A stretch of DNA of 36,951 nucleotides from a virus, in IMG/VR virus record IMGVR_UViG_3300025652_000216, positions 1-36,951 of that record, one strand, 5' to 3'. Numbering within the stretch: position 1 is the stretch's first letter; each line of letters opens with the position of its first letter. Shown here in pieces: positions 1 to 36,951 of this stretch. The notes beneath the pieces were generated by a model. The model did not search any database. It was not told the DNA's origin and saw nothing but the letters and a program-made list of their open reading frames with translations. A program made the position numbers and the translations under genes.

Positions 1-756
1 AAACGTGCTATCAGTAGAAGTGCCAGCAATGTTAGTAGCAGATTTACCGCCAAACGTCTCGGCAGTCGGTACGCCTGAAAATCCAGTGTGCGCAGCTGTG
101 TTGCCAGTGCTTCCTGGTGTTATTCCTGCGCCTGAGTTTATGGAGGTGATTGTTTGAGATGGAGGTATCAGTTCTAGCGCTAGATATGATATTGCTGAGT
201 CATTAGCTGTAGTTACCCCGTCCCCTCTACCAACATAAACAATAAATTCAGTTGTTGAGAAATCAAGCTCAATGGGAGCGTTGTTCGCGGGCCATGCCGC
301 AACAGTCCGATTTACCCCTGTTGCATCAATAAAGTTAGCGGAACCAGTTGCAACGCCAGCGGCCACAACTTGCTTGAGTGTTGCGCCGTCATAAATATCT
401 ACCCAGTTTGTCTTACTAGCGCCTGAAGCACCAGCATCACCACACGCTAACCACACTCGATACCGCCCGGCAGAGGGTAATGTAATTGTGAATTTAAGTT
501 TTAGTCTATTCACGCACTGAAAAACACCAGCAAGCCGGGCATCGACATCGAGTCGTCTATCCCGAGATTGGCCCTCAACCTCACCATTCGCCATTATAGG
601 GGCTGGGCCGTTCGCGTAACCAACGGTGTAATTTACTGCGTTAATTGTTTTAACGGTGGGCCATCTTGTCGTCGGGGTGGCTGTAACCGCTGCGTTATTT
701 GCAGGATTTGATGTGTACGCCTCTGTTGCTCTAAAACAAAAACCGAATAGTGACAT
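1..756 (-). CDS. Probable tail-fibre/virion surface protein, 3' end outside window
   Basis: An open frame of 252 codons begins at the ATG at 756 and runs off the left edge without a stop. The start codon overlaps the stop of the upstream gene (TAATG-type junction), so the two are probably co-translated. The protein begins MSLFGFCFRATEAY and is rich in Thr, Ala, Asn and Gly with alternating beta-type residues. A central part (about residues 75-170) reads like a beta-sandwich with SAGRYRVWLACGD and later IELDFSTTEFIVYVGRGDG. Around residue 210 it becomes Gly/Thr/Ser-rich, typical of fibre or decoration proteins. I do not recognise a family. Its position at the end of the late operon, after a second fibre-like gene, suggests a tail or receptor-binding component. 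Confidence 0.7.
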   Translation of the reverse strand, partial: MSLFGFCFRATEAYTSNPANNAAVTATPTTRWPTVKTINAVNYTVGYANGPAPIMANGEVEGQSRDRRLDVDARLAGVFQCVNRLKLKFTITLPSAGRYRVWLACGDAGASGASKTNWVDIYDGATLKQVVAAGVATGSANFIDATGVNRTVAAWPANNAPIELDFSTTEFIVYVGRGDGVTTANDSAISYLALELIPPSQTITSINSGAGITPGSTGNTAAHTGFSGVPTAETFGGKSATNIAGTSTDSTF

Positions 757-1721
757 TATTCCTCGACCCCGCTGGAAATTGTGTATTCCAAAACTTCATT
801 ACCGCACGCGTAGCCATCGTACAGCTCTGGATTTGTAGTTACATCTTGAAACGTTCGCATGTCGTTAGTGCCAGCCATCGAACTCATGCCATTAAATTTA
901 AATTCTGGTGGACAAGCCAGCCAGCCATCGACTCCAGAATTTACACCAGACCCGTCATACATTATTTGATCATTAATTAAAAATCTAATTAAATGGTGAC
1001 CTAGTCCTGCAGGGTTATATTTTATTTGCATTTTAATTTCACGAGTAACGCCGTCAGAAGCAAACGGAACTATTGGGCAATATAATTTTATATAGTTTGC
1101 AGGAGTTACGCCGTCCGTATTTTTCCACCCATAATCCCTGCTCGTCCATCCACCACTAGTGCCTTGAGACCAAGTGCCGCCTGAACCTACACCATTTGCC
1201 GCAGTCAAATGTATACCGTGCTCATCGGGGCGATATAGAACCGCGAAATACATCGCATATGTGCCAACTGTAGCATCCTGAATATAAACCTTACCTGCGA
1301 TTTTTGGGTATGCCATATCGGCCTGCTCGGGGATTGCGTCCCAAAAACATTTATCATATCTAGTTTTTTGCGTATACGTGACTGATGTGTCATTCGCCCC
1401 AGTGTGAAATGTTGCAGCCGCAAATCTAGGCACCTGTATGCCCCCGCGAAGCTTGCCGCTTATCGGGTCTGGCGTAGTGCCATGCTTATTGCTGAGATTG
1501 TTTCGCATGACCCGCTTGCCATCTAATGCTGTAACAATTGCACAGTAGTCTTCATTACCCGTTTGCTGCAGAATCCAAGGCTTATCAGCGAGCGAGCCAG
1601 TCTGAAAATCTTCTTTTTTTAGTAGCGTAAGCCCCTGAAGCTGAGGAATATAGTTAGGATCAAGCAACCCCGTGCTAGGGTTTACGCTCAAATTTGCTAG
1701 AAGTACGTCAGTGCCTGCCAT
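756..1721 (-). CDS. Probable tail-fibre / receptor-binding protein
   Basis: This 321-residue protein is unrecognised. It has no signal peptide or membrane segment. Residues 10-30 (LSVNPSTGLLDPNYIPQLQG) look like a short N-terminal attachment segment. The rest is a Gly/Asn/Trp/Tyr-rich beta-type sequence resembling lectin or polysaccharide-lyase jelly rolls: IKMQIKYNPAG, LIRFLINDQIMYDG and a Trp-rich middle (GGTWSQGTSGGWTSRD). A carbohydrate-binding or depolymerase role on the host surface is therefore possible but not shown. Its ATG at 1719-1721 overlaps the TAA of the lysozyme gene, and its own TAA overlaps the next ATG. The position distal to lysis genes in a late operon is unusual for P22 but common in mosaic phages. 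Confidence 0.7.
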   Translation of the reverse strand: MAGTDVLLANLSVNPSTGLLDPNYIPQLQGLTLLKKEDFQTGSLADKPWILQQTGNEDYCAIVTALDGKRVMRNNLSNKHGTTPDPISGKLRGGIQVPRFAAATFHTGANDTSVTYTQKTRYDKCFWDAIPEQADMAYPKIAGKVYIQDATVGTYAMYFAVLYRPDEHGIHLTAANGVGSGGTWSQGTSGGWTSRDYGWKNTDGVTPANYIKLYCPIVPFASDGVTREIKMQIKYNPAGLGHHLIRFLINDQIMYDGSGVNSGVDGWLACPPEFKFNGMSSMAGTNDMRTFQDVTTNPELYDGYACGNEVLEYTISSGVEE

Positions 1722-2200
1722 TATTTGCCACCATAATATTTTAATAGTTCGCCAGTTTTAAGCATTTCAGCGTTTCTAGCCCACCGCTGTGGCGCCTGCC
1801 TTGCTGCCACACTATCTAGGCACTCGCGCGCGGCTGAATGATAATCTTTGAATGATAGAGCCTTAAGCATATTGTGGAATTTTAACAGGCCATATTTTCC
1901 AACTTGATACGAGATAGAGAGCATCACTGCGCGGCGCACATCATTTGCATTTGAATAGGCCGCCTCGATTTTATCGTGGCGCTGCATCCAGTCGAGAATA
2001 TCATTTATCTCGAAAGCTAATTTTTTCTCGCCCTCTTCCGGCGTCATTGTTATATTTGGCAGTGGGTCGCCTTTTTCACCAACCTTAAAGCCCCAGCCTA
2101 TTGTTGGGTATCCCTCGGTGCAGCGATATGGCTTGGTGCTGAATCGGTTAGACTCTTCGTCGCTTTTAATTATAGTTTTGCATGTATCAATTAAATTCAT
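1721..2200 (-). CDS. Endolysin, phage-type lysozyme (GH24)
   Basis: A muramidase that would cleave the N-acetylmuramic acid to N-acetylglucosamine bond of peptidoglycan at the end of infection. At 159 residues it has the usual size of T4/P22-type lysozymes. The hallmark stretch is residues 28-37, TEGYPTIGWG, matching TEGYYTIGIG of T4 lysozyme. The active-site Glu should be E15 or E16. The position of the usual catalytic Asp is Cys27, followed five residues later by Thr33; the family pattern E-x8-(D/C)-x5-T tolerates Cys there, but the Glu to Cys distance here is two or three residues longer. No signal-arrest-release N-terminus is visible, so export through a holin pore is expected. The ATG at 2200 overlaps the stop of the holin-like gene (ATGA). 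Confidence 0.92.
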   Translation of the reverse strand: MNLIDTCKTIIKSDEESNRFSTKPYRCTEGYPTIGWGFKVGEKGDPLPNITMTPEEGEKKLAFEINDILDWMQRHDKIEAAYSNANDVRRAVMLSISYQVGKYGLLKFHNMLKALSFKDYHSAARECLDSVAARQAPQRWARNAEMLKTGELLKYYGGK

Positions 2201-2421
2201 TGCTCGCCCCTGTTCTTTTGCATTGAGTCGTACAGCTTATAGAGCAGTCCCGCCATCGTGGCTATCAGTCCGCTAAGCGCAACATAGACGGCTGAGCTTG
2301 AATCACATGTCATGCTTAGCAAATTCTCAGACAATCGATATGTGATAACGCAAAGAAACGCGACAACCATAAGAGGTGCCGCGTTCCATTTGATTAAGCC
2401 AAGACGGATTGATTCAATCAT
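2197..2421 (-). CDS. Holin-like small membrane protein
   Basis: This 74-residue protein has two hydrophobic segments, about residues 14-33 (NAAPLMVVAFLCVITYRL) and 46-65 (SAVYVALSGLIATMAGLLYKLY), followed by a charged C-terminus (DSMQKNRGEQ). That is the layout of class II or III holins, which permeabilise the inner membrane so that the endolysin can reach the wall. The start at 2421 is chosen because its ATG overlaps the stop of the upstream gene (ATGA); an earlier in-frame start would give a longer, less plausible N-terminus inside that gene. It sits directly before the lysozyme gene and overlaps it by four bases. Which of the neighbouring membrane proteins is the true holin cannot be decided from sequence alone. 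Confidence 0.75.
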   Translation of the reverse strand: MIESIRLGLIKWNAAPLMVVAFLCVITYRLSENLLSMTCDSSSAVYVALSGLIATMAGLLYKLYDSMQKNRGEQ

Positions 2422-2705
2422 TTGCGCACCTTCCCACACAGCCAAATAATGCCCTTAGCTATCAGAATAATGAACTGCAAAATAATATAAGCGCTGCCGA
2501 TGTAGGTAGCTGCAGAGGCGGCGCTAACGGGGTGCTGAAATATCTCAGCGACGGGGATTTCTGAGAGAGTTTTAAGGTGAGATTCGGACGACTCTTGCGC
2601 AATCTTTCCGGCACCAGCCACACCAGCAGCCACGGCAATATTAACAAGTTTGTTATTTATCGCCTGTGTTACTGGATCGATTAATTCGCTTATTTTTCCT
2701 AGCAT
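2418..2705 (-). CDS. Small membrane protein of the lysis cassette (possible holin or antiholin)
   Basis: A 95-residue protein with an amphipathic or weakly hydrophobic stretch at about residues 19-33 (KLVNIAVAAGVAGAGK) and a strong membrane segment at about 69-90 (YIGSAYIILQFIILIAKGIIWL), ending in the basic tail CGKVRK. The N-terminal half is mostly soluble. The position between another membrane protein and the holin-like gene, all overlapping, makes a lysis role (second holin, antiholin or regulator) likely. I do not recognise the family. The ATG at 2705 overlaps the end of the upstream gene by seven bases. Confidence 0.7.
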   Translation of the reverse strand: MLGKISELIDPVTQAINNKLVNIAVAAGVAGAGKIAQESSESHLKTLSEIPVAEIFQHPVSAASAATYIGSAYIILQFIILIAKGIIWLCGKVRK

Positions 2706-3124
2706 TGCGGATTCTCCACGCGATAATTACGAGGCAATGCGATACCGCATAGATTCCATATGCTGCGACTAGATAGCTGTAAAATGTTAGCTCGCCCAAT
2801 GGCTGCCCCATGCATGCTGATCGTGATTATCAATAGCTCAAGTATAAACGCCGCGTTCATTATTTGGGCATGAATGGCGCCTATAGGTAGCGGAACTAAA
2901 AATAATGTCACGTTAAACAACATGCAAAGCGCCTCAATTAGTATAATCGGGATAACCAACGATTCTTGCACTATTTTATTACACGATATTACAAACAATT
3001 GCTGTAGTAATATTGCGGTTAAAAGCTGGTCTGCATTAGGTTCGAATAAGGAAAGAGACCAAGGCCAGTAATACAATGCCAGCACAATAACGAACATGTA
3101 AAACTGACTTGGTATTCTCTTCAC
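2699..3124 (-). CDS. Polytopic membrane protein of the lysis region
   Basis: A 141-residue protein that is hydrophobic over most of its length: segments at about 9-25 (MFVIVLALYYWPWSL), 34-48, 54-80 (SLVIPIILIEALCMLFNVTLFLVPL) and 86-103 (MNAAFILELLIITIS), then a soluble tail. Three or four transmembrane helices are expected. It starts with GTG at 3124, supported by GGAG seven bases upstream. I recognise no family. It lies directly before two other membrane genes and the lysozyme, so a lysis or superinfection-exclusion role is a reasonable guess from position only. Confidence 0.65.
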   Translation of the reverse strand: MKRIPSQFYMFVIVLALYYWPWSLSLFEPNADQLLTAILLQQLFVISCNKIVQESLVIPIILIEALCMLFNVTLFLVPLPIGAIHAQIMNAAFILELLIITISMHGAAIGRANILQLSSRSIWNLCGIALPRNYRVENPQC

Positions 3125-3191
3125 TTACTGGCTCCAACATTATTGACTGCATTAAAAGACTACATGTACGGCATCCGATTCTTGGTGGCAT
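3036..3191 (-). CDS. Possible overlapping 51-residue membrane microprotein
   Basis: An ATG at 3191 follows the stop of the upstream gene by two bases, with AAGG seven bases upstream. The frame runs 51 codons and overlaps the first 89 bases of the next gene in a different frame. The product would be MPPRIGCRTC... with one candidate membrane segment (CAGIVLLALVSFLI) near the C-terminus. Out-of-frame overlapping genes are common in lysis cassettes (Rz/Rz1), but this one has no lipobox and does not look like a spanin. It may be a chance frame. Confidence 0.25.
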   Translation of the reverse strand: MPPRIGCRTCSLLMQSIMLEPVSEENTKSVLHVRYCAGIVLLALVSFLIRT

Positions 3192-3193
3192 TT

Positions 3194-3547
3194 TTAAACC
3201 TTCTTTACTAGTTGATTGTTTTTAATCGTGTAGTCATTTGCCAGTGATGCAGCTAATTTTTCATTATATGACATAGGGATACCTGAATCCAATTTGAGTA
3301 TTGTCTGGTTAAAGTCATCAATTATTAGCTTTGCCATAAATTCATGCTCAAAATCCTGTTTTTGGTCATTCCAAATTAGTTGCCGCTCATCAATCTTTTC
3401 CCACACGCCAGTTGATACTTTCTTAAGCAGCACAGGATAAACAATATCAGGGTAAGCGACTGTGTCATAATCCATTAAGGCTATGCACAACTCAAAGCCG
3501 AAAACGGTAAATCTAAACTGCGGGAATCTTGAATCTGATGGAAGCAT
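3194..3547 (-). CDS. Unknown 117-residue late protein
   Basis: A soluble 117-residue protein starting at the ATG at 3547, with GAGG eight bases upstream. It contains no recognised motif. The sequence alternates hydrophobic and charged residues (FRFTVFGFELCIALMDYD, then DIVYPVLLKKV), suggesting a small mixed alpha/beta fold; the C-terminus is basic (NNQLVKKV). It lies between a tail-associated gene and the lysis membrane genes. A tail-fibre chaperone or small virion protein is possible by position, but nothing in the sequence proves it. Confidence 0.65.
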   Translation of the reverse strand: MLPSDSRFPQFRFTVFGFELCIALMDYDTVAYPDIVYPVLLKKVSTGVWEKIDERQLIWNDQKQDFEHEFMAKLIIDDFNQTILKLDSGIPMSYNEKLAASLANDYTIKNNQLVKKV

Positions 3548-3558
3548 AATTTAATCCT

Positions 3559-3978
3559 CTAAAGTGGTACGCCTAAAGCGATTATATCGGCGCGCGGTTG
3601 AGATAAAAGGCCCAACAAAACCTGCAGCGCAAGGGCGCTTGCAACGTCTGGTGATGCTACACTAATGCCTGGCGGGTTTGTTGATCTGTTGAACATGAAA
3701 ATAACATCACGCAATAAATCTCGGTAAGTTGCATCCTCACGATCCACTGCAATTGCGTTATCGTCAATAATAACGCCACCGGACAAAAAGCTAAAGTTGT
3801 TCGACATATCATTAATATACGCCTCGGCTTTTGTGTATAGCGTGCGCTCTTCTTTCTCAAAAAGTTTTATCCATTCCTGCTGAGTAATTCCGCTCGTTTT
3901 GTGCGTAGCTGCGGGGGGAGGGGATACCCAAGTCACAGACTCGCCGCCAGATTCGTTAATCTCAGTTACGTAGCTCAT
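3559..3978 (-). CDS. Unknown 139-residue late protein, possibly tail associated
   Basis: A 139-residue soluble protein whose N-terminal 30 residues are low complexity and Ser/Pro-rich (SWVSPPPAATHKTSG), followed by a helical acidic region (EWIKLFEKEERTLYTKAEAYINDM) and a hydrophobic C-terminal helix (VASALALQVLLGLL). I do not recognise the family. The start codon lies one base after the stop of the upstream beta-rich gene. Length and location between the tailspike-like gene and lysis genes would fit a fibre-assembly or neck-associated protein; this is inference from position. Confidence 0.65.
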   Translation of the reverse strand: MSYVTEINESGGESVTWVSPPPAATHKTSGITQQEWIKLFEKEERTLYTKAEAYINDMSNNFSFLSGGVIIDDNAIAVDREDATYRDLLRDVIFMFNRSTNPPGISVASPDVASALALQVLLGLLSQPRADIIALGVPL

Positions 3979-3979
3979 T

Positions 3980-4459
3980 TTATGATTCTCTGTTGTAGAT
4001 CCACTGGATTAGAAATTTATCAGTTTCTGTTACGCTTGACGCCACCTCGACCTTTAGAGATGTAGTCGAGACAATATCAGGGGATACGTTAAAAAATCCT
4101 GACGTTTCTGGACGAGCCTTCCCTGCCAAGCATACGCCAGTCGCCCCGAGTGCTGCGCTTGCGCTTGTGAAGTCATATACAGAAACGCCGTCGACAGTTA
4201 CAACAACTCTAAGCGTTCTTGCTGTCGCGTCTGTTGTGCGAATTGATAAGTAAGGCATTCTACACCCTACGCTAGGCTCGTCCAGAAACGTCTTTAGCGT
4301 TCCCGCAGTCATTGCCCCGCTAAGGGTTTGCACTGCTGCGCTTTCGGTATCGATGGTTGTACGCGTGTACCCAGCAACCGAGAACGCATTTTTAATTGAA
4401 GTGGTTCTGCGCGTACCTCCTGCAGAGGGGAACATTGAACTTCTTGCTATTCTAGCCAT
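3980..4459 (-). CDS. Beta-rich small virion protein
   Basis: A 159-residue protein dominated by Thr, Ser, Ala and Val, with an alternating pattern typical of virion beta-sandwiches: YLSIRTTDATARTLRVVVTVDGVSVYDF, and later SLKVEVASSVTETDKFLIQW. The N-terminus is basic (MARIARSSMF). No cysteine-rich or catalytic motif is visible. GGAG lies about ten bases before the ATG at 4459, and the gene starts three bases after the tailspike-like gene ends. It probably encodes a minor tail or decoration protein; I know no close family. Confidence 0.65.
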   Translation of the reverse strand: MARIARSSMFPSAGGTRRTTSIKNAFSVAGYTRTTIDTESAAVQTLSGAMTAGTLKTFLDEPSVGCRMPYLSIRTTDATARTLRVVVTVDGVSVYDFTSASAALGATGVCLAGKARPETSGFFNVSPDIVSTTSLKVEVASSVTETDKFLIQWIYNRES

Positions 4460-4462
4460 TCT

Positions 4463-5503
4463 TTACGCGCTCCACTGATTAGTGCCGTTTGAATATAAAA
4501 TTATTGAATCATCCCAAAGCACATCGATATTTATGCCTGTGGCTGTGCCACCGAGATACGCGATAGTATCGGCGCCCGCGCAATCAAATGCAGGTGTTAA
4601 GTTTCTCGCCGTGTCTGATTTTGTGATAATGATTAACGTGTTGACTGGTACGCTATTCGCAAGCGGAAGGGTGTAGGTTCCCGCATCTTTCAGCACGTTA
4701 CACCATTCTGCAAGCAATGCACCGCCGCCAGTAAGTGGGCGGACTTTTATTACCTGCGGGTTAGACTCAAGATTAACTCTGAATTCTGGCTTCCACCAAG
4801 TCTCTGAAGTGTCGGTGCTTGGCAGATTGTTTAGGTTTCCTGCTTGCTTTGAGATGTATCGTTTTTCGCCCTCGAAAATATAAACGCCGCTCGCGTAGGT
4901 CGTGGCGTTATTCCATGCGTATCCGGCTTTAACCAGCTTCCACCATGCGCTATTACTGGATGGTGTGTTGCCAGCGTTGTTACTCTGCAATGACTCATAG
5001 AATGCGCCATCGGTGTATTGAATTCGGTCGTATAGTGAGTAAGTGCTGAGTGAATTGTAAGAAAATGTAATGCGAACCTCGCGCCAATAAGCTGGGCTTA
5101 TCGATGGCTCTTGATTTAAGCTTGGGGCAAGAATGCTAACGTAATACAGGCCGTTTGACGCAGAAACAATATCACCAACTTGGTAGCTAGTGATTGCACT
5201 CCAGTCATCAAACTGACCTTGAATCTCTTCGCCGCCTACATCATCCACAGGCCATCCCGTTTGCGTTACACCTGCCGAACTTTTAAGCTCTACTCGATAG
5301 GTTCCATCAAGGAAAATTGGAGAAAAAACGCCAGCGGAAGATGCCACAATAGGGCTTGTATGTGGCGTGGTTAGCGCAATATCCTGATACACCACTTTTG
5401 GCGTGCTCGTGCCATTCTCGTAGAAATAAAGCAGCGCACCTGGCAGCGTTTTAAGCGTGTCGGTGGTGTACTTTATTACCGGGTTTGTGAACCTTTGTGT
5501 CAT
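4463..5503 (-). CDS. Short tailspike-like protein with phage head-binding domain and three sugar-binding-like repeats
   Basis: A 346-residue protein with four parts. Residues 1-95 look like the P22 tailspike head-binding domain (FTNPVIKY, LPGALLYFYENGTSTPKVVY, SPIFLDGTYRVELK, GWPVDDVGG). Residues 96-241 hold three repeats of about 48 residues with the pattern W-x5-Y-x2-GD-x-V...YYVS...N-x3-PS-x5-WW, resembling chitin-binding-type CBM5/12 modules. The C-terminal 105 residues are beta-rich, with DAGTYTLPLANS and INIDVLWDDSIILYSNGTNQWSA. No parallel beta-helix or endoglycosidase domain is present, so it probably binds rather than degrades polysaccharide, or acts as an adaptor for a larger spike. 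It overlaps the upstream ejection gene by ATGA. Confidence 0.8.
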   Translation of the reverse strand: MTQRFTNPVIKYTTDTLKTLPGALLYFYENGTSTPKVVYQDIALTTPHTSPIVASSAGVFSPIFLDGTYRVELKSSAGVTQTGWPVDDVGGEEIQGQFDDWSAITSYQVGDIVSASNGLYYVSILAPSLNQEPSISPAYWREVRITFSYNSLSTYSLYDRIQYTDGAFYESLQSNNAGNTPSSNSAWWKLVKAGYAWNNATTYASGVYIFEGEKRYISKQAGNLNNLPSTDTSETWWKPEFRVNLESNPQVIKVRPLTGGGALLAEWCNVLKDAGTYTLPLANSVPVNTLIIITKSDTARNLTPAFDCAGADTIAYLGGTATGINIDVLWDDSIILYSNGTNQWSA

Positions 5504-7344
5504 TTTTCCGACGCCTCTTTAATTTTTTTGCTAATCTGCTTATTTAGAAGTTTTCGTATTGATTCGTATGACTTCTGATCGTTGACCCCAGTTGCTTTAT
5601 TGTACAGGTATTTGCTCCCGCCATATATAGCTTCCCCCAATCCTGGCGCTGATCCACTAGCTCCGCGCTGAGCCACCTTCTCCATTTCACCTGCCAATGA
5701 AGTCTCAGCAGCAATGCCAAACTTTCTGTCAATTGTATCCGCGAATTTAACAAGCGCTGTAATATCGCCTGCCCCTTCGGCGCCATATGTTACGGCTACA
5801 TTATCAAGCTCCAGCGCAGCGGCTTTTACCCTTTCCGCGGATTGCGCATTGCTCAATACTCTACGCATTAGCTTTCCTGTTGACTGGGCCGCTCCATCGC
5901 CATATAAATCCACTTTCTTGCCAACCAAGTCCTGCATACTGTCAATTGCCACTTTGGTCTGACGGTAGGTGTCGTTTGCCTCTCTGTATGCCGGGTATTT
6001 TTCATCAAGAAGCCCATCAAGTTCGCTTCTGAGACCCTTGATTACGCGCTGCACACTCCCTTTCATCCCGCCAATTGGCGCACCATAACTAACCTGGCTA
6101 TCTATGTACTTTTTTAGCCTATGCACATCGTATGCGCTTGGGTTTTGCGTGTCAGACATTCTTGTCGCTAGGTTTTTAATGACCTGCTGTGCGGCTTTAA
6201 ATTCTGGCGTCGACCCCTCAATATCAGACCCTTTAAATTTTATCCTTACCCCTTCGCTGGTCTGAGTGATTGAAACACCTATATCGTTTTCTATTTTTGA
6301 TAAAAAATTGCTTACTGGCGCAGACACATCGACAGCTTCATTTTTTAGCAAATTAGCCTGCTTATCAATGTTTGCTCCAGCCTCACGATTAACGCGCTTT
6401 ATGTGCGCAATTTGTGATGAAATAGCATCCCCAAGCTCTGAGATTGGGCGATTATTAGCCTTAAATGTATCATCTTTCTTGCCTTTTTCAGAAACATCAA
6501 TCATCGCTCTAGCTATTCTTGCCGTGCGATCATCGAAGTTTTTTATAGACTGCACTGTGCCATCCTCCCAGCCCTGCTTTAGCGCCGCTTTTGCAGCGTC
6601 ATCTGAAACAACCCTGAACGCCTCTGGCGGGAGCTGCCCATCTGCATTTTTTAGCTTTGGATCGGAAACTTTTAGCTCATAAGGTGCCAGCTCATTTTCT
6701 GTGCTTCCCGCTCTAATTCTCTCAATCACATCAAGTTTTGACTTTGACATTTTTGGGCTTAATAGTTCAGCCTCTGACGCAATAGCCTGCTTTGCTATCG
6801 GCGCCGCCATCTTCAGTTGCTTTGCTGCCAACCCAAGCTCTTGAGTAAGTGGAGTAGCGCCCGCAAACTGTTCTGCAATATTGCCAACAGCCTGTGTAAT
6901 TTCTTGCCCTGATTGAGTTCTTGGGGCATAGGTGAGCGCACCTGCCGACTTTGCTGCAATATCTCCCGCCTGCTTAGCCCCTGCTGGAGTTCCAAAGGTG
7001 TTGTCCGCAATTGACTTTCCTATTCCATAAACAGAGCCGCCAATCATGCCGAGTGTGCCGCCCGTGGCCCCAGTAAGCGCCGCAAGCCCAGCTTCACCAG
7101 CACCAATAGCCTGAGCTGCTATCCCTTGCTGAGGCACAGGATTTGAGTAGCTTGGGTTTGTTGATTCATTGAAAATAGGAACATCGCTATATACGGCTTC
7201 TTTTTGCGGCTGCTCTTGTGGTGCCTGCGGTGCATCATCATACTCACCTGCGCGTATAGCAGCAGAAAACCTACTAGCTGCCGCCGTATCGCCTGCGTTG
7301 TGCGCGTTGCGTAGCGCCTGCTCTAACCGCTCTCTTGTCGCCAT
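5500..7344 (-). CDS. DNA ejection / internal virion protein (P22 gp16-like by position)
   Basis: At 614 residues it is close to the roughly 610 of P22 gp16, the last of the ejection genes. The N-terminus RERLEQALRNAHNAGDTAAASRF is the recurring opening of podophage internal virion proteins. Residues 80-125 are Gly/Ala-rich with possible membrane-active helices (GEAGLAALTGATGGTLGMIGG). The rest is long charged helices (EVDVSAPVSNFLSKIENDIG, YRQTKVAIDSMQ). Such proteins are packed in the capsid, expelled into the periplasm or inner membrane, and help DNA cross the envelope. It lies after three other Gln/Ala-rich genes, matching the gp7-gp20-gp16 arrangement. Sequence identity to P22 cannot be judged here. 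Confidence 0.75.
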   Translation of the reverse strand: MATRERLEQALRNAHNAGDTAAASRFSAAIRAGEYDDAPQAPQEQPQKEAVYSDVPIFNESTNPSYSNPVPQQGIAAQAIGAGEAGLAALTGATGGTLGMIGGSVYGIGKSIADNTFGTPAGAKQAGDIAAKSAGALTYAPRTQSGQEITQAVGNIAEQFAGATPLTQELGLAAKQLKMAAPIAKQAIASEAELLSPKMSKSKLDVIERIRAGSTENELAPYELKVSDPKLKNADGQLPPEAFRVVSDDAAKAALKQGWEDGTVQSIKNFDDRTARIARAMIDVSEKGKKDDTFKANNRPISELGDAISSQIAHIKRVNREAGANIDKQANLLKNEAVDVSAPVSNFLSKIENDIGVSITQTSEGVRIKFKGSDIEGSTPEFKAAQQVIKNLATRMSDTQNPSAYDVHRLKKYIDSQVSYGAPIGGMKGSVQRVIKGLRSELDGLLDEKYPAYREANDTYRQTKVAIDSMQDLVGKKVDLYGDGAAQSTGKLMRRVLSNAQSAERVKAAALELDNVAVTYGAEGAGDITALVKFADTIDRKFGIAAETSLAGEMEKVAQRGASGSAPGLGEAIYGGSKYLYNKATGVNDQKSYESIRKLLNKQISKKIKEASEK

Positions 7345-8528
7345 TAGTATTTACCCAATAAGTCTTCGATGGACGGCTCGCCAGTCTGTGTGCTTCCTGT
7401 TATTCCGGTGGTCATAGCTCCTTGACCTGACCCGCCTTGATTTAATTTTGCCTTTACTATGGAGTCAATATTTGAAATTTTTGATGATCTCGCCTCTGGC
7501 GTATCCTTTCTTGTTGGAAGCATATTCATCAAAAGCTCTTGGTCTTTATCAGTAAATGTACCCTCACCAGAATTTCTAAATAGTGATTTAAGCAATGGAG
7601 CCATTGCCGCAATACTTCCCTCGGCTATCTGCTGCCCAGTTGTTACGGCAGGCATACGACCAACCACGGGGCCAGTAGAAGTACCCTCTAGGCCGCTAGT
7701 TAACCCGCTCATTCCAGTTTGGTACATATCCATAACAATTGCATTTTGTGCTTGCGCTGTGCGCTTATCTCCAAGCTCTTTGATACGCATTTCTGCATCT
7801 TTAACGGCAGATTTTAGCTGTGGGAGCTTTTCAAGCTGTACATCAAGTTTTGCCGTTTCTTTTGAGCTAGCTTTTACACCTTCGATTGTTCCCTGAGACG
7901 CCGCCACCTGATCCGTTAAGCCCTGCGTTGCCGTGGTTATTGCGCCTGAACCAACAGCTCTAGGATCTAAGCCTAATGAAATTCGTTTTGCTTTTTCTAT
8001 GTCGTTCTTGCTGAGGCCTTCCGTCATAGAGTTGAATTCTTTTTGGCCTGCAGTTTGATTTTTAACGCTCAGCTGATCTATAGCGCGATGCATAACAAAT
8101 AGCGATGTCATAGCCTGCTGCGGGTCTGCATCCATTGCACCAACCCACTCTTCAAGCTTTTTAGTGTCTTGCCCTTGCTCTTTACGCTGTGCGATTAATT
8201 GCTGTGCATGTTGATACGCGGATCCATCGCCAGACTGAGCCAGTGTATAAAGTTGGTTCACATCACTTGTAAATTGATTGAATCGCTCGCCGTCATTAAG
8301 CGGAATGCCCAGAACCTTAGCTGTGAGCGCGAACTTTTCAGGATCATTGGTTGCTAGCGTATGGAATCCCGTTCCCTGCTGAAGATTAGGCAGCGCCTTT
8401 GCAATCTCTCGACCCATTTCAATGCGAGCCAATGCTTTTTGCTGGTCTTCAATCCGCTTTTGGCGAATATCTAGCGCCTGCGGAATGTTTGCCAATTGAG
8501 GGTTTGCTATCTGATCTAAAATGCCCAT
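7344..8528 (-). CDS. DNA ejection / internal virion protein
   Basis: A 394-residue protein, mostly charged alpha-helix. An N-terminal part (LDIRQKRIEDQQKALARIEMG) looks coiled-coil, followed by a conserved-looking stretch FHTLATNDPEKFALTAKVLGIPL seen in podophage ejection proteins. The C-terminal half has long helices and a disordered Gly/Thr-rich tail. Its position between the Gln-rich protein and the gp16-like protein corresponds to P22 gp20 or a split version of that block. It would be carried in the virion and enter the host during infection. The upstream and downstream junctions are TAATG overlaps, so the ejection genes are translated in series. Confidence 0.7.
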   Translation of the reverse strand: MGILDQIANPQLANIPQALDIRQKRIEDQQKALARIEMGREIAKALPNLQQGTGFHTLATNDPEKFALTAKVLGIPLNDGERFNQFTSDVNQLYTLAQSGDGSAYQHAQQLIAQRKEQGQDTKKLEEWVGAMDADPQQAMTSLFVMHRAIDQLSVKNQTAGQKEFNSMTEGLSKNDIEKAKRISLGLDPRAVGSGAITTATQGLTDQVAASQGTIEGVKASSKETAKLDVQLEKLPQLKSAVKDAEMRIKELGDKRTAQAQNAIVMDMYQTGMSGLTSGLEGTSTGPVVGRMPAVTTGQQIAEGSIAAMAPLLKSLFRNSGEGTFTDKDQELLMNMLPTRKDTPEARSSKISNIDSIVKAKLNQGGSGQGAMTTGITGSTQTGEPSIEDLLGKY

Positions 8529-10000
8529 TATTTCATTGCTCCAAGTAAGCCCGAAGAGGTGGCCATGCCTAGCCCGCCCTGTATGGCATTTGACACCCCC
8601 ATAGTGCCAGCCGCCTTAGCTGCGCCAATATCAGAATTAGCCTGAAGCACACCGGACGCCTGACCTGTTGATATATTTGCGAGCATCGCCGCTAACTGCT
8701 GAGAGTCTATTTTGTCCTGCATGCCAGACTGATAGATCATATCGGTGACTGCCGAAATATCTTTGCTCATTGCCTCGCTAACAGCAACACCGCTTTGACT
8801 TAGTGAGTTAGCAATATTTGCCGCCGCTTGATTGGCGTTGTTAGCAATAGCCTGTCCAGCCTGTGCGCGCCCTGCTGCTAATTGCTGCGCGGTGCCAGTC
8901 TGTAGCCCTGCGGTATTTAATCCGTTGGCCTGCGCTAATTGCGCTAACTGTGAATAAGCATCAGATTTAATTTGTGCGTTCTGTGAATTTCTCTGCGCGT
9001 CAAGCTGTGCGTTAAGCTGCGCATTAGATGTGTCTCCTTGGAATTGCTGGCCAAGCATACTGGCCTCTATTCCGCGATTCTGCGCGTTTTGATCTGCCTG
9101 CAACTGAGCCTGAGCTATGTTTTTTTGAGATTCAGTTTGATATTGCTGTCCAGCTAATTGCGTTTGTCCAGCCAGTTGCTGACTGTAAATATTGGCTTCA
9201 TTGCCCATGCGCTGCGCTTCGAGATTGCCCAGCATTGAGCCTTGCTGCCCCAGCAACCCAGCTTGCTGGCTTGCTGCGTTCAATCCGGCATTTGTCACTT
9301 GTGACATGTTATTGAATTGATTTTGGTAGTCCTGTGATGCTATCCCAGAGGCGTTACGCTGCAATTCCTGAAGCACGTTTCCACCAAGCAGTCCACCTCG
9401 GGCCGCCGCGCTCCTCTCAGTGGCTTTCTGCATTTGATCCATTTGGTATTGCATTGCGGGCGAGCTTTGATACTGCGCATATGCCTCTTGCTGTGCCTGC
9501 TGACCATTAGCGCCTGTCAAGTCTGCCTGAAGCTTTGCCGCACCACCGCCCTGACTTGCATACGGGCCTAATCCTGAAACGCCCTGGTTAAATTGAGCGC
9601 TTCCAACACTGTTATTAACTCCCTGCGTGTAGGCTGTAGTTAACCCTGCAGGGGCATTAAGTTGTGCACCAAGAATATTTGGGGTTGCCTGTGGTTGTGA
9701 CATTTGACCCATTGTTGCGCTTGCTATTTGTGCTGGCGCCACCACTTGATTTCCTGCGGCTTGGTTAAGGTATCCAGTTGCCGCCGTATTGCCTGCGGCC
9801 ATAGATCCCATTGCGGCGGCTTGCCCGCCAAGTAGAGCCTGCTCTGACCCGATAAGACCAGTTTGCGGCACCTGTGGATTAACAACATTACTAATGCTTG
9901 AAGTTGCTGGCTGTGCTATTTGCTGAGCGGCTGGCTGTACCGCTGTATTGACAGGTCCAGCCTGAGCCATTATTTGTGGTGCTTGACCTAAAATAGCCAT
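8528..10000 (-). CDS. Gln/Ala-rich DNA ejection protein (gp7/gp20-like)
   Basis: A 490-residue protein of extreme composition: Gln, Ala, Asn, Gly and Ser dominate and there are almost no aromatic residues outside the centre. The central part, about residues 170-235 (QEAYAQYQSSPAMQYQMDQMQK, ARGGLLGGNVLQELQR, ASQDYQNQFNNM), is a signature I associate with podophage DNA-transfer proteins. It is followed by heptad-like Gln-rich helices (AQLNAQLDAQRNSQNAQIKSDA) suggesting an extended coiled coil. AGGAG lies about seven bases before the ATG. Such proteins are ejected before the DNA and form part of the trans-envelope conduit. It is longer than P22 gp20 only slightly, so assignment to a particular P22 gene is open. 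Confidence 0.75.
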   Translation of the reverse strand: MAILGQAPQIMAQAGPVNTAVQPAAQQIAQPATSSISNVVNPQVPQTGLIGSEQALLGGQAAAMGSMAAGNTAATGYLNQAAGNQVVAPAQIASATMGQMSQPQATPNILGAQLNAPAGLTTAYTQGVNNSVGSAQFNQGVSGLGPYASQGGGAAKLQADLTGANGQQAQQEAYAQYQSSPAMQYQMDQMQKATERSAAARGGLLGGNVLQELQRNASGIASQDYQNQFNNMSQVTNAGLNAASQQAGLLGQQGSMLGNLEAQRMGNEANIYSQQLAGQTQLAGQQYQTESQKNIAQAQLQADQNAQNRGIEASMLGQQFQGDTSNAQLNAQLDAQRNSQNAQIKSDAYSQLAQLAQANGLNTAGLQTGTAQQLAAGRAQAGQAIANNANQAAANIANSLSQSGVAVSEAMSKDISAVTDMIYQSGMQDKIDSQQLAAMLANISTGQASGVLQANSDIGAAKAAGTMGVSNAIQGGLGMATSSGLLGAMK

Positions 10001-10009
10001 TTGTTACTC

Positions 10010-10543
10010 CTAAAATCGACCTAGCACAGCATTAATGCCAGCGTTTTTTATGGCGCCCATTTCTGTTGCATACTTACCATTATTGAATTGCTGAGGGGCC
10101 TGCTGTGCCGGGCCAGAAACTGGCGCAACATCACCCTGCATTGACTGCATGGCGGGAAGCTGTGCGGCCCCTAAATAATTCTGCGGCGCTTGTATTGGTT
10201 CTTGATTGGTAAAACCCATGTCAACAGGCAGGCCCAGTATCGCGTTGTTTGCCTGCTGCGCACCCTGCCCTAATACATTCTGAGCCTGTGTGTAGCCTTG
10301 CTGCATCGGGGCTATACGTTCTGGCGCTGCAGTTTTGTAGAAGTTGAAGGCCGCTTCCATGCCATTGCGCCCTTGCTGCTGCCCAATCTGAAACAATCGA
10401 GTAACATCACTGCGGGCCTGTTTTGCTAGCTCTGCTGAAGCATCAAGGCCTTTTTGAGTGCCTGCTGCTTGCTGTTTTGCAGCCTTGCTTGAAGATATTG
10501 CACCTATGGCCGTAACACCCACTACTGCAGCCGCTAATGGCAT
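10010..10543 (-). CDS. DNA ejection protein (P22 gp7-like by position)
   Basis: A 177-residue protein whose N-terminus (MPLAAAVVGVTAIGAISSSKAAKQ) is a hydrophobic Gly/Ala helix, as in gp7-type transfer proteins that may insert in membranes. A helical Gln/Ala-rich middle follows (GLDASAELAKQARSDVTRLFQIG, EAAFNFYKTAAPERIAPMQQGY), then a disordered Gln/Pro/Ala tail. In P22 the order is gp14, gp7, gp20, gp16, and this gene follows a gp14-like gene and precedes two more ejection genes. It overlaps the end of the gp14-like gene by ten bases. gp7 of P22 is about 230 residues, so this is somewhat shorter. Confidence 0.7.
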   Translation of the reverse strand: MPLAAAVVGVTAIGAISSSKAAKQQAAGTQKGLDASAELAKQARSDVTRLFQIGQQQGRNGMEAAFNFYKTAAPERIAPMQQGYTQAQNVLGQGAQQANNAILGLPVDMGFTNQEPIQAPQNYLGAAQLPAMQSMQGDVAPVSGPAQQAPQQFNNGKYATEMGAIKNAGINAVLGRF

Positions 10544-10989
10544 ACGTCACCTCTATTTATTCCAAGTACATGTTGACCAATTAATTTTCCATTCTTGATG
10601 AACGAATTAGCTAAGAATCCCTCGACACTTAAACCACTTTTTATTGCCAAATTTAGCGCTTTTTTGTTAGTTTCTGGCACAAAAGTAATCACTTTTAGGA
10701 ATCCTGTGTTGCTAAATATCCAATCTAATACCTCTGCTGTGTAGATAAGAGTTTTACCCCATGCGGTAGGCAGCATGGTTGTGTGAATCTCGCAGCAAAT
10801 AGAATTTATTGCGCTTATTGCAAAAAATCCGACTCTATCCCCGTTGTCGGATGCCTCAAGGTAAAGCAGCGATTCAGGCGGCATGAAGTCTCCAGGCTTG
10901 CCAGAGTTGTCATCGCTCACATGCGGCCATACCTTCTCATTTGCCACTACGCTTTTAATGAATTCCATATCTGCCGTTTGCGTGATCAT
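10534..10989 (-). CDS. Acetyltransferase-fold phage protein (P22 gp14-like, DUF2824 type)
   Basis: A 151-residue protein with a GNAT-like layout: LYLEASDNGDRVGFFAISAIN (strand, turn, strand), EIHTTMLPTAWGKTLIYTAEVLDWIFSN (region beta4-alpha3, where the acyl-CoA loop should be), then FLKVITFVPETNKKALNLAIKSGLSVEGF, the classic beta5-alpha4 block where GNATs have NxxAxxxxxKxGF. The canonical Q/R-x-x-G-x-G/A loop is not clear, so catalysis is uncertain. P22 gp14 is placed at the same point and belongs, as I recall, to DUF2824. The start at 10989 is the ATG overlapping the TAA of the previous gene (TAATG). It could be a virion-carried or assembly factor. Confidence 0.72.
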   Translation of the reverse strand: MITQTADMEFIKSVVANEKVWPHVSDDNSGKPGDFMPPESLLYLEASDNGDRVGFFAISAINSICCEIHTTMLPTAWGKTLIYTAEVLDWIFSNTGFLKVITFVPETNKKALNLAIKSGLSVEGFLANSFIKNGKLIGQHVLGINRGDVCH

Positions 10990-11228
10990 TACACCCACCC
11001 TAAAGTGGTATCGCCACCAATGTCATCAACGCGCTTAATATACTTTTGGCCTGTGTCGTCATCCATGTATTCCCTGAATTTTCTAGCGCTCACCACGCCA
11101 TCGGGGGAGCCTGTGCCGCTTAAAAATGACAACTTAGCCACATCCTCCGCGAACAATTGCAAAACCTGAAGGGGCTTGCCGTCTTGATCGACTACGGGAA
11201 TATTTCTTGTAAGTGGTCTAAGTGCCAA
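10989..11228 (-). CDS. Unknown 79-residue protein after the gp10-like gene
   Basis: A small acidic-to-neutral protein with no recognised family. It starts with TTG at 11228, which is well supported because GGAGG lies six bases upstream within the end of the gp10-like gene. The sequence (VVDQDGKPLQVLQLFAEDV, YMDDDTGQKYIKRVDDIGGDTTLGWV) suggests a compact alpha/beta domain without coiled coil. In P22 this place is taken by the 233-residue tail needle gp26, but this protein is far too short and lacks the trimeric coiled coil, so it is not a needle. A minor connector-associated protein is possible. Confidence 0.65.
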   Translation of the reverse strand: MALRPLTRNIPVVDQDGKPLQVLQLFAEDVAKLSFLSGTGSPDGVVSARKFREYMDDDTGQKYIKRVDDIGGDTTLGWV

Positions 11229-12690
11229 GCTCTGCCTCCAGTTTTACGAATACAATTTTGATTGGCTCGCTTATGTCAAAACGGAAACAAGCAGAGCGCG
11301 GGAATCTACCAAGTGCAGGCCATGAAATTGGGTAACGATACTCACCTATAAGGCCCATCATGCGGGATATTTCTGGGGAGTATGTGCGACCGCCATCATA
11401 GGAAACTGACAAACGCACAACTGGCGCGCTGCCTTGACCTGAGATTGGGACTGTGCCGGATTCGGCGACTAGCTCTAGCTGGTAGACTGAGAACGGCTTG
11501 CCGCCATTGTCAATCGGGGGAGTTGTTACGTAGCGCCGGATTTCTTCGCCATATTCATAAAATATGTTATCCGACAATAGCCCTATCTTACCACTTAATT
11601 CGTCGCCCACCAATAGCACTGAATAGGCGTCCACAATAGAAGTAACGCGCCACGGTTGAGGCTGAAAGAATCTATCTAGCGACTCTCTGCGGTGCCAAAG
11701 CCCTGTTGTTACGTCATAGATGATAGTGGTCACACCTGGCACGGTAAACGCCACAAACACATGACCGCGCTCACTCCAGCGCATGGCATATGAGTTTCGC
11801 ACAGCCTCAATACCGCCGGAATAAATTAGGGTGTCGATTGCAGGTGTCGATAGTTTTTGCGGTAAGCCGCCATTTGTTGAATAGATTGCTGGGCGCTCAT
11901 TCTCGCCCGATCCAATCCATATTAATTGCCCTGCCACCTCAAGCAATGACTCAGCAGACAGGCAGCCTTTTTGCTGAATGCCTGAGGATATTCTCTCGAA
12001 CGGAAACCCAGCTCCGCCAATGTTTTGGTATGGCTCAACGGTTTTTTGTCCAAAAACATACAGCAGTCCGTTAAGCGGGGAGATTGCGGTAATGTTATCA
12101 GGGTCTGACTCTGCACTTGCAAAGTCCAGCGCGTTATAAGAAAGGCCATCGCGCAAGTCGGAGATAAACCACTTGTTGCTGTTTAATTTTGGGAATATAA
12201 AGTATCCGTCTTTGAACGATACTTCGGCCACAGGCCCATCAAAATCGGAATCACTAACTTGAACCAGCCCGCCCGCCACGGTGTAAATCCATGCGTTAAA
12301 CTGATTCGAGTAATCAGGGGCAACAATACAAAGCTGATCGCCATTCTGCGACATTGAAACTAGCGCGGTGCCGTCTATCGTTTCCGAGCCACTCACGTCG
12401 TTGGCGGTATAGGTGCGAACACCAAAGGCATTCTCAGTAAATGTGACGTTAAATAATTTATCACCACAAACGAAATACGGAATGCCGCCCATCTCTAGGC
12501 CGCCGCGGTTAAACGCATTGGTAGCACTGAATGCGACCTGATCCACGCCAGAAACGCCAATCACCGCGCCATCGGTAACGGTTTGCGACTCAGGAATATG
12601 AGGATATAGATTGCAGCAATCCCTAGCTGATATGGCTAGGGATTCGTCTTTGTAGTAACCAAGTGCGATTGATAAATTGGTGCGCGGCAT
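11218..12690 (-). CDS. Packaged-DNA stabilisation / tail accessory protein, P22 gp10-like
   Basis: A 490-residue protein close to the length of P22 gp10 (472). gp10 forms the hexameric beta-propeller hub that plugs the connector after packaging and attaches tailspikes. The sequence here is beta-rich throughout and begins with the typical RTNLSIALGYYKDESLAISARDCCNLYP. It has repeated blade-like segments such as GDQLCIVAPDY, DGYFIFPKLNSNKWFISDLRDG, INPLNGLLYVFGQKTVEPY-like and GQLIWIGSGENERPAIY, and a C-terminal domain ending FVKLEAELGT. It directly follows the gp4-like gene (TAATG overlap), the same order as in P22. Confidence 0.82.
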   Translation of the reverse strand: MPRTNLSIALGYYKDESLAISARDCCNLYPHIPESQTVTDGAVIGVSGVDQVAFSATNAFNRGGLEMGGIPYFVCGDKLFNVTFTENAFGVRTYTANDVSGSETIDGTALVSMSQNGDQLCIVAPDYSNQFNAWIYTVAGGLVQVSDSDFDGPVAEVSFKDGYFIFPKLNSNKWFISDLRDGLSYNALDFASAESDPDNITAISPLNGLLYVFGQKTVEPYQNIGGAGFPFERISSGIQQKGCLSAESLLEVAGQLIWIGSGENERPAIYSTNGGLPQKLSTPAIDTLIYSGGIEAVRNSYAMRWSERGHVFVAFTVPGVTTIIYDVTTGLWHRRESLDRFFQPQPWRVTSIVDAYSVLLVGDELSGKIGLLSDNIFYEYGEEIRRYVTTPPIDNGGKPFSVYQLELVAESGTVPISGQGSAPVVRLSVSYDGGRTYSPEISRMMGLIGEYRYPISWPALGRFPRSACFRFDISEPIKIVFVKLEAELGT

Positions 12691-13613
12691 TAGTATTTCC
12701 CTGGGTACATTTGGAAGCTAGAGAATTCACTGTCTATGCCTATTGCGTCCTCCAAGTATCTCGCTGCCTGCTGCATAATCATGGCTTGCTTATTGGGGTC
12801 TATCGAGTAGATAAGCCCCAAATGCTCGGCAACCAAATACTTTAGAGGCAGAAACCATTCCGCAGGAATTTGGATGTTTTCGCTTGCGTCTTCAGGAATA
12901 TATTGTGGCTTGATGAATGTGAATCGCAGCACCCTTGTGCAGTTATCCGCAATGGGCCACAGGTTTAATTTTCCGATTGACAGGTCGCGCATGTAGTACC
13001 AACTGTTGACCGATCCTGTAGATGTTTTTGATGGTTGGTTGTAATACTCATCGCGTGAAATTTGTCGCGTAGGTATTTCATCGAATGTGGCGCCGTCCGA
13101 ATATCGTGCGCTTAAAATTCTAACAGGCTGGTCGATTTTGTTGGTGTATGCGTAGACTGAAGCGGATGAATTGACAGTAGCGGTTAGTGCATCGACTATC
13201 TCAAGCTCTGCGCCCGTGGTGATAGACGCAACGGTAGACCATTGACGCGATCCGGTGCTTAACTCAATACCAATAAAATCACCGACATTAACACCAGCGG
13301 TATCCATCGCAATGGTCGTGCCAGATGCTATGTCAGCGGTGGCAGTCGTATAAACGTAATCGGTGAAGCAGTGAGCGCCAGACAGTCCGATCTGGTATTG
13401 CTGCTGGTTTGGATTAAGCGGCAGCACTGCCTCGGTGTTTGACCAAACGTGTATTTGTTTTGTCTGCAGGCTTGAGAGTACGTCATTAAGCGCAGTCACA
13501 CCCTGAGCGTAATCGCTGGGCTGCACAGGCATTGAAATACCCGTAATTGTCGCAGTTCTGAGCGCGTCACGAATTAAATCACCTGCAGTCTTTTCGTATA
13601 CGCCTGTGCTCAT
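12690..13613 (-). CDS. Head-to-tail adaptor, P22 gp4-like packaged-DNA stabilisation protein
   Basis: A 307-residue protein. The N-terminal 60 residues (TAGDLIRDALRTATITGI, DYAQGVTALNDVLSSLQTKQI) form the helical opening typical of the gp4/gp6-type adaptor family that docks under the portal ring. The rest is beta-rich, with repeated YDD/YYQ-type segments and a C-terminal helical block (EWFLPLKYLVAEHLGLIYSI). P22 gp4 is about 166 residues, so this is the longer version found in other podophages. It follows capsid accessory genes and precedes the gp10-like gene, as expected. The junction with the upstream gene is ATGA. Confidence 0.72.
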   Translation of the reverse strand: MSTGVYEKTAGDLIRDALRTATITGISMPVQPSDYAQGVTALNDVLSSLQTKQIHVWSNTEAVLPLNPNQQQYQIGLSGAHCFTDYVYTTATADIASGTTIAMDTAGVNVGDFIGIELSTGSRQWSTVASITTGAELEIVDALTATVNSSASVYAYTNKIDQPVRILSARYSDGATFDEIPTRQISRDEYYNQPSKTSTGSVNSWYYMRDLSIGKLNLWPIADNCTRVLRFTFIKPQYIPEDASENIQIPAEWFLPLKYLVAEHLGLIYSIDPNKQAMIMQQAARYLEDAIGIDSEFSSFQMYPGKY

Positions 13614-13840
13614 ATCATTTGGTCTTCTGCTAGAGGTGGGTCTTGGGCTGGCTGTGTTGCCTGCTCGTTTCGCACGTCTTCGACTCGGGTGTCGTCAGCG
13701 GGTACGAATATAAAATCTTGTGGTTGGCGCGGCTCCCATAGATCTGCTCGAACTATGAGGCCGTTCCACATTTTGCGGCATTCACTGCGCTTGTAATTAA
13801 ACCCAGTGAAGTCGCATCTAACTAGATAATCGCTAGACAT
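13610..13840 (-). CDS. Conserved small phage head-region protein
   Basis: A 76-residue protein whose N-terminal 50 residues carry a pattern seen in small phage structural-region proteins: RCDFTGFNYKRSECRKMWNGL, then VRADLWEPRQPQDFI. Two cysteines (about C9 and C21) could bind metal, but a full four-ligand site is not present. The C-terminal 25 residues are acidic, Pro/Gln-rich and probably disordered. It overlaps both neighbours by a few bases. The function is unknown; the constant position between capsid accessory and connector genes suggests a head-completion role. Confidence 0.68.
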   Translation of the reverse strand: MSSDYLVRCDFTGFNYKRSECRKMWNGLIVRADLWEPRQPQDFIFVPADDTRVEDVRNEQATQPAQDPPLAEDQMI

Positions 13841-14150
13841 CTGATTGCGTCACGTTAAGCGATACTGTGGCACCAGTGGTAAATGAATTCACTTTTAGTC
13901 GCAGAAATCTAGGGGTTGCGTTAAAGGTAACCCACTTGCTAGCAGAAATTGCCGAACTACCAGCTGAATCAACTAACCACTGTGCCGTACCGCCGTTCTG
14001 TAAATCACTATTGCTAGACTCAAGGTCAAAATTAATAGTACCAGTAACGACAACTTGCACAGCGCCAACGCCATTGCGCCAATTCTGCGCAAACGGCAGC
14101 GTAACATTTCCGGTCGCCCAATCCGCCTCAACATAGGTTTTATTGCCCAT
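13833..14150 (-). CDS. Beta-rich head accessory protein
   Basis: A 105-residue protein rich in Thr, Asn, Ser and Val with alternating strands: NVTLPFAQNWRNGVGAVQVVV, INFDLESSNSDLQ, KWVTFNATPRFLRLKVNSF, VSLNVTQSDV. It looks like a single jelly-roll or immunoglobulin-like virion domain. A strong ribosome-binding site (AAGGAGG, six bases from ATG 14150) indicates high expression, as for decoration proteins. Neighbours are another beta-rich protein upstream and the small conserved head-region gene downstream. I recognise no named family. Confidence 0.68.
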   Translation of the reverse strand: MGNKTYVEADWATGNVTLPFAQNWRNGVGAVQVVVTGTINFDLESSNSDLQNGGTAQWLVDSAGSSAISASKWVTFNATPRFLRLKVNSFTTGATVSLNVTQSDV

Positions 14151-14151
14151 A

Positions 14152-14550
14152 TTAAGCCTCCTTGGTGATAACGCCGCGCTGTTGTGTTACATGCCAAGCT
14201 GTTACGCCAGTTGCACCAACGCCGGATGCGATAGTAACGTAATCCCCTTTTCGCATTGTTGCGGTTGCCATAATCAAATCTTTGTTCACTACGGCACTAC
14301 CAACAGCGGCAACGCCATCAGCAGCAACGGGGCTTACTTGAATTTGACCACCAGCGCGATCACCAATGTAAACAAAAGTGTACACAAGGCCAACAGCAGT
14401 AGCGGGAAGGGTAAAAATAGAAGTGCCGCGAGTGACAACTTGAGCGCGACCAGTATCAGCTGCGGTTAAAGTTTTGTTGCCAGAAACATAATCAACGCGG
14501 TTTGAATCAATCGGTGCGCCGTCAAGGCCATTTAAAAAACGTGTAGCCAT
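14152..14550 (-). CDS. Beta-rich head decoration-like protein
   Basis: A 132-residue protein with the phage virion pattern KTLTAADTGRAQVVTRGTSIFTLPATAVGLVYTF (split here across strands), which recurs in fibre and decoration proteins as a small beta domain with a TLPA motif. The second half (ISPVAADGVAAVGSAVVNK-like and DYVTIASGVGATGVTAWHV) continues the beta pattern. It is the first gene after the major capsid protein and its terminator hairpin, and has GGAG with an appropriate spacing before the ATG at 14550. A decoration or capsid-stabilising role is likely but unproven. Confidence 0.68.
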   Translation of the reverse strand: MATRFLNGLDGAPIDSNRVDYVSGNKTLTAADTGRAQVVTRGTSIFTLPATAVGLVYTFVYIGDRAGGQIQVSPVAADGVAAVGSAVVNKDLIMATATMRKGDYVTIASGVGATGVTAWHVTQQRGVITKEA

Positions 14551-14567
14551 TTTGTTCTCTCCAATCT

Positions 14568-14593
14568 AAGAAGAAGAAAGGGGCTTTCGCCCC
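14568..14593 (-). terminator. Hairpin terminator after the major capsid gene
   Basis: On the minus strand a 5-bp all-GC stem (GGGGC / GCCCC) with a GAAA tetraloop is followed by TTTCTTCTTCTT. It lies between the stop of the capsid gene (14600) and the next start (14550). The U-run is interrupted by C, so it may be a partial terminator that lowers distal expression, or a 3' stabiliser of the capsid mRNA. Confidence 0.75.
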
Positions 14594-14599
14594 GATCAA

Positions 14600-15514
14600 T
14601 TACGCACCATTTGAGCCGTAAATACCGCGAGGGTTGCTGTAACCAGTCACAAAGCGCATATACGCCTTGAAGCGGGTAACATCGTTCAAGAAAGCTTTAT
14701 CTTGATCGAACTCAAGCGGCACACGATCATAATACTGTAGGCCGTCATCAGCATCGGTGATGATAAACCAAGCGCGAGTATTGGCGGTTAGATAGGGCGT
14801 TAATACCACGCTATCGAAGGTGCCGTTTACTACGTTCTTGGCGTTCTCAGCAGTGTTGCTTTGCAGGCTAGAGTTGAGTACACGATCAAATTCAAACTTT
14901 TGATCTGTGTGGCCAACCAACTTTTTAGGCATAAGCATCATGGGTAAGCCGCGGTCATCGGTGGCGCGCATGATTAGCTTCAACTGATCTTCAAGCGCCG
15001 CTTGGGAGAAATCAGCATCAATAGCCATGCGGTTACTGTAAGTGCCGCCGGATGGGCCGTTAATGTGCGCAGTAGAGCACATTGCCAAACCATCAAGGCC
15101 GGACTGAGCCGAGGCAGTGGTGAACGCAGTGTTCAGAAGAACGTGTGAGCGTACCTCTTTGGTCACATTCATAGAGCGCGCCAACATGCGGGCACCCTTT
15201 TTGAACATGCCGTAAAGGTTATCATCAAGAGCTTCGCGGCTTACTTGGAAGCCTTTACCGTATGGCACATGCACATATTTTGGCGCATATGACTGGCGGA
15301 AGGAATCCATGGTAATGTCATCGGCTTCGTTCTTAATGCCAGCAAGACCCATGCCCTCAACCTGCAAATCTACCTCGTAGGCTTTGCTTGACTTGCCTAC
15401 TTTGTAAATCTGCGAGTACATCGGCTTGAATTCAGCAGTAGTGCTGTTAAAAACCTTTTTGACGCCTTCCTGTAACGCGCGTGGGATTGTCCCAGCTGTC
15501 ATAGTTCCGCTCAT
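14600..15514 (-). CDS. Major capsid protein (HK97-fold expected)
   Basis: A 304-residue protein in the right position downstream of scaffold and followed by a terminator. It shows the capsid features: an N-terminal helix (IPRALQEGVKKVFNSTTAEFKP), YVHVPYGKGFQVSREALDDNLYGMF, a motif common near the E-loop/spine region of HK97-like coat proteins, then GARMLARSMNVTKEVRSHVLLNTAF, and a C-terminal P-domain strand set (VLTPYLTANTRAWFII, KAYMRFVTGYSNPRGIYG). It has no cleavage-delta domain, in agreement with a separate scaffold gene upstream. A GGGGGTG stretch precedes the ATG. The junction with the upstream gene is one base. Confidence 0.85.
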   Translation of the reverse strand: MSGTMTAGTIPRALQEGVKKVFNSTTAEFKPMYSQIYKVGKSSKAYEVDLQVEGMGLAGIKNEADDITMDSFRQSYAPKYVHVPYGKGFQVSREALDDNLYGMFKKGARMLARSMNVTKEVRSHVLLNTAFTTASAQSGLDGLAMCSTAHINGPSGGTYSNRMAIDADFSQAALEDQLKLIMRATDDRGLPMMLMPKKLVGHTDQKFEFDRVLNSSLQSNTAENAKNVVNGTFDSVVLTPYLTANTRAWFIITDADDGLQYYDRVPLEFDQDKAFLNDVTRFKAYMRFVTGYSNPRGIYGSNGA

Positions 15515-15515
15515 G

Positions 15516-16070
15516 TTACACCCCCGCTGCGCCGCTAACAGCGGTCGAATTATTTACACGAACAACACAGCGAGAGCCTAAAACGCCATCGCTACCTGTG
15601 ACCAATTTCAACACTCGGAATGGCAGGGTTGCAGTTACTGCGCGTCCTGTGAAATTCACGGTCATGTTTGAAATGGTCAAGCCTCCAGTGGTAGTAGCTG
15701 CAGTAGCAACTAAGTCCACGTTAAGCCCTACATCAGCGATAGTTAACGGGCCGTTAGACACATCAACTTCATACTCTGCATGGGGATCAACAACAACGCG
15801 AACAGTGCCAGCGGTAGACGCGGGCAGCTTAATATCACTGAGGGCTTCAGTGGTAAAATCGGGGACAATCGAGGAAACGACACCAGTAACAGACTGAGCA
15901 GCGGTCGCCACGTCAATCTCTTGGTCGCCTGCAGCATTAGCGGTGCTGGTAATACGAACTACATCGCCTACAGAAATTAAACTTGCGTGGGCAGCAGCTA
16001 CACCAAAGGTGCGGAGCTTTCCACATGTATTGTCCGACAGGGAGCCGGTATATTTGAATCCACCAGGCAT
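15516..16070 (-). CDS. Probable capsid-associated (decoration) protein
   Basis: A 184-residue Val/Thr/Ala-rich protein with no Trp and only two or three Cys. It looks like an all-beta virion protein (VGDVVRITSTANAAGDQEI, AGTVRVVVDPHAEYEVDVS, GGLTISNMTVNFTGRAV). It is immediately upstream of the major capsid gene and has a very strong ribosome-binding site (GGAGG, six bases from ATG 16070), implying expression near that of the coat protein. Phages such as lambda and L have decoration genes in this place. No sequence family is recognised, so decoration is an inference from position, expression signal and fold class. Confidence 0.68.
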   Translation of the reverse strand: MPGGFKYTGSLSDNTCGKLRTFGVAAAHASLISVGDVVRITSTANAAGDQEIDVATAAQSVTGVVSSIVPDFTTEALSDIKLPASTAGTVRVVVDPHAEYEVDVSNGPLTIADVGLNVDLVATAATTTGGLTISNMTVNFTGRAVTATLPFRVLKLVTGSDGVLGSRCVVRVNNSTAVSGAAGV

Positions 16071-16155
16071 GGTGAACCTCCGTTAAAAAATGATTAATGA
16101 ATTTAAAATCTCATCTTTCAAATTCCAGCGGAGGCCCGCTGCCTGAAATGTTGAG
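16071..16155 (-). promoter_or_regulatory. 85-base spacer with a hairpin before the capsid genes
   Basis: This is one of the few real gaps in the late operon. At 16126-16141 it holds a perfect 6-bp stem (CAGCGG / CCGCTG) with a four-base loop, not followed by a U-run, so it is not a classical terminator. Downstream on the minus strand is an AT-rich stretch that could hold a -10 element, then AACGGAGG before the start at 16070. It may be an mRNA processing or stability site, or a weak capsid promoter. Confidence 0.4.
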
Positions 16156-16629
16156 CTAACTCGAAAAAGGGTCAGATGTGACCTTAATTTTGTTGCTTTC
16201 GCCATTTGGCGTGTAGCTTTCTACACCGTCACCTAGTGGTTTATCGGCATCTTCTCCAATGCTAGCACGGTATCGCTTCATTTGCAAATCGGCGTCTTGG
16301 TCGTGATGCTCTTTCATTTTAGCCATCAATACCATTTTGCGACTGCCTGAACTGCGGGTGATGTTTACTCCACGACTATCCTGCACAAAGCCCCACCACC
16401 CAGCCAATGCGCGGTCAATCTCGCCTCGCTCGCCATCTTGGAACCAGTGGCCTACCATATCCGCTGGGATGGTGCCCTCAGGTACGGATAGATTAAATTC
16501 ACTGTCTTGACTGCCTGAGCGCGCGCGTGTGCGGTCACCAAACGCTACCGATCCGCCAGTCTTAAGCCGAACAATGTCTGCTTCTTTGGTGGTGGTGGTT
16601 GCTGTTGATCTCTCTCTGTTATTGCTCAT
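16156..16629 (-). CDS. Unknown 157-residue protein between scaffold and capsid genes
   Basis: A hydrophilic protein with a Thr/Glu/Arg-rich N-terminus (NNRERSTATTTTKEADIVRLK) and a more ordered middle (EGTIPADMVGHWFQDGERGEIDRALAGWWGFV) that ends in charged, disordered sequence (DPFSS). I recognise no family. A stretch AAAAAAGGG before the ATG, partly inside the end of the scaffold gene, serves as ribosome-binding site. The WF/WW core and charged flanks suggest a small assembly factor or internal head protein. Position inside the head-assembly block is the only functional clue. Confidence 0.65.
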   Translation of the reverse strand: MSNNRERSTATTTTKEADIVRLKTGGSVAFGDRTRARSGSQDSEFNLSVPEGTIPADMVGHWFQDGERGEIDRALAGWWGFVQDSRGVNITRSSGSRKMVLMAKMKEHHDQDADLQMKRYRASIGEDADKPLGDGVESYTPNGESNKIKVTSDPFSS

Positions 16630-16630
16630 T

Positions 16631-17470
16631 TTACAAACCCTTTTTTGAATCAGATATGATTTTTAGAAATTCAGCTTTGGTGGTGGTATCAGACCATAGC
16701 TCGTCATAAATTGCTTTATCTTGACTACTTAGGCTATCCCAAGACATATTCGACTGGCTTTTCTGTACGTTGGTGCCGCGAGGTGAGTCAACAATAGAGC
16801 GCGGTGCCTTCTTGGCTGCCTCTGGCGTTACGCGCGACTCTTGCGCAATCATCTTATCCACTGCCCGCAATGCGCCAGCGATGGTTTTACCGTCCTCCAG
16901 TGCCTCGGCGTACGCCTTGTTCACCTTAGCGTTTAGCGGGTGATCGGCTGTTAGCCATTGGTTTTCCGCGTTCCACTCAGTAACCTCAGGCGGAATGCCC
17001 TGCACTTGCTGCGGCGCAGGCTTCGATATAGTGTCGAGGTCGTCAAGGTCTTTTAGCTCTTTATCCAGCCGCTTAACTTCGCCCTTGTCTGCTACATCAA
17101 TAGCTTCATCGCGCTTGCTTTCCAGCTCTCGGCGAAGTCGATCAACCTGCGCTTGTTGGAAGGTGTTGACGTTCTTCAGGCGATCTTCAAACTCTTTTTC
17201 TTGCTGCTTAAGCTTTTGGCTTAGTCGCTGAGTAACATTGATACGCTCGGTGCGCTCGGCGAACACTTCAGGCGGAACCCACTTAGATGGGTCGCGGCCA
17301 GACTCAACCCAGGCATCTTTATCAATGTACATCTTTTCAGCAGGTGAGCGCTTTTCAGGTTCTGGCTCTGGCTTTTCCTCGGCCACTTCTGGCTCTGGCT
17401 CATCCGGTTTGAATTCTTCGGGGAAGTCGTCGGTATATTCTTCGTCTTGCAGTTCTGCATTGTCGCTCAT
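16631..17470 (-). CDS. Capsid scaffolding protein
   Basis: A 279-residue, highly charged, almost aromatic-free protein. Residues 1-45 are extremely acidic (DEEYTDDFPEEFKPDEPEPEV). Residues 80-150 form a predicted coiled coil (QRLSQKLKQQEKEFEDRLKN, VDRLRRELESKRDEAIDVADKG). The C-terminus is short, helical and basic (AEFLKIISDSKKGL), like the coat-binding helix-turn-helix of P22 gp8. This is the normal build of scaffolding proteins, which direct procapsid assembly and are then released. P22 gp8 is 303 residues. It lies between portal-proximal genes and the coat gene, as expected. Confidence 0.83.
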   Translation of the reverse strand: MSDNAELQDEEYTDDFPEEFKPDEPEPEVAEEKPEPEPEKRSPAEKMYIDKDAWVESGRDPSKWVPPEVFAERTERINVTQRLSQKLKQQEKEFEDRLKNVNTFQQAQVDRLRRELESKRDEAIDVADKGEVKRLDKELKDLDDLDTISKPAPQQVQGIPPEVTEWNAENQWLTADHPLNAKVNKAYAEALEDGKTIAGALRAVDKMIAQESRVTPEAAKKAPRSIVDSPRGTNVQKSQSNMSWDSLSSQDKAIYDELWSDTTTKAEFLKIISDSKKGL

Positions 17471-17490
17471 AGTGGATTCACTCTTGATTG

Positions 17491-17877
17491 TTAGTAACTT
17501 GCTTTGGTTAGTTCAACTTCGCCTTCAATGACGCCTTTCACTGTCATGTCGGGAATATAGCGGTAGTTCTCATACCCCTTCAGCTTGATAGTCTGCCCTT
17601 CGAATCGGGCATACTGAACGGTAACGCCCATATCAACACCCCATAACTGCGCTGGCGTCATTTTGTATTGCTCTGAGCCTGTAGGGTACGACTCTGGGTT
17701 GCAGCCATTAACGCCAACAAAAGCAACAGGGCCAATGCCGCGCACCACGCCGATCTCGGTAGCTGATTGCTCCTTTCCTGTGTCGCCAAGGATAATGCCG
17801 CCAACAGACACATTCTTAACCTCAACCATTTCAATCAACAAATAATGGCCCGCTGGTTTAATTTTTAACTCACTCAT
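17491..17877 (-). CDS. GroES-like co-chaperonin
   Basis: A 128-residue protein with the GroES layout. It begins KIKPAGHYLLIEMVEV (compare IRPLHDRVIVKRKEVE of GroES), then residues 22-30 NVSVGGIIL match the GroES mobile loop SAGGIVL, whose I-V/I-L triplet binds the apical domain of GroEL. Next comes the barrel strand ATEIGVVRGIG, then GVTVQYARFEGQTIKLKGYENYRYIPDMTVKGVI in place of the terminal strands. An insertion at about residues 52-80 replaces the usual roof region. It would cap the host GroEL, as T4 gp31 does, to help fold the phage coat protein. It is coded between portal and scaffold, overlapping the 81-residue gene by eight bases. Confidence 0.85.
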   Translation of the reverse strand: MSELKIKPAGHYLLIEMVEVKNVSVGGIILGDTGKEQSATEIGVVRGIGPVAFVGVNGCNPESYPTGSEQYKMTPAQLWGVDMGVTVQYARFEGQTIKLKGYENYRYIPDMTVKGVIEGEVELTKASY

Positions 17878-18115
17878 TTTCTAGCTCCACTGGTTTCCAT
17901 TCTGAAATCTGTTCATAAATACCTACTACTGCAGACCGCAACCCGTCTAGCTTGGTGGTTGTGTCTTCATATGCATAAAGCGCCAATAAGTCGAGTTCAA
18001 TCATTAGGCGCTGCGTGCACTCATTCTCCCGCCATAGCTGATAGCTGTCTCCGCTAATCGGTATCGCTCTCGCTTCCCGCTCCTTTAGCTCAATTACTTT
18101 CTTCAGTGGATTCAT
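17870..18115 (-). CDS. Unknown 81-residue protein between portal and co-chaperonin
   Basis: A small, helical, charged protein (LKKVIELKEREARAIPI, CTQRLMIELDLLALYAYED, GIYEQISEWKPVELENE). No motif is recognised. Its start at 18115 lies 26 bases inside the end of the portal gene, and its stop overlaps the start of the co-chaperonin gene, so it is a tightly coupled member of the head operon. A head-assembly accessory is plausible by position only. Confidence 0.65.
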   Translation of the reverse strand: MNPLKKVIELKEREARAIPISGDSYQLWRENECTQRLMIELDLLALYAYEDTTTKLDGLRSAVVGIYEQISEWKPVELENE

Positions 18116-20408
18116 TCATCTTTTCCGCAATCGCGGCCTCTTGTTTGGTTAATTCGTTGCTTGCTGCTGTGTACATGTCGATCTTGTTGGTGACTTGCTC
18201 GGTCTCCGCCTTCTCCAGTGAGAATATGGTGTCAGCGCGCAGCTTCTCAACTTCAGCCAAAATCTTATTGATTTTGGCTAAGGTCTCTTGTGCTTTAATC
18301 TCTGCCTCGCGGTCTTTGCGCTCCTCTGCTGCTTTGAGTAAGTCGGTTTGTAATTGGATTGCCTGCGCCTGCTGCTGCTGGGCCTCCATTGTGACCTTCT
18401 GCATCTGGGCCATTTGATCCATTTGCGCTTTTTCTTCTGGGGTCATCTCTGACTCGTTGGGGAATATTTCATCAGTATTTTCCGAGCCAATGCGGGCGTA
18501 GTAATTTTTGATGATTGGCACAGCATTACCGCCAGCCTGTATCACATAGGGCACATTCTCCATCTCGGCCTGTGCCAGCATCATGCGCTGTGACCTGCTC
18601 GACATTTCTGGGTTAGCACTACATGCGATTGCTAGCCCGTCAGTGTTGAAATCTTCAGCGAATACCGCCTCTTCATCACCTACAACCTCTTTGTATTCAT
18701 CGTCATCGGTGTAGTCACGGTTTAGCTTGTAGATGATATTGAACTCACAGCCCATAGAGTCCGCAATCATGGCGTTGTGTGCTGTCTGCTGCACCAATGA
18801 CTCTTGAATCATCGCCAATGCTGTGGTTGGAGCGGTGTTGGCCTGTAGCTGGCCGCCCACATCAACATTGGTAAAAAATCCACGCGCTGACATTTCGAGC
18901 TTTTCGTTTAATGCGTACAGTGTTTGGCTTGGCTCACTGTATGGCATGCGGAACACGGACTGCTGAAGCACCTCTGGCGCGCATTCGGTCTGCATGAACT
19001 CGCCCATTTTGATGGCGAAGTTGCCAGGCTTCTTCTTGAAGTTTTTAGCGATAAATCCAGATTGATTGTTGACTAGCGTGCCCGCGTTAAGCAGATCGTT
19101 TGTTGTCTTGTTGACGCCCAGCGTTGTGGAGCCAATAAGGTGGTAATAACCAACATCTAAGAATGAGCCATCAAGACTAGGAATTAGGCCGTACTTTGTG
19201 AGGATTGGCACAGGCTCAACGCGAACCAATTCAAACTCGCTCAGGTCGTCTGGGTCGGCGTACTCGTTAGACGTATTGTACTCGGCGTTAATCTTATCGA
19301 TGCGCGCCGCTGCTTTCTTCTGAGCGTCTAGCAGTGACATTGGGCGGTAGCTTTCGCTTGTTACGATTAGTGAGTCTTCGTCATAGCGGGCCACGATGCG
19401 CAATACCTTACCTGAAGTCACATGTAGCGTAACAATATAAGGCTCCTCTATGCCGTCATCATCCAAATCGGCCCAGCAGCACTGCTCATAAAATCTGTCT
19501 GGATTATCATCAGTCGCCTCAACTTCGGCGTTCTCGTTACTACCTTCTTCGTTAGTCTGTGCTTCCTTGAATAAATCAACATCAAGCCAAATGCCTTGCG
19601 CAACCCGAGCGTCATACTCAGACTTAGTGAACGCCATGATATGAGTGAATGAGCGGCATGTGTCTAGGTCGGTTGTGCGCTGATTAACAATGAAGTCGGG
19701 ATATTGAACGACACGCGACACACAGCGCCCAGAAGTTTTATCGAAAAAGGTTTTCTTGAACAAGCAACCAAAGCTTGGGAGCGTGTACATTAGGCGCTTC
19801 TGTTCGCCCCTCCATTCTCGCATCTTGTTATTGATCTGCCAGTTCATGTGCTCAGATACGCGGTCTGCACGCTCATTGCGATTGCGCAGCTCTTTCTTTT
19901 TATCCTTGATGCCCTGCTCGTCTTCAGCGGTTTTCTGTGTTAGCTCTTGAAGTAATGACTGAGCTTTTTGGTCCGGTTGCTCGCCCGACTCCTGAAGCTG
20001 CTGGAGCATTCCCTGTATTTTCTCTATCTCTTTTTTTCGAGCATTAATATCTGACAGCTTACGGTCAATGCTATTTTTGATCGTCTTAGCGCCAATGATC
20101 GAAGCCTTAACTAGATTGGGGTCGCGCATTAACTCTACTGCAGCGCGGTTGCCGAATTGGTTGGCAGCCTCTACTAGCAACGTAGATTTATAGTTAGCAG
20201 CATTGGGCCACGGGTCTGATCTGCCCTCAAATTCAGGCTTGCACAACTCTTGCCCGTGCTTTACTGCATCCATCCAGCCTTTCATAGACTCGCTATCAAT
20301 ATCTGCGCGCTCAATAACCTCGCGTGAGATTATGTGAAGACGTTCATCGCTTAGGTCTGCGGCGATATTGCTAGAGCCGATGTATTCAATTAGTTTGTTT
20401 AAGCTCAT
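18090..20408 (-). CDS. Portal protein (P22 gp1-like size and layout)
   Basis: At 772 residues this is a large podophage portal, near P22 gp1 (725). The portal dodecamer is the DNA channel and the docking site of terminase and tail. Residues 60-75 (EFEGRSDPWPNAANYKS) are a typical opening. About 105-195 is a long helical insertion with coiled-coil character (INARKKEIEKIQGMLQQLQE). Middle regions are the wing and stem (VQYPDFIVN, YEQCCWADLDDDGIEEPYIV, DVGYYHLIGSTTLGVNKTTNDLLNAGTLV). The C-terminal 110 residues are Gln/Glu/Lys-rich helix (KVTMEAQQQQAQAIQLQTD), which in P22 builds the long barrel inside the head. ATGA overlap with the upstream gene. Confidence 0.88.
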   Translation of the reverse strand: MSLNKLIEYIGSSNIAADLSDERLHIISREVIERADIDSESMKGWMDAVKHGQELCKPEFEGRSDPWPNAANYKSTLLVEAANQFGNRAAVELMRDPNLVKASIIGAKTIKNSIDRKLSDINARKKEIEKIQGMLQQLQESGEQPDQKAQSLLQELTQKTAEDEQGIKDKKKELRNRNERADRVSEHMNWQINNKMREWRGEQKRLMYTLPSFGCLFKKTFFDKTSGRCVSRVVQYPDFIVNQRTTDLDTCRSFTHIMAFTKSEYDARVAQGIWLDVDLFKEAQTNEEGSNENAEVEATDDNPDRFYEQCCWADLDDDGIEEPYIVTLHVTSGKVLRIVARYDEDSLIVTSESYRPMSLLDAQKKAAARIDKINAEYNTSNEYADPDDLSEFELVRVEPVPILTKYGLIPSLDGSFLDVGYYHLIGSTTLGVNKTTNDLLNAGTLVNNQSGFIAKNFKKKPGNFAIKMGEFMQTECAPEVLQQSVFRMPYSEPSQTLYALNEKLEMSARGFFTNVDVGGQLQANTAPTTALAMIQESLVQQTAHNAMIADSMGCEFNIIYKLNRDYTDDDEYKEVVGDEEAVFAEDFNTDGLAIACSANPEMSSRSQRMMLAQAEMENVPYVIQAGGNAVPIIKNYYARIGSENTDEIFPNESEMTPEEKAQMDQMAQMQKVTMEAQQQQAQAIQLQTDLLKAAEERKDREAEIKAQETLAKINKILAEVEKLRADTIFSLEKAETEQVTNKIDMYTAASNELTKQEAAIAEKMNESTEESN

Positions 20409-20578
20409 AGCTTGTGCCTCTTCATTTCCTGCTTAAATACTTCTGATGTTCCGCGCTGAAGCTCGGCCTTAATATGTTCAGGCGCACTCATTGACGGACA
20501 CTCGAATGGCGAGCCGCCCGCATCCCTGTGCGCCTGAATTTCTGCAATAAGCGATAGCATTTCTTCTCTTAAATTCAT
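20405..20578 (-). CDS. Unknown 57-residue protein before the portal gene
   Basis: A small frame accepted because both ends are coupled: its ATG at 20578 overlaps the stop of the 111-residue gene (ATGA), and its TGA overlaps the portal start (ATGA). The product begins MNLREEMLSLIAEIQAHRDA and is helical and charged, with one Cys. I recognise no family. It fills the only room between the two neighbouring genes. Confidence 0.65.
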   Translation of the reverse strand: MNLREEMLSLIAEIQAHRDAGGSPFECPSMSAPEHIKAELQRGTSEVFKQEMKRHKL

Positions 20579-20910
20579 TTCTTATACCCAAGGATATACT
20601 CAATTCTTGCGGAAAATTGATAATAAGTTGTTATTATGTTATCACCGGAGTACACGAACCGAATAAAAACATATGCTGGCTCTCTGTAGAATTCCAGATC
20701 ACTTAACTGGTTAAGCGCATCATCCTCAGCATCAGATATTGTACTGCGCTCAGCTTTCACCATCCTACTCAATATTGCGCATTCTTCCTTGATCATTTCC
20801 TCTAGGCCAAATCGGCCTATAAAATCTTTGTCATAAATTGGAGAAACTATTTTCGCACCAGGAAAGTGCCTTGTAATCTCACCGATAATTCTATCGTAAA
20901 AACTTGTCAT
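20575..20910 (-). CDS. Unknown 111-residue protein between terminase and portal
   Basis: A soluble mixed alpha/beta protein (YDRIIGEITRHFPGAKIV, EEMIKEECAILSRMVKAERS, EPAYVFIRFVYSGDN, YYQFSARIEYILGYKK). No recognised domain. Its ATG overlaps the stop of the terminase large gene and its stop overlaps the next start. Position between terminase and portal would fit a packaging accessory, but there is no direct evidence. Confidence 0.65.
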   Translation of the reverse strand: MTSFYDRIIGEITRHFPGAKIVSPIYDKDFIGRFGLEEMIKEECAILSRMVKAERSTISDAEDDALNQLSDLEFYREPAYVFIRFVYSGDNIITTYYQFSARIEYILGYKK

Positions 20911-22580
20911 GCCCAGCCTCCGGTGGTGGGTTTTTCGCCGTAGTCTTCATAGTCATAGTCGTATTCGAATATGTCAACGTCTGTTTGTAGCATCATCACT
21001 GCGTCTGCCATGTTTGGTGACTTGATGCCCAGCTTCTTCATCTCAGGCTTGCTTAATATCTGTATACGCCCGCTTGCGTTGTTGTGCTTGCGGGGAATAC
21101 GGCATAGCTCTGCCCTTAATCCTGTTAGCTCACTAATGCCCGAACTAAAACTAATCAGCTGATCGTGTGGGAACATTTTACCCTTTTCGACAGCTAAATA
21201 AGTTTTGAACATTCTATCACGCAAACGCCAATAAGACTGTGCACGCAGGTTGGTGAACATACCACCATTTGTTCGGCCTGTTTCAATGTCAAAGAACCCT
21301 TCGCCCTCTATGCCGTCATAGACCTCATTGGGGTGCTGCGCTGTTGAGCCTCCGTGAAAAGGTACGATCTTAATCTTCTTACCCTTCAATCCTTCCATGA
21401 TCTGCCTGCGCAGCGATAGCCCTATGCCGTCACTATCCCACATAAACACATCAGGCTTGAGCTTGGTCGTGTGCCCTAGCGCCCAATCGGTAGCATCGTT
21501 AACATCACCAGCGGTTGAGCTTGTCACACCAAGGATCACTGAGCCATGACTAAACGCCATCGCCTTAGCATCGCCAGAGTCAGCAGGATCATATGCGATC
21601 TTCTCTTGGCCCTGCGCACTAAATCCTAGCTTAACGTGAGCATCCACACACGCATCGAACCACTCCGCCATGATGATGCTGTTATCTACTGTATCCAAGA
21701 AAGCTCCCATCCAAATGTGATCGTACACAGCGCGCGGCTTGTTCTCTAAATCGAATTGCCTCTCACCCTCTAACCCTGAATCCGCAAACCACGGGTTGTC
21801 CATGTAATCCATTTTGATGACCGTGTGCAGGTCATCCTCATAGAACCCATCACGGTTAAGATGATCAAGGAACGGCACTATGAACCTTTGGCTGAACGGG
21901 TCTTCACTTGAGTTCGGGTTGGCGACAAAGAAGATCTGAACGCCCGCTAACGAATCCTCATTGTCTACTAGCGCCCCTGGTAGTCCTGCCTTTGCTTTGT
22001 TGCGCGCCGTGGGGGTTAGATTGGTTATTGACGCCTCACTTAGTGTCGCCGACTCTTCACAAAAGAACCGGCGAAAGCCGGCAGCAGACTTAATGCTTGC
22101 GGGGTTTCTTGCCAGCCCCAAATACTTAAACTCGCCACCAGCGTTATGCCTGATAACTGTATCCAGTACCGTGAACCCTTCAAGCGCGCACCGCTCTATT
22201 TCATCTTTGTTCAGCGCGTGTACTGACTCGCCGATTGAGCTTTGGAATTCGCGCAGACAATAAACCTTGTCTGACTGATCCATCACCCCGGCTAGAGTGA
22301 TATCTACCACTCCCACAGATTTCATTGACCCACGCCCACCAACCACAACAACAAAACGCTTTTTGCTTGTTACTGCGCGCTCTAATTTCTCAGCAGTGTA
22401 AAACGTAACAGGCTTGTCTTTGCTTACCTCTACCCACTCACCGTCGATACATTCGATTGAACGCAGGTGCGTGCCATCAGGATGCACAATACCAAATACA
22501 CTAGAGTGCCTAGAGCCTGTGATCTGGCCTATGCGCTGCTCTACGGACTCGATGGCTGGTAGGGTTAGGCGTTTGCGCAA
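20907..22580 (-). CDS. terL: Terminase large subunit (packaging ATPase-nuclease)
   Basis: A 557-residue DNA packaging motor. The ATPase has the Walker A VVGGRGSMKS at residues 80-88 and Walker B with catalytic Glu at about 172-176 (FFCEE). The RNase-H-like nuclease has DPADSGDAKA at 331-340, a second acidic strand VFMWDSDG at about 378-385, and a C-terminal NMADAVMML (Asp near 526). This is the standard set of acidic metal ligands. The start is TTG at 22580 with GGAGAG ten bases upstream; no ATG occurs before the Walker A. The C-terminal tail is rich in Asp, Tyr and Glu and may bind the portal. The gene follows the small subunit region and precedes the portal gene. Confidence 0.93.
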   Translation of the reverse strand: MRKRLTLPAIESVEQRIGQITGSRHSSVFGIVHPDGTHLRSIECIDGEWVEVSKDKPVTFYTAEKLERAVTSKKRFVVVVGGRGSMKSVGVVDITLAGVMDQSDKVYCLREFQSSIGESVHALNKDEIERCALEGFTVLDTVIRHNAGGEFKYLGLARNPASIKSAAGFRRFFCEESATLSEASITNLTPTARNKAKAGLPGALVDNEDSLAGVQIFFVANPNSSEDPFSQRFIVPFLDHLNRDGFYEDDLHTVIKMDYMDNPWFADSGLEGERQFDLENKPRAVYDHIWMGAFLDTVDNSIIMAEWFDACVDAHVKLGFSAQGQEKIAYDPADSGDAKAMAFSHGSVILGVTSSTAGDVNDATDWALGHTTKLKPDVFMWDSDGIGLSLRRQIMEGLKGKKIKIVPFHGGSTAQHPNEVYDGIEGEGFFDIETGRTNGGMFTNLRAQSYWRLRDRMFKTYLAVEKGKMFPHDQLISFSSGISELTGLRAELCRIPRKHNNASGRIQILSKPEMKKLGIKSPNMADAVMMLQTDVDIFEYDYDYEDYGEKPTTGGWA

Positions 22581-22583
22581 TCG

Positions 22584-22825
22584 CTATTTTCTCTCCGCTA
22601 TGACATATTCATCAGAATCAAACGCTATCACCTTAGATTCTTTACTAGACCGAACGTCAGACAGCAAGCATAAGAAGCTATAAATATATGACGTGCACCT
22701 CATTACATCTTCGCCAAAAAAATCTATTAACTTCTCCTCGGTCAGATCACACCTGCCAACAACTCAAGAATTCTATCGTCAGGAACTGGCAATCCCCTGC
22801 AGTCTTTGTATTGATATTTAAGCAT
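22584..22825 (-). pseudogene. Frameshifted (or two-part) small gene between terminase subunits
   Basis: The ATG at 22825 overlaps the stop of the small terminase gene (TGATG) and opens a frame of 27 codons ending DDRILELLAGVI. The next frame continues without a break from about 22750 to the TAG at 22584 with coding-like sequence (CDLTEEKLIDFFGEDVMRC, FDSDEYVIAERK) but has no upstream start; its only ATG is at 22703. Adding one base near 22750 would give a single protein of about 81 residues reading LLAGCDLTEEKLIDFF. So this is a broken gene, a programmed -1 frameshift without an obvious slippery heptamer, or a sequence error. The function is unknown. Confidence 0.55.
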
Positions 22826-23250
22826 CACTTATTCTCCAATAATTTCTCGATAGCTTCTAAACGCTTAGCTAGCTCTGTGACTTCTTCAATGCCTAATGAT
22901 TTGCTTATCGCTTCAATGAGTATTGATCCAACGTCAGGGGGGATTGTGCCATCAGTGATGCAGTCGAGAACTTTATTCGCCTTTTCAGAAGGGGTGCCGT
23001 CTTTTGGCCAACCTTCGATAGTGATTACATCGTGGGTTTGCTTTGGCGTTGGGTTGTATCGCTTTAGTAGTTCAGTCAGAAAAACGCCGCCATCAGTTAT
23101 GGCCCGCTCAACTAAAAGATCAATAAACCCGTCCTCAGTCATGCCCTGACGCTCTAATGATGCGATCAACTTAGTTTTGAATGACTGCCCGCGCCCAGGC
23201 CTATCCCCGGGCTGGTTCACTGAGTCGAATGATGTTTTACTTTTTGCCAT
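22825..23250 (-). CDS. terS: Probable terminase small subunit
   Basis: A 141-residue protein just upstream of terL and first in the late operon. The N-terminus is basic (AKSKTSFDSVNQPGDRPGRGQSFKTKL), suitable for DNA binding. A helical middle follows (DGFIDLLVERAITDGGVFLTELLKRYNPTPKQ), like oligomerisation helices of small terminases, and the C-terminus is a short coiled coil (EVTELAKRLEAIEKLLENK). Small terminase subunits recognise the packaging site and regulate the large subunit. The call rests on position and build; similar N-termini also occur in unrelated phage DNA-binding proteins, so it needs a profile match. Confidence 0.68.
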   Translation of the reverse strand: MAKSKTSFDSVNQPGDRPGRGQSFKTKLIASLERQGMTEDGFIDLLVERAITDGGVFLTELLKRYNPTPKQTHDVITIEGWPKDGTPSEKANKVLDCITDGTIPPDVGSILIEAISKSLGIEEVTELAKRLEAIEKLLENK

Positions 23251-23253
23251 GAT

Positions 23254-23290
23254 AGCCCGTTATAAGCCCGTTATTTACGACATTCTAGCA
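23254..23290 (-). promoter_or_regulatory. Candidate late promoter with 11-bp phased direct repeat
   Basis: Between the terminator and terS, the minus strand has an extended -10 element TGCTAGAAT (23282-23290) but no good -35 box. Downstream is a perfect tandem repeat of ATAACGGGCT (forward copies at 23254-23263 and 23265-23274), spaced 11 bases, close to one helical turn. This could be a late promoter with a regulator or antitermination site acting on the whole head-tail operon. Confidence 0.45.
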
Positions 23291-23302
23291 CGATTTCAGA
23301 CA

Positions 23303-23327
23303 TAAAAAAGCCCCGCATAAGCGAGGC
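23303..23327 (-). terminator. Rho-independent terminator at the end of the accessory region
   Basis: On the minus strand a 7-bp stem (GCCTCGC / GCGGGGC with one T-G wobble) and a TTAT loop is followed by TTTTTT. It lies between the 76-residue gene ending at 23334 and the late promoter region, separating accessory from late transcription. Confidence 0.85.
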
Positions 23328-23333
23328 AAGGGG

Positions 23334-23564
23334 TTATCGGTCAGATGATTTGTATATTTCGCCAAATGACACAACATCGAGAATAATACTACATCGCCGC
23401 TCTTGCCTCTTATGTGTTGTTACTACTGGGTTGCTGCGCAAGGTCTGGTATCTGTGTTCATCATGACTTGGGGCCCCATCAAATGTTGCGGATATAAAAA
23501 CCTTATCATCTGGGAATGTATTGTTTATAAAATCAATAAATTCCTGTTTTGTCATGTCTTTCAT
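23334..23564 (-). CDS. Unknown 76-residue accessory protein
   Basis: A soluble protein starting MKDMTKQEFIDFINNTFPDDKVF at an ATG preceded by GGAG at seven bases. The C-terminal half (SIILDVVSFGEIYKSSDR) is beta-like. I recognise no family. It is the last gene of the accessory block, lying between two terminator-like hairpins, which suggests it can be transcribed by read-through from upstream or regulated by the hairpin overlapping its leader. Confidence 0.65.
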   Translation of the reverse strand: MKDMTKQEFIDFINNTFPDDKVFISATFDGAPSHDEHRYQTLRSNPVVTTHKRQERRCSIILDVVSFGEIYKSSDR

Positions 23565-23575
23565 AATATTACTCC

Positions 23576-23597
23576 AAAAAGTCCCGAGTTATTCGGG
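23576..23597 (-). terminator. Hairpin with short U-run in the leader of the 76-residue gene
   Basis: On the minus strand CCCGA ATAAC TCGGG (5-bp perfect stem, 23583-23597) is followed by A, C and five T. The U-run ends directly before the GGAG ribosome-binding site of the gene starting at 23564, so it is either a weak terminator or an attenuator for that gene. Confidence 0.5.
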
Positions 23598-23640
23598 CGA
23601 GGGGGTTATTGTTTATCTCTATGCGCTAGGCGCGGTTAGA

Positions 23641-23820
23641 TTAGTAATCCTCAAAGCCAACTTTTGGCTTTAATCCAATTTCTTTTGCTGACTCACTAAT
23701 GTTGTAGTGTACGGGCCGCATTTCCTCTAATAGCCTTGCTGTTTTTGGTAGTTTTTCTAGCTCAGTAATTAGCTGTCCAACAGTTTTACAAAGTTTAAAT
23801 TCTGGTTTAGATCCACCCAT
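23641..23820 (-). CDS. Unknown 59-residue accessory protein
   Basis: A short soluble protein starting MGGSKPEFKLCKTVGQLITELE. The start at 23820 is preferred over an upstream in-frame ATG because the very strong GGAGGGG stretch lies five bases before it. The sequence is helical (QLITELEKLPKTARLLEEM) with a basic and aromatic C-terminus (KVGFEDY). No family is recognised. Confidence 0.62.
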   Translation of the reverse strand: MGGSKPEFKLCKTVGQLITELEKLPKTARLLEEMRPVHYNISESAKEIGLKPKVGFEDY

Positions 23821-23870
23821 ACAATCCCCTCCGCCCATAGGGCAATTAGTTAAATTTAAGCGACAATATA

Positions 23871-24101
23871 TTATATGCGCTCAATTAATTTCTGCAGCTT
23901 AACGTCTTCAAACTCTCTTTCTGCGATATCAGGATAGTGGAATATTTTATGCTTCCCTGAATTGGTTCTTACAATACTGCCGTCATCAAGCTCAACGGTT
24001 TTTCCGGATCGGCTTATTCGCCTAACAAAAACCGGATAAAGGTCGATATTTATCAAGTCAAGAAAGAACATGTTGCCGCTATACCTGTTCTGTAATTCCA
24101 T
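23871..24101 (-). CDS. Unknown 76-residue accessory protein
   Basis: A soluble protein beginning MELQNRYSGNMFFLDLINI. The ATG at 24101 has GAGG five bases upstream; a longer TTG-initiated form would overlap the preceding gene. Residues 20-50 look like a small SH3- or KOW-like beta barrel (PVFVRRISRSGKTVELDDGSIV), where a short turn D-D-G-S links two strands. Such domains occur in small phage nucleic-acid or sugar-binding proteins, but this is only a fold impression. Confidence 0.62.
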   Translation of the reverse strand: MELQNRYSGNMFFLDLINIDLYPVFVRRISRSGKTVELDDGSIVRTNSGKHKIFHYPDIAEREFEDVKLQKLIERI

Positions 24102-24103
24102 AC

Positions 24104-24277
24104 CTACCTCGCGTAATTGTCCGGCCAATCAAAACTTGGCTTGATCGGCGCCTTTGGTGATTGATTCCACAGTTTAACGCTGGTTGGGGCCTGGTTGGCG
24201 CTTTCCATTATCTGCTCGGCCCATTGGTTGTTTGCTGGCTTGCTCTCCCTCAATAGCTTGAGGATTCTCTCTTGCAT
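24104..24277 (-). CDS. Unknown 57-residue protein
   Basis: An ATG at 24277 opens a 57-codon frame filling exactly the space between two better supported genes: nine bases after the upstream stop and with its TAG three bases before the next ATG. The product begins MQERILKLLRESKPANNQWAEQ and ends KPSFDWPDNYAR, a Trp/Pro-rich tail. The ribosome-binding site is weak, so translation may depend on coupling. No family is recognised. Confidence 0.55.
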   Translation of the reverse strand: MQERILKLLRESKPANNQWAEQIMESANQAPTSVKLWNQSPKAPIKPSFDWPDNYAR

Positions 24278-24285
24278 GTGCACTT

Positions 24286-24543
24286 TTAATCTCTCTCGAA
24301 TACGTGAAAAACATACTTGCCACCCTGCAGCATTACCGTCCCTCGGTAAGCTGAGCTTTCGGCCTCAAACTCCTGACCAGTCCCAACAATAAAAAATGAC
24401 CTTGCAGAATTTTCCTTCATGTCGCAATGCGTAACCCACATGCAGATTTCCTCATTCTGATTTTCTACATGCAAGACCCGAGCGGCTGTATTCATCATAA
24501 TTACAGATATGTCATTTTTTAATATGTGCTTATAAACCTTCAT
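24286..24543 (-). CDS. Small phage protein, DUF7352-like
   Basis: An 85-residue protein starting MKVYKHILKNDISVIMMNT, with an all-beta look: AARVLHVENQNEEICMWVTH, then SFFIVGTGQEFE and GTVMLQGGKYVFHVFE. The order MKVYK... / LxVxxQNxxxCxW / F-x-I-x-GTG is one I associate with the small phage family DUF7352 (from memory). The function of the family is unknown. The start at 24543 is chosen because the product then matches this family opening; the longer frame upstream adds a basic, unrelated stretch. Confidence 0.65.
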   Translation of the reverse strand: MKVYKHILKNDISVIMMNTAARVLHVENQNEEICMWVTHCDMKENSARSFFIVGTGQEFEAESSAYRGTVMLQGGKYVFHVFERD

Positions 24544-24589
24544 ATTACTACCCTTTGTTGCTGCGCCCCGTATGGGCTTTTGCTTGTTT

Positions 24590-24727
24590 CTATTTTTTAA
24601 TAATACATACCGCGCATAACACAACGAAAAACAAATCTGCAAAAAATGCCATTATATTTCCGCTCATTATGGCCACCATTGCCGCCATAATGAATATTAT
24701 TGCAACAGCATGAATTAAACTACTCAC
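24590..24727 (-). CDS. Small two-helix membrane protein
   Basis: A 45-residue hydrophobic protein: IHAVAIIFIMAAMVAIMSG and FFADLFFVVLCAVCII form two membrane segments, ending in two lysines. The likely start is GTG at 24727, overlapping the end of the upstream gene by eight bases; an in-frame ATG at about 24685 would remove part of the first helix. No ribosome-binding site is evident, so translation is presumably coupled. The function is unknown. Confidence 0.5.
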   Translation of the reverse strand: MSSLIHAVAIIFIMAAMVAIMSGNIMAFFADLFFVVLCAVCIIKK

Positions 24728-24926
24728 CAACAACACCAATTGATTCTGCATCGCAAACTTCCAAAACGATACCGCTTGCATGCTCGTAGCGTGCGCTAAC
24801 ACTTGATCCAACAGGATAAACTCCAGCGTCAATCGAAGTTACTACTTCGCCAGTCTCAGCCCATAAAATTACCGCCTTACCATCTGCGTTTAAACGGTAG
24901 AACATTTCGTTAGTTGAGTTAGTCAT
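24720..24926 (-). CDS. Unknown 68-residue early protein, first gene of a local transcript
   Basis: A soluble protein beginning MTNSTNEMFYRLNADGKAV with a beta-type middle (YPVGSSVSARYEHASGIVLEV). The ATG at 24926 is chosen because AAGGTGATTAAG precedes it, the same leader arrangement seen before the HTH gene at 35282. An ATG at 24971 lies at the expected transcription start and would be leaderless. This gene is the first downstream of the promoter module at 24927-25027. Confidence 0.62.
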   Translation of the reverse strand: MTNSTNEMFYRLNADGKAVILWAETGEVVTSIDAGVYPVGSSVSARYEHASGIVLEVCDAESIGVVGE

Positions 24927-25027
24927 CTTAATCACCTTCGCTTTGTGGGCCTGCTTTATTGCCTGCTCCATGTGATTAAATATACGCGTATTATGCGTAG
25001 TGTGTTATCGGCTTTACACTTCTTTAC
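24927..25027 (-). promoter_or_regulatory. Promoter-leader module, copy 2
   Basis: Minus-strand order: AAGTGTAAA (forward 25013-25021), 28 bases, -10 element TATATT (24979-24984), TTAATCACATGGA, then GGCAAT and AGCGAAGGTGAT before the start codon at 24926. The same blocks in the same order and nearly the same spacing occur at 35283-35378. No good -35 box is visible at 16-18 bases, suggesting that a regulator binding AAGTGTAAA activates it. Confidence 0.6.
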
Positions 25028-25031
25028 CGAT

Positions 25032-25135
25032 GCGGAAATATACGGCCCGACCATTAAAACTCCAAAAATCTCTATAACTTATTGATTTTATTTATTTTGG
25101 TTTTGTGAAAATGCGGCCCTCGCCGTATATTCCGC
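25032..25135. repeat. Inverted repeat around the spacer upstream of the promoter module
   Basis: Arms gcggaaatatacggc (25032-25046) and gccgtatattccgc (25122-25135) are inverted copies differing by one inserted A, separated by 75 AT-rich bases. The arms flank the interval between the stop of the 59-residue gene and the promoter module. No other function is visible in it. Confidence 0.7.
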
Positions 25136-25137
25136 TG

Positions 25138-25317
25138 TTATGTGTTTAGGTCGTGGTATGCATCTAACGCAAGCCACATCCCCTGCAACACATTATAAGG
25201 AACGCCAGCGCATTCATCTTTGCTGGCAACCAAATCCAAAGCCTCAACCATTCTTCCTGTACTTTTGTAAGCGTCAAGCATCAAGTAAGCCGCACTTTCA
25301 ATCGGTGTTCTTTCCAT
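25138..25317 (-). CDS. Unknown 59-residue protein
   Basis: A soluble helical protein beginning MERTPIESAAYLMLDAYKST and ending MWLALDAYHDLNT. The start at 25317 is preferred to an upstream GTG/ATG because GAGG lies eight bases before it and the upstream extension is Cys-rich and out of character. No family is recognised. The gene is separated from the zinc-ribbon gene upstream by one copy of the 71-bp repeat. Confidence 0.6.
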   Translation of the reverse strand: MERTPIESAAYLMLDAYKSTGRMVEALDLVASKDECAGVPYNVLQGMWLALDAYHDLNT

Positions 25318-25353
25318 TTTTAAATCCTCGCAAGCACAGTTGCACATAACCAA

Positions 25354-25424
25354 TCAATATTACGGACAGAAATAGAGTCGTCCAATTTTCTACTACCTAC
25401 AGCCGCCGCAAATCTCAACGTTAC
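25354..25424. repeat. 71-bp imperfect direct repeat, copy A
   Basis: It shares tcaatattacggac (25354-25367) and a 25-bp exact block (25400-25424) with copy B at 25610-25681. The middle 30 bases differ. It starts two bases beyond the stop of the zinc-ribbon gene at 25427. Confidence 0.85.
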
Positions 25425-25426
25425 AT

Positions 25427-25579
25427 TCATTCGGTTTGTTGCTTTGGTCTATTTGGAAAATACCAATCGCGGTTATCAAATCCGCACTCTGTGCATTCCC
25501 ACCCAGTGTCTGTTGCGCCACCGCACTTAATGCACGGTTGCTCTTCATCGTCTAATTCTAAAACCGTATCATTTTCCAA
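25427..25579 (-). CDS. Zinc-ribbon microprotein (50 residues)
   Basis: Starts at TTG 25579 with GGAGG eight bases upstream. The product has two CxxC knuckles, C16-IK-C19 and C29-TE-C32, 9 residues apart, the pattern of a zinc ribbon, in an otherwise acidic N-terminus (ENDTVLELDDEEQP) and an aromatic C-terminus (NRDWYFPNRP). Such microproteins may bind nucleic acid or a host protein such as RNA polymerase, but no target can be named. The gene is bracketed by the two copies of the 71-bp repeat. Confidence 0.68.
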   Translation of the reverse strand: MENDTVLELDDEEQPCIKCGGATDTGWECTECGFDNRDWYFPNRPKQQTE

Positions 25580-25609
25580 TTGCGAAACCTCCAAAATAAA
25601 TGTAACAAG

Positions 25610-25681
25610 TCAATATTACGGACGGAATATAAATCTCCGCCCAGTTCGTTTACTCCCAGCCGCCGCAAATCTCAACGTTAC
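25610..25681. repeat. 71-bp imperfect direct repeat, copy B
   Basis: Conserved ends 25610-25623 and 25657-25681 match copy A; the middle is different. It starts at the end of the 54-residue zinc-ribbon gene (overlap of four bases with its stop region) and lies just upstream of the 50-residue zinc-ribbon gene. Confidence 0.85.
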
Positions 25682-25842
25682 TCGCTCGCCGAATTTTTTA
25701 CCCGACTGCTAGGGACGGACGATTTCTGATTGCTGTCAAATACATGATTGCAGTCGATGCAGCGGAATGAGGTGCCTCCTCCGATTGTAGATAAGTAAAA
25801 ACTATCACATTTTGGGCACCGTTTGTCTTTGTGTGCGCTCAT
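25678..25842 (-). CDS. Zinc-ribbon microprotein (54 residues)
   Basis: The ATG at 25842 overlaps the stop of NinG (ATGA), fixing the start. The protein reads MSAHKDKRCPKCDSFYLSTI with knuckles C9-PK-C12 and C28-ID-C31, separated by a Gly/Thr turn (GGGTSFRC): a typical rubredoxin-like zinc ribbon. The C-terminus is Ser/Lys-rich and flexible. It resembles small phage Zn-ribbon proteins that follow ninG in other phages. The target is unknown. Confidence 0.72.
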   Translation of the reverse strand: MSAHKDKRCPKCDSFYLSTIGGGTSFRCIDCNHVFDSNQKSSVPSSRVKNSASE

Positions 25843-26411
25843 TGCTTCTGCTCCTTTATCCGCTCGTTTTCGGATGTGTAATATTCTATTTGCTCTAAAT
25901 ACCACTGGCGGTCCCGCTTTACTATATCGCGCCCTGCGGCCTTCATTGCGCTAAATTCATCGACTCCGATCTCTTGCTTCAGCTTCTCGCAAAAGTCGTA
26001 GTGCATTCCTCCTAGGTTTATATTGCAGTAGTAGCATTGTGGCCGGACCGCCCTTTCATCAAAGTACATATTCTTATACACCGCCTTTGATAGACAGTGC
26101 CCGCCTTGGCAATTAGTGGTTCCTATTTCAAGTGGCTTATCGCATGTGTAGCACTGGCACCACCGCCCATCGTCGCTATGGACAAGCTTTTGGTGAAGGC
26201 TAAATATGGGCCATAGCTGTTTTTTTAGCTGGGCAGCCGTCTTTACTTTTGGCTTTGGTTTCTTGGGCTTTTTTATCAGCTTCACGTTTTGCGCATCATC
26301 CAAAGTACACGCAGCAGACCCGCAAAACTTTTCCACCTTCAGCCCCATTCGCTTTGGCGTGAATGGATCACGACAGTATGGGCACCGCTTCAGCTTTATT
26401 AGCTTATTCAT
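25839..26411 (-). CDS. ninG: NinG (Rap) recombination protein
   Basis: A 190-residue member of the lambda NinG/Rap family, a structure-specific endonuclease that resolves Holliday junctions and D-loops in phage recombination. The N-terminus has a zinc-type motif (KRCPYCRDPFTPKRMG, with C10 and C13, then C30 and C35), followed by a Lys/Pro-rich stretch. The conserved core is QLWPIFSLHQKLVHSDD, C-x2-C (CYTCDKPL), NCQGGHCLSKAVYKNMYF, then RPQCYYCNINLGGMHYDF. This His/Cys arrangement recalls an HNH-like metal site. The start at 26411 is the ATG overlapping the upstream stop (ATGA). Downstream is a zinc-ribbon gene. Confidence 0.88.
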   Translation of the reverse strand: MNKLIKLKRCPYCRDPFTPKRMGLKVEKFCGSAACTLDDAQNVKLIKKPKKPKPKVKTAAQLKKQLWPIFSLHQKLVHSDDGRWCQCYTCDKPLEIGTTNCQGGHCLSKAVYKNMYFDERAVRPQCYYCNINLGGMHYDFCEKLKQEIGVDEFSAMKAAGRDIVKRDRQWYLEQIEYYTSENERIKEQKQ

Positions 26412-26842
26412 GTCCAAAATTCCGACTTTGTTAGCTTAATACTTGGGTTCATTATCGTTATTGCATAATCAACACAAACTAGCCTTCCCTCATAGATTCC
26501 AAAATTGCTAATTTTTCGATCCGTTAAAAATTCAGGAATCTTTGCGGGCAGCTTATAATTCTTTGGCACCGGATCACATCGCTTCTGCAGAAGAATCATT
26601 CCATCTGGCGATAGCATCACACACGGAGCTAGCCACACCGCCACATCCTTATACTCGCTATTGGCTGCCCAAAAATTATCTTCAAAAACATTGGCAAAGT
26701 TTCGCTCATTATCGCCGCGCTCTACTTTTACCACCAAATCCTCTCTAATTTTGCATTCAAAAACTTCTCGATGAATTCCGCACCCTATTTTTTCACCGCA
26801 AAATAAATTTAACGCGTCTTCAAACTTTTCACTCAATCCCAT
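26408..26842 (-). CDS. Very small protein-kinase-like protein
   Basis: A 144-residue protein that keeps the landmarks of the kinase fold in the right order: Gly-rich loop G20-C-G22 (GEKIGCGIHREVFECKI), VxK lysine K39 (LVVKVE), a helix with Glu near 54 (NFANVFEDNFW), a hinge-like strand (GMILLQKRC), a catalytic loop D108-R-K110-I-S-N113 (D-x-K-x-x-N) and a metal-binding D125 in VCVDYA, in place of DFG. A normal kinase is about 250 residues; here the C-lobe is cut down. I recall similar small phage proteins without known function. It may be an active mini-kinase or a pseudokinase. Its start overlaps the 49-residue gene (TGATG), and its stop overlaps ninG. Confidence 0.72.
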   Translation of the reverse strand: MGLSEKFEDALNLFCGEKIGCGIHREVFECKIREDLVVKVERGDNERNFANVFEDNFWAANSEYKDVAVWLAPCVMLSPDGMILLQKRCDPVPKNYKLPAKIPEFLTDRKISNFGIYEGRLVCVDYAITIMNPSIKLTKSEFWT

Positions 26843-26991
26843 CACACCATACCCCGCTTTGCGTCAAAATATCCTGCTGACCAGGCGCACATATTCATCA
26901 TGTCAGCCGGCCCCAGTGGGTTTACGTCCGGTTCACCGAGATTGAATGCTGCAAGGCCTTTTGCATACCAGTATTTTTGATTAGCTGTCAT
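26842..26991 (-). CDS. Unknown 49-residue protein
   Basis: The ATG at 26991 overlaps the stop of NinB (ATGA) and the TGA overlaps the kinase-like start (TGATG), so this short frame is a coupled gene. The product, MTANQKYWYAKGLAAFNLGE..., is aromatic and Met-rich (PADMMNMCAWSAGYFDAKR). A small phage protein of this kind, with the Gly-x2-Ala/Tyr-F-x-A-K pattern, recurs in Nin regions; its function is unknown. Confidence 0.65.
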   Translation of the reverse strand: MTANQKYWYAKGLAAFNLGEPDVNPLGPADMMNMCAWSAGYFDAKRGMV

Positions 26992-27434
26992 TGGTTCGCC
27001 TCTTTGTAGCTACTGTATGCATCTAGCGCCCTTTCTGACCACTTAACGCCCATGTTGCTGCCGAACGCATAAGCTATCTCTATAAGATCGCTTAATTCCT
27101 GCTTGCTGGCCTTGCTCGTGCTTGCGTTCAGCACACAAAACCCGCTACCGCTAATACTTGGAACTATTGTTTGTGGCTTCCATTCGTTAGTAAGCAGAAT
27201 CTTCCAATCATCCTTGCTCATTTTGTTGCCATGCCAATCTAGCTGTTCTGCTATATCAGTATAGATTGCCCATTGCTTGCTGTTTTGTGGAAGGCTCCTA
27301 GCCGCCTCGTAGCGTCGAATGATTATCTCAATTGCACCGCCAGTAATACCAATCATTATCAGCTTATAGGCCCAATCTAAGGTTGCCTTAATACTAACAA
27401 CCCCATCTATTACCCTGCTGTGTTCTTTAGCCAT
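26988..27434 (-). CDS. ninB: NinB recombination protein
   Basis: A 148-residue protein of the lambda NinB (Orf) family, which binds single-stranded DNA and SSB and helps load recombinases in Red-type recombination. The signature is RSLPQNSKQWAIYTDIAEQL, then WHGNKMSKDDWKILLTNEW, STSKASKQELSDLIEIAYAF and GSNMGVKWSE, matching the NinB order of QNxxxWxxxxDxxxQ, S-x-E/D-x-WK and the F/S-D-L-I-E block. The length agrees with the family (about 146). It is coupled to the 67-residue gene upstream (TAATG) and to the 49-residue gene downstream. Confidence 0.9.
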   Translation of the reverse strand: MAKEHSRVIDGVVSIKATLDWAYKLIMIGITGGAIEIIIRRYEAARSLPQNSKQWAIYTDIAEQLDWHGNKMSKDDWKILLTNEWKPQTIVPSISGSGFCVLNASTSKASKQELSDLIEIAYAFGSNMGVKWSERALDAYSSYKEANQ

Positions 27435-27637
27435 TAATCACTCTCCACGCTGTCTTTGTCGAACCCATCGCCGCGCACCCAGTTTTCATAGTGCCGCGCC
27501 ATGTGGTTATCACTGTATGATAAATGGAATCGGTTGCTTTCCATGTGCTTTTTCGCCTCACAATATGGCACAAACTGAAAAAAAACACATATGTACTGCG
27601 TTTCAAATATATCTCGCTGGCTTATTCCATCTATCAT
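27434..27637 (-). CDS. Unknown 67-residue protein
   Basis: A soluble protein from the ATG at 27637 (a GTG 12 bases upstream is the alternative). It is rich in aromatic residues and His (CVFFQFVPYCEAKKHMESNR, HLSYSDNHMARHYENWVRG). No family is recognised. Its stop overlaps the ninB start (TAATG), so it is part of the Nin transcript. Confidence 0.6.
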   Translation of the reverse strand: MIDGISQRDIFETQYICVFFQFVPYCEAKKHMESNRFHLSYSDNHMARHYENWVRGDGFDKDSVESD

Positions 27638-27638
27638 C

Positions 27639-27749
27639 TTAAAACTCACTCATTGTTGATAATCGAATTTCTCTATCGCATACCGTCCAATTTAATACCA
27701 TGAACGCCCAGTGACGCGCCTTGCCCTTTCTGGTGTAGATTTCAGTCAT
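27639..27749 (-). CDS. Unknown 36-residue basic microprotein
   Basis: An ATG at 27749 with AGGG eight bases upstream opens a 36-codon frame overlapping the end of the preceding gene by eight bases and ending two bases before the next ATG. The product is basic and aromatic (TRKGKARHWAFMVLNWTVCD). Accepted because it fills the exact space between two genes with normal signals; a chance frame cannot be excluded. Confidence 0.5.
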   Translation of the reverse strand: MTEIYTRKGKARHWAFMVLNWTVCDREIRLSTMSEF

Positions 27750-28365
27750 TATTAATACCCTGCTTTGGGGCTGATGATAGCAGTGCTTTAAACTTCGAGT
27801 ATGTGTAGCTGCTGCGGACCTCGCCGCGCTCACAGCGATTAACGAACTCCTGCATGGCTTCTCGCCACTCATTAAGCACCTTCTCGACATCGCCATTACC
27901 GCCGTTTAGCTTTGCGAGTAGGGATTCACCTTCTTCGTACAGCCAATCTTCAATTGTTATGCTATGCGGCACAGCTGCATAGCTGGCAACAATCTCCCGC
28001 GCATCCTGCTCGGTTATGCGGGGGGATTGCTGCGCTGGCACTGGGGCTGAGTAGAGTGCATCATCCGGCTTAAGGCTTAGTGAATCTTTGTAATACAAAA
28101 ACGGCTCCAAGTCCTGCTTAATAAATCCTACAGGCTCCTGCGCCTTCAGCCCATCAAGCTCGGCCTTAAGCGCCGTAATTTCATCCGCAAGATGGTGATT
28201 GGCTTCGCGCAATTTTTCTGCGTCTGCTGGTGTGCATCCCTCTGGAAGCTGCATAAGAACCGTGCGCTCAATTTCTCTTGCAAATTTATTTCTTATCTGT
28301 GACGCGGTAGTCTGCCCCTTAACCGAATCAATCTGAATCTGTCTAATTTCTTCATCACTTAACAT
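27742..28365 (-). CDS. Unknown phage early protein with Ea22-like C-terminal region
   Basis: A 207-residue protein starting MLSDEEIRQIQIDSVKG; the ATG at 28365 has GAGGTG upstream. Residues 50-80 form a coiled coil (LREANHHLADEITALKAELDG). The following EPVGFI...DALYSAPVPAQ is a stretch recurrent in phage early proteins of the Ea22 type, and the C-terminal part is helical (VEKVLNEWREAMQEFVNRCE). Such modular proteins are common between methylase and Nin genes in lambdoid phages; the function is unknown. A copy of the AAGTGTAAA motif lies 68 bases upstream. Confidence 0.65.
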   Translation of the reverse strand: MLSDEEIRQIQIDSVKGQTTASQIRNKFAREIERTVLMQLPEGCTPADAEKLREANHHLADEITALKAELDGLKAQEPVGFIKQDLEPFLYYKDSLSLKPDDALYSAPVPAQQSPRITEQDAREIVASYAAVPHSITIEDWLYEEGESLLAKLNGGNGDVEKVLNEWREAMQEFVNRCERGEVRSSYTYSKFKALLSSAPKQGINND

Positions 28366-28441
28366 TTCACACCTCGCTTGATTTTTTACATGGTATCGAA
28401 TACCCGGGTGATTGGGGGATTCTTTGCAGTTCTTTACACTT
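28366..28441 (-). promoter_or_regulatory. Partial third copy of the promoter-leader module
   Basis: Minus strand: AAGTGTAAA (forward 28433-28441, overlapping the methylase stop), 30 bases, TATTCG, ATACCATG, and then AGCGAGGTGTGAA before the ATG at 28365. The block order matches the copies at 24.9 and 35.3 kb, but the -10 is poorer. The 13-base dyad GGTATCGAATACC lies inside it. Confidence 0.35.
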
Positions 28442-29057
28442 TCCCTCCCCACTGGTGCGCCATAGCTTTTGCGATGCCCAAGTAAGTGGTTGAACGGATC
28501 TTCCAGCGGTCTTTTGAAGGGGGCAGCTTATTCTGACCGCTATCGGTTTGATTGCCCCATCGCTTCAATGGGATTTTAGACCCATTGAAAATAATCCTAG
28601 GCTCTATAATTTCAGTTGGGGCTAGCTGAGGCAGGCCCTTCAGCCATAGACATGTTTTTTTGCTGGCATCCTCGCCAAATTGCCACGGGTTTATCGTCTG
28701 GTCTGGTTTTCTTATTCTGCTACTAATAACGCTAACTGGGTTTTCAATAGCTATCCTGGGTATATCCGCCTCCATTAGCAGCCTAACAAAATCTAGCGCT
28801 TCCTCTGTTAGTTTTGGATCACGCAAGCCTCGTGCAGTCCAGTGCATCCCGCTAACACTCAGGTATGTGCACGGCGGATGGGCAATCATCAAATCAAACC
28901 CATAATCTAAAATATCTATAACATCGCCTTTGTGGTGCGGCCCTGGCGAATCGCTAGACAATAAATCACAACTAATTGCATCATGGCCTAGTGCGATAAA
29001 CGCATCACGAACGCGCCCAGAATACTCACACGCAACCAATACTTTTAACTTTTTCAT
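28434..29057 (-). CDS. C5-cytosine-methyltransferase-like protein
   Basis: A 207-residue protein with a Rossmann start (KVLVACEYSGRVRDAFIALGHDAISCD; the FxGxG-type SAM loop is replaced by EYSG), motif IV LMIAHPPCTYLSVSG with catalytic-type Cys63 in PPC, and motif VI AIENP at 103-107. The C-terminus has a KTCLWLKGLPQL segment as in many phage proteins annotated as DNA C5 methyltransferases. It is shorter than a typical full enzyme (over 300), with a reduced target-recognition domain. It may protect phage DNA from host restriction. No restriction endonuclease gene lies nearby. Both ends overlap neighbours. Confidence 0.82.
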   Translation of the reverse strand: MKKLKVLVACEYSGRVRDAFIALGHDAISCDLLSSDSPGPHHKGDVIDILDYGFDLMIAHPPCTYLSVSGMHWTARGLRDPKLTEEALDFVRLLMEADIPRIAIENPVSVISSRIRKPDQTINPWQFGEDASKKTCLWLKGLPQLAPTEIIEPRIIFNGSKIPLKRWGNQTDSGQNKLPPSKDRWKIRSTTYLGIAKAMAHQWGGKV

Positions 29058-29422
29058 CCGCTCACCCTCATGTATTCGGCCCGCTCACAGGCTCTTTTTG
29101 CGCGACCAGAATCTTTAGTCATACGCTCGTTTACTATCCAGCCACCGCGCTCGGGGTCGTACTTAATTACCGACTCTCCAACTTTCATATCCAGATAGTG
29201 GGCGCTTGGGGCGTTATCGGCCATCCATTGACCCTTGAATTGCACCATCAGGGCCAGCGTCTTAGCGGCGCCCCTGTAGGCTCCCCCATGCCAAAATTGG
29301 AATGAGTCGTTTTCTTGCTTTGCCCTAATACCTCGGTAAAAATTAGGGCTTGACTTCAGCTCTCGATAGTCAAAATCAAACTGTGCGAGCCTTGTTTTGT
29401 CTTTCCTACATTGCGGCTTCAT
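29054..29422 (-). CDS. Unknown 122-residue protein upstream of the methylase gene
   Basis: A basic protein beginning MKPQCRKDKTRLAQFDFDYREL, with SFQFWHGGAYRGAAKTLALMVQF and GGWIVNERMTKDSGRAKRACERA. It has scattered Cys and many Arg/Lys, with no clear domain. The start at 29422 overlaps the stop of the 42-residue gene (ATGA). A nucleic-acid-binding role is possible from composition only. Confidence 0.6.
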   Translation of the reverse strand: MKPQCRKDKTRLAQFDFDYRELKSSPNFYRGIRAKQENDSFQFWHGGAYRGAAKTLALMVQFKGQWMADNAPSAHYLDMKVGESVIKYDPERGGWIVNERMTKDSGRAKRACERAEYMRVSG

Positions 29423-29547
29423 TCTGCCCACCCTCGGTCGTTGTCGTTATAGTCGTAGCCGCGATAAAGCTTTATGCGGTGCTTGTCGAGCTTTGCCAAT
29501 ACCCAAATTAGGCACATGTCGAGCTTTGCTAGTATCCAGTTAATCAT
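29419..29547 (-). CDS. Unknown 42-residue microprotein with internal repeat
   Basis: An ATG at 29547 with AGGGG seven bases upstream opens a 42-codon frame whose TGA overlaps the next ATG. It carries an 11-residue repeat: WILAKLDMCLIW followed by VLAKLDKH, reflected in the DNA as gtcgagctttgc occurring twice 33 bases apart. The N-terminal half is amphipathic helix; the C-terminal half is polar (YDYNDNDRGWAE). No family is recognised. Confidence 0.58.
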   Translation of the reverse strand: MINWILAKLDMCLIWVLAKLDKHRIKLYRGYDYNDNDRGWAE

Positions 29548-29560
29548 TTTATAGCCCCTA

Positions 29561-30769
29561 TCACATCATTACTTTGTCTATTTTTCTTTGCTCTGATTTT
29601 TTCTTCATGTAGGAATCATATGCTGAGCTTTTTGTTGGGCTAAATCCTATCCCCTTGCACCAAAAATCATTCCTAAGAATTGTTTTACATATTTTCCTCC
29701 ATGATGGCACCTTCCCCTTGCTCTCAAGCTTAACTTCAACCTTGTCCGGTATCCCTCTTTCATAGCCCCTCTTTGACCACCAAGTTAGGTAAACGTATAT
29801 CTTATTCTTATAGTGCTCTGCTGTTTTTGGCGGCATAGTTCCAAGCAGATGCTTTGAAAAAGATTCATATGTATGTCCGGACGGCAGCGATATAGAGTGG
29901 TTCCCCATGACCGCACCCTTCTCTGTAGAGTATATGGCGCCAGTGTTGGCTCCTGCAACTCGAAGCGCTAACTTCGCCCACATTTCAGGCTCGCATACCT
30001 GGTAAAGCCATAGACCTTTCCTTGCCTCATCACCAAATGGCTCGCATATCCGCATTTGTGATATTTTCATGCCCGCCTGCATCATAAAGTCATAGAGTTT
30101 GTTATATTCTTTTTCAAACTTACCTAGATAAGTCCAAATATCAGAAGTTTTCCAATCATATATTGGATATACATTCCAAGAAGAATCAATTACATTTGTC
30201 GTCCATGGCTTCCCGTTAAACATTGGCTTATCTCTCGCTATCGTCCTATATCTGTTAAGCGACTCATCAGACCTTATCCCAACAAATTGAGCGCACAAAT
30301 CTCCAGCGCCATACCACTTCGCAAAGCATGGAACGAACTCCTCAAAAGGCATCCCATAAAAATAGAAGTCAAAAAAATCAGGGTCTGTTATTGAGTGCCT
30401 GCTAGGCTCCCTAACCCATAAATCTTTCTTTTTTTCATCCCACGCAGTCCATTCTGGCTCAAACTGACTGGTTGCATTCCAAGTTTTCATTGGCAATGAA
30501 ACCCAGTACGGTTTAATGTGGTCACTATATTTATCAAACATAGCCTCACAGAAATCTATTGTCATTCTCATCTGGCACTCCCAATCAATAAAAAGGACGC
30601 CAACCTTTACTCCTCGCCTTATGGCCTCATCCATGACCAAATGAAGCATTACCGCAGAATCCTTGCCGCCAGAAAAAGAAACGCATATTTTCTCGAAATT
30701 ATCGAAGGTGTACTTAATTCTTTCCTTGGCGGACGTTAAAACATCCACCCCAATATATTTTTTAGGCAT
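29561..30769 (-). CDS. ibrA: IbrA-like PAPS-reductase-fold protein (DUF3440)
   Basis: A 402-residue protein of the PP-loop ATPase superfamily. Residues 31-38 SFSGGKDS are the pyrophosphate-binding loop; VGVLFIDWECQ follows as the second strand with the acidic residue, then YWVSLPMKTWNATSQFEPEW and FVGIRSDESLNRYR (the adenylation-side LxGxRxxES element). The C-terminal domain (TYLTWWSKRGYERGIPD, SWRKICKTILRNDFWCKG) is that of DUF3440 proteins. E. coli IbrA with IbrB was described as activating eib genes; the biochemical activity is unknown. The start at 30769 has GGAG seven bases upstream. It ends the IbrB-X-IbrA set. Confidence 0.85.
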   Translation of the reverse strand: MPKKYIGVDVLTSAKERIKYTFDNFEKICVSFSGGKDSAVMLHLVMDEAIRRGVKVGVLFIDWECQMRMTIDFCEAMFDKYSDHIKPYWVSLPMKTWNATSQFEPEWTAWDEKKKDLWVREPSRHSITDPDFFDFYFYGMPFEEFVPCFAKWYGAGDLCAQFVGIRSDESLNRYRTIARDKPMFNGKPWTTNVIDSSWNVYPIYDWKTSDIWTYLGKFEKEYNKLYDFMMQAGMKISQMRICEPFGDEARKGLWLYQVCEPEMWAKLALRVAGANTGAIYSTEKGAVMGNHSISLPSGHTYESFSKHLLGTMPPKTAEHYKNKIYVYLTWWSKRGYERGIPDKVEVKLESKGKVPSWRKICKTILRNDFWCKGIGFSPTKSSAYDSYMKKKSEQRKIDKVMM

Positions 30770-31148
30770 ATTTATTCTCCAGGTACAACTCCTTCCATTT
30801 CTTAATATGACGTTTTGCGGCGGCATTTGCGACAGCCATTTGATCTTCGGACAACAGCCCCCATGCAGACTTTGTTATTTCCTCTCCAGCCCCGCACCCA
30901 AGCGCTGCCGCCGCCTGCCCAAGCCATGCAACTTGATTTATAGATGCATTTGTAAAATTTGACTCACATGAATTTGGCCATGACGATATGACAGCTCCCA
31001 TACAATTATCGAACATATCTATATCCCGCATAAATTCTGAACACTTTGACACCATATTCTTTTTGTCAACACAAAGACTAGACGACCACATCGCACTACT
31101 AAATTCCTCGCACTTTGAAAAGTGGTGAAAAACCCTAGTTATTCTCAT
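30762..31148 (-). CDS. Unknown protein inserted between ibrB and ibrA
   Basis: A 128-residue protein beginning MRITRVFHHFSKCEEFSSAMW, with six Cys spread in the first 70 residues and a second half NTSINQVAWLGQAAAALGCG-like (ASINQVAWLGQAAAALGCGA) then TKSAWGLLSEDQMAVANAAA, typical of small phage proteins that accompany IbrA/IbrB. A very good GGAGG lies six bases before the ATG. It overlaps ibrB by 14 bases and ibrA by eight, so the three are co-translated. The function is unknown; it may be a third component of the system. Confidence 0.7.
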   Translation of the reverse strand: MRITRVFHHFSKCEEFSSAMWSSSLCVDKKNMVSKCSEFMRDIDMFDNCMGAVISSWPNSCESNFTNASINQVAWLGQAAAALGCGAGEEITKSAWGLLSEDQMAVANAAAKRHIKKWKELYLENKYA

Positions 31149-31809
31149 TGATTTCCTCCCCTACAAAAATATCATTACCCATGTCATCAAATGATTCCGC
31201 CTCCCACGATTCACTAAAATCAGAATCCTTAAACGCGAAAGCAAGCCCCTTAACCTGCTGCAAACGAAGAACCTCATCAGGCTCCATTCCAAGCTCTTTT
31301 GCTATCTTTTCGTCACTCCAGAATCGGCGCTTTAGCTCAACAACAATTTCAGACATTGCTGCAACGCTATGCTTTCCTCTTGCTCTGTTGTGCCTGATTG
31401 TGGCCGCCATACGGTCGTTTCTGTCATGCCTGTCGGTAGACAAAGAAACAACAGGAAGATAACCCATAACCATTGCCTGTACTATTTCAGACTCCTTTCC
31501 TACCCTATGGCGATGGAATCCATCAACAACTTCATATCCATTATTTGGCCATGTTACAATTGGCTGCGTGTAGCCATCAGCCTCAATTGATCGCTCCAAA
31601 AGCTTCATTTCTGGTGGAGCCACACTGTTAGGGTTGTAGTCATTAGCATGCACACTTTCATTTTTAACCCACTCAACAAAATCAACAGGACATGATTTGA
31701 ATGGGCTTAGCTCATGAATCCTCTTTCTTATTAAATTTATTGCCTCAACCCTCTCCCCAAACTCTAGCTCAGATATAAAGTCTAATCTTTTAATAATTTC
31801 ACTAATCAT
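31135..31809 (-). CDS. ibrB: IbrB-like ParB-fold protein
   Basis: A 224-residue protein of the ParB/sulfiredoxin fold. The key region is residues 53-105: VHANDYNPNSVAPPEMKLLE, ADGYTQPIVTW, and YEVVDGFHRHRVG, where DGFHR is the ParB-box motif that in related proteins binds nucleotide. A second conserved segment DRNDRMAATIRHNRARGKHSV follows, then a helix-turn-helix-like MSEIVVELKRRFWSDEKIAKELGMEPDEVLRLQ. This is the usual IbrB layout. It precedes its partner gene ibrA by one intervening gene. The region is AT-richer than the late genes by eye, suggesting independent acquisition. The start at 31809 has AAGGGG eight bases upstream. Confidence 0.83.
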   Translation of the reverse strand: MISEIIKRLDFISELEFGERVEAINLIRKRIHELSPFKSCPVDFVEWVKNESVHANDYNPNSVAPPEMKLLERSIEADGYTQPIVTWPNNGYEVVDGFHRHRVGKESEIVQAMVMGYLPVVSLSTDRHDRNDRMAATIRHNRARGKHSVAAMSEIVVELKRRFWSDEKIAKELGMEPDEVLRLQQVKGLAFAFKDSDFSESWEAESFDDMGNDIFVGEEINENN

Positions 31810-31889
31810 CGCGAAAACCCCTTGGCCTTAGTTTTTAACTTTTTTAGTTTTGCTTACTTTTTAGATGTTTTGTTTTTATTTACACTTAT
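31810..31889 (-). promoter_or_regulatory. AT-rich spacer before the ibr cassette
   Basis: 80 bases of very AT-rich sequence between the P-like and ibrB genes, containing AAGTGTAAA (forward 31879-31887), the fourth copy of the motif seen upstream of other local transcripts. There are long A/T runs but no clear -10 or terminator hairpin. A cassette-specific promoter is possible. Confidence 0.3.
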
Positions 31890-32444
31890 TTACATTCTAC
31901 TAATCCTCTCAAGTCGTTTTAAGTCGTCAAGCTCTGCCTGTGTGGGCGCGGCGGTCTTTGGTTTATCGTCTAGCATTGCCAATAGGGCGCTAGTCTGGCT
32001 AATTCCTTGCTGGTAGCGTTTTGTCTTGTATTCTGGTGGCTCAGGTAGGGCAACTGGCAAAACCTTGTGAGCACCAGCCTGTACGCCTTCCTCTCGCTTG
32101 ATCTGCGCGGTGCCGTCACACACTCCAATTATTTTCGGGATTGTTAGGAATCGGTAGTCAGGGTGATTGGCCGCCATCAACTTTCGCAGTGCCACAAATC
32201 CAGAATCTATCTGCTCGTTGGTCATGTAGCGGATCTGGTTTGCATAGTCACGTTTTGTAATCCGCTCAACGTTTGCGTCTGGTATCGATTGGTCGTAAAA
32301 CCGCTGGTCGGTCAATTTCATCTTTGCGAAAAAGTACGAAATTGTGTCTTTCTCGTAATCAGCTAATGGCAATTGCGGCTTCTGCTCAACTGGTGCGCGC
32401 GATACCGTGTAACCAATCAAGCCTTTTTTGTATTCAGTTTCCAT
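31890..32444 (-). CDS. Replication protein P-like helicase loader
   Basis: A 184-residue protein directly following the O-like initiator, in the lambda O-P order. The core YFFAKMKLTDQRFYDQSIPD, then ERITKRDYANQIRYMTNEQI and RKLMAANHPDYRFLTIPKII is the P-like pattern (helical, with Y-A-x-Q and a Pro-containing FLTIP segment), and the C-terminus is charged and partly coiled (ELDDLKRLERISRM). Such proteins deliver host DnaB to the initiator complex. There is no Walker motif, so it is not a DnaC-type ATPase. The ATG at 32444 overlaps the O stop (TGATG). Confidence 0.68.
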   Translation of the reverse strand: METEYKKGLIGYTVSRAPVEQKPQLPLADYEKDTISYFFAKMKLTDQRFYDQSIPDANVERITKRDYANQIRYMTNEQIDSGFVALRKLMAANHPDYRFLTIPKIIGVCDGTAQIKREEGVQAGAHKVLPVALPEPPEYKTKRYQQGISQTSALLAMLDDKPKTAAPTQAELDDLKRLERISRM

Positions 32445-33229
32445 CAAAAATCCCTCGCTTTCTCAATGTCAAAGGTGGTTGCGAATCGTTCGGATGATTT
32501 CTCAGCCGCTGTTTTGTATTGCTGCCCTGCGGGTTGTTTTGAGTTTTGCATCCACTGCAACTCAAAGCCTCGCCAGTTTCGAGTAACGCATTCTGCCAGG
32601 CACTGATCCACTGTGTAGCCAAATGTTGTCGCCTTGCGCAGCTCTGAGCTAAATCGATTAATCACGGTTTGGCTAACATTGGCCTTAAGCCGTTTTCTCA
32701 TCGAGAGCCAGTCAGTCATTACTTGATCGCTTGGCATTGCTGGCCATCCAGAATAATCGAGCTCAACTATTTTTTTAGCAGGCTTGTCCTGCTGAGCCGT
32801 AGGCGCAATATCTTTTATATTCTTATCATTCTTATCATTCTTGTATGTGGCGGTTTGCTGGCTAGGTGCTGGTGACTTGCTGGCGGTTTGCTGGTCATCT
32901 GCTGGTGATTCTGTTTGGTACTCTTGCCAGTTAGTTATTGATATTATTGAGAATTTTGCCATTGATTTTATGGTTATCATTTTAAGGTTTTTCATCACAT
33001 CAAGTGCAGCTCGCACCTTGTTCTCACTAACGCCAATTTCAGACGAAAACTTGACTCTACCGAACACTAATTGACCCGATGAAAGCTTAACTATCTGGCG
33101 CCCCACAACGAACTCAGACGCGCTATGCTGCGCCCTAAGCATCAAGTGAACCCATACAGCCAGATACTCAGGGTGCGCCGCTATGGCGCTATCCTTGGTG
33201 GCTCTGTGTAGCTTTATCCAGCCGCTCAT
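32444..33229 (-). CDS. Replication initiator, O-like
   Basis: A 261-residue protein with two parts. The N-terminal 105 residues (GWIKLHRATKDSAIAAHPEY, QLVFGRVKFSSEIGVSENKV, DVMKNLKMITIKS, ISITNWQEYQ) form the winged-helix domain typical of phage O/DnaD-type initiators. Residues 107-140 are a Gln/Ser/Pro linker with an 11-residue repeat (DQQTASKSPAP / SQQTAT) and KNDKNDKN, encoded by DNA repeats. The C-terminal domain (WPAMPSDQVMTDWLSMRKRL, RFSSELRKATTFGYTVDQCLAEC, RNWRGFELQWM) is the DnaD/DnaB2-like part that binds the helicase loader. Neighbours: the P-like gene downstream; ATGA overlap upstream. Confidence 0.8.
   Translation of the reverse strand: MSGWIKLHRATKDSAIAAHPEYLAVWVHLMLRAQHSASEFVVGRQIVKLSSGQLVFGRVKFSSEIGVSENKVRAALDVMKNLKMITIKSMAKFSIISITNWQEYQTESPADDQQTASKSPAPSQQTATYKNDKNDKNIKDIAPTAQQDKPAKKIVELDYSGWPAMPSDQVMTDWLSMRKRLKANVSQTVINRFSSELRKATTFGYTVDQCLAECVTRNWRGFELQWMQNSKQPAGQQYKTAAEKSSERFATTFDIEKARDF
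32814..32908 (-). repeat. Tandem repeats in the O-like gene: candidate replication origin
   Basis: Two 28-bp copies (32848-32875 and 32881-32908) share tggcggtttgctgg and tgctggtga with a period of 33 bases. Next to them, at 32814-32846, is an AT-rich stretch with the 10-base repeat tcttatcatt. Iterons beside an AT-rich region inside an O gene are the layout of the lambda origin. Confidence 0.5.
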
Positions 33230-33579
33230 GCAGTCACCCTAATTCGCATCTTCTTTGCGAATGAATATTTTTTACCACTATTGTTTTTAATCTTCTTGGT
33301 CATTTCTGAGGTTTTCAGGTGATCTGAAAATTGATACCAGTCACCAGAAAAATCCTCGCTTCTTGCCATCTTGAACAATGCGCGGCTCATCAAAAAATAA
33401 ATATCCCGAAGTCCGGTTTTAAGCGAATAAAGTCCGCGCTTCTGTGCTCTCTGAGCAAAAATTATCAGCATCTGAGGGTTGCGCATTGCCTCCCTGTAAA
33501 TCAGGGTCACATAGAGAGTTCGTGCGCGCCGAAGGTTTTTACCTTCAAGGGTGAATTTCTTTCTTGATTGCTCAAGCAT
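33226..33579 (-). CDS. Unknown 117-residue basic protein before the initiator gene
   Basis: A strongly basic protein starting MLEQSRKKFTLEGKNLRRAR, helical through the middle (MLIIFAQRAQKRGLYSLKTG, IYFLMSRALFKMARSEDF), ending SGKKYSFAKKMRIRVTA. The ATG at 33579 overlaps the end of the Rha/KilAC gene by eight bases; an earlier in-frame start further inside that gene is less likely. No family is recognised; the composition suggests DNA or RNA binding. It sits between the antirepressor-like gene and the initiator. Confidence 0.6.
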   Translation of the reverse strand: MLEQSRKKFTLEGKNLRRARTLYVTLIYREAMRNPQMLIIFAQRAQKRGLYSLKTGLRDIYFLMSRALFKMARSEDFSGDWYQFSDHLKTSEMTKKIKNNSGKKYSFAKKMRIRVTA

Positions 33580-34240
33580 GATTATTTGCCCACAATTTAT
33601 CGATCCACTCAACGCCTTTTGGTTTGAATTTAGCTGTAATTTTGCTTATATTGTTCTTTTCCCACGTGATAACAATGAATCGCCCAGCGTCAATATGGGT
33701 TTGATATACCATCCACTCATCACCAAGCCTGTACATAATTCTTCTATTTTGAAGAAATAGGCGAAATTCAGGCTCTTTGGCCTTCAGCAGCTTGCACACT
33801 TGGCGAAAGCCTAGGTTTCCAGTGGATTCCACGTAACGCTCGACAAACTCAACCGCGGGCTTCTGGTGCTCGATTTGAGCGGCTTGCGATTGGATTACTT
33901 CTTGCTGATCCGCGGCAAGTCTTAGCGCCGCGGCGAATGATTGTGGGATTGCTTGATGGTTGCCTGACTCTAGCTCTTGCCAGCGGTCAACAAGTGCCGC
34001 GGTAAACTCAGGAGAAAGGCGGGCCACAAGGAAGATTGAATCGCGCTTGTTTAGGTTATACTCGGTGTAAGTATTCCCGCGGTGGATAAAATCTAACGGC
34101 TGAAGTTCAGCGGTTAAAAGTTGATCATTATCTAGCGATAGGATTACCGCGGTGACGTTCTTATGAAGCTTGCCAGTCATTTCGGCAATTTCGCGAGAAG
34201 ACATAGTCAAAACGGTTTTATCTTGAAGAATTTGAAGCAT
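33572..34240 (-). CDS. Rha/KilAC-type regulator (antirepressor-like)
   Basis: A 222-residue two-domain protein. Residues 1-85 match the Rha regulatory domain (TMSSREIAEMTGKLHKNVTAV, YTEYNLNKRDSIFLVARLSPEFTAALVDRWQELE). Residues 115-218 match the KilA-C antirepressor domain (SQAAQIEHQKPAVEFVERYV, GFRQVCKLLKAKEPEFRLFL, YRLGDEWMVYQTHIDAGRF). Such proteins bind and modulate repressors or other DNA-bound factors. The start at 34240 is supported by AAGGGC eight bases upstream, a site located within a long hairpin. No CI-type repressor gene is in this window, so its target is unknown. Confidence 0.85.
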   Translation of the reverse strand: MLQILQDKTVLTMSSREIAEMTGKLHKNVTAVILSLDNDQLLTAELQPLDFIHRGNTYTEYNLNKRDSIFLVARLSPEFTAALVDRWQELESGNHQAIPQSFAAALRLAADQQEVIQSQAAQIEHQKPAVEFVERYVESTGNLGFRQVCKLLKAKEPEFRLFLQNRRIMYRLGDEWMVYQTHIDAGRFIVITWEKNNISKITAKFKPKGVEWIDKLWANNHA

Positions 34241-34330
34241 AAAAAAGCCCTTAAAAGTTGACGGTGGTTAAGACCGGACGATACAGAGGGAGTCATAAAC
34301 TCGTCTCGGTCGCGTCAACTTTTAAAGGCT
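34241..34330 (-). terminator. Long terminator-like hairpin abutting the Rha start codon
   Basis: The 18-bp outer stem ends in GGGC followed by six T and then ATG on the minus strand. As drawn, it is an intrinsic terminator whose U-run touches the start codon and whose stem hides the ribosome-binding site. Confidence 0.7.
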
Positions 34331-34385
34331 CTTAACTCACTCTGTAAATAAAATCCTTCACCACAAAGGATACGACTATTGCCGC
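34241..34385 (-). ncRNA. Structured leader RNA or terminated small RNA upstream of the Rha-like gene
   Basis: From the promoter at 34392-34419 the minus-strand transcript has three parts. First, a small hairpin ATCCTT/AAGGAT (34353-34371). Second, an 18-bp helix (34313-34330 with 34246-34263; one G-U wobble) topped by a 10-bp stem with one bulged A (34300-34310 with 34271-34280) and a 19-nt loop. Third, U6 then the ATG of the Rha-like gene. The loop segment 34282-34293 is complementary to 34335-34346 at 11 of 12 positions, allowing a pseudoknot. The helix contains the ribosome-binding site (AAGGG). It may be a terminator/attenuator controlling the gene or the 3' end of a roughly 145-nt small RNA. 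Confidence 0.65.
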
Positions 34386-34419
34386 CCGAGCATTATAGCA
34401 GATACTCGGGGGCGGTCAA
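34382..34419 (-). promoter_or_regulatory. Strong sigma70 promoter with overlapping dyad operator
   Basis: Minus strand: -35 TTGACC (34414-34419), 16 bases, TGC then -10 TATAAT (34392-34397): consensus -10 with extended element. A dyad ccgcccgag (34382-34390) / ctcgggggcgg (34405-34415) straddles the -10, as a repressor operator would. It drives the Rha leader leftwards. Confidence 0.75.
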
Positions 34420-34422
34420 ATG

Positions 34423-34899
34423 TCAAACGCCAACTATCTGCGCTATGAATTTGCATTTGATGTAATGGCCCTTGTTTTTGTGGCCGTCCGGTAGCGCCGC
34501 GTTACCGTCCATTGCCTCCTTTAGTGCCGCTTCCATTGCCTGATCGAGAATTTCTGACTTATTGCCACGGATCGCACACGTAAAGTGAAAGTCGAAAGTG
34601 TCCAGCTTCTCGCCGCGCTTCTCGGTTTCGTGCACGACTGTCATTTGCACGTCCCACGTGAACTCAGTTTTGGTGATCCACTGGCTACAGGTGCGCCACA
34701 TCTCACCAGCAACCAGGCGCTGGGTTGGATTGGCATGACTTATACCGGTATCGGTGATGTCGCCATTTTCCGCGAAGGGGTCGCTATCGTCCCATTTTAG
34801 GATAAAACCCTTCATACCAAGCCGCGCCCGCTTGTTGTACTCGGCAATTTTCCGCTTATCATTGCAGCGCTTTTTACGGTTTATCATCTGCGCAGCCAT
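34423..34899 (-). CDS. Unknown 158-residue protein
   Basis: Starts at the ATG at 34899, overlapping the stop of the HTH gene (TGATG). The N-terminus is very basic (MAAQMINRKKRCNDKRKIAEYNKRARLGMKG); the remainder is mixed alpha/beta (FTWDVQMTVVHETEKRGEK, FDFHFTCAIRGNKSEILDQA, KNKGHYIKCKFIAQIVGV). No domain is recognised. The basic N-terminus could bind nucleic acid. It ends four bases before the strong promoter of the Rha transcript. Confidence 0.62.
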   Translation of the reverse strand: MAAQMINRKKRCNDKRKIAEYNKRARLGMKGFILKWDDSDPFAENGDITDTGISHANPTQRLVAGEMWRTCSQWITKTEFTWDVQMTVVHETEKRGEKLDTFDFHFTCAIRGNKSEILDQAMEAALKEAMDGNAALPDGHKNKGHYIKCKFIAQIVGV

Positions 34900-35282
34900 C
34901 AAATTACAATCCCACGGTGCAGCTTCTCAGCCCGCGCCATTGCTGTGTCTTCGTCGTAAAACGGCTTTCCGCCAACGTCAACCCATGCGCCAATATCAGT
35001 ATCGAAGTAGAGAGTTGCGCGCCCAAACGTAATTGGCGGTCGATCTGCATGCTTCGACTTAACCACGATTTTACGCACACGATGCTGACCTTTGCATAGC
35101 TCCGCAGGCACATCCATGAATCGATAATATCGCTTGTAAATTCGCTCCCAGTAGCTCAGCGGGAATGTCTGACCACGCGGTCTTAGCGCTGGCTTTGTTT
35201 CCATAGCGTGCCATTTTGAGACCGTACAGGAGGAAATCCCTTTTTTGTGCGCAAATTGCTTAACCGTCAATAATTCTTCCAT
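34899..35282 (-). CDS. Helix-turn-helix DNA-binding protein
   Basis: A 127-residue protein whose N-terminus LLTVKQFAHKKGISSCTVSKWH is a MerR/AlpA/excisionase-like helix-turn-helix (residues 4-25). The rest includes FPLSYWERIYKRYYRFMDVP and a small beta domain (ATLYFDTDIGAWVDVGGKPF). It may regulate the duplicated promoter modules or serve as an excisionase-like factor. The start at 35282 has AAGGTGAT upstream in the leader. It is the first gene after the L1 promoter and terminator at 35.4 kb. Confidence 0.68.
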   Translation of the reverse strand: MEELLTVKQFAHKKGISSCTVSKWHAMETKPALRPRGQTFPLSYWERIYKRYYRFMDVPAELCKGQHRVRKIVVKSKHADRPPITFGRATLYFDTDIGAWVDVGGKPFYDEDTAMARAEKLHRGIVI

Positions 35283-35378
35283 AATGATCACCTTTTCGCT
35301 GTCCGGCGTGATTGCCTTCCATGTGTTAAATATACGCAAGGTGAATCGATAAAGCAAATCATATTTACACTTCTTAAC
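35283..35378 (-). promoter_or_regulatory. Promoter-leader module, copy 1
   Basis: Minus strand: AAGTGTAAA (35364-35372), -35 TTGCTT (35352-35357), 17-base spacer, -10 TATATT (35329-35334), TTAACACATGGA, GGCAAT, AGCGAAAAGGTGAT before the ATG at 35282. Block order and spacing are almost the same as at 24927-25027, although the sequence between blocks differs. Confidence 0.65.
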
Positions 35379-35395
35379 ACTAAACTTTAGGCAAT

Positions 35396-35428
35396 AAAAA
35401 TCCCGCGCAAGTCATAACTCTTGGCGGG
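35396..35428 (-). terminator. Rho-independent terminator
   Basis: Minus strand: CCCGCCAAG / CTTG(C)GCGGG, a 9-bp stem with one bulge and an 8-base loop, then A and five T. It lies between the 55-residue membrane gene and the promoter module of the HTH gene, separating two transcripts. Confidence 0.75.
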
Positions 35429-35473
35429 CTAGTGCTGCGTATCTCGGGTAAGAAGTACAGCGGGATTAGTTTA

Positions 35474-35641
35474 TCACCATGCACCGAACCATGCACCAGT
35501 GCCGTGAATTACAGCAACAGGAAAGAATATGGCACCAGCAATCAGGAATCCCAACGATGCAGCCTTTAAGCAAACTATAATATGGGTGATCCATGATGCA
35601 ACAATCCAAATAACAATAAATAATCCAGTCCAAGCATTCAT
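35474..35641 (-). CDS. Two-helix membrane microprotein (55 residues)
   Basis: The ATG at 35641 has GAGG eight bases upstream. The protein MNAWTGLFIVIWIVASWITH... has two membrane segments (about 4-24 and 29-50: AASLGFLIAGAIFFPVAVIHG) and ends HGTGAWFGAW. I recall small phage membrane proteins with this same HG-x-G-x-x-F/W-G-x-W ending; their function is unknown. The gene is last before a terminator. Confidence 0.72.
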   Translation of the reverse strand: MNAWTGLFIVIWIVASWITHIIVCLKAASLGFLIAGAIFFPVAVIHGTGAWFGAW

Positions 35642-35651
35642 TTGTAAATCC

Positions 35652-36059
35652 TCATTTAGTTTTTATGGTGTTAATTTCCGGCATTGGCTGCCATCTAATG
35701 GGTGAGACTTCATGCTCATTTTCAAAATAGGTGTCACTGCATTTACCCTCAAACATTTCCGCGTTCAGCTCGGCATAGCACCACTTCCATGAGGCCTCAT
35801 TCCACACGCCTACAACCGACCACGGCAGGCCAACATCTAAAATAATGGTGGTATTTTTTGGCGCTGTTTCCATTGGTTGCCATGCATCAATCACTGGCTG
35901 CGAGCGCTTGGCCATTAAGAAGCCAGTCCATAGGCTATCGACATTAAAATCAATGTACCCAAGTCCATTTTTCTTCTTTTCAAAGCTTGCATGTGGCGCT
36001 CGCGCATCAATTAATAAATGCTCAAACTGCTTTTGCCACTGTTCTATAGGCTCGCTCAT
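35652..36059 (-). CDS. Unknown 135-residue early protein (DUF551-like tail)
   Basis: The ATG at 36059 overlaps the stop of the upstream gene (ATGA); a longer frame upstream would overlap that gene fully and is rejected. The protein starts MSEPIEQWQKQFEHLLID. The C-terminal part carries WQPMETAPKNTTIILDVGLPW, VVGVWNEASWKWCYA, and SPIRWQPMPE, a pattern like the DUF551/WQPMP proteins common in phage early regions. The function is unknown. Confidence 0.66.
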   Translation of the reverse strand: MSEPIEQWQKQFEHLLIDARAPHASFEKKKNGLGYIDFNVDSLWTGFLMAKRSQPVIDAWQPMETAPKNTTIILDVGLPWSVVGVWNEASWKWCYAELNAEMFEGKCSDTYFENEHEVSPIRWQPMPEINTIKTK

Positions 36060-36634
36060 TGTGATGGCTCCTTTAGTAGTCCGGCATCGTAAATCTTTGT
36101 GCATAAATTTATGTATGACTCTGCGCCTTTCGGGTTCCCGTAATGATCGACACAAATTCCAACCATTTCATCAATAGCCTTTTCGCGCTCGGATTTTAGG
36201 GGGCGGAATACCTCTCTAATCCCTTGATAAACATTATATGAATGATCCGCGTCAAAATGTATGAAGGCACAAACTGCATTTTGCTCGCTCGAATCTTTGT
36301 TCACTCTAAAATGTGCAATTATTTCAACCTTATCCCCCTGATTTATTTTCCCCCCCCAGGATAATTTAATATCCCGCTTTGTTTCTATTGCGCACTCAGT
36401 CCCCACGGGCGGCAGCTCTTTACGCTCAAACCATGAATTGTCTTGTGATTGCATGTCTTGCACCTCTTGTAGTTGATAATATTTGCCTGTGATTTTGTTG
36501 TAGTATGTGTCGCCAGCAGAAACAGGAGCCAATTCATCATTCAAGGTCGGGCATAGTCGTTTTTGACCAAGGTATCCCACATAGTTTGCGTCCACACGAT
36601 CACGAGTAACCTCTACCCATTTCATTTTAGACAT
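36056..36634 (-). CDS. Unknown 192-residue early protein
   Basis: Starts at 36634 with GGAG seven bases upstream, overlapping the end of the gene before. It begins MSKMKWVEVTRDRVDANYVG. There are two beta-type parts (GDTYYNKITGKYYQLQEVQ, PPVGTECAIETKRDIKLSWGGKINQGDKVEIIAHFRV, HFDADHSYNVYQGI) and a helical tail (REKAIDEMVGICVD, KIYDAGLLKEPSQ) which is common at the end of modular phage early proteins. The SERE-KAIDEM tail type occurs in many unrelated phage genes, so shared tails do not prove a common function. Confidence 0.66.
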   Translation of the reverse strand: MSKMKWVEVTRDRVDANYVGYLGQKRLCPTLNDELAPVSAGDTYYNKITGKYYQLQEVQDMQSQDNSWFERKELPPVGTECAIETKRDIKLSWGGKINQGDKVEIIAHFRVNKDSSEQNAVCAFIHFDADHSYNVYQGIREVFRPLKSEREKAIDEMVGICVDHYGNPKGAESYINLCTKIYDAGLLKEPSQ

Positions 36635-36881
36635 TGCTATTCTCCTTTGGCGGCCAGGTGTTTGGGCCTTTGTAGTTTGGCATCAATTCGACAGGAAACA
36701 AAAAACGACCATAATCTGCATTTGAACATCTATAGCCCACAGCCCAGTAGCTTTCCCCGCCAGATTCAATTACGTGAGTATGCTTGCGCATTAAGCTGGG
36801 CCGCCAATACACGGCATTAATAATCTCACCGCCGCTCAACCTCAGCCTGCACGGGTCGCCGCGCTTAAGGTTTAGGTTCAT
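36627..36881 (-). CDS. Unknown 84-residue early protein
   Basis: The start at 36881 is the ATG overlapping the TGA of the upstream partial gene (ATGA); GGAG lies nine bases before it, so two earlier in-frame starts (36887, 36896) are less likely. The protein is beta-rich: MNLNLKRGDPCRLRLSGGEI, HTHVIESGGESYWAVGYRC, FLFPVELMPNYKGPNTWPP. It looks like a small SH3-like domain. No family is recognised. Confidence 0.6.
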   Translation of the reverse strand: MNLNLKRGDPCRLRLSGGEIINAVYWRPSLMRKHTHVIESGGESYWAVGYRCSNADYGRFLFPVELMPNYKGPNTWPPKENSNV

Positions 36882-36951
36882 TTCCATTTTCTCCAATGCC
36901 CGCGCGAATATTTTATTTTCACATCAGCAACAAAAGATTCATCCCATAGCA
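36878..36951 (-). CDS. 3' end of an unknown gene
   Basis: A frame with 23 sense codons enters at the right edge (LWDESFVADVKIKYSRGHWR then KWK) and stops at 36878-36880, overlapping the next ATG (ATGA). The junction is the same type seen throughout the genome, so this is probably the end of a real early gene. Confidence 0.5.
   Translation of the reverse strand, partial: LWDESFVADVKIKYSRGHWRKWK

Follow-up and report, generated by a model that had tools for sequence, protein, structure and literature searches.

A family of phage leader RNAs with two predicted long-range pairings around an intrinsic terminator

Comparative analysis of phage leaders established that positions 34390-34241 on the minus strand of the window (the whole stretch of viral DNA analysed, 36,951 nucleotides) specify an RNA that belongs to a hitherto undescribed family in phages. 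The same RNA was found in a further 15 phages, including several cultured ones such as the Pseudomonas phages Orisa01, Orisa02, Orisa03, Orimi01, AH02 and HU1. In the anatomy common to the family, a promoter is followed by the small hairpin II, a linker and the long hairpin III, which is an intrinsic terminator, and a gene begins shortly after it. Selection on the RNA fold is strongly supported, independently of the first reading of the sequence. By a slight balance of probability, we infer that the RNA acts in cis to attenuate the gene behind it. The family is described in no library and is carried by cultured phages, so that it can be tested at once.

Organization of the locus and fold of the leader

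The order on the minus strand of 34419-34238 is promoter, leader of about 145 nt, U6 and the ATG of a 222-aa gene. The features, all on the minus strand, are as follows.

34392-34419, minus: sigma-70 promoter TTGACC-16-TATAAT with extended -10 (TG before the -10); 11 of 12 matches, mean of shuffles 0.3
34410-34405 and 34390-34385, minus: dyad CCCGAG/CTCGGG flanking the -10, present in the sequence
34372-34385, minus: stem I, a small hairpin GCGGC-AATA-GUCGU in the fold; variable among members, missing in L477
34353-34371, minus: stem II, AUCCUU-UGUGGUG-AAGGAU, a covarying stem whose conserved 7-nt loop holds a PK1 strand
34360-34364, minus: 5' strand of PK1, GUGGU, in the loop of stem II; partner 34268-34264
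34335-34346, minus: 5' strand of PK2, in the linker, UACAGAGUGAGU; 11 of 12 positions complementary to 34293-34282
34313-34333, minus: 5' arm of the lower stem (terminator stem) of hairpin III in the minimum free energy (MFE) fold
34272-34311, minus: upper arm and apical loop of hairpin III in the fold
34282-34293, minus: 3' strand of PK2, in the apical loop, ACUCCCUCUGUA, complementary to the linker
34264-34268, minus: 3' strand of PK1, ACCAC, on the 3' side of the internal loop; partner of the stem II loop
34243-34263, minus: 3' arm of the lower stem of hairpin III, containing the rha ribosome-binding site AAGGG (34252-34248)
34241-34246, minus: U6 tract completing the intrinsic terminator and abutting the ATG (34240-34238)
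33572-34240, minus: gene of 222 aa with Rha (PF09669, E 2.4e-11) and KilAC (PF03374, E 2.7e-20) matches

Folding of the leader (34390-34241, minus strand) gave an MFE of -54.5 kcal/mol, against -36.0 +/- 3.6 for shuffled sequences (z -5.1; 0 of 200 shuffles as good). The long helix comprises 21 pairs in the MFE fold (34333-34313 with 34263-34243), slightly more than the 18 bp given in the initial annotation. This stem passes directly into U6, the arrangement of a stable stem and U-run by which an intrinsic terminator is recognized, and the upper stem is formed by 5+5 bp around a 19-nt loop. The same annotation had described a near-consensus promoter overlapped by a dyad, a highly structured leader with a terminator-like helix at the start codon, a second 10-bp stem with a 19-nt loop, six U right before the ATG and AAGGG inside the helix, and all of these were confirmed. 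Hairpin III was not listed by a simple terminator scan of the window because that scan allows loops of 3-8 nt only. No tandem repeats were detected at 34200-34500. The CCCGAG/CTCGGG dyad around the -10 (34385-34410) could be an operator; CCCGAG is seen again in L002, L003 and L160, in the apical loop of their extra 5' hairpin.

Members of the family

Members were collected through relatives of the Rha protein, DNA patterns, blastn and covariance models. The window leader had no blastn match among phages, plasmids or E. coli because the family diverges too fast, and an exact-stem pattern scan gave no match. Leaders of the Rha relatives L002, L003 and L043 showed the same layout in other letters. 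DNA patterns derived from these three led to L370, L375, L387, L472, L477, L489 and L435; most matches of the pattern scans were due to chance and were dropped after folding. Covariance model R1 led to L160, and the same models pointed to phage Orisa03, from which blastn led to Orisa01, Orisa02, Orimi01, AH02 and HU1. The leaders of Orisa01 and Orisa02 are identical to that of Orisa03, and 16 distinct members were counted with the window and the truncated L043 included; the membership of L435, Orisa03, Orimi01, AH02 and HU1 was assigned partly or wholly from PK1 and PK2 read by eye and not from model score.

All 16 members carry U6-7, and in 15 of them a start codon lies within about 20 nt of it (the exception is L435, whose gene is not clear); these features were partly selected in the scan-found members, since the pattern scans required a U-run and several also an ATG and a fixed distance, while the window, L002, L003, L043, L160, Orisa03, Orimi01, AH02 and HU1 were chosen without a demand for U-run or ATG. 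Inspection revealed promoter-like hexamers just 5' of the RNA in most complete homologues. About four members (window, L160, L472 and L477) have a purine-rich ribosome site within the 3' arm; in most members the site lies 3' of the terminator. The window RNA itself has the pairing of the hairpin II loop, the linker-apical pairing, the U-run and the close gene start by which a member of the new family is recognized.

No Rfam 15 family matched the window RNA, either at gathering score or at E up to 1, in agreement with the initial annotation, which knew of no RNA family with this layout; nothing fitting was found in open-licence papers. Searches with models R1 and R2 of a first set of 23 bacterial genomes and of about 1,550 sampled ones (batches of 369, 395, 392 and 399) gave no copy and no real member, with strict filters for the large batches and with an R2 model that misses part of the Pseudomonas form. 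Weak matches near E 0.03-0.1 in bacterial genomes were not accepted as members. A pattern of the Pseudomonas form had no match in 25 genomes.

Conservation of the fold

Alignment of six members without the window contained 34 pairs, of which 99.5% were formed and 13 were changed on both sides. Its covariation was 0.376, compared with 0.160 +/- 0.025 in shuffles and at most 0.084 with slid partners. A model trained without the window recovered the window RNA with 53 bits (E 2.9e-10) as the only match in 36,951 bases. In the ten-member alignment, which was fitted to the structure, covariation reached 0.721 versus 0.223, and 22 of 28 pairs were changed on both sides. All five model pairs of stem II were changed on both sides (alignment A4), as were 15 of the 19 pairs aligned for the lower stem of hairpin III. 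The fold is kept across members though almost every letter has changed, which shows selection on the fold itself. The initial annotation had proposed a search for covarying homologues as a check on its reading: covariation was present, and the pairing of loop with linker was kept.

The long-range pairings PK1 and PK2

In PK2 the linker pairs with the apical region, or upper arm, of hairpin III. In the window (UACAGAGuGAGU:ACUCcCUCUGUA) positions 34293-34282 pair with 34346-34335 at 11 of 12 positions, growing to 13 pairs in the duplex fold, and the complementarity is above chance in the window sequence alone (p about 0.001-0.005). This is the apical loop-to-upstream pairing noted in the initial annotation, and it is conserved in homologues with entirely different sequences, namely AGCUAAAA:UUUUAGCU in L002, UAUGAC:GUCAUA in L370, CAAAGC:GCUUUG in L375, GCAAGGUG:CACCUUGC in L472, UAAACAGUGG:CCACUGUUUA in L477 and GGAUCGACGGC:GCCGUCGAUCC in Orisa03. 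PK2 amounts to about 20 pairs in AH02, and CUAAA:UUUAG of Orimi01 is replaced by CCAAA:UUUGG in HU1, a compensated change. Taken alone, it is weak in L003, L489 and Orimi01. The combined test over 14 members gave a Fisher p of 5e-14, which overstates independence given the kinship among members (L043 and L387 are close relatives, and Orisa03, AH02, Orimi01 and HU1 are of shared ancestry); the register of the PK pairing tests was set by hand.

A second conserved pairing, PK1, was missed by the initial annotation. Here the loop of hairpin II pairs with the bases just ahead of the 3' arm of hairpin III (34364-34360 with 34268-34264 in the window). Every complete member has 5-8 Watson-Crick pairs, and its variants are fully compensated: GUGGU:ACCAC, GUGGC:GCCAC, GUGGAAC:GUUCCAC, GUGAGAC:GUCUCAC and UUUGAGAC:GUCUCAAA. 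CCACC is near-invariant in most members and is lost in HU1 with the PK1 pairing retained, so that selection is on the pairing and not on the letters. The spacing from the 3' strand of PK1 (PK1b) to the U-run is near-constant, 16-19 nt, with 22 nt in Orimi01 and HU1.

For the RNA that still lacks its 3' arm, PK2 is predicted with P 0.98 (window) and 1.00 (Orisa03), and PK1 is formed too. PK2 was absent from the predicted pre-3'-arm fold of most group-1 members (L003, L370, L375 and L387). In group 1 both PK strands are displayed in small hairpin loops, that of PK2 being a 7-8-nt loop on a conserved closing stem.

Genes behind the RNA

A Rha/KilAC gene lies behind the RNA in six members (window, L002, L003, L043, L160 and L472), with the record ending near in L160 and L043 and L160 scored for Rha only. 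Elsewhere the gene behind encodes an SF2 helicase (L387), a T5orf172 protein (L375), an annotated HNH endonuclease (AH02) or a protein with a weak AP2 match (L477), and the genes of the remaining members are of no known type. Among the loci obtained with the Rha query, the RNA was found in 4 of 160 and was absent from 156. These varied genes, together with the rarity at Rha loci, indicate that the RNA is a portable module and not part of the Rha gene, and the tie to an antirepressor gene made in the initial annotation did not hold.

A replication block (e.g. a DnaD-like loader) follows in the window, L002, L003, L370 and L387. In the window the block behind rha (31135-33229) carries a DnaD-like helicase loader and a ParB-like protein, and the same DnaD-like/ParB-like block is found in L387 behind a different first gene, that of the SF2 helicase.

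Proposed mode of action

The order along the RNA is PK1a, PK2a, terminator 5' arm, PK2b, PK1b, terminator 3' arm, U-run and start codon, and the gene start lies 0 to about 20 nt past the U-run across the family. Most likely the RNA is an attenuator that would set termination and, in about four members, also how far the ribosome site is exposed. PK2 lies enclosed by PK1, and both could form as long as RNA polymerase still covers the terminator 3' arm. Once this arm is released, hairpin III would close and transcription would stop, giving a compact terminated RNA of roughly 145-220 nt; alternatively, the PK1/PK2 form would delay the closure of hairpin III, and the polymerase would read into the gene. 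The choice between the two outcomes might be set by polymerase speed, a protein or a ligand. Where the 3' arm holds the ribosome site, as in the window, the read-through form would expose this site too. Hairpin III closing afterwards would displace PK1 and PK2, or would coexist with them if bent at the internal loop.

PK2 and hairpin III need not exclude each other, since the bend at the internal loop would allow coexistence. Coexistence is favoured by the near-constant spacing between PK1b and the U-run and by the loop display of group 1, where a PK2 strand in a 7-8-nt loop on a conserved stem suits an all-coexisting fold rather than a switch; a switch is favoured by the four members whose ribosome site falls in the 3' arm.

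We counted for the attenuator the promoter and terminator bracketing the RNA, the close start codon, the covariation, the recovery of the window by a model trained without it, the conservation of PK1 and PK2, their predicted early formation in the window and Orisa03 and the ribosome site in the 3' arm of about four members, and against it the group-1 members without predicted early PK2, the location of the ribosome site mostly past the terminator and the weak PK2 of some members. As in attenuators and riboswitch expression platforms, an intrinsic terminator lies between promoter and gene with candidate alternative pairings ahead of it and, in some members, a ribosome site in the 3' arm; unlike those systems, there is here no known aptamer, leader peptide or protein site, and two pseudoknot-type contacts embrace the terminator. 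By the tests run, the RNA, which in its presumed working is like an attenuator, is no member of the C4, put or type III antitoxin RNAs or of the Rfam families.

Tentatively, and with more doubt than confidence, the family may consist of phage riboregulators of a new class. In these, two long-range pairings, one nested in the other, would enclose the terminator 5' arm, so that one folding decision would set termination and ribosome-site exposure, the whole serving as a portable control module before changing early genes. The regulators known where early phage gene blocks begin are mostly proteins; such RNAs would provide RNA-based control there, and also a compact example from nature of a terminator that is locked by a pair of pseudoknots.

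Alternative explanations

The main product might instead be a free small RNA, i.e. the terminated, doubly pseudoknotted RNA working in trans or having a structural or protein-binding role, with read-through incidental. The RNA has its own near-consensus promoter and a strong terminator, folds compactly with two tertiary contacts and stays while the gene behind it varies. We regard this as less likely: the family has no conserved unpaired target-binding sequence, the PK strands differ between phages, no 12-nt complement was found elsewhere in the window genome and nearly all members have the gene start only a short distance past the U-run. A similar arrangement of promoter, pseudoknotted RNA, terminator and then gene is found in type III toxin-antitoxin RNAs (ToxI, AbiF-type), whereas this family has neither tandem repeats nor a constant toxin gene.

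It is quite improbable that the RNA is a processive antiterminator similar to HK022 put or EAR, which would bind RNA polymerase and carry it past early-operon terminators. HK022 put suppresses downstream termination via the zinc-binding domain of the RNA polymerase beta' subunit (PMC9378689). Put and the present RNA are both structured RNAs directly after an early phage promoter with, in several members here, a neighbouring hairpin pair: stems I and II are 0-1 nt apart, as the put stems are close. The RNA also precedes replication genes in the five members with the replication block. Against this, put has no integral terminator and no PK1 or PK2, while here the terminator itself is within the conserved pairings and stem I is variable and missing in L477. 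Reading and folding of the HK022 putL and putR intervals (AF069308) revealed no UGUGGYG hairpin and no like sequence. Identity with put, prompted by the 1-nt gap between stems I and II, was thus unsupported by the HK022 sequences.

A plain intrinsic terminator or insulator with complementarity by chance is very improbable; a hairpin and U-run would suffice for termination, but divergent phages preserve both PK1 and PK2 through compensating changes.

Still more improbable is an antisense immunity RNA like P1 C4 or P4 CI, directed against superinfecting phages of the same type. In its favour, complementary segments come after small hairpins in front of an antirepressor-type gene, and PK2 is type-specific. 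C4 is a processed RNA that silences a downstream gene in trans. As in the C4 antisense RNA of phage P1 (c4-icd-ant operon), the leader has complementary segments just 5' of an early antirepressor-type gene (P1 annotation). There is, however, no sequence match with C4, and in P1 the target sites are outside a terminator, whereas here the partner segments are within the terminator hairpin and genes other than antirepressors also follow. The C4 covariance model (RF01695) gave no match at E <= 1 in 34200-34460 and none at E <= 10 in the records of L002, L003, L043 and L004. Against immunity also stand the lack of a copy among the matches accepted in the about 1,550 sampled bacterial genomes and the prediction that Orionvirus members are virulent (PMC11256456).

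A DNA-level element (protein-binding palindrome, origin or recombination site) is the least credible explanation, as the long inverted repeat and the second, partial copy in AH02 are outweighed by the G-U pairs retained in the stem (column 47 with 169, alignment A4), which argue for RNA and not DNA, and by the strand-specific promoter, U-run and pseudoknots.

Other observations

The second copy in AH02 lies behind the HNH gene (record positions 22043-21972, minus strand; L497:2161-2232). It comprises the 3' half with the terminator and is most like HU1; the arrangement looks as if a leader-plus-HNH cassette had been inserted ahead of an older leader. The annotated small ORF AH02_28 in MZ501271.1 (22565-22693) overlaps the RNA and is probably no gene. 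A box like TTGATTATACAAATGAGGTG is repeated before several successive short genes in L003 (2855-3500) and L002 (3150-3180) and looks like a repeated promoter or ribosome-site box.
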